Source: Candidatus Omnitrophota bacterium (GTDB taxonomy: Bacteria; Omnitrophota; Gorgyraeia; Zapsychrales; JANLHA01). Taken from it: a DNA stretch of 32,528 nt. Below are positions 1 through 32,528 of this stretch, piece after piece. The notes beneath the pieces were generated by a model, which had not been told where the DNA came from, searched no databases, and worked only from the letters and a program-made list of their open reading frames with translations. The DNA is taken from contig JAGLHE010000072.1 of NCBI GenBank assembly GCA_023143685.1, forward strand, positions 1 to 32,528, given 5' to 3'. How positions within the stretch are numbered: the first letter of the stretch is position 1; the number at the start of each line of letters is the position of its first letter. Position numbers and translations under genes: made by a program.

Positions 1-3000
1 TTCTGGTCCTTCCTCATCTACCTCACTAAAGATCATTGGCAAACTCGGGATCGGAGTTACATTAATAATTACCGGCAAGAACCCTTCAATGTTCATGTTC
101 TGAATCGGCTGCTGCGGTAACGGCAACGGGATACCATTGCCATCACGTTTAATCTGCAAATTCAACATCGCTGAATTAAGGTTGATACCACCAACGTTCT
201 TTACATCAACCTGTGAGGAAGAGGTTTTCTTCAGCCGCCAATCTTCTTCCCCTGCACGAGGAGACAAAGATGGATCCGCGTCCCAATTTTTATTCAATTT
301 GGCTTCAACGCGCGATAATAATTTTTGTGCGCGATCCAGGACAGGGGCCACTTCTGGCCGGATTTTTGTCATCGGTTTGTTCATTTTGTTTATCATTAAT
401 ATGAGGTCATGTCTCCATGAGAGCAATGTCCCCTGCTCTTGAGTTTCTTCTGATGCCACCTTCCCCTCAACTTCCTTAACAAATTTATCATACTCAGATA
501 TTTCAATAGGAGAAGAGCTTAAACCCGCCCGCAATTCCCTAATAAGCGTTTCTGCCTCAAATCCGCGCCAATCATTACCTCTTGTTTCTGAATGTGACAA
601 GTAATCTCCCTTCGTATTATCAATAAAGATAATTGTCGACTGCCCATTCTGCTGAACAACCGTGATTCCCTGCCCACCCTTATCGATACCTCCATCATAT
701 TGAATAACTCGATGTTGCGCGGCTAACGAGGTCATATCTGCCACATTATCATAACTTGGGGTTTCCCTTAAAACACTATCTAACATTACTAACAACTGTT
801 CCTGACGCTGTAATTCTGCAACCGGAGAGGAAGACAGCACAGCAAGTTCCTCAGGGATCAGCATTGGTTGGTGCTTTTCAGTCGCTGCCTGCTTTGCCTG
901 ACGCTTTGCAATGTCGCGTGGATTGTCGTCTGTTCGGTCTCCTGCTTCCCTAAGCGTCCAATCAGCTTTTGTTCCTCTGATGGGAAGCTGTTCGTGCAAG
1001 GTCATTCCTGTCGCCACGTTGTAATAACTAAAAATCCGCTTTTGCCCTAAAATACGTGTTCGCACAACCGGGCTTGATCCGACTTCACTCGCGTGAAAAT
1101 CCAGCCTGTTTAAGACCTCTGACACCCCGGGGGCAATCTCCTCGAGCTCCCTTAAAACATCCTCCGAAGGAAAACTGATACGATTATCCGAATCAATCCA
1201 CACTTTCTCGCCTTCTGCCAGGCCCTTAAGAACATGTCGTGTTGTAAAATGCTCTTCTTCCGGAAGACGGCCTCGCTCATCGTCACGATATTCACTTCTG
1301 AAAAACAACCCGCCTGTCATCGCAACTTCACGGTACGTCAAGTCATCCGTAGAAATGGAAACAAAACTGACCGGTGAAGAAGCGGACTTTATTTTCTCCT
1401 CTCGATATGCAAGAGGACTGCTTGCCGCTGATTTCGTTACTTTTCCTTTTCCATCAATTACAATCCTTACATCTGACAACGACAGTTGCCCATCCTCCGT
1501 TTTAGGGATAAAATACTTATTATGCTCTTTAAAATAGTTTTCATTAAATTTAAACAAATCAAAAAGGCCTCCCGACTTATCAATAATCTGAACTTTTCCT
1601 CTATAATATGGACCGGGGAGAAGCTTTTGCATTTCTCCTAAAGACTGATCCCCTATTCTAACATTGCGGTGATCTGTCAGCCGAGGTAATCCCTCTGGGA
1701 TAAAAAACTCTACATTCCCATTTATGTCTGCATCAAATCCCAAGTTTACCAACAAATCCCACATATCATATTGCACATTAACTTCCCCGTCGACAAAACT
1801 TCCTGGAGTTGCATCTGTTAACACACCTTCAAAAATATTAACCCCCCATTTTTTCTGCTGCATAAAAGTCCATTGATGCAAGGTAAATTTATTAGGCGTA
1901 AACGCCTTAGAACGTATCTCCGGACTAAAATTAAAATGAAAAAGCAATCCATCGTGACCTGTCTCTTTACGGAACTCATCCCTAACATCCTTCAACTCAT
2001 CCATAGTCTTTAAAGCCTTATCTATGTTCATGACAACAGAATAAGCAGCCCCTTCAACAGAAATACCCTCTCTTCCAGACTGCTCATCATATCTTTCTTT
2101 AGGAATAACATCAGGGGAGACAATCTTTAAAAACTGCTCCACACCTATTTTGTTAACAATCTTTTGAAGCAAAGGCTTTAAAATAGTTTCATTAATAAGA
2201 ATTGTATTAGTATTAATCGGTTGAATTCCTTTTCCTCTTCGACCCAAAGACAAGAACAGTTCTCGCTGGCCACTAACCTGTGCTTGCCCTAATTCAATAT
2301 TAACAAATACAACAGAATCCCCCTCTTTCTGTACATGCGGGGCCCCCACTTTTTCATCTCCGATATCGCCAACTTTCCCTATACGTGTTGCAGTAATAAC
2401 CCCTATTGGAAGTTTATCAAGCATCATTTTTCCTACAATCTCTCGGGGGACTTGATTATTGACTCCATCAGCATTCAAAAAGACATTAATACTTGTTCCC
2501 TCCTCGGGCAATTGCTTTTCAACCAAACTCTGCAACTTTATGGAGACAACGGCACCATGACTTCCATTAGCTGTCCATCCATCAGTATAAAATTCTCCGA
2601 TATCAGGATTAACAACAGGATAAGGAAGCAACACCATAGGCTCAACAACTTTGATTCTTTTTCTACCCTTAATGGCTTCTTCCCATGTTCGTTTATCCTC
2701 TTCCGATTTGGAATCATTCACCCTGTCCCAAAAATAAGTTGTGTTATAAAAATTCTCAAGTGATCTCTTGCTATCTTCATTAACTAACTCTTCGATCTTG
2801 ACACTTCCATAAGATAAAGATTGATTGAGTTCACTTAAATACTTTAACTCTAAAACAGCAACAGTTTCTCCCATTATTTTGGGGCTATTCTTCTCATCTC
2901 GACCTTCGACTTCTACCCAGTGAAACAGATCCTGTGATTTTGCAGCTAAAGCTTGCCTTCCTGTGATATGTTGTAAATACTGATTTCTTATTACACTTTC

Positions 3001-5460
3001 TCCAAAACCAGCATTAAAATGAGAAATCGTAAGATCCACCTGTCTGGCTGCTGCAATGTAATCTGTTCGATTTAAAACCTCTTTCTCCACATCAATTATA
3101 TTAAATATTTTCTTCATATCTTCATATTCAAAAGCATCCGCAGGGGTGATATCTTTCTCAATACTTAGAACAGGATTCTCTTGTCCCAACTGAAAAACAA
3201 GAGGGAGGACATAACCTGTCTGTTCGGGAGTATACCCTAAATCTTCTAATTGTTTTTCAAGATATTCTCTAGAACGAAGCACCTCTTTCGTCAACTTAAT
3301 CGGGGAAGATGCGGCTAGCTGATGCGACTGGCCGACTCTGGCTAAAGCTTCCAGGGAAGAAATTTCTTTTTGAACCAACGAATTAAAATAATGTGTATCA
3401 TTTGAATTAAGTGTTGCGAAAGCGATTCTGGCTAACCCGTCTGCAGCATTCGCCCACCCTCTCTCTTTTGCTAACATGTCAAAGGTTGTGTCTTCCTCCT
3501 TTGTGAATTGCACAAAGATTTCAAAAGCTCTCCCGCTAACATCATGGCCTATTTTGGCAGCCATCTCATTTAAATGTACTAACGCCGCGCCAATAGACTC
3601 CCGGCCTTTAACATTTTCCTGGATCAAATCACGAAATGTCCGGCCAGCTAAATTCAGTCCGTTCTGCGTTGCTCTTCCGACCGGGGAGGAAACAGCCGGG
3701 GCAGTGTAAACAAAGTTCTGCAACTCTGAAATTTGTTCATTGAAATCTTTAAAATCTCTGGTATCATTTGCAATCGCAACCGTCAAGTCAACAAAAGTTT
3801 CCTGGCTCACACCTGCTAAAAGAACTCTGCTCAGACTCTCAGACACAGAAGACACATCTCCAGCTACAGATACCAGAATAAAATCCTTCTGCGCGAGCCC
3901 AAGCAAAGGCAAGAAATCTTGTTTTACACTTTTTTCATTCAAAACATTTCTTCCCATTTGGATTTGCCGAAAACTCTCCGGAGTAAAAGAACGCAAAAAA
4001 GACATCGTAACGGCTTCATTAATACTCGATTCATCTTGCCCAAGTTTCGTTTGCAGATCTTTAACAATTTGCCTTCCCTTAACATTTGTACTTAAAAACG
4101 CCTCCATCTCTTGGTAAACACTTTTACCAACCGCGTTTAAATCTTCATGCTTACTCGCTAATTCAACAAAAGTTGCAACAGGGGAAGATGTCTCCACCTT
4201 CGCGGCGGACAGCTGCTTATCACTCGTATTTTCAATCAGGTTCGCCTCCGCGACAACATACCTTGAATCAATACTGTTTTTCTCCATCCCGCGTCGGATT
4301 CTTTGCTGAACACTTACAGGAGAAGAACCAAATCCGCTTCGGCCTCGCACCGTCTTAACCTCTGCCCCATCCCTTTCAAACCCGCCTGAAAAATATTTGC
4401 GCGGAACAACATGCTTTGCCACAGGATCGTAGTCTTCCTTAATGTAATTGTACACACCCTTATTAAACGCCTCAACATACTGGTCATAAATTTTTTGTTT
4501 AACCTGCTTGTCTTCAACATCCACACCCTTAACTTTCGTCTTATCCACATACACCTGGCCTAATAAAGTTTCCTTTAAATTCTGTTTGTACCAGGTTGCC
4601 AAAACCATCGAGTTGTAAATCTGCCTTAAATTCGCGAAATGTGTTCCTGTATTAACCTCTTTTTCAATCTCAGGGATCAAGACTTCACGGATAACCGCTG
4701 ACGAAACCCCGCTTAACGCCTCAGCATCATCTTTATTCACCTTATCTAAACTAAACTCTTTATTCCCTAAATTACTCTGCAACGCCAAATAATCTTCTTC
4801 CAACATGACCTTTAAATGGCTATCCACAACATACGCGCTGCCTTCATATTCGTAAACAAGCGCGTTCTCCGGAACGATCCAGACCTTATTAAAGGTATTA
4901 ACAGGAATATTGGTTGTGCCGAACTGCTCCTGCGCCTTCTTGTAAACACGCGCCCAAAACTCTTTTCCTAAATCATCTTCCGGATAAATTAGAGAAGCCA
5001 TCATCTGCTTCAATATGTAATCCTGAGCAAGCAGGTCGCGCCCCATTTCAGTAACGCTAAAACCTTCCGGAATAATACGTCCCTTTTCGTACGGAGAAAG
5101 GTTGACCCACATGTCTTCATCCGGAACCGTGAGTGAAGCTAAGAAATATTTAATCAGTTTATTGGATTCATCTTTAAGCGCCTCACCCTTCAACTTTGAA
5201 TCCCCTGTATCTACAATAAAATCAAATTGCAAAGGGTTCTGCGGATTAATGGTCAATGCCTTAATCACAGCCGGAGCGTAACCATCACTTAGACGCACCA
5301 TCTCCCCTGGGGGCGGTAAATTCAAAATTGTTTGGGATGTATTTTGTGCGTAAAGCGGGGTGGGAGGCGTTACCATACTAAACATAAAAGTAAACGCGAC
5401 AAACCCGGATAAAATTCTGTAAGGCAACCGGCTTTTTCGTTGTTCAAGATAGTGGACCAT
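1..5460 (-). CDS. Giant secreted modular protein A (C-terminus truncated by window edge); N-terminal signal/TM segment, SSP(V/I/L)-punctuated modules, conserved C-terminal block
   Basis: Not in the ORF track because it runs off the window. Reverse-strand translation from ATG at 5460 reads MVHYLEQRKSRLPYRILSGFVAFTFMFSMVTPPTPLYAQNTSQTILNLPPPGEMVRLSDGYAP... and ends at the edge with ...VGGINLNSAMLNLQIKRDGNGIPLPLPQQPIQNMNIEGFLPVIINVTPIPSLPMIFSEVDEEGPE. Paralogous at both ends to the 5722..9042 ORF. Confidence 0.9.
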   Translation of the reverse strand, partial: MVHYLEQRKSRLPYRILSGFVAFTFMFSMVTPPTPLYAQNTSQTILNLPPPGEMVRLSDGYAPAVIKALTINPQNPLQFDFIVDTGDSKLKGEALKDESNKLIKYFLASLTVPDEDMWVNLSPYEKGRIIPEGFSVTEMGRDLLAQDYILKQMMASLIYPEDDLGKEFWARVYKKAQEQFGTTNIPVNTFNKVWIVPENALVYEYEGSAYVVDSHLKVMLEEDYLALQSNLGNKEFSLDKVNKDDAEALSGVSSAVIREVLIPEIEKEVNTGTHFANLRQIYNSMVLATWYKQNLKETLLGQVYVDKTKVKGVDVEDKQVKQKIYDQYVEAFNKGVYNYIKEDYDPVAKHVVPRKYFSGGFERDGAEVKTVRGRSGFGSSPVSVQQRIRRGMEKNSIDSRYVVAEANLIENTSDKQLSAAKVETSSPVATFVELASKHEDLNAVGKSVYQEMEAFLSTNVKGRQIVKDLQTKLGQDESSINEAVTMSFLRSFTPESFRQIQMGRNVLNEKSVKQDFLPLLGLAQKDFILVSVAGDVSSVSESLSRVLLAGVSQETFVDLTVAIANDTRDFKDFNEQISELQNFVYTAPAVSSPVGRATQNGLNLAGRTFRDLIQENVKGRESIGAALVHLNEMAAKIGHDVSGRAFEIFVQFTKEEDTTFDMLAKERGWANAADGLARIAFATLNSNDTHYFNSLVQKEISSLEALARVGQSHQLAASSPIKLTKEVLRSREYLEKQLEDLGYTPEQTGYVLPLVFQLGQENPVLSIEKDITPADAFEYEDMKKIFNIIDVEKEVLNRTDYIAAARQVDLTISHFNAGFGESVIRNQYLQHITGRQALAAKSQDLFHWVEVEGRDEKNSPKIMGETVAVLELKYLSELNQSLSYGSVKIEELVNEDSKRSLENFYNTTYFWDRVNDSKSEEDKRTWEEAIKGRKRIKVVEPMVLLPYPVVNPDIGEFYTDGWTANGSHGAVVSIKLQSLVEKQLPEEGTSINVFLNADGVNNQVPREIVGKMMLDKLPIGVITATRIGKVGDIGDEKVGAPHVQKEGDSVVFVNIELGQAQVSGQRELFLSLGRRGKGIQPINTNTILINETILKPLLQKIVNKIGVEQFLKIVSPDVIPKERYDEQSGREGISVEGAAYSVVMNIDKALKTMDELKDVRDEFRKETGHDGLLFHFNFSPEIRSKAFTPNKFTLHQWTFMQQKKWGVNIFEGVLTDATPGSFVDGEVNVQYDMWDLLVNLGFDADINGNVEFFIPEGLPRLTDHRNVRIGDQSLGEMQKLLPGPYYRGKVQIIDKSGGLFDLFKFNENYFKEHNKYFIPKTEDGQLSLSDVRIVIDGKGKVTKSAASSPLAYREEKIKSASSPVSFVSISTDDLTYREVAMTGGLFFRSEYRDDERGRLPEEEHFTTRHVLKGLAEGEKVWIDSDNRISFPSEDVLRELEEIAPGVSEVLNRLDFHASEVGSSPVVRTRILGQKRIFSYYNVATGMTLHEQLPIRGTKADWTLREAGDRTDDNPRDIAKRQAKQAATEKHQPMLIPEELAVLSSSPVAELQRQEQLLVMLDSVLRETPSYDNVADMTSLAAQHRVIQYDGGIDKGGQGITVVQQNGQSTIIFIDNTKGDYLSHSETRGNDWRGFEAETLIRELRAGLSSSPIEISEYDKFVKEVEGKVASEETQEQGTLLSWRHDLILMINKMNKPMTKIRPEVAPVLDRAQKLLSRVEAKLNKNWDADPSLSPRAGEEDWRLKKTSSSQVDVKNVGGINLNSAMLNLQIKRDGNGIPLPLPQQPIQNMNIEGFLPVIINVTPIPSLPMIFSEVDEEGPE

Positions 5461-5647
5461 AAACTTCCTCCGTTTAAGTTGTGTAAAGTTTCGTCCTTGT
5501 GTCCTTATGTATTACAATGTATTCAAAAACAGCTTAAAATTTTTTAAGCAATGTACTTCGACTGATCCTGCGTGGTAAGGTAAACCGTAGATAGAAATAC
5601 CTACGTACATAAAATATACCATACAAGCGCTAAAAAAACAAGTCGGA

Positions 5648-5680
5648 GACGCAAGGTGTTGCAAACAAACAACTTGCGTC
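5648..5680 (-). terminator. Putative intrinsic terminator downstream of giant gene B
   Basis: Perfect 8-bp inverted repeat GACGCAAG...CTTGCGTC. Read on the minus strand it is followed a few nt later by TTGTTTTTTT; located between the two giant genes. Confidence 0.5.
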
Positions 5681-5721
5681 CTACAAAAAAACCGTCCCTC
5701 CTGCCCGCTGAACGTAGCACG

Positions 5722-8700
5722 CTACCAGTCCTTATCTCTCAATTGCGCTCTCAAATCAACCGGCTCCATCCCTTTATTAAAACTCAATTCTTCCGGCGCC
5801 TCTTCATCACCCATGCCTAACAACATCGGCAAACTCGGGATTGGAGTTACATTAATAATAATCGGCAAAAATCCTTCAATCTGCATATTCTGTATCGGCT
5901 GTTGCAGTACCGGCAATGGTACACCTTTGCCATCACGTTTAATTTGCAAATCCAAAAACGCGGGGTCTAAATTAATACCACCGACGACGTCTGGGGTCTG
6001 GTTGCTGGCAAGCTTGGCATTGCGCGCACCATCAACCGGTGAAGACGAAGAGAGCATCCTGGCAGCAGCAATCTCTTTGAGTATTTCTTCTTCTGACTTT
6101 CTTTGCTCCCCTTCTGACTCCCTTGGCCTCCTGTGAAGTTCACTAACAAATTTTTTATGTTCATCATGTGTAAGCCCTGCCTCAACCATCATTTTAAAAA
6201 CATCCACATCTTCCACGTCAGTATCTATTTGTTCTCTTAAGTGCCTGATAAACTCTTCTCCGGGAGTACCCAATAATTTCAATATCCCGGCTACATCCTG
6301 TTTATCAAGGCTGGTTCCATCTACAATAGCCTTTAATATCTTTGCATGTAATTCCTTAAAATACCTCAGCGCCATCCATTCTCTGTGCGGGATGTAACTG
6401 ACACCTAAAGCCTTTCGGGCAGCGCTAACCATTGTGCTGCCTTTATGCAAATCTTCCGTCGACGCGCCAACAAAATAATAACCTGCCTCACCGATCATAG
6501 AGATCACAATCTCTTTTTCTTTTTCATCTAACAGACTATTTATCTTCTTCCTTAACTCATTTAAACCTGCATCACTATTTCCAACCCATTTATACCGCAC
6601 TGCTAATATGTTTTTGTTAATAGCGCCTGGCATAGGCCCGTCATAAACATCCAAATTCAAATGTTTGCTTATTTCTGATACAAAAGCTTTCATCCCCGGC
6701 AGCTCAAGAGAATCCTTTTCACGACGGTCATACGACCCAAAACGAAGAAACTTCTTAATGCCCAATCCTGAACCTTTAACCTCAACTAAACCTGTTCGCT
6801 CATCCAGCTCCTCTCTTATTTTATCCAAAGCACCCATCGCCTCTCCAGGCAAAAAGCCCGTGCCATCAATAGTTATCCTTCGATTATCTATTGGTGACGA
6901 GGAGGCAGATATTATTGCCTCTTTCATCAAGTCACTTTCCGTTGATTGCAACTCTGCCTTTAAGTTGTTCAGTTCTTGCCTTATTTCAGGCAAACCTGCT
7001 CTTTCTTCATTATTTTGAAGAAGCCCTTCCAGTCTCTCTATTTCTGTTTGTCCCACACGAATTTTACCCCTCAGGCTTACCATCGCACTCTTTATCTGTT
7101 CAATCTTTCTTCCCTTCCCATCGCTTACCGGCGAGGAGGAGACGTTCTCTTCCTCCGTTAACAAAGCAACAATATCTTCTCCCTTTAAAGAGGCCTCCAT
7201 ATTAAGTTCTTTGAGAAACTGTTCAGTAGACACAGCAGACCAATCTCCCCATCTCTCTAAACCCCAAGAATGACGCCCATCAGCACTATCCAAAAATACT
7301 CTTATGCCTCCATCTCCCCACGAGTCTACCGCAACCATAAATTTCGCCTTCGCATACTTTGTAACATAGGCTTTCGTTTGGGCAGTAGTATGTGAGTCCA
7401 CCAGAGAACCTTTCCCCAAAAAGTGTACAAGGCTATCTTCCCGCACGTCTTTTGCATCTAAAGATTTCTTTAACAATTCATCCACTTTTGCTTGCAAGCT
7501 CAGAATAAGAAGCTTTGTGCTATTTGCCGATTCGTCATAAGAAAAACCGGACTCCGCCGCATGGTCAAGAATTTGCTCATGTATCAATTCTGACTCAACG
7601 CGAACCTTCAACAATTCTTTCCTACTCTTTAAGTTATCCAAATTCTTTTCTTTCCTCTCCATCTGTTCATAAATCTCTTTAAAATCAAGCACCGGCGAGG
7701 AGGTGTTGCGGGCGGCGGTGAGTTCTTCTGCCATCTTTGTCAATTCTTCTACAGGAGAAGAGTTGACACCCAGCTCTGTTAACGCCGCGTTAATGCTGAA
7801 AATATCTGACTCCTCACTCTCTGGCTGTATTCCTTTCGCAACCCGTTGTTGAACCGATAACGGCGAAGAGGCCAGGTTTTCATCTTTCACAGCCTTAACT
7901 TCTTCAGGAGCGATAACTCCGCCGGAGAAATATTTTCTCGGGATAATTTCCTGCTTTTGTGTGTCGTAGTCTTCTTTAATGTAATTGTAAACTCCCTGAT
8001 TAAACGCTTTGACGTACTGGTCATAAATCTTCTGTTTAACCTGCTTATCCTCAACATCCACACCCTTAACCTTATTTTTATCCGCGTACACCTGGCCTAA
8101 CAAACTTTGCTTCAAATTCTGTTTGTACCAAATCGCCAAAATCATCGAGTTATAAATCTGTCTTAAATTCGCGAAATTTTTGCCTTCGTTGACTTCCCGT
8201 TCAATTTCAGGGATGATAATTTCTTTAATGAGTTCAGAAGACAGGGAACTGTTGACAGAAGACAGATTTTTTGATTTTTTTTCTGTTTTCTGTCCTCTGT
8301 TTTCTGTCTTCTGTTCTACCAAGTAATCCTGCTCAAGCATCACCTTCAAATGACGATCAACAACAAACGCGCTGCTATCCTTTTCATAAACAAGCGCATT
8401 TTCAGGCACAATCCAAACCTTATTAAAAGTGTTCATCGGGATTTCACTCGTCCCAAACTCTGCCTTAGCTCTTTTATGCACACGATGCCAAAACTCTTTA
8501 CCCAAATCATTTTCCGGATAAATCAAAGAGGCGGTCAGCTGCTTTAAAATGTAATCCTGCGCTAAAAGGTCTCGTCCCATCTCAGTAACACCAAACGCTT
8601 CAGGGACAATACGGCCTTCTTCATACGGAGATAAATTAACCCACAAATCCTTTTCCGGAACTGTTAAGGACGCCATAAAATATTTAATCAGCTTTTGTGA

Positions 8701-8994
8701 TTCTTTTTCCAAATCATGGCCGGTAAGTTTTGAGTCGCCGGTATCAACAATAAAGTCAAACTCAAGCGGATTTTCAGGATGAATAGTCAGCCCCTTGATG
8801 ATAGCAGGCGCGTACCCTTCACTGACATGCACCATCTCACCTGGAATGGGGAGGTTAAAAATTGTTTGGGTCCCCTCGCTCGCGTAAAGTACTGCAGGCG
8901 GCATGACTAAACTAAAAATAAACGTAAACGCAACAAACGCAGAAAACACCCGGCAATACAACCGGCCTTGCTTTTTTTGGATGGTATGGATCAT
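5722..8994 (-). CDS. Giant secreted modular protein B, paralogue of protein A; start re-assigned to ATG at 8994 (track start 9042)
   Basis: Long ORF. MIHTIQKKQGRLYCRVFSAFVAFTFIFSLVMPPAVLYAS is a signal-like N-terminus aligned with protein A, and CAGGAG lies just upstream of the 8994 ATG. Internal SSPL/SSPV/SSSPV/SSSPI/SSSSPV motifs; C-terminus VGGINLDPAFLDLQIKRDGKGVPLPVLQQPIQNMQIEGFLPIIINVTPIPSLPMLLG. Confidence 0.92.
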   Translation of the reverse strand: MIHTIQKKQGRLYCRVFSAFVAFTFIFSLVMPPAVLYASEGTQTIFNLPIPGEMVHVSEGYAPAIIKGLTIHPENPLEFDFIVDTGDSKLTGHDLEKESQKLIKYFMASLTVPEKDLWVNLSPYEEGRIVPEAFGVTEMGRDLLAQDYILKQLTASLIYPENDLGKEFWHRVHKRAKAEFGTSEIPMNTFNKVWIVPENALVYEKDSSAFVVDRHLKVMLEQDYLVEQKTENRGQKTEKKSKNLSSVNSSLSSELIKEIIIPEIEREVNEGKNFANLRQIYNSMILAIWYKQNLKQSLLGQVYADKNKVKGVDVEDKQVKQKIYDQYVKAFNQGVYNYIKEDYDTQKQEIIPRKYFSGGVIAPEEVKAVKDENLASSPLSVQQRVAKGIQPESEESDIFSINAALTELGVNSSPVEELTKMAEELTAARNTSSPVLDFKEIYEQMERKEKNLDNLKSRKELLKVRVESELIHEQILDHAAESGFSYDESANSTKLLILSLQAKVDELLKKSLDAKDVREDSLVHFLGKGSLVDSHTTAQTKAYVTKYAKAKFMVAVDSWGDGGIRVFLDSADGRHSWGLERWGDWSAVSTEQFLKELNMEASLKGEDIVALLTEEENVSSSPVSDGKGRKIEQIKSAMVSLRGKIRVGQTEIERLEGLLQNNEERAGLPEIRQELNNLKAELQSTESDLMKEAIISASSSPIDNRRITIDGTGFLPGEAMGALDKIREELDERTGLVEVKGSGLGIKKFLRFGSYDRREKDSLELPGMKAFVSEISKHLNLDVYDGPMPGAINKNILAVRYKWVGNSDAGLNELRKKINSLLDEKEKEIVISMIGEAGYYFVGASTEDLHKGSTMVSAARKALGVSYIPHREWMALRYFKELHAKILKAIVDGTSLDKQDVAGILKLLGTPGEEFIRHLREQIDTDVEDVDVFKMMVEAGLTHDEHKKFVSELHRRPRESEGEQRKSEEEILKEIAAARMLSSSSPVDGARNAKLASNQTPDVVGGINLDPAFLDLQIKRDGKGVPLPVLQQPIQNMQIEGFLPIIINVTPIPSLPMLLGMGDEEAPEELSFNKGMEPVDLRAQLRDKDW
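8229..8320. repeat. Low-complexity inverted repeat (CTGTTTTCTGTC.. / GACAGAAGACAG..) inside giant gene B
   Basis: gaagacagggaactgttgacagaagacaga-tttttt...-ctgttttctgtcctctgttttctgtcttctgt; encodes the linker EQKTENRGQKTEKKSKNLSSVNSSLSSE, replaced by an unrelated linker in protein A. Confidence 0.6.
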
Positions 8995-9219
8995 ATTCTC
9001 TCCTGATTTTTTGCACAAACAGCGCAAGCCATTCAAAAGCATTAAATGACAACCGCCTTAAAAAATATACTTGGTTCGTGACACTACTTTGGAAGACAAA
9101 ACGTCGGAAAACAACAAGTAAATACCTTTTAATTACTTAGGGAAAAATATAACATATTACTAGAGGAAAAACAAGGCAGAGCCGTAAGATATTGAAGATA
9201 AACGACTTAGACCTTCGTG

Positions 9220-9699
9220 TCAACTCTCAATCAATCTTTGAGCACTGGTATCAAGATGAAATTCAACAACATCCCCTGCCTCAAGCCCGAATTCCTTACT
9301 TTTTCCGGCATTCAGCTCTAAAACGTACATCGCGTCTTGACTTGGAACATAACTTGGACAAGGATCCTTCTGGCAAGGGGGGACATTTGCTTCGATATGA
9401 ATAATCCGGCGAGCATAATCCAGCCAAATAATATCTAGCGGGATCAAAGTTTCTTTCATCCAAAACGAATGTTTTCGGCTATCTGAAAAAAGGAACAACA
9501 TGCCACGTTCCGTGTCCAAATATTCGCGATTCTGCAAACCTCGCGCTCGTTCTTCCTGCGTCTGAGCTAATTCCACTTCAATACACTGACCTTTAAAACA
9601 AACCTGGGTGACAGGCCGGGAACCTGTGCAACCAAGGAGAAAAATTGAAAGAAAAAGAAGAATCTGGTATTTGGTATCTGGCATTTTATCTGTGCTCAT
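9220..9699 (-). CDS. DUF192 family lipoprotein/secreted protein
   Basis: VELAQTQEERARGLQNREYLDTERGMLFLF..HSFWMKETLIPLDIIWLD...YVLELNAG is typical of DUF192; lipobox-like LLGCTG. Confidence 0.85.
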   Translation of the reverse strand: MSTDKMPDTKYQILLFLSIFLLGCTGSRPVTQVCFKGQCIEVELAQTQEERARGLQNREYLDTERGMLFLFSDSRKHSFWMKETLIPLDIIWLDYARRIIHIEANVPPCQKDPCPSYVPSQDAMYVLELNAGKSKEFGLEAGDVVEFHLDTSAQRLIES

Positions 9700-9708
9700 C
9701 TGCGTTTC
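9685..9708. repeat. Copy of dispersed tttatctgtgctcatctgcgttt repeat overlapping the DUF192 start codon
   Basis: Same ttatctgtgctcatctgcgttt string as at 10484..; both genes start MSTDK from it. Confidence 0.6.
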
Positions 9709-10499
9709 TACAGGTCCTGCCCCGTTAAATTCAAATAATCCTTAAATTCCAGTTCGCCTGTAATTTCCTGGTTCACAATTGCTTTACGCTCTTCAATATG
9801 CGGGTGCGTACGAAAGTATCCAAGCTGCCGTAACGGCGCTTTTTCTTGTTCCGCCTTAAGAACGTTAAGCATCCCGATTATCTCTTTCGGATCATACCCT
9901 GCTTTTTGAAGATACTTCACAGCTAATTTATCCGCCTGAAACTCATCTTGACGGGAATACGAAAAGAACAGCGTTGAAAAAGCAGCACTGACACCTTTGA
10001 CTACCTCCCCTTCCCCGGAAGCAACAGCAGCTGCTTGCATCAGCGAATAGCCATAAACGCTTTGCATTTTTTTGATCCCATGCCGCGCGGTAATATGAGC
10101 GACCTCGTGAGCAATAACGCCGGCCAACTGCTCATCGTTCTCTACGCGATCAATCAATCCTTTAAAAATATAAATGTATCCTCCAGGCAAACTCACGGCG
10201 TTGACCTTATCCTCATCAATAACCTTGATCAAATAAACAATATTTTTTCGGTCACACACAGCAACAATACGGCTTAAAATCTTTTCTACCCGTTCGTTGA
10301 TATCAATGTCTGTACTGATTTTATACTTTTCTTCGACTTGTTTAGCAACAGAATCGCCGATTCTCACTTCCTTTTCCGTGCCGTAAAACAGAGTTTCTTC
10401 ACGCCCGGTAGCCAGGTTAAACTCAGTCGCACATCCGGCGAGAAAAAAAAGAAGAAATAAAAAAAAGATATGGCATCTGGTGTTTTTATCTGTGCTCAT
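9708..10499 (-). CDS. M48 family zinc metalloprotease, lipoprotein
   Basis: HEVAHITARHGIKKM (HExxH), downstream DEFQADKLAVKYL; lipobox-like FLAGCA. Confidence 0.9.
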   Translation of the reverse strand: MSTDKNTRCHIFFLFLLFFLAGCATEFNLATGREETLFYGTEKEVRIGDSVAKQVEEKYKISTDIDINERVEKILSRIVAVCDRKNIVYLIKVIDEDKVNAVSLPGGYIYIFKGLIDRVENDEQLAGVIAHEVAHITARHGIKKMQSVYGYSLMQAAAVASGEGEVVKGVSAAFSTLFFSYSRQDEFQADKLAVKYLQKAGYDPKEIIGMLNVLKAEQEKAPLRQLGYFRTHPHIEERKAIVNQEITGELEFKDYLNLTGQDL

Positions 10500-10554
10500 C
10501 TGCGTTTTCCATCTGCGCTCATCCGCGCTTTTTATCAGCGCTCATCTGTGTTTT
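10484..10554. repeat. Degenerate tandem tract of the same repeat (ctgtgctcatctgcg / ctgcgctcatccgcg / cagcgctcatctgtg)
   Basis: Three to four degenerate ~15-nt units visible directly upstream of and over the M48 start codon. Confidence 0.65.
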
Positions 10555-11131
10555 ACAAAATTTCAACCCCAAAGTCCCCCAGCATCACCCTTAACTTTGC
10601 CATCGGCAAACCAATCACATTCGAATAACACCCTTCAATGCGATTAATAAAAAGTCCGCCTCGCCCTTCAATATCAAAACCACCAGCCTTATCTAACGGA
10701 GAGGTCACGCGATGGTACCGGTCAATTTCTTTATCCGACAACTTATGCATAAACACTTTTGTCTTTTCATAATCAACCAACTCATCCTTTGTTGCCGCAT
10801 CTACAACCGCAACTCCTGTGTAAACCCATTGTGGACGAGAAAAAAGGATTTTCAAAATCCGTTTGGCGTCTTTCAAGTCTTTTGGTTTGCCAATAATCTT
10901 GCCGCCTCCGGCATAAACAATGGTATCTGCCCCGACGACAATCCCTTCTTTAAGACGCGCAGCAACGTCATGTGCTTTAAGCAACGCATTATGTTTAACG
11001 AGTGCCGAGCATGTACTCGTAATTTTCTGCACCTCTTTGGCCTTACTTGGCTTCACAGTAAATTTAATACCGGCAAGATCAAAAAGTTTTTTACGTTGTG
11101 CTGATGCTGAAGCGAGAATGATGTTTTTCAT
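10553..11131 (-). CDS. maf: Maf family nucleotide pyrophosphatase
   Basis: MKNIILASASAQRKKLFDLAGIKF, GADTIV, GKPKDLKDAKRIL, GGFDIEGRGGLFINRIEGCYSNVIGLP. Confidence 0.92.
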   Translation of the reverse strand: MKNIILASASAQRKKLFDLAGIKFTVKPSKAKEVQKITSTCSALVKHNALLKAHDVAARLKEGIVVGADTIVYAGGGKIIGKPKDLKDAKRILKILFSRPQWVYTGVAVVDAATKDELVDYEKTKVFMHKLSDKEIDRYHRVTSPLDKAGGFDIEGRGGLFINRIEGCYSNVIGLPMAKLRVMLGDFGVEIL

Positions 11132-11141
11132 AATAGAAAAT

Positions 11142-11179
11142 CGCTAAACCACGCTAAACTTTACGCGAAACTACGCGAA
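11142..11179 (-). repeat. Copy 1 of inverted repeat flanking pyrE
   Basis: Reverse complement TTCGCGTAGTTTCGCGTAAAGTTTAGCGTGGTTTAGCG; about 34 of 37 positions match copy 2 at 11766..11802. Confidence 0.75.
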
Positions 11180-11743
11180 TTAATTGTTTAAAAAGTCTTC
11201 TGCGGTAAAAATTGAGACGAGCTCAACACCTTTGGCTACGACTGCTTCTTTGGCTCCTTCTCCCCGGTCGACAATACAGATCGCTTTTTTCGCGCGCATC
11301 CCTGCTTTCGCCAAAACATCAATCGACTCAACAAAAGCCTTACCTGTTGTAGCCACATCATCGACCAGGACAACCTCAGCATTGTCCGGCAAAAGCGGGC
11401 CTTCAATTTGCTGCTGTTTACCATGCGCCTTCGGTGCTTTACGGATAATAAAAGTTTTAAGCGGTTGGCCCGCCTGATGGCTTAATACATTTAACGCTCC
11501 TAAAAATGGATCCGCGCCAAGTGTCGGCCCACCAATCGCGTCATATGTTTCGTCCTTAACCATATCCAAAATAATCTTCGCGCAAAAATACGCCCCATCT
11601 GAACTTAACGTAATCCGTCGCGCGTCAATGTAATAGTCACTTTCCTTACCTGAAGAAAGAATAATCTTCTCTTTAAAAAAAGCTTTCTCCTTTAAGATTT
11701 GAAACAATTGGTCTCGGTCTTCGTGACAACAATTACAACTCAT
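11180..11743 (-). CDS. pyrE: Orotate phosphoribosyltransferase
   Basis: PRPP-binding loop VVLVDDVATTGKAF, FKEKIILSSGKESDYYIDARRITL. Confidence 0.93.
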   Translation of the reverse strand: MSCNCCHEDRDQLFQILKEKAFFKEKIILSSGKESDYYIDARRITLSSDGAYFCAKIILDMVKDETYDAIGGPTLGADPFLGALNVLSHQAGQPLKTFIIRKAPKAHGKQQQIEGPLLPDNAEVVLVDDVATTGKAFVESIDVLAKAGMRAKKAICIVDRGEGAKEAVVAKGVELVSIFTAEDFLNN

Positions 11744-11765
11744 AGTGCATCCTTTCGATTAACAT

Positions 11766-11802
11766 TTCGCGTTGTTTAGCGTAAAGTTTAGCATGGTTTA
11801 GC
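11766..11802 (+). repeat. Copy 2 of inverted repeat flanking pyrE
   Basis: TTCGCGTTGTTTAGCGTAAAGTTTAGCATGGTTTAGC, opposite orientation to copy 1. Confidence 0.75.
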
Positions 11803-11806
11803 AACC

Positions 11807-11834
11807 TTGACATTAACTTTTTTCTTGATAAGAT
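11807..11834 (+). promoter_or_regulatory. Sigma70-like promoter of comF-lptF-lptG (possibly leaderless)
   Basis: TTGACA (11807-11812), 16-nt spacer, TAAGAT (11829-11834); ATG at 11841 and no Shine-Dalgarno visible. Confidence 0.55.
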
Positions 11835-11840
11835 ACTCAC

Positions 11841-12584
11841 ATGATCAAGCGTTTAATACACGGCTTGATTGATCTTATTTATCCCCCGGTTTGTATTTTA
11901 TGTCGCACCCCGATTCCATCCCCTTTTCAGACACAAAACCCGGATCAATTATGCCTTGGCTGTCACAACTCTATCCCCAAGAACAGGCCTCCTTTTTGCG
12001 CCCAATGCTCCAGGCCATTACAAGACCCGTCCCGTGCTTTATGTAAATATTGTCAACGCACAGATTACTACTTTGACTATTCACTTAGCGCATGCCTTTA
12101 CAATCCCACGATGCAGAATATTATTCACCTTTTCAAATACGGACGGAAAACCGCTCTGCGCCACACATTTACAAAGCTCATGATTAACTTCTTAAACGAT
12201 TACCATTTTGACCTTAAAGATTTTGACCTTATTGTCCCAGTGCCTCTGCATCCCTGGCGACTCTACAAAAGGGGATTCAACCAATCCCTTTTACTTGCTG
12301 ATCTTATTTCTGCACATTTGGGCATCCCTATTTCCTCAAACAATCTCATACGCGGCCACTACACCAAAAACCAGGCCAAAATCAGCAAAAAAGAACGCTG
12401 GACAAATATACAAGGCGCCTTTAAAATAAAATCTTCTTGTGAATTTGTCGACAAGAATATTCTTATTATTGACGATTTGATGACAACCGGAGCCACAACC
12501 TCCGAAATCGCCCGGGTGCTAAAGGGCGCCGGCGCACAAAAAGTGTGTGTTTTAACACCGGCGATTACGATGAAAACAGATTAA
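11841..12584 (+). CDS. comF: ComF family phosphoribosyltransferase-like protein
   Basis: LIDLIYPPVCILCRTP with Cys pairs, VPVPLHPWRLYKRGFNQSLLLA, IIDDLMTTGATTSEIARVLKGAGA. Confidence 0.92.
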   Translation: MIKRLIHGLIDLIYPPVCILCRTPIPSPFQTQNPDQLCLGCHNSIPKNRPPFCAQCSRPLQDPSRALCKYCQRTDYYFDYSLSACLYNPTMQNIIHLFKYGRKTALRHTFTKLMINFLNDYHFDLKDFDLIVPVPLHPWRLYKRGFNQSLLLADLISAHLGIPISSNNLIRGHYTKNQAKISKKERWTNIQGAFKIKSSCEFVDKNILIIDDLMTTGATTSEIARVLKGAGAQKVCVLTPAITMKTD

Positions 12585-13675
12585 TGAAAACTTTACGTTC
12601 CTACATCCTATTTGAATGTATTCTCCCATTTTTCCTCGCGTTAGGCGTTTTAACTTGCGTATTTCTTCTTGGCAACCTTGTTCAGCTAACCCACATGGTT
12701 ATCAACAAAGGAGTCAGCCTGGCAGTCGTAGGAAAAATTTTTCTTCTCTACATCCCTACGCTTCTGGGCTATACAATGCCATTTGCCTGTTTAGCCAGTA
12801 TTATCATGGCCTTTAGTCGTTTATCAAATGATAACGAAATTATCGCAATCCGCGCCAGCGGCATTTATCTCAAACGCCTTCTGGTGCCTTTATTTGTTAT
12901 TGGCATAATTTTTAGTTTGATTTCCTTTATCTTAAACGACCGTGTCATCCCTTACACCCATCACGAACAGAAAAAAATGTTCAAAATCCTCGGCGGAAGC
13001 AATCCGACCGCCCTTTTAGAACCTGGTGTTTTTATTAACTCTTTTGATGGTAAAGTTATCTTTATCCATAAAATTAACGGCACAAAGATGCAAAATGTTA
13101 CGATTTGGCTGCCGCAACCAGATGGAAAGCCAACGCGCACGATCATCTCCAAAAAAGGTGAATTTATTCAGATCCCGGAAAAAAAACAAATCCTGCTTAA
13201 ACTCATTGACGGGACTTCGGACGAAGCAGACTTAAAGAATCCGAATAATTTTTATAAACTCAATTTCAAAAACTTATTTATTACGCTGGATACATCCAAG
13301 CACGCACAGAAGGTCAAAAAGAAACCTAAAGGAATGAGTTTAAAAGAGCTGAAAAACGAAATGAACCGGCTCGGCATGCTGATGGTAGACTCTTCCCGTA
13401 TTGAAACAGAATATTACAGAAAAATTGCCTGGTCATTTTCGCCGCTTATTTTTATCTTATTAGGTTTCCCTTTAGCTGTAATCACAAATAGACGCGCGAA
13501 AACAGCTAATTGGATTATTACTATTTTATTTGCCAGCGCGTATTATCTTCTCTCGTTAGGATGTGAAGCGTTAAGCATTGAACAAATTGCAGCCCCAAAC
13601 ATTATTATGTGGGGGCCCGATGTGCTTGGCGGGTTCACCGCGTTGATTTTAAATTATCGATTAAATAGAATTTAA
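12584..13675 (+). CDS. lptF: LPS export permease LptF (YjgP/YjgQ family); start re-assigned to ATG overlapping the comF stop (TAATG)
   Basis: MKTLRSYILFECILPFFLALGVLTCVFLLGNLVQL..., multi-TM YjgP/YjgQ pattern; followed by a second family member. Confidence 0.85.
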   Translation: MKTLRSYILFECILPFFLALGVLTCVFLLGNLVQLTHMVINKGVSLAVVGKIFLLYIPTLLGYTMPFACLASIIMAFSRLSNDNEIIAIRASGIYLKRLLVPLFVIGIIFSLISFILNDRVIPYTHHEQKKMFKILGGSNPTALLEPGVFINSFDGKVIFIHKINGTKMQNVTIWLPQPDGKPTRTIISKKGEFIQIPEKKQILLKLIDGTSDEADLKNPNNFYKLNFKNLFITLDTSKHAQKVKKKPKGMSLKELKNEMNRLGMLMVDSSRIETEYYRKIAWSFSPLIFILLGFPLAVITNRRAKTANWIITILFASAYYLLSLGCEALSIEQIAAPNIIMWGPDVLGGFTALILNYRLNRI

Positions 13676-13741
13676 AAAAACACAAGATTAAAAGTTCCAG
13701 GCAAAAAACAAAACTTGTTCTTCGGGCTTTAAAATTTTACT

Positions 13742-14842
13742 ATGCGCATTCTCGACCGTTACATTACAAAATCCATCCTCATTGTCTTCTTTTTTTCGAT
13801 AATGATTTTCTGCCTTCTCTTTCTTTTAATAGACTCGGCGTCTAATTTGGATGAATTCATTGACCGTAAAACTCCGATGGCAATCCTTTTTCAATATTAT
13901 CTGGCTTACCTTCCGACGATCATTATCCAGACATCTTCTTTAGCCTGTTTAATAGCCGTCTTATTTGCGTTTACAGACCTTAACGCGCATAACGAAATCA
14001 TTGTTTTACGTGCCAGCGGGTTAAGTTTCTGGAAAATTGCAAAACCCGCTCTTTGGTTTAGCTGTATCGTGGCCGCGCTTGTTTTTATGGTCAACGAACA
14101 ATACATTCCGTCTTTTGAAGAGAAAAAAAGGGCTATTGAGAATGAAAATATGATACTGGAAATTGACCGTGCCAGGCAAAAGGCCAAAATCAAAGGCCTC
14201 ACCTTTTATGGGCTTAAGAACCGGCTTTATTTTATTGATTCTTTTGATCCCAACACCTACGAGATTGAAAATATCACCATCATCGGATACGACGGTCAGC
14301 AGAATATCAAAGAAAAAATCGTTGCCCTTAACGGCAAGTGGACCGGGTTAGCGTGGAAATTTTTCAGGTGCCACATTACAACCTTCCCTAAATCAGCGGG
14401 TGAAAAAACAAAAATCAAGGTGTACCAGGAAAAACTCCTGGACATCAAAGAAACCCCAACTGATTTTCTTAAACAACGATTAAATGTTTCTTCAATGAAC
14501 ATCTCCCAGCTAAGAAGTTACATCACGCGGTTTGCCAGCAGCGGGGCAAAGCGCGCGCTCAATAATTTGCGCGTGGATTTCCACCAGAAAATCGCGTTTC
14601 CATTTGGGATTATTGTGATTGTTCTGGTGGGGCTGCCGCTTGCGTTAATGACAGGCCGGCGTCGGGCTCAGACTTTTGTTTCCCTGGGGCTTGCAATTAC
14701 AATTGGATTTCTTTACTACGTGTGTAACGCGGTCGGGTTAGCGTTAGGGAAAGGCGCATTTTTCCCGCCGATACTTGCTGCCTGGAGTACGCCTCTGATT
14801 TTTACCGGCATTGCGATTAGCATGATCAAGTCAAAGTTTTAA
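13742..14842 (+). CDS. lptG: LPS export permease LptG (YjgP/YjgQ family)
   Basis: MRILDRYITKSILIVFFFSIMIFCLLFLLIDSASNLDEFI..., C-terminal TM cluster FPFGIIVIVLVGLPLALMTGRRR. Confidence 0.87.
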   Translation: MRILDRYITKSILIVFFFSIMIFCLLFLLIDSASNLDEFIDRKTPMAILFQYYLAYLPTIIIQTSSLACLIAVLFAFTDLNAHNEIIVLRASGLSFWKIAKPALWFSCIVAALVFMVNEQYIPSFEEKKRAIENENMILEIDRARQKAKIKGLTFYGLKNRLYFIDSFDPNTYEIENITIIGYDGQQNIKEKIVALNGKWTGLAWKFFRCHITTFPKSAGEKTKIKVYQEKLLDIKETPTDFLKQRLNVSSMNISQLRSYITRFASSGAKRALNNLRVDFHQKIAFPFGIIVIVLVGLPLALMTGRRRAQTFVSLGLAITIGFLYYVCNAVGLALGKGAFFPPILAAWSTPLIFTGIAISMIKSKF

Positions 14843-14871
14843 GAAACCACATTCAAAATTCCGATACTACA

Positions 14872-14964
14872 AGAAAGTTCGCCTTTTAATTTTGCAAGCT
14901 CACGTCTTCTTTAGCTGACGTGTAGGAACGTATGTTTGTCTGTTTTATACTTTCCTATACTGTA
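14872..14964 (-). repeat. ~95-bp palindromic element, intergenic (degenerate) copy
   Basis: agaaagttcgccttttaattttgcaagctcacgtcttctttagctgacgtgtaggaacgtatgtttgtctgttttatactttcctatactgtaa; homologous to 23007..23101 and 24393..24486. Confidence 0.9.
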
Positions 14965-14986
14965 AAAAAAATTAGAGATAGCACAG

Positions 14987-15014
14987 AAAGACAAGGGACA
15001 CTGGACCTGTCTTT
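14987..15014. terminator. Possible hairpin terminator between convergent lptG and the Rrf2 gene
   Basis: AAAGACA...TGTCTTT with adjacent GG/CC and a short T run. Confidence 0.35.
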
Positions 15015-15016
15015 TC

Positions 15017-15421
15017 CTATTCACACTCCAACAAAGAAGCTATTGTTATCTGTTTCAATTCTGATACAACTGTTTTTTCTATATTTTTAATCTTTTTTCG
15101 GACAGAACACTTCCTTGTGTCCGGGCATTCCTTTTTCTTTAAAAAACATTCCGTAAAAGTAATCTTGCCTTGAAATATTTCTATTAAATCGGCAAGGATT
15201 ATTTTCTTCGCGGGAACAGCAAGCAAGAATCCTCCTCTATTCCCCTTTATTGACCTAAGCACTCCTTGTTTTTGCAGAACCTGCAATATCTTTCTCAAAA
15301 ACGGACGAGGCAAACCAAGCTTCTTTTCTATCTCAGCAACACTAACAACACCATCTCCGGCACTTGCAATATACATAAGCGCTCTAATAGCATAATCTGT
15401 ATCTCTTGTGATTAATTTCAT
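15017..15421 (-). CDS. Rrf2 family transcriptional regulator, probably Fe-S binding
   Basis: MKLITRDTDYAIRALMYIASAGDGVVSVAEIEKKLGLPRPFLRKILQVLQKQGVLRSIKGNRGGF; C-terminal CFLKKKECPDTRKC. Confidence 0.93.
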   Translation of the reverse strand: MKLITRDTDYAIRALMYIASAGDGVVSVAEIEKKLGLPRPFLRKILQVLQKQGVLRSIKGNRGGFLLAVPAKKIILADLIEIFQGKITFTECFLKKKECPDTRKCSVRKKIKNIEKTVVSELKQITIASLLECE

Positions 15422-16071
15422 TTAAATATCTCACCTGTTTCTGATGACCAGAACAAAAGGTCAAGCTCATCCATCGGGATGCCTATCTTCCCTGAAAACT
15501 TCTTAAGCTCATTTTCCAGAAATAAATATTGTGTACCGGTTATATTCTTTGGACATTGCGGAACAATACCATACCGCACCATGTTTCTCAAAATATGCAC
15601 GTCAAGTATAGCGAAATCGCGGCCGAAACCTATATTTCTCAAGAAATGGCTGGCTTCTTTAAAACCCAAACCTTTCACATTACGAACAAACCAATCACGA
15701 GTTTCAGAAATATTGTTTATATTTATCTTGTCTTTTATTTTTAGTGAACCTTTTATACAAAAAGATTTGTGGGCCTCAACAATATACCGAGCCTTATTAT
15801 TCGGAAACCGGACACCCTTCAAACCATCCCTTATCTGCGCAATATTCCCTTTGTAGAGAATACCTTTTTTTGTTAAATCAGAAATTGCCTTATCGCAATA
15901 AACCGCCTTTGACTGTGGCGTACATATACAAAAACAAAGTTCACTAAAAATTACTTTATCTGATTTCTCCCAAACAGCCCTAAACTCATCCAATCTCTTT
16001 TTTATATCTGTCTTTTTCTTTTTATATTCCGGGAAAAGTTCTTGCGGCATATTAACTTTTCCATAGCCCAT
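15418..16071 (-). CDS. ogg: N-glycosylase/DNA lyase (8-oxoguanine DNA glycosylase, Ogg2-like HhH family)
   Basis: FCICTPQSKAVYCDKAI, VKGLGFKEASHFLRNIGFGRDFAILDVHILR (HhH-GPD), C-terminal ELDLLFWSSETGEIFK. Confidence 0.85.
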   Translation of the reverse strand: MGYGKVNMPQELFPEYKKKKTDIKKRLDEFRAVWEKSDKVIFSELCFCICTPQSKAVYCDKAISDLTKKGILYKGNIAQIRDGLKGVRFPNNKARYIVEAHKSFCIKGSLKIKDKININNISETRDWFVRNVKGLGFKEASHFLRNIGFGRDFAILDVHILRNMVRYGIVPQCPKNITGTQYLFLENELKKFSGKIGIPMDELDLLFWSSETGEIFK

Positions 16072-16429
16072 GTATTGTGCAAAATTCCCTAACCTCTATT
16101 ACATCTGATTTTTTTACGCAAAATTCTGCTTCCGGCTTCTGTCCCGGGCTTAATTCCGCCCTCATAACTTTATCCTGCGTCAAAACTTCGATGCACTTGA
16201 TATAATGCTTTTCTTCCATCGGGTGCTCAACGCTTCCCACCTTTACTTTAATACAACAGTCTGCTTCTTCGACGACCGGAACGTGTTTTTCTCCTCCCGC
16301 ATCTTCTGTTTTTGGCTCAAGCTTTACCATTGGCTGATTACAACATACCAGCGAAGGTTGCCCCTCATTTACAACTTCAACAACATTACCGCAAACTTCA
16401 CAGCGATATAATTCTCTTAATTGTGTCAT
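16052..16429 (-). CDS. dfx: Desulfoferrodoxin / superoxide reductase
   Basis: YRCEVCGNVVEVVNEG..LVCCNQPM; EKHVPVVE; EEKHYIKCIEV; EFCTIHGLWKS. Confidence 0.95.
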   Translation of the reverse strand: MTQLRELYRCEVCGNVVEVVNEGQPSLVCCNQPMVKLEPKTEDAGGEKHVPVVEEADCCIKVKVGSVEHPMEEKHYIKCIEVLTQDKVMRAELSPGQKPEAEFCVKKSDVIEVREFCTIHGLWKS

Positions 16430-16465
16430 GACACACCTCCTTTTAATTTTACTTTTACCGTATCC

Positions 16466-16786
16466 TTAAAACGTTACAACTTTATCGCTTTCTTTAATGA
16501 TATCATACATGTCTTTCATAGTTGAAATCGGGCACATCTTTGACCCTTCCTGCTCCCGGGATGTGATACAGGTGCCACAGGCATAAATCTTCCCGCCGGA
16601 TTGCATAAACTTTTCTGCCTGTTCTACGGTATTAAATTTATCCGTGCTGATTTTCTGATATTCAACACCCTTACCCATAAAAAAGATTTTTACTTCATCC
16701 TCCTGCCCAAGCGCGAAATTCGCGTAGCGGATCACATTCCAACATGTTTCCGCATCATTACTTGATATAACCACGCCTATTTTCAT
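16466..16786 (-). CDS. DsrE/DsrF family protein
   Basis: MKIGVVISSNDAETCWNVIRYANFALGQEDEVKIFFMGKGVEY...YACGTCITSR. Confidence 0.85.
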   Translation of the reverse strand: MKIGVVISSNDAETCWNVIRYANFALGQEDEVKIFFMGKGVEYQKISTDKFNTVEQAEKFMQSGGKIYACGTCITSREQEGSKMCPISTMKDMYDIIKESDKVVTF

Positions 16787-17664
16787 TTAATTTCTCCTTT
16801 GATAGAAATCGTATATTCTTTAACAACTATATTCTTTCCGGACTTTTTAAGCGCCTCTTCAGTCAGTTTTAAGGCTCCGCCGCAACATGGAACTTCCATT
16901 TTCACTACTGTTATTGACTTAATATTATTATCCTGAATAATAGCTGTGAGTTTTTCCAAGTACATATCCATAGCCGCATCAAGTTTCGGGCAAAACATTA
17001 TTAATATTTTCCCTTTTAAAAATCGCCTATGGAAATCCGCGTAAGTAAACGGAACACAATCCCCGGCAACAAGCAACTCACAATCCTGGAAATAAGGCGC
17101 ACCCGGGCTTACAAGATGTAACTGTGTGGGCCACTGGCGCAGTTCAGATTTAATAGTCCCCGACGGCTGCTCCTGAATCTCTTCAGTTTTATCACTACGG
17201 AAATCCTTCATCATCGTACCCGGACAACCACAGGGCAAAGGCTCTTCCGTCTTCTCCTCTGATGCTGGTATTGATATATTGTGTTCTTTCAAATAATTCA
17301 CAGCCTGTTCAAGATATTCACGTTGGCCATGATCTTTTAAATGCTTTATATGAGCTGTAATAACATTTTCCCCGGCCTTCACCACATTCTCCATGACTTT
17401 CTTCTCGTCGTATTCTTCTGCTTCACGTTCTTCTATTGCAATCGCGCCCTCAGGGCAATTACCGATACAGGCCCCTAAGCCATCACATAATAATTCTCCA
17501 ACAAGCCTTGCTTTACCGTCTATAATCTGCAGCGCTCCTTCCGGACAATCAGGCACACACGCACCACATCCATTACACTTATTTTCATCAATCTTGATAA
17601 TCTTTCTTAACATTATTTTCTCTCGAGTTAATCTCTCTATCCATACACCGGCGTCTTTCAACAT
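16783..17664 (-). CDS. 4Fe-4S ferredoxin-domain protein
   Basis: KIDENKCNGCGACVPDCPEGALQIIDGKARL..CDGLGACIGNCPEGAI: two 4Fe-4S motifs. Confidence 0.9.
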   Translation of the reverse strand: MLKDAGVWIERLTREKIMLRKIIKIDENKCNGCGACVPDCPEGALQIIDGKARLVGELLCDGLGACIGNCPEGAIAIEEREAEEYDEKKVMENVVKAGENVITAHIKHLKDHGQREYLEQAVNYLKEHNISIPASEEKTEEPLPCGCPGTMMKDFRSDKTEEIQEQPSGTIKSELRQWPTQLHLVSPGAPYFQDCELLVAGDCVPFTYADFHRRFLKGKILIMFCPKLDAAMDMYLEKLTAIIQDNNIKSITVVKMEVPCCGGALKLTEEALKKSGKNIVVKEYTISIKGEIK

Positions 17665-17669
17665 TGCCT

Positions 17670-18197
17670 TTATTCCGCCGGCTCATAAAATTCTTTTGGG
17701 TGCTTACACACAGGACATATTTCCGGAGGCTCAATGCCTTCGTGAATATATCCGCATTTACTGCATTTCCATTTTATCGGTTTTTCTCTTTTGTATACCG
17801 TTCCGTCTTCTACCATTTTAAGCAACTTTTTATATCTTTCTTCATGCTCTTTCTCTACCTTTGCTATCTGTTCAAACAACACCGCAATTTCATCAAACCC
17901 TTCCTCCTTTGCTTCTTTAGCAAAGTCCGGATACATCTGTGTTGTCTCATAATGTTCGCCGCCCATCGCAGCTTCCAGGTTTGCTTTTGTATCACCAATA
18001 CCATTTAACGCCTTAAATTCGTCTTTCGCGTGCTGCATTTCATTATCAGCTGTTTCTTCAAAAATCTTTCCAATGTAATGATACCCTTCTTTTCTGGCAA
18101 CCTTCGCAAAATAAGAATACTTATTTCTTGCCTGTGATTCACCCGCAAATGCTGCCATAAGATTTTTCTCTGTTTTTGTTCCTTTTAATTCTGCCAT
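17670..18197 (-). CDS. rbr: Rubrerythrin
   Basis: [26 protein letters not shown]..., C-terminal rubredoxin-like [31 protein letters not shown]. Confidence 0.96.
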
Positions 18198-18238
18198 TTG
18201 CCTTCTCCTCTATTCTTTGTGTTTATGCTCTGTGGTTT

Positions 18239-18424
18239 TTAACTTTTAACTCCCAACTTCTTTAAAATATTTATCATAAGACACCAATTTGTAAAAGCTG
18301 ACTGAAATAGATTAAGACCCACAAAAGCAGTAAACCATAGCCATCTAATATCAACTTTTACAGCTAAAACTACACTTACCAGTATAAACGCACCCGATAC
18401 TCCTCTAAGCATTCGTTCTAGCAT
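18239..18424 (-). CDS. Small membrane protein, DUF2892/YgaP-TM-like
   Basis: MLERMLRGVSGAFILVSVVLAVKVDIRWLWFTAFVGLNLFQSAFTNWCLMINILKKLG. Confidence 0.75.
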   Translation of the reverse strand: MLERMLRGVSGAFILVSVVLAVKVDIRWLWFTAFVGLNLFQSAFTNWCLMINILKKLGVKS

Positions 18425-18437
18425 TTCCCCCTCCTCT

Positions 18438-19730
18438 CTAAAAATTGTATCTTACCCTTGTAAAAACGTTTTTATTCTTTTCCATCTGCCCGAATTCAGT
18501 TATGTCATCCTCGCCCCACGGTAAATTAGCCCCAAATGTAACTTTCCACTGATCACTGATATCATAACTTATAGAAGGCCGCGCATACCCATCTTTATCA
18601 GATGGAGAAAAAAAAGTAAAAAGGGATAGCTGCACTGTTTGATTCTTAAAAAGCTTTGTAATTCGATTTGTTAAAAGATGCCTGAATTCATCAAAACGAT
18701 AATCAGCTGCAAGCAAATTATCTTCATAATTATCGTAATCCAATATCTCTTCAATAAAATATTGAACACCCACACTGAAATCATTACCTAAATCTTTTGT
18801 ATATCCTGCCATAGCTTTGAACATAGAATTTGCCACTAACCTGTTGTTGCCGTCAGAATCCTCGCGGGAATAAACATAACCCACCTCGGCGTTTCCTATC
18901 CCTGAGGCAATAGGCCCACGGATACTTGCTCCATAAACATCCAACCGTTCGTAAAAAAGCTGCCGGGCTGATTCGTCTTTGTAGCTACGCGGGCTTTTAT
19001 CGAAACCCTGAAAGTAATAAAACGCGGCCTCATTGCTGCCGAAATTACGGTAAATTCTTAAAGCATATTCGTTATTAGACAATTGAAAAGGAACAGAAAC
19101 GATGTGCCTGTCCGAATTAGTCCCGGAAATTCCTCCTTGAAAGCTGTCAAAAAATGATAGCCTGTCCCCTTTTGCATGGGTATTGGGCGTAAAATACGGG
19201 ATAATAATAAAATCTATATTAGTAATGTCGGGATAGAAAGATGTCTTTATGGCATATGAGGGTTTTTTGAGATATTCATCATCCCGGCCTGCAAAAAACG
19301 AAACATAATCTTTAGGGAACATATCATTTATAAACAGATAATCTCCGGTTCCCCATGTTGAAATCTGGCTGCCGAGTTTTACGTCCATTAAATCAAAGGG
19401 TGTCAAAGATAAATTAAACTCTCTTAATTCAAAATTTGTTTTTCCTGAGAAATATTCATCAACCGTAAAATCCCCTTTAAGCTTCACAACAGCACCTTTC
19501 TCAGATAAATAGCTGTCACCTCTAAACCTATAAATACTTTTTAACTGTAAACGCTGTTCAAGCAGATTAAAGTCATCTCTCTTTGTATTATCATCGCTTA
19601 ATTTAATTCCGTAATCTAATTCCGCAAAACCGTGTACAGAAGAAAGGCCTGCATAAACACGTTTGCCGGCAAAAAACAAAAACACTACAACAAAAAGAAA
19701 TATGCGCTTTTTAAGTTTCATATTATTCAA
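18438..19730 (-). CDS. Outer-membrane beta-barrel protein (DUF1302-like)
   Basis: Signal peptide, alternating amphipathic strands, C-terminal aromatic VFTRVRYNF; adjacent to LolA-like and RND genes. Confidence 0.7.
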   Translation of the reverse strand: MNNMKLKKRIFLFVVVFLFFAGKRVYAGLSSVHGFAELDYGIKLSDDNTKRDDFNLLEQRLQLKSIYRFRGDSYLSEKGAVVKLKGDFTVDEYFSGKTNFELREFNLSLTPFDLMDVKLGSQISTWGTGDYLFINDMFPKDYVSFFAGRDDEYLKKPSYAIKTSFYPDITNIDFIIIPYFTPNTHAKGDRLSFFDSFQGGISGTNSDRHIVSVPFQLSNNEYALRIYRNFGSNEAAFYYFQGFDKSPRSYKDESARQLFYERLDVYGASIRGPIASGIGNAEVGYVYSREDSDGNNRLVANSMFKAMAGYTKDLGNDFSVGVQYFIEEILDYDNYEDNLLAADYRFDEFRHLLTNRITKLFKNQTVQLSLFTFFSPSDKDGYARPSISYDISDQWKVTFGANLPWGEDDITEFGQMEKNKNVFTRVRYNF

Positions 19731-20511
19731 TCCATTGCGACGGGGCTTTTCTTAAATACCTTTCTTTAAAGATATTGTCGGTTAAACCGACATCATAACT
19801 GATATTTGAAAACTCCATAAGAGTTTCTCCGGCTCTTTCTAAATCAACAGTTTTTGATTTCACAACAGTTGGATATCCTTGAATATCTTGTATTTCTACT
19901 GCCTCTATCGTGCGAATTAACTTGTTTTGAGCATTGTAATATTCGGCTTTCATTGGCATAAAGTTTTGCTTATCAATCCAGACAAAATAATATTTAAACT
20001 CGACACCCCGGCTCTCTTTTGGTGTATTTTTTATCTTATATAAACCATCAATCTCCTCGACTAATTCATGCACATCTGCCTGAACCCCTCTTCCTGATAC
20101 ATCTTCATATACAAAATGCGAACCGACAAAACTTGAACGTTTATCACTGGAGGCAATGCGTCTTACCAAATCCAGCGCGGGCAAATAAAGCCATCTATCG
20201 TCATCCCGTCCTGTTTGTTTCCATACCATATATGTCATGGCTGCTACATCTGAAGGTTTCTTGAAATAAATATAAAATTTCTGCGCCGCACCCTCTTTAA
20301 CATTAAGCCGCAATATTCTAAACTCACGAAACCTTTGCCTTCCCTGTGAATCCGTAATGGTCATTTTTACATCAGACATCCCGTCAGCCCCGGCATAGTA
20401 CGACGTCAAATTGGCTTTATCTATAATTTCATCAACTGTAAGGGCTTTTGCTGGCACAGCTAAGCTCAAAACAAGTATTATTGCGGTTATCAAAATTGTT
20501 ATTTTCCTCAT
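19723..20511 (-). CDS. Outer-membrane lipoprotein-sorting (LolA-like) protein
   Basis: SDVKMTITDSQGRQRFREFRILR..., DDRWLYLPALDLVRRIASSDKRSSFVGSHFVYED, AEYYNAQNKLIRTIE. Confidence 0.82.
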   Translation of the reverse strand: MRKITILITAIILVLSLAVPAKALTVDEIIDKANLTSYYAGADGMSDVKMTITDSQGRQRFREFRILRLNVKEGAAQKFYIYFKKPSDVAAMTYMVWKQTGRDDDRWLYLPALDLVRRIASSDKRSSFVGSHFVYEDVSGRGVQADVHELVEEIDGLYKIKNTPKESRGVEFKYYFVWIDKQNFMPMKAEYYNAQNKLIRTIEAVEIQDIQGYPTVVKSKTVDLERAGETLMEFSNISYDVGLTDNIFKERYLRKAPSQWIE

Positions 20512-23117
20512 TCATCACCTCCTTGCGTTAAGCATATTTTTCTTTTAGAAGCAAAATAACAAATGCCAGAGAACATTACTATTATTGCCACAACAATAAA
20601 TGTTGAAATCTTCCATCCCACAACATTGTATCCGAACAAAACATACGCGACCGCAAAAGCAACAAACAGCGCGATCAACATACATTTACCACAGCTGCAG
20701 GTAACAGTGTTTTGAGATTCCCCCAAAACACTTGAAGGCTTAATAGAAATTATCGCCGGCAATATAAATAGAGTAGCTACCGCGGAAACTGCCATAATAA
20801 AAAACATAAAGAATCCGACTGTTTTATATGGTACCAACGATGCAGCTAAAAGCGGTAAAAATCCTATAGCCACAACCAGGGCATTTCGTATAATCGCCCG
20901 TCCGGGGCCGGAGAACATTTCTTGCGCTGTCTGTTCCCAATTCCCCTTAACATGATTTACCTCAACAGCTCTTTGTATAAAGTGAATGGCAAAATCAACT
21001 GATAATCCCAAAGTGAGGGCCGATAAAACAGCAACAGGCATATCGTAATCTTTTCCAAAAAATCCAAGCAAACTATATATAAACAAAATTGTTATAGTTA
21101 GCGGAATCATAGAAATAAGCGCTTTAACCGGAGATCTGAATAAAAACAACATCATAAAAAGAACAATGACAAAACTACCCAGAAAATTTTTAAGCATCCC
21201 TACTACCATATTATTCTGCCATACAACATTAATATAGGTAAGCCCTGCCCAATTAAAAGAAACCTTAGACGGCGGAGGATTCTTTTTTATATAATCTTCA
21301 GTAATCTCAACGACTTTGCTCATAAATTTATTATCACCGCTTTTAAGCTGCAGCCACAAAACAGTCTTTGAATAATCCGGAGTAACAAGATGCCAAAGGT
21401 CATCGGGCTTATGCGAATTCTCAAATGACATAAGAGACTGCGCTACTGCTTGCCTTGTATTTGGTACAACATTATTTACTTTATCTCCGCCTAACAATTC
21501 GTAATATACCTTTTTTACTATATCTGCCAACGATGTTGTTTTTCCGACTAAATCAGTATCCGCAAGCATTATTTGCAAATCTTCAATATATCTAAGCATT
21601 TCCGGTTCAATAAAAACTTCCTTTCTTTTATCTTGTGCTTCCATCACAAGATACGCTTCATACGTTCCGGAGAAATGCTTATTCAAAATACGATCTGCTA
21701 CTCTGATAGAATGATTTTTATTAAACCACCGTACAGGATTATCATTAACTTCTATTCTGCTTATGCCATAGACAGATAAAATTACTGCAAAAACAGAAAC
21801 ACCCAAAACCCACTTATATTTCCTGGTAACAACATTCTTAAAAGAACACAGCACTCTATCCAACAAGTGCCCTTCATCTTTTTTTACCAACCCGAAATTA
21901 TTAAATATTTTATTATTTACTAACATGACATAAGCGGGAATAAAGGAAATGGTAAGTAACCAGGCGACCATAACTCCGACTGCTACAAATACACCGAAAA
22001 CCTGAACCGGAGGAATAGGAGAAAATGACAAAGAGAAAAATCCAACCGCAGACGTCAAAGAAGTAAAGAGCATCGGGCTGAAAAGTTCATCAATAACAAA
22101 AAGCATAGTTTTTCTTCGGTCGTTATATACTTTATATTTATCGAAAAACTCGCTTAAGATATGCACAGAATCTAAAACAGCAATAGGCATTAGAAATATC
22201 GGTATCATTGACGTCATTATGTGAACCGGAAATCCAAAACCTATCAACAACCCCATGGTAATAAGGACTGTTGAAATAGCGACCAGCATTGGCGCTACAA
22301 TTAAAGCGGCAGATTTGAAGAACATCCACATTAATAAAAAAATGACAAGCCCGGCAAGAGGCGCGGAAATAGCCATCTGTTTAAACATCTCAACGCCGAA
22401 CTGGTCATTCGCTACAGGCAATCCTGTTATGTGATATTCTTCTTCTCCTGGATATTTCTGAATTATTTCGCGTATCGATTGCGCAACTTCATAACTGATA
22501 TCTTTTCGTTCAATGGGAATATATATAGCAACAGCTTTCCCATTCAGGGAAACCACGCTTCCCTGAAACATAGGATGGTCCTGAGCTTCATCCCTTATTC
22601 GTAAAGCTTCAGGCTTTGTTTCAGGAGGTTCTTCCATCAACCAATTAAACTTAACCTCTCCTATACTTCCCTGCTCAATATTATCTTTGGTTGATAAAGC
22701 GATTATTTCTCTGGATATAACTCCATCAACCTGCTCTATTTCCCTGGTAATATTGTAAATTTTGGACAGGGTGTCTACATTAAATACTCCGTCAGAGTTT
22801 TTATCGTTTACTACACCCAACACTACTAAATCATATAAAGCAAATTCCTTTTTAGTGTCACTGTGAAAAACCCTGACAGGCGCGTTTTCAGGAAGCATGT
22901 TTTCAGGGTCAGTATCAACTTTTATTTTCGTGTACTGACTTAACGCCAGCAAAACTATAATTGCTGTAATAAAAACAACTGATTTTGGATGATTAATAGA
23001 GTACCTAGAAAGTTCGCCTTTCATTTTTGACCGGCTCACATCTTCTATGCGGCCGTGTAGGAAAGTATGGTTGTCTGTTTTATACTTTCCTATACTGTGA
23101 ATAAATTTCTTTAACAT
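20508..23117 (-). CDS. RND/MMPL family transporter (carries in-frame palindromic element at its N-terminus)
   Basis: VDTDPENMLPENAPVRV, 12-TM RND pattern, SALTLGLSVDFAIHF. Confidence 0.9.
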   Translation of the reverse strand: MLKKFIHSIGKYKTDNHTFLHGRIEDVSRSKMKGELSRYSINHPKSVVFITAIIVLLALSQYTKIKVDTDPENMLPENAPVRVFHSDTKKEFALYDLVVLGVVNDKNSDGVFNVDTLSKIYNITREIEQVDGVISREIIALSTKDNIEQGSIGEVKFNWLMEEPPETKPEALRIRDEAQDHPMFQGSVVSLNGKAVAIYIPIERKDISYEVAQSIREIIQKYPGEEEYHITGLPVANDQFGVEMFKQMAISAPLAGLVIFLLMWMFFKSAALIVAPMLVAISTVLITMGLLIGFGFPVHIMTSMIPIFLMPIAVLDSVHILSEFFDKYKVYNDRRKTMLFVIDELFSPMLFTSLTSAVGFFSLSFSPIPPVQVFGVFVAVGVMVAWLLTISFIPAYVMLVNNKIFNNFGLVKKDEGHLLDRVLCSFKNVVTRKYKWVLGVSVFAVILSVYGISRIEVNDNPVRWFNKNHSIRVADRILNKHFSGTYEAYLVMEAQDKRKEVFIEPEMLRYIEDLQIMLADTDLVGKTTSLADIVKKVYYELLGGDKVNNVVPNTRQAVAQSLMSFENSHKPDDLWHLVTPDYSKTVLWLQLKSGDNKFMSKVVEITEDYIKKNPPPSKVSFNWAGLTYINVVWQNNMVVGMLKNFLGSFVIVLFMMLFLFRSPVKALISMIPLTITILFIYSLLGFFGKDYDMPVAVLSALTLGLSVDFAIHFIQRAVEVNHVKGNWEQTAQEMFSGPGRAIIRNALVVAIGFLPLLAASLVPYKTVGFFMFFIMAVSAVATLFILPAIISIKPSSVLGESQNTVTCSCGKCMLIALFVAFAVAYVLFGYNVVGWKISTFIVVAIIVMFSGICYFASKRKICLTQGGDE
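23007..23101 (-). repeat. ~95-bp palindromic element, in-frame copy in RND gene
   Basis: Encodes HSIGKYKTDNHTFLHGRIEDVSRSKMKGELS; near-identical to 24393..24486; contains perfect IR TAGGAAAGTAT/ATACTTTCCTA. Confidence 0.95.
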
Positions 23118-23135
23118 AGTTCAGTTCCATTTATT

Positions 23136-23609
23136 CTAATGGTTATCAAATTGAGGCGGCGCAAGATCGATTATGTTTTCAACATCAATTTCAATCAGAT
23201 ATTTGGGCTTTTCAGGCAATTTAACTTCAAAATGGCCCTTTGATTTAACACCGGCCTGAACAGCAGAAGCGACTCTTTTTGAAATCCTCTCAAGAATCCG
23301 TTCCTCCCATTTAGAAACAATATGTTCTTGCATGTCCTCTCTTGGAACGATCTTGGCCTTTCCCTGAATCGTATATCCAACAAATTTATGTTCATCAACA
23401 GCGCTTATACTAACTATTGGATTGCGTTTTAAATTCTCAAAGGTCTTGTGCTTATAAAGATCTATCACAAAAACCCTTCCTTGTTTTTCTATACCTACAA
23501 TACCTTTCGCGGAACAATGTATTGCCCCTTTGGCATCCAAGGTAGAGACAATCACAAATCCCTGTCTTTCCAGGAAATGAATAACACCATCCGGTAATTC
23601 CATAATCAA
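23136..23609 (-). CDS. Pyridoxamine 5'-phosphate oxidase family (FMN-binding split barrel) protein
   Basis: FLERQGFVIVSTLDAKGAIHCSAKGIVGIEKQGRVFVIDLYKHKTFENLKRNPIVSISAVDE. Confidence 0.85.
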   Translation of the reverse strand: MIMELPDGVIHFLERQGFVIVSTLDAKGAIHCSAKGIVGIEKQGRVFVIDLYKHKTFENLKRNPIVSISAVDEHKFVGYTIQGKAKIVPREDMQEHIVSKWEERILERISKRVASAVQAGVKSKGHFEVKLPEKPKYLIEIDVENIIDLAPPQFDNH

Positions 23610-23623
23610 AACCCTTCTTATTA

Positions 23624-23767
23624 TTATTCTTCAACAGGTTCAAATTGATCTTTACCGACTCCGCAGTCAGGACATGTCCAATCATCCGGCAAATCATTAA
23701 ATGCCACATTATCATTCTCTGCAGGATCATAAATATAGCCACATATTACGCATTTAAATTTTCCCAT
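23624..23767 (-). CDS. rd: Rubredoxin (47 aa; missing from the ORF track)
   Basis: [47 protein letters not shown]: both CxxCG knuckles of rubredoxin; AGGAGG just upstream (an in-frame ATG also at 23770). Confidence 0.95.
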
Positions 23768-23892
23768 CATCCCCCTCCTGGTATACAAGTTTAAAGTTAC
23801 AAAGATAGCAGAAGCAACCTTTCTTTCTCTTTTGCTGCTTTTGGGAATAAACTATAACTTTATTTAGTCCATTGCAACAATTATCTTCCAAC

Positions 23893-23923
23893 CAAATGAT
23901 ACCTTCCCTGTATCATTTGTCAA
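23893..23923 (-). promoter_or_regulatory. Promoter with embedded perfect palindromic operator for the rubredoxin...Rrf2 operon
   Basis: Minus strand TTGACA-N16-TATCAT; palindrome CAAATGATAC-N7-GTATCATTTG (23893-23919) spans the spacer and overlaps both boxes. Confidence 0.7.
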
Positions 23924-23948
23924 GAAATTTTTTTCCTTCCCTTCCCTG

Positions 23949-25658
23949 TTATCGCTCACACCAAACCAGCCACTTACCGGTATCGAAATCTATCTTAACT
24001 TGCGCCAAATGCGGGAATGTATCACGCAGAAGAAAAAGGCTCTTGCCTGCATCACTCCTTAAAACAAACACAGCCTTACGCTGTGTGTCACGCAATATTT
24101 TCTTGAGCCTGTCAATCTCATCCTGATTCTGTAACGGATCAACATAAACAACGCTTTGGTCTTTATGGCCGTACAGAGCCTTGATGTAATAAAGCCCCCA
24201 GTTCAAAACAACAAATACGTATGGCCCATTAAACCTCTTGTTTAAATACGCGTTCAACCTGACGTTTGAATGATGGTTCATTTCCTTGTGCGGCAAATAC
24301 GGCAGCCCCGAATACAATTTAACGTTTACAACAAGAAAAACAACCGCCAACAAAAGGATCAATTTATCTCTCCCGCATTTTGCAAAAACACAAGAAAGTT
24401 CGCCTTTCATCTTTGACCGGCTCACATCTTCTATGCGGCCGTGTAGGAAAGTATGGTTGTCTATTTTATACTTTCCTATACTGTGAAAAATCCCAAACAA
24501 CAAAAACGGTAAACTCAAAACCACATGATGCATGGCCCAGACTTTTGGAGAAAAACTCATTATAAAAATTGTCAAAACAAATGCTGATACCCCCGCGACA
24601 ATTCCCCCTACCGGTTCTTTTTTAAGAATCCTCTTCACAAGACCAGCCACAACCAACAACACAACAACAGCCACAAACAAAATACCCCAAATTGTCCACC
24701 CCCTGCTCTCGGGCATCTCAAAAATGTAATGGGCCGCTCTCATCGGATCCATAAAATACGGCGCGATATTTTCTGTGAAATTCCTAAAAGCCTCCTCCAT
24801 GTTCGTCCAGGCAATCCGCGGCGATTGCCGAATAACATAACCATATTTGATCCCCCACCGACTTGATGCGTTGAATAACATCCATCCCAACCCGCCGGCA
24901 ACGGACGCGAGCAACACTCCCTGCGCCAGAAAAAATCTTTTATTACCTTTGGATAATAACGCGGAACGATGAACATAAACTTCATACAGCATTAGGACAA
25001 AGATTCCAGGCAACATAAACAAATACGCCACCTTTATCCAAAAACAAAAAAACAATACCAGGCCAATCCATAAAGGGTAAAGCCAGCTCATCCGGCTTTC
25101 TTTTAACGCCATCATCCACGCTCGTGTTAAACAACAAACCAAAAATACCGAAGTTAACTGAATCGCCGCAACCCCTGTATCCACAACATGCTGAAACGCG
25201 TATGGCATAAAAATAAGCAACCCAAAAAAAGATACAAAAAAATTAATTTTAAAAAGACGGCGGAGACACAAGGCTTGAACCATGAGAAACAGCAATCCCA
25301 AAAATCGCGCGGAATATGGAGAAGGCCACACTTTAAAAAGGGGGAAATAAATCAATCCCGGCGCGCTACCGACATAATCAAACGATCTTAAGGGCCAATA
25401 ACATTCTGAGAAAATCGCCAAGTCATGCACATGACATGCTTCCCGAAACGTGTTTGCTTTATTTAAAGGATAATATAAACAACTTAAGGCATGGTATTGG
25501 ATAAACTCGTCCATGCTAAACGGGACATAGTTAGAGAAGGCAAAAACAAAACCCACAGCAATCGTAACTACTAAAACAATCTGACAAATAATTTTCCAGG
25601 CGGAACCCTGGCCCTTGGGCGTTAGAAAGAAATTTTTTAAAACTTTTTTAAAAGACAT
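23949..25658 (-). CDS. GT-C type membrane glycosyltransferase (GT39/ArnT-like), with in-frame palindromic element
   Basis: Multi-TM protein with early acidic motif FSMDEFIQYHAL; C-terminal soluble part VVLNWGLYYIKALYGHKDQSVVYVDP. Confidence 0.65.
   Translation of the reverse strand: MSFKKVLKNFFLTPKGQGSAWKIICQIVLVVTIAVGFVFAFSNYVPFSMDEFIQYHALSCLYYPLNKANTFREACHVHDLAIFSECYWPLRSFDYVGSAPGLIYFPLFKVWPSPYSARFLGLLFLMVQALCLRRLFKINFFVSFFGLLIFMPYAFQHVVDTGVAAIQLTSVFLVCCLTRAWMMALKESRMSWLYPLWIGLVLFFCFWIKVAYLFMLPGIFVLMLYEVYVHRSALLSKGNKRFFLAQGVLLASVAGGLGWMLFNASSRWGIKYGYVIRQSPRIAWTNMEEAFRNFTENIAPYFMDPMRAAHYIFEMPESRGWTIWGILFVAVVVLLVVAGLVKRILKKEPVGGIVAGVSAFVLTIFIMSFSPKVWAMHHVVLSLPFLLFGIFHSIGKYKIDNHTFLHGRIEDVSRSKMKGELSCVFAKCGRDKLILLLAVVFLVVNVKLYSGLPYLPHKEMNHHSNVRLNAYLNKRFNGPYVFVVLNWGLYYIKALYGHKDQSVVYVDPLQNQDEIDRLKKILRDTQRKAVFVLRSDAGKSLFLLRDTFPHLAQVKIDFDTGKWLVWCER
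24393..24486 (-). repeat. ~95-bp palindromic element, in-frame copy in glycosyltransferase gene
   Basis: Encodes HSIGKYKIDNHTFLHGRIEDVSRSKMKGELS; perfect 11-bp IR arms at 24444-24454 and 24468-24478. Confidence 0.95.
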
Positions 25659-27101
25659 TTAGGAAGATACCCGTTCGGATGATTCACAATATTCGGCATC
25701 CACATTAATTTCCCATAAATCATATGGACTTCCGGGCAGTCGCAAATAGTTGCGCGCAGCAAGGATCCCGCTAATAATAGAATGATCCTGATTATTATAT
25801 TTATACATTCCCCCACGCCCCATCAACATAATATTCTTGAATTCATTCGCGCGGTTTTTTAAAAGGTCATAATGCGGTTGAAATCCCATGTAATAGACAG
25901 GGTATGCCTCTGTTTCACGCAACACCCATGCCTTCTCAACTTGTTCTTGCTTTACAAGTTTTAAATATTCAATCTCTTGCTTCGCAAGATCAATAAGCTC
26001 TTGATCTGACATCTTCCATTCAGCATCATCCTGAAACACAAAATATTCAATACTCAATGCTGTTTTATTTTCATCGCCAGACATCCTGGAAGAGAAATTA
26101 TTATAATTTGCCAGACGCGCGGCCTTTACATCTTGAGAATGCAAATAAATCCACTGGTCCGGAAACAAATCTTTTCCATCGACAAGCAAATTTACCGTAA
26201 TATGATCCCGATAATACAAGGCATCAACTGCCTGCTGCACCCGGGCAGATTCTTCAGGCGCAAGCATCTTAAAAAAATGAGTCATTGGGATACTGCTAAA
26301 AAACTGTTTCGCCTCAACTTTTATCGTCTGCCCTTGCGGGGCCTTAACTTCAACGGAAACAATCCTGTTATCCTTTTGTTCAAAACCAACCACCTTCGCG
26401 CCAAGCATCAACTCCGCTCCTTTTGACACAGCCTCATCACACATCGCCTCATACATCTGCCCCGCCCCTAAAACAGGATAATCAAACTCTTCAACCAAAG
26501 TTTTAATCTGTTGACCACTAGTAATCAAGGCATTCTTTATCACCTCCCGGATATCTAATCCTTTAATCCGCTGCGCAGCCCATTCAGCCCCGATCTCCTT
26601 ACAAGGGATACCCCAGATTTTTTCCGTATACGTTTTAAAAAATGTTTCATATAACTTTCGGCCAAACTTTTGTGTCACCCAATCCTCAAAAGTAAGCGCC
26701 TCCTTTTTCGGCTGAAGGTGTGTTAAAAGATACGAACTCATTACCTGCAAAGACTCTATGCCGCCTAATTTTTTAAGGACATCAAAGGCCTTAACCGGAT
26801 ATTGAAAATAACGATGATTGTAATAAATACGTGTCAGGCGGGAGACAGGATAAAAATCTTCTTTTAACAAGTCATGCCAGAGCTGATTAATTTCTTTGTT
26901 CTTTGTAAAGAAACGATGCGGGCCGACATCAAACCGCGCGCCATCCACCTTTTCTGTCCGCGCCAATCCACCAACAATCGTGTTCTGATCAATAATTAAA
27001 ATATTGGTCGTTCCCCGACGTGTTAATTCAAGCGCAGCACCCACCCCGGCCGGCCCTGCCCCTAAAATACAACATTCATAAGATTTATTTTCAACTGTCA
27101 T
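25659..27101 (-). CDS. FAD-dependent oxidoreductase, protoporphyrinogen oxidase/UDP-galactopyranose mutase-like
   Basis: CCILGAGPAGVGAALELTRRG (Rossmann), GGLARTEKVDGARFDVGPHRFFTKNKEI, TEKIWGIPCKEIGAEWAAQRI. Confidence 0.85.
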   Translation of the reverse strand: MTVENKSYECCILGAGPAGVGAALELTRRGTTNILIIDQNTIVGGLARTEKVDGARFDVGPHRFFTKNKEINQLWHDLLKEDFYPVSRLTRIYYNHRYFQYPVKAFDVLKKLGGIESLQVMSSYLLTHLQPKKEALTFEDWVTQKFGRKLYETFFKTYTEKIWGIPCKEIGAEWAAQRIKGLDIREVIKNALITSGQQIKTLVEEFDYPVLGAGQMYEAMCDEAVSKGAELMLGAKVVGFEQKDNRIVSVEVKAPQGQTIKVEAKQFFSSIPMTHFFKMLAPEESARVQQAVDALYYRDHITVNLLVDGKDLFPDQWIYLHSQDVKAARLANYNNFSSRMSGDENKTALSIEYFVFQDDAEWKMSDQELIDLAKQEIEYLKLVKQEQVEKAWVLRETEAYPVYYMGFQPHYDLLKNRANEFKNIMLMGRGGMYKYNNQDHSIISGILAARNYLRLPGSPYDLWEINVDAEYCESSERVSS

Positions 27102-27206
27102 AAAATTCCCCTCCCAACACAGGTGATAACCAGTTTTATATCATACTCATCCATCTGCCAGCCGTAGGTGCGGAGCAGTACTTTTTTTGTCATAACCTAT
27201 TATTCC

Positions 27207-27621
27207 TCATGTGTTTGCAAGAATTTTAAATCTCAAAATATGGGTGTCAAAAACTGTAAAGAAAGGATAATTCCTGAAATCCCGCTTGGGAGTGATCCAA
27301 CCTTTTTGGATCCAGTAATATAAACCTTGCCTTGTCATAGTAAGAAATTTTGCTGTTTGCGTAAGATTGTATTTTTTCATTCTTGCCTGTTTTGCTCTAC
27401 AAATATTTTTCTTATCTGATTTGTCTAAAATTTCTTCAATCTGTTTTTCTTTTTCTTTCTTTTCATCGAGAAGTTGCTTTAAATATCTTTTATCTGCTTC
27501 ATGTAATATTTCAAGAACTCTTTGCGCCCTCCAATGCTCTTCGCTGCCAGGCGGATAAACTGCTTTAATCTTGCCTTGTTTGTTGTAAACAACTAAACTC
27601 TCTTTTTTTAAAATCGTCCAT
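27207..27621 (-). pseudogene. MerR-like HTH regulator with apparent +1 frameshift at an A7 tract (pseudogene, slippage site or assembly indel)
   Basis: AAGGAG-TCTCAT-ATG gives MDDFKKREFSCLQQTRQD*; dropping one A of the 27603-27609 tract gives MDDFKKESLVVYNKQGKIKAVYPPGSEEHWRAQRVLEIL...KKYNLTQTAKFLTMTRQGLYYWIQKGWITPKRDFRNYPFFTVFDTHILRFKILANT*. Confidence 0.6.
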
Positions 27622-27662
27622 ATGAGACTCCTTTTTTAAAGTTTCTACACGCTCATAGTAAA

Positions 27663-28382
27663 CTAATCTGTCATCTCTTTTATATCACCCTTCTTATTCT
27701 TAGCTTTTTCAATCCAAGTTTTAACGCTTGATTGGGCTTGTTTTAGATTTGAAATTTTAGAACGTAAAACATCATCATTTGCCATACAACATTTTTTGTA
27801 CTTCTTACCACTTTCACATGGACATTTACAATTTCTAACATTTCCCATGCCAGAGTAAATATTCCAAGAAAGAGTATCTTCACAAGAACTAATTGTTTCA
27901 GTAAGCTCTTTATCCTTTTCGATATAACCATTTTTTCCATGAGCATATGCCTTCCACGGCTCTTTCCCTTTAAGCCTATAATACGATTGCCAGAAAAAAT
28001 AGGGAACAACTCTTCTTACTAAGAATTCAAATGCTGAGATGCATGCATCCTCAGGATAGATCCCTAAACAACACGATCCATCTTTAAACATATGAAGATC
28101 CAATAACTTAATATTTTGATCTTTAGCATAATTAATAATTTTTTCTGAACGCTCATATACTTTTGGTAAACGCAGATGAGACTTATTGAAATCTATCTCT
28201 ATTTCATATAAATCTGTAATCGAATTTTCATCATCTTTAAATTCAAGCTCGCCCTTTTTTTCATTATAACAACATATAAAATTAAGAGTGCCCCAAATTC
28301 TTTGATGATTCTCTTCATAATTAAGCTCGGGAAAATATATGGAAATATCTGAACAATCTTCTTTTTTTAACTTAATTGTCAT
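27663..28382 (-). CDS. CBASS-associated E2-like (Cap2 short-type) protein with C-terminal SEC-C zinc motif
   Basis: LPKVYERSEKIINYAKDQ...LHMFKDGSCCLGIYPED resembles the prokaryotic E2 active-site region; C-terminal CKCPCESGKKYKKCC is a SEC-C motif; overlaps the CD-NTase gene. Confidence 0.6.
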   Translation of the reverse strand: MTIKLKKEDCSDISIYFPELNYEENHQRIWGTLNFICCYNEKKGELEFKDDENSITDLYEIEIDFNKSHLRLPKVYERSEKIINYAKDQNIKLLDLHMFKDGSCCLGIYPEDACISAFEFLVRRVVPYFFWQSYYRLKGKEPWKAYAHGKNGYIEKDKELTETISSCEDTLSWNIYSGMGNVRNCKCPCESGKKYKKCCMANDDVLRSKISNLKQAQSSVKTWIEKAKNKKGDIKEMTD

Positions 28383-29352
28383 AAAAAGGCTTACTTACAG
28401 GAACAGTTAATGGGGCAGCTTTTAACAAAGAATTAGTAGTTTCTTTCTCTTTTCCTAAAGGAAACCTATCTCCAAAAATTTTTCTCCAAAATTCAGATGA
28501 TTCTTTCTCACAATCTGAATCAATCGCCTTCTGAGCGTTATCACTAAAAGATGTCAGTTCATTAATTACAGTATCTTTCGAATAACTAGTTAAAAGATCC
28601 TCATCGGTAGGAATCGTTGGTCGATAGCAGGTGAAGTTGGAGTTTAATGATGTTTTGATAGATTTAATTGTTTCTTTCAAAGAGAGATCATCACGATCAT
28701 CATTATAAAAATGGTTACATGCTAATATCGTCAAAATAAAGCCAGAGGGCAACTTAAGGCTGCTATTTTTATCTTCACGAAAGTCCTTCCATGCTTTTAA
28801 ATAACGAATAACTCGTTGTAATTGACCGTTACTATTTGCATCAGAAATATTTTTATCTACCCAATCTTTGAAGGCTTTAGGGTCACTAGGAATGTATCCT
28901 TTTGATTTATGTGTCAACTGAGGAGTATCACCATTTTTTTCAATCCAATAAGAAGGCAGGTCGATATGATGCCCATCTGCATATATCACGCGAACGCAAG
29001 TTGTTTTGTCAACTTCACTTTCGGCATGGTCTTCCACCGCTTTCTTAATTCGATCATGATAGGTGGCAGGCTCTTTCCTATCTGATTCAGGACAGATAAA
29101 ATAGATGCCATCATCCAGATCGTATGGTTCTTTTATCTCTCCATTGGATGTTTCTTTTTTTATCGGATTCAAATTTGTATTTAAAGGGAACGATCCTTGA
29201 GAATAAAATTTAGGAACCTCCCATTCTTTTTCTTTAAAATATTTTCTAATTTTGTCCCGCAACGATTTTCTGTTACTTTTTAGCTTGCTAATCTTTGTAT
29301 CATTGATTCTGATTTCTTTATCAAATTTAGTAAATAATTTACGTGTATCCAT
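28372..29352 (-). CDS. CD-NTase (cGAS/DncV-like nucleotidyltransferase, CBASS); start re-assigned to ATG at 29352 overlapping the upstream stop
   Basis: SQGSFPLNTNL...YDLDDGIYF...ADGHHIDLPSYWIEK: GS + DxD + third Asp of CD-NTases. Confidence 0.85.
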   Translation of the reverse strand: MDTRKLFTKFDKEIRINDTKISKLKSNRKSLRDKIRKYFKEKEWEVPKFYSQGSFPLNTNLNPIKKETSNGEIKEPYDLDDGIYFICPESDRKEPATYHDRIKKAVEDHAESEVDKTTCVRVIYADGHHIDLPSYWIEKNGDTPQLTHKSKGYIPSDPKAFKDWVDKNISDANSNGQLQRVIRYLKAWKDFREDKNSSLKLPSGFILTILACNHFYNDDRDDLSLKETIKSIKTSLNSNFTCYRPTIPTDEDLLTSYSKDTVINELTSFSDNAQKAIDSDCEKESSEFWRKIFGDRFPLGKEKETTNSLLKAAPLTVPVSKPFYDN

Positions 29353-29951
29353 TATTTTTCTCCCTTCAGGATTTTTGAAACTTCTATACAACCTTTTGTT
29401 TGAGGATTACGATTAGTAAAATAATATCCTGGAAGCGTAATGCTATTATTATTCTTCATGATTTTTAAAACATTCATACCATCATGTGGATCAAGGGTAT
29501 CTCCATCTTTGCATGACCCTCGGTTGTGGTAATAAAAATAAAGGTACTGATCACCAACTTCATCAGTTTTTATAAATGCTTCTGTGCTAACTGATTGCGT
29601 GCTGTTTTCATTTTCTTTGCTAAATATTGTTGTAACTTTGATATTTGAACAAGTTTGTTTAATTTCCATTTTGCTGGCTTTTGTTCTATTCTCCTCATTC
29701 CAATAGAAAGATATATTTCCTTCATAATGGCCATTCAAATTAGGAATCGTAGTCATTAAATTAAGTACTGGATATTTCCATAGTATTTTGTCATAAATCG
29801 AAAGAAAGCACATCACGATTGCTGTGGGGCCAATCCCTTGAAGAAAACCATAACCCCAAAATTTTGCAAGAATCCATGATGAAAAAGCCCATAAAAGGCC
29901 TATCCCCGGAATTAACACTTGCGGCTTGTAGTAAGTAAATTTTATTTGCAT
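29352..29951 (-). CDS. CBASS effector, Cap15-like (two TM helices plus C-terminal beta-barrel)
   Basis: Two N-terminal TM segments then IPNLNGHYEGNISFYWNEENRTKASKMEIKQTCSNIKVTTIFSKENENSTQSVSTEAFIK...LYFYYHNRG...HDGMNVLKI...LPGYYFTNRNPQTKG; directly upstream of the CD-NTase. Confidence 0.65.
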   Translation of the reverse strand: MQIKFTYYKPQVLIPGIGLLWAFSSWILAKFWGYGFLQGIGPTAIVMCFLSIYDKILWKYPVLNLMTTIPNLNGHYEGNISFYWNEENRTKASKMEIKQTCSNIKVTTIFSKENENSTQSVSTEAFIKTDEVGDQYLYFYYHNRGSCKDGDTLDPHDGMNVLKIMKNNNSITLPGYYFTNRNPQTKGCIEVSKILKGEK

Positions 29952-30021
29952 GGCACCTCCTGACAGTCTTTGCCTATTTCAGTTTTCATCGTTTCGTAAA
30001 AGGGATGAATAAATTCTTTAG

Positions 30022-30642
30022 TTATTTTATCAACTTATTTAATTCTTCCACCAACAAATGCACGGTTGTGGAAGGTATCATATCCGAAGGATTTAGTTCT
30101 TCGTGTAACTGTAAAAGTTTTTCAGCATTCTTAATTGCGTCGTTTTGATTGGTTAATAAAATGTCATACATTTCTGTGCTGTTTTTTTTATATTTTTTGC
30201 CTAATGCACTTGATAATTTCTCAATGTACTTTTTACGATTAATTCCTGCTGTAAAATATTCAAAATGTAAAACATACCATAACTCAAATGCTTCGTTTGA
30301 ATAGGCAGTTTTAAAGCCATACGAGTCAGCCATTTGAATGGCAGTGTTAAATTGCTCTTTCGTAAAAGAGTCTTTATCAAAAACACACCAAACTTGATCA
30401 TATGGAACCTTGTTTTGTTTTGCTTCTTGGGCTTTCTTTTTTGCGAAAGTAATTAAGGATTTTGTATTAAATCCATCTCCAAGAATTGTGACTTCTGCAG
30501 AGCTTACAGGGAAAGATTTAAAATAATTTGGTTCAGTTTTTTCTCCTTCACAGACAATAAGAATATGTTGCTTTGCAGATCTTGTTGCAAGTTTGCGTTG
30601 TAGTCTAGCTTTATTCTTATGAAAGAGATTATCAGTTCCCAT
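30022..30642 (-). CDS. rloB: RloB-family protein (TOPRIM-like; AbiLii-type); start re-assigned to 30642
   Basis: KQHILIVCEGEKTEPNYFKSF, VWCVFDKDSFT, AYSNEAFELWYVLHFEYF. Confidence 0.85.
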   Translation of the reverse strand: MGTDNLFHKNKARLQRKLATRSAKQHILIVCEGEKTEPNYFKSFPVSSAEVTILGDGFNTKSLITFAKKKAQEAKQNKVPYDQVWCVFDKDSFTKEQFNTAIQMADSYGFKTAYSNEAFELWYVLHFEYFTAGINRKKYIEKLSSALGKKYKKNSTEMYDILLTNQNDAIKNAEKLLQLHEELNPSDMIPSTTVHLLVEELNKLIK

Positions 30643-31915
30643 AGTTGACCTCAAAATCACGAACGTGTGGAACTGACCCATAAATTCCGCTTAAATAACT
30701 TTTTTCATAGCTTGCATCATTACGAACTTTTTTACCGTTTTTAGGATCTTTAAACTCAACCAAAGAGAACAATTCGCTTGCACCATATTGATCTTTTTCT
30801 GTAAACCAAATTTGGTCTCGGCGGAATAAATCTTTATCTAATACATTTGTATTGTGAGATACAAAAACCAATTGGGCATTATTACGATTCATTTGGGATG
30901 AATTAAATAATTGGCAAATAGCTTTAATCAACTTGGGGTGTAATCGTGAGTCTAATTCATCAACAATGAGGACTTTTCCATCGCCTAAAGTATCAATAAT
31001 CGGACCGCAAAGTTCAAAGAATTTTTGCGTGCCGCGAGATTCATTGTTTAAGTCAAAGTCAATTGTTCCAACGATTTTTCCTTTTGAATCATATTGTTTG
31101 TGGGAAGTTTTTACTTCATTAATAATGACTTTTTCATTTTTTCCGCCCATTTGTTCTGAAATTGCAGCAGGTAGATTATTGGGGCTGATTTCCTTCTCTA
31201 CAATTTTAAAATCATCAATGCCTAAATCGGCTTTTTTAAGAAAGTTTAGAACAATATTTTTGCCGTTTTCTGTGTTGGATAAATGGCAAGTTATAGAGCC
31301 ATATTTTTGGGAATTGATGCCCGAAATGCAATTAAAAGACGAGAACCATTCCATAATATTTTTTGCAATTTCACCATTAAATTGTGCAGATACAGATAAT
31401 AGCAAAGCATTCGGTCTAATACGGTTCGCATCGATTAAAGGTTGTTCGCTTTTAAAATGGCGACTCAATTTAAATTCTTGACCTTTACGAACAAACACTT
31501 CTAGCTCTTGAACGTTTGGGACATAATAAAGCCATTCCTCTGAAACTTCTTTTTCTGTTACTGAAAAACCATATCTGTATTGAGTGTTTTTATGGATAAA
31601 GGTGATTTCAAAGCAGGATGGATTTTTTGCATTTTCTGTGTTTAGCAAAAATCTTTCAACAGGAATTGCTTCTGTTGATTGTGTTTCTTTAGAAGAGTTA
31701 ACAATGAAATTCTTCATAAAACACATGGCTTGAAAGAAATTACTTTTGCCACTTGCGTTTGGGCCGTAAATTGTTGCACTTTTTAACAGCGAAATATTTC
31801 TGGAGGCTTGAAAAGTATTTTTATTTTTGTGTTCTTTCGTTGAAGAAGCGACCAAGCTTAATGTCGTTTCATTCTTAAATGATTTAAAATTCTTAACTGT
31901 AAATTGAACTAACAT
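30632..31915 (-). CDS. rloA: AAA15-family ABC-type ATPase, RloA/AbiLi-like
   Basis: FTVKNFKSFKNETTLSLVAS, Walker A YGPNASGKSNFFQAM, Walker B KVLIVDELDSRLHPKL, QLVFVSHNTNVLD. Confidence 0.88.
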   Translation of the reverse strand: MLVQFTVKNFKSFKNETTLSLVASSTKEHKNKNTFQASRNISLLKSATIYGPNASGKSNFFQAMCFMKNFIVNSSKETQSTEAIPVERFLLNTENAKNPSCFEITFIHKNTQYRYGFSVTEKEVSEEWLYYVPNVQELEVFVRKGQEFKLSRHFKSEQPLIDANRIRPNALLLSVSAQFNGEIAKNIMEWFSSFNCISGINSQKYGSITCHLSNTENGKNIVLNFLKKADLGIDDFKIVEKEISPNNLPAAISEQMGGKNEKVIINEVKTSHKQYDSKGKIVGTIDFDLNNESRGTQKFFELCGPIIDTLGDGKVLIVDELDSRLHPKLIKAICQLFNSSQMNRNNAQLVFVSHNTNVLDKDLFRRDQIWFTEKDQYGASELFSLVEFKDPKNGKKVRNDASYEKSYLSGIYGSVPHVRDFEVNYGN

Positions 31916-31950
31916 AGTTCTTTTCTCCTTTTTTATGTGAATGTAGAAAA

Positions 31951-31979
31951 ACTATAGCACACAATAAAGAAAATGTCAA
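31951..31979 (-). promoter_or_regulatory. Sigma70-like promoter of the defence island
   Basis: Minus strand TTGACA-N17-TATAGT, followed by AAGGAG before the rloA ATG at 31915; flanked upstream by TGAGAA-AAA-TTCTCA (31984-31998). Confidence 0.75.
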
Positions 31980-32180
31980 TAATTGAGAAAAATTCTCATA
32001 AAGTGGTTTTTGTGCAGTGGGTTTGGAGAGAAAAATAGGGTTTTAATGTGTGGATATGTATAATTTTAAAACTTACTGTTACTTACTATTCATTATATTT
32101 TACTTCGCCAAAAATTCAACTTATTTCTTTCTATCTCTTTTATACTTAGTCACTTATAGCATTAATCAGTTTCAACAGCA

Positions 32181-32228
32181 TTTCACCATAGAGAGACATA
32201 CGGCCAGCCGTACGTTCGTATGGTGAAA
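32181..32228. repeat. Nested palindrome: TTTCACCATA...TATGGTGAAA enclosing TACGGC-CA-GCCGTA
   Basis: Perfect 10-bp outer arms and perfect 6-2-6 inner palindrome, upstream of the defence operon. Confidence 0.85.
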
Positions 32229-32267
32229 CTTTTAGGAGTTATTGGTTTAGTGTTAAGTTCTGACCCA

Positions 32268-32528
32268 CTAATTAAGGATCTCCTCCCTTACATTCAAAAC
32301 AGTCTTTTCTTTTATAGTAACAACAACAAACGATTGATCTTCAACTTCAATCAGAACACTCCTGACATGAAAGTCTAAAGGCGCATCACCGTTTTCTGTC
32401 TTTACCGTCATATGGCATTCCTGTGAGTTTTGTTCGCCATTTTGCGCAGTAACGATGGATTTCACGGCACCGCATTCACTACAGAATTCAGAGGTTCCGC
32501 AGCCCGCTTCTTCTTTGTCTGAATAGAT
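32268..32528 (-). CDS. C-terminal fragment of an ORF entering from the right edge (PAS-like sensory domain with Cys cluster)
   Basis: Frame stays open to the edge: IYSDKEEAGCGTSEFCSECGAVKSIVTAQNGEQNSQECHMTVKTENGDAPLDFHVRSVLIEVEDQSFVVVTIKEKTVLNVREEILN*. Confidence 0.5.
   Translation of the reverse strand: MYSDKEEAGCGTSEFCSECGAVKSIVTAQNGEQNSQECHMTVKTENGDAPLDFHVRSVLIEVEDQSFVVVTIKEKTVLNVREEILN

Follow-up and report, generated by a model that had tools for sequence, protein, structure and literature searches.

Short, genome-specific peptide tags separate the modules of a family of putative exported polyproteins in Omnitrophota

Results

Two tandem paralogues built on the same plan

The window, that is, the whole stretch of 32,528 nucleotides analysed here, is an entire contig (C299) of an Omnitrophota genome of 2.55 Mb in 328 contigs. 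Two long open reading frames (ORFs), which encode proteins A and B, lie in tandem on its reverse strand, as do all of their features given below, and are paralogues of each other. Protein A (1..5460; 1820 aa) leaves the end of the contig just past its conserved C-terminal tail, and protein B (5722..9042; 1106 aa) is complete. Both show the plan common to their family: a signal peptide, an N-terminal domain of about 350 residues, variable modules and a C-terminal tail of about 60 residues. Alignments place the signal peptide-like start and conserved N-domain at 4369..5460 in A (..FMFSMVTPPTPLYA↓Q) and at 7897..9006 in B, and family comparison places the conserved C-tail at 1..195 in A (GGINLN...LPVIINVTPIP) and at 5791..5985 in B.

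Between these two ends, a motif scan located a recurrent tetrapeptide tag. In protein A it occurs as SSPV directly after the N-domain (4315..4326), then as SSPV at 4177..4188 and 3679..3690, SSPI at 3298..3309, before the module described next, SSPL at 1411..1422, SSPV at 1369..1380, 1066..1077 and 820..831, and SSPI at 505..516; a tenth, degenerate form, SSSQV, stands just before the C-tail (208..222). In protein B the series opens with SSPL directly after the N-domain (7858..7869), continues with SSPV at 7750..7761, 7690..7701 and 7126..7137 and SSPI at 6889..6900, and closes with SSPV just before the C-tail (6034..6045). In both proteins, the residue after SSP is always V, I or L. All 15 SSP[VIL] motifs and the degenerate SSSQV reported in a preliminary description of this DNA were recovered, about 10 bases away from where it had placed them, and SSP[VL]SVQQR is indeed the first motif of both proteins.

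Searches of Pfam and NCBIfam, and phmmer against the PDB, gave nothing useful with A and B alone. However, the inter-tag segment of A at 1423..3297 contains a region (1774..3180) with homologues in seven other genomes, six of which were aligned with the module of A; the resulting profile, the only search on A or B that worked, matched a UDP-glucose pyrophosphorylase in the PDB (E=8.9e-12). PF01704 was found in six of the seven members of this set, and in A itself it gave no match. As judged from this profile, the region is a divergent UDP-glucose-pyrophosphorylase-like module. The C-tails of A and B had no relevant Pfam or NCBIfam match, known C-terminal sorting domains included. The N-domain was modelled with moderate confidence (mean pLDDT 71.6), and with this model it could be assigned neither to a known fold (best Foldseek hit against the PDB, E 0.067, probability 0.08) nor, by Pfam or by fold, to the proteases.

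Two other elements of the contig were recorded. First, positions 9220-10499, adjoining B, hold a small gene that reads as DUF192-like and an M48 BepA/LoiP-like lipoprotein metalloprotease; the latter is, by position only, a possible candidate for processing, and its homologues lie near family genes in few loci only. Second, an interspersed repeat of 98 bp occurs at 14872-14969, 23007-23104 and 24393-24490 and in at least 40 copies in the genome, with 80-100% identity. Two of the copies in the window fall within ORFs, which read through them in frame (HSIGKYKTDNHTFLHGRIEDVSRSKMKGELS), a behaviour like that of the Rickettsia palindromic elements.

A large family within Omnitrophota

Omnitrophota is a phylum of tiny, uncultured bacteria. 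Searches with the N-domain and the C-tail gave about ten family members in the genome of the window, and a scan of GTDB genomes returned at least 481 related stretches; of the 80 that were retained, nearly all come from genomes with the title Omnitrophota or Omnitrophica, Ca. Aceula and Ca. Zapsychrus among them, and a few from generic or differently titled metagenome-assembled genomes. The N-domain was detected in at least 138 of 384 drawn genomes of the phylum, a lower bound as few candidates were scored per genome; among these are 59 of the 61 listed genomes of the same order. When all candidates were scored, two genomes gave 27 matches each, some of them fragments. The C-tail accompanies the N-domain: 135 of 169 ORFs with a C-tail also have an N-domain, and the rest are mostly fragments or cut by the end of the locus. 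From these matches, A and B are best placed in a large family specific to this phylum.

What lies between the N-domain and the C-tail is shared hardly at all from one protein to another. For the passengers of A and B, almost no homologues were seen in the family proteins compared, while the UDP-glucose-pyrophosphorylase-like module does recur elsewhere. A decayed copy (G000:C212:3563-4190; loci L010, L011 and L040), in which short ORFs hold pieces of the N-domain and a C-tail, lies upstream of an intact member and suggests birth-and-death turnover. Another member, of 4123 aa and cut at the start of its contig (L041:2-12370; C37), has helical repeats as well as regions that read as AAA-type and VWA-like.

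Tags are enriched, conserved as peptides and placed outside domains

In the genome of the window, SSP[VIL] occurs 46 times across 11 family ORFs, some of which end at contig ends. Shuffling of each protein at constant composition (500 rounds) yielded 0.79 motifs on average and never more than 5, and SSPV alone was observed 31 times against 1.67 by a first-order Markov estimate. Outside the family the motif is near chance level: among 354 ORFs, from about 411 kb of the 2.55-Mb genome, only four proteins contain it, with five motifs in total and in unrelated contexts. The 46 copies are spelled by 42 distinct 12-mers, whose serine codons belong to both the TCN and the AGY families, and therefore it is the peptide, rather than the DNA, that is under selection.

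As for position, tags are found after the N-domain, between modules and before the C-tail. Among the 16 proteins with Pfam matches, none of 120 tags lies inside a Pfam envelope, these envelopes being best stretches only, whereas 18.7 were expected and the minimum in 20,000 random placements was 6. The regions that flank the tags contain fewer order-promoting residues, and more A, S, T and P. Thus, the proposal of the preliminary description that the motif separates modules withstands the two outcomes set in advance to count against it, since the motif exceeds its composition-based expectation (46 against 0.79) and does not fall at random within domains (0/120).

Many modules resemble whole enzymes of central metabolism

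Single ORFs of the family hold domains of GAPDH, PGK, enolase, TIM, FBPase, GH77 and LpxC, among other Pfam domains, so that several independently folding units share one chain, as in a polyprotein; between the units stands a conserved short linker, as it does in polyproteins. The clearest order is seen in one exported-type ORF of Ca. Zapsychrus exili (L115:10001-18973), in which GAPDH, PGK and enolase follow one another and precede an aldolase-like region. Its GAPDH (residues 843-1143) is followed by the tag DQAMV at 1186, PGK (1201-1625) by a tag at 1638, and enolase (1657-2059) by a tag at 2094, after which come a region like class II aldolase, a tag at 2897 and the C-tail. The PGK module aligns to residues 3-396 of a standalone PGK frame that is 402 residues long.

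Other members show the same arrangement with different contents. In L237, TIM lies between tags at 1209 and 1496 and is followed by GAPDH and a tag at 1897; in L119, a 4-alpha-glucanotransferase lies between tags at 1364 and 1886; L133 has PRTase-CE modules with a tag about every 300 aa; and L065 combines malate synthase, a phosphopantetheine site and isocitrate lyase. The genome of the window itself has one member with LpxC and two methyltransferase regions, and another with a histidine-kinase-type ATPase and methyltransferases. Many modules thus appear to be enzymes of central metabolism, often whole.

Standalone PGK and TIM genes are present in 10/10 genomes tested, and a standalone LpxC gene is present in the genome of the window. 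Where tested, this rules out the polyprotein as the sole copy of these essential enzymes, and the PGK, TIM and LpxC modules are therefore extra, divergent copies. As to their active sites, sequence reading indicates that GAPDH modules keep SCTTN, with the active-site cysteine, and the following histidine, and that the motifs of the 4-alpha-glucanotransferase module appear intact; the TIM module of L237 is without the usual active-site lysine.

The tag follows the genome and not the paralogue

Across 182 non-redundant family proteins, genomes with SSP[VIL] are almost without DxAM, genomes with DxAM are almost without SSP[VIL], and many genomes have neither. In many genomes, the pattern ranked first by de novo discovery was D-x-A-M-[LTVM]-[ASTG], and the discovery also gave minor tags, less certain as they come from few proteins each: TNAAVL (G077), V-x-ASP[VA] (G176), SS[AS][VI] (G122 and G283), DxAVL (G378) and KDGG (G205).

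The two main tags occupy equivalent places. First, SSP[VIL] occurs within 60 aa after the N-domain in 22/32 SSP-class proteins but in 1/49 of the DxAM class, and within 60 aa before the C-tail in 13/22 and 0/31, respectively. Second, DxAM follows the N-domain in 23/49 DxAM-class proteins against 2/32 of the SSP class, and precedes the C-tail in 14/31 against 0/22. Since the same motif counts set the genome classes, this comparison is partly circular, although position did not enter the class definition; and about a third to a half of the linkers flanking the N-domain or the C-tail are without an exact tag, with degenerate forms at best.

Families f1 and f4 each include genomes of both tag kinds, and SSP[VIL] is also present in the distant families f23, f29 and f31. 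Paralogues from the genome of the window are dispersed in the N-domain tree, where proteins of DxAM genomes surround them, and still bear SSP[VIL]. On this FastTree tree, which is weak in its deep branches, tag type needs 13 changes. Among DxAM-class proteins, the variable flanking residues also depend on the genome (permutation p<=0.0002 for each of three positions, with kinship among paralogues left in). The tag tracks the genome and not the paralogue. In one SSP-class ORF of 1059 aa (L066), both tag types stand side by side at residue 713, as ASSPISDNAML, which may have arisen by chance or may be left over from a tag change.

Discussion

A tag that is near-uniform within a genome yet different between lineages suggests a dedicated enzyme that recognises or cuts it, and a trans-acting reader is likewise suggested by the many independent modules and paralogues of one genome that share the tag. 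We consider it reasonably probable that A and B are exported polyproteins whose tags are recognised, and most likely cut, by a lineage-specific trans-acting endoprotease, a reading drawn from sequence comparison. Under this model the chain would run from signal peptide and N-domain through alternating tags and modules to a last tag and the C-tail. Each tag would be a separator read by the trans-acting factor, which would most likely be an endoprotease that frees the modules, in many cases complete enzymes, from the N-domain and the C-tail, during or after the export that the signal-like N-terminus predicts. The specificity of the factor would differ by lineage, and all tags of a genome would then differ together, being SSP[VIL] here and DxAM[LTV] and others elsewhere. 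Of the factors that could fill this role, a protease is the simplest, because excision explains tags at module ends, at the N-domain and at the C-tail, and because the tags have no common modifiable residue. No protease recurred as a neighbour of family genes among the loci examined, and a Pfam scan of 20 family proteins listed no protease domain within the chain.

The preliminary description had offered three functions for the motif, of which proteolytic processing is now the leading one. Modification or attachment has become less likely, because the chemistry of the tag changes completely between lineages. In its broader form, this alternative states that the tags are docking or attachment sites. 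Their lineage-specific reader would be a binding protein, a transpeptidase or a modifying enzyme, and the multi-enzyme chains, left uncut, would be arranged by it or anchored to a surface or scaffold. This alternative also accounts for the genome-wide uniformity and lineage specificity of the tags and for their location outside domains. However, tags at both ends of modules, including those between the N-domain and the first module and between the last module and the C-tail, suit excision better; and since SSP[VIL], DxAM, TNAAVL and KDGG share no modifiable residue, one chemistry for all is unlikely. We regard docking as unlikely overall, though deserving of consideration.

The composition of the tag flanks, poor in order-promoting residues and rich in A, S, T and P, would also fit structural linkers, such as helix caps or flexible hinges, favoured by composition and read by no factor; helix starts often have Ser, Asp or Pro close by. 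However, one exact four-residue pattern far in excess of expectation, and a different exact pattern in related genomes despite the same kinds of modules, are difficult to reconcile with this idea, as structure alone predicts neither near mutual exclusion by genome nor genome-specific flanking residues, and we hold it to be quite improbable. The third of the earlier proposals, that tags are seams of module shuffling at the DNA level, by site-specific or homologous recombination, agrees with the turnover of modules among members, where passengers of A and B are almost unique and the UDP-glucose-pyrophosphorylase-like module recurs in other genomes; it is disfavoured by codon diversity, as 42 spellings in 46 copies and both serine codon families leave no DNA identity for recombination, and is very improbable. 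An action of the tags in translation (internal start, skipping or pausing), which the ATG codon within DxAM might recall, is the least probable of all, as SSP[VIL] has no ATG, most fourth codons are not usual start codons, and KDGG and TNAAVL have no such feature.

The proposed proteolytic release has counterparts in other systems. In viral polyproteins, functional units are freed at short sites that differ between lineages by a protease that is itself encoded; in the 20 Omnitrophota family proteins scanned, no protease was recognised. Closest in working are the light-harvesting polyproteins of Euglena and dinoflagellates, where several folded units in one imported chain are joined by short conserved linkers, a decapeptide or SPLR, that are cut by a specific protease (PMC3480386). 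These are eukaryotic and repeat one protein family, whereas the Omnitrophota chains would combine unrelated enzymes, a fixed N-domain and C-tail, and a tag that varies by lineage, with cutting predicted from sequence. In Mycoplasma hyopneumoniae, the accessible part of one account describes endoproteolysis of the P97/P102 surface paralogues at a recurrent short motif in disordered regions; this motif, S/T-X-F↓X-D/E, differs from SSP[VIL], DxAM and the other tags, and that part of the account describes no tag-flanked enzyme modules (PMC4772806).

Within Omnitrophota, giant ORFs of more than 20 kb, encoding large, poorly annotated multidomain proteins, are known yet unexplained (PMC10066038), and gigantic proteins with several enzyme domains have been mentioned (PMC12419801). 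In the portions of these reports available to us, the giant ORFs are defined by that length, and there are no tags, no frame of N-domain and C-tail and no polyprotein reading (PMC10066038, PMC12419801). The ORFs of proteins A (5.5 kb or more) and B (3.3 kb) are below that length, and the longest relative among those read, cut by the end of its locus, reaches 6160 aa. A literature search for Omnitrophota polyproteins or tags, with few subscription journals and preprints covered, found no description. What our analysis adds to the preliminary description is the lineage specificity of the tag and the finding that modules often resemble whole metabolic enzymes.

More tentatively, and at somewhat less than even chances, the family may represent a phylum-wide export-and-cut system, in which one lineage-specific protease of evolving specificity would free whole captured enzymes, including runs of glycolytic steps, outside the cytoplasm or into prey or host cells, and in which the tags of a genome would have switched in concert several times. 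The grammar of N-domain, tag, module, tag and C-tail provides a simple description of many unexplained long proteins of Omnitrophota, which are widespread and probably predatory or symbiotic. It also predicts one recognising factor per genome, whose specificity could be read from dozens of natural sites. If the model is true, enzymes of central metabolism would have been captured into an exported chain, and the phylum would hold a natural series of altered tag specificities.
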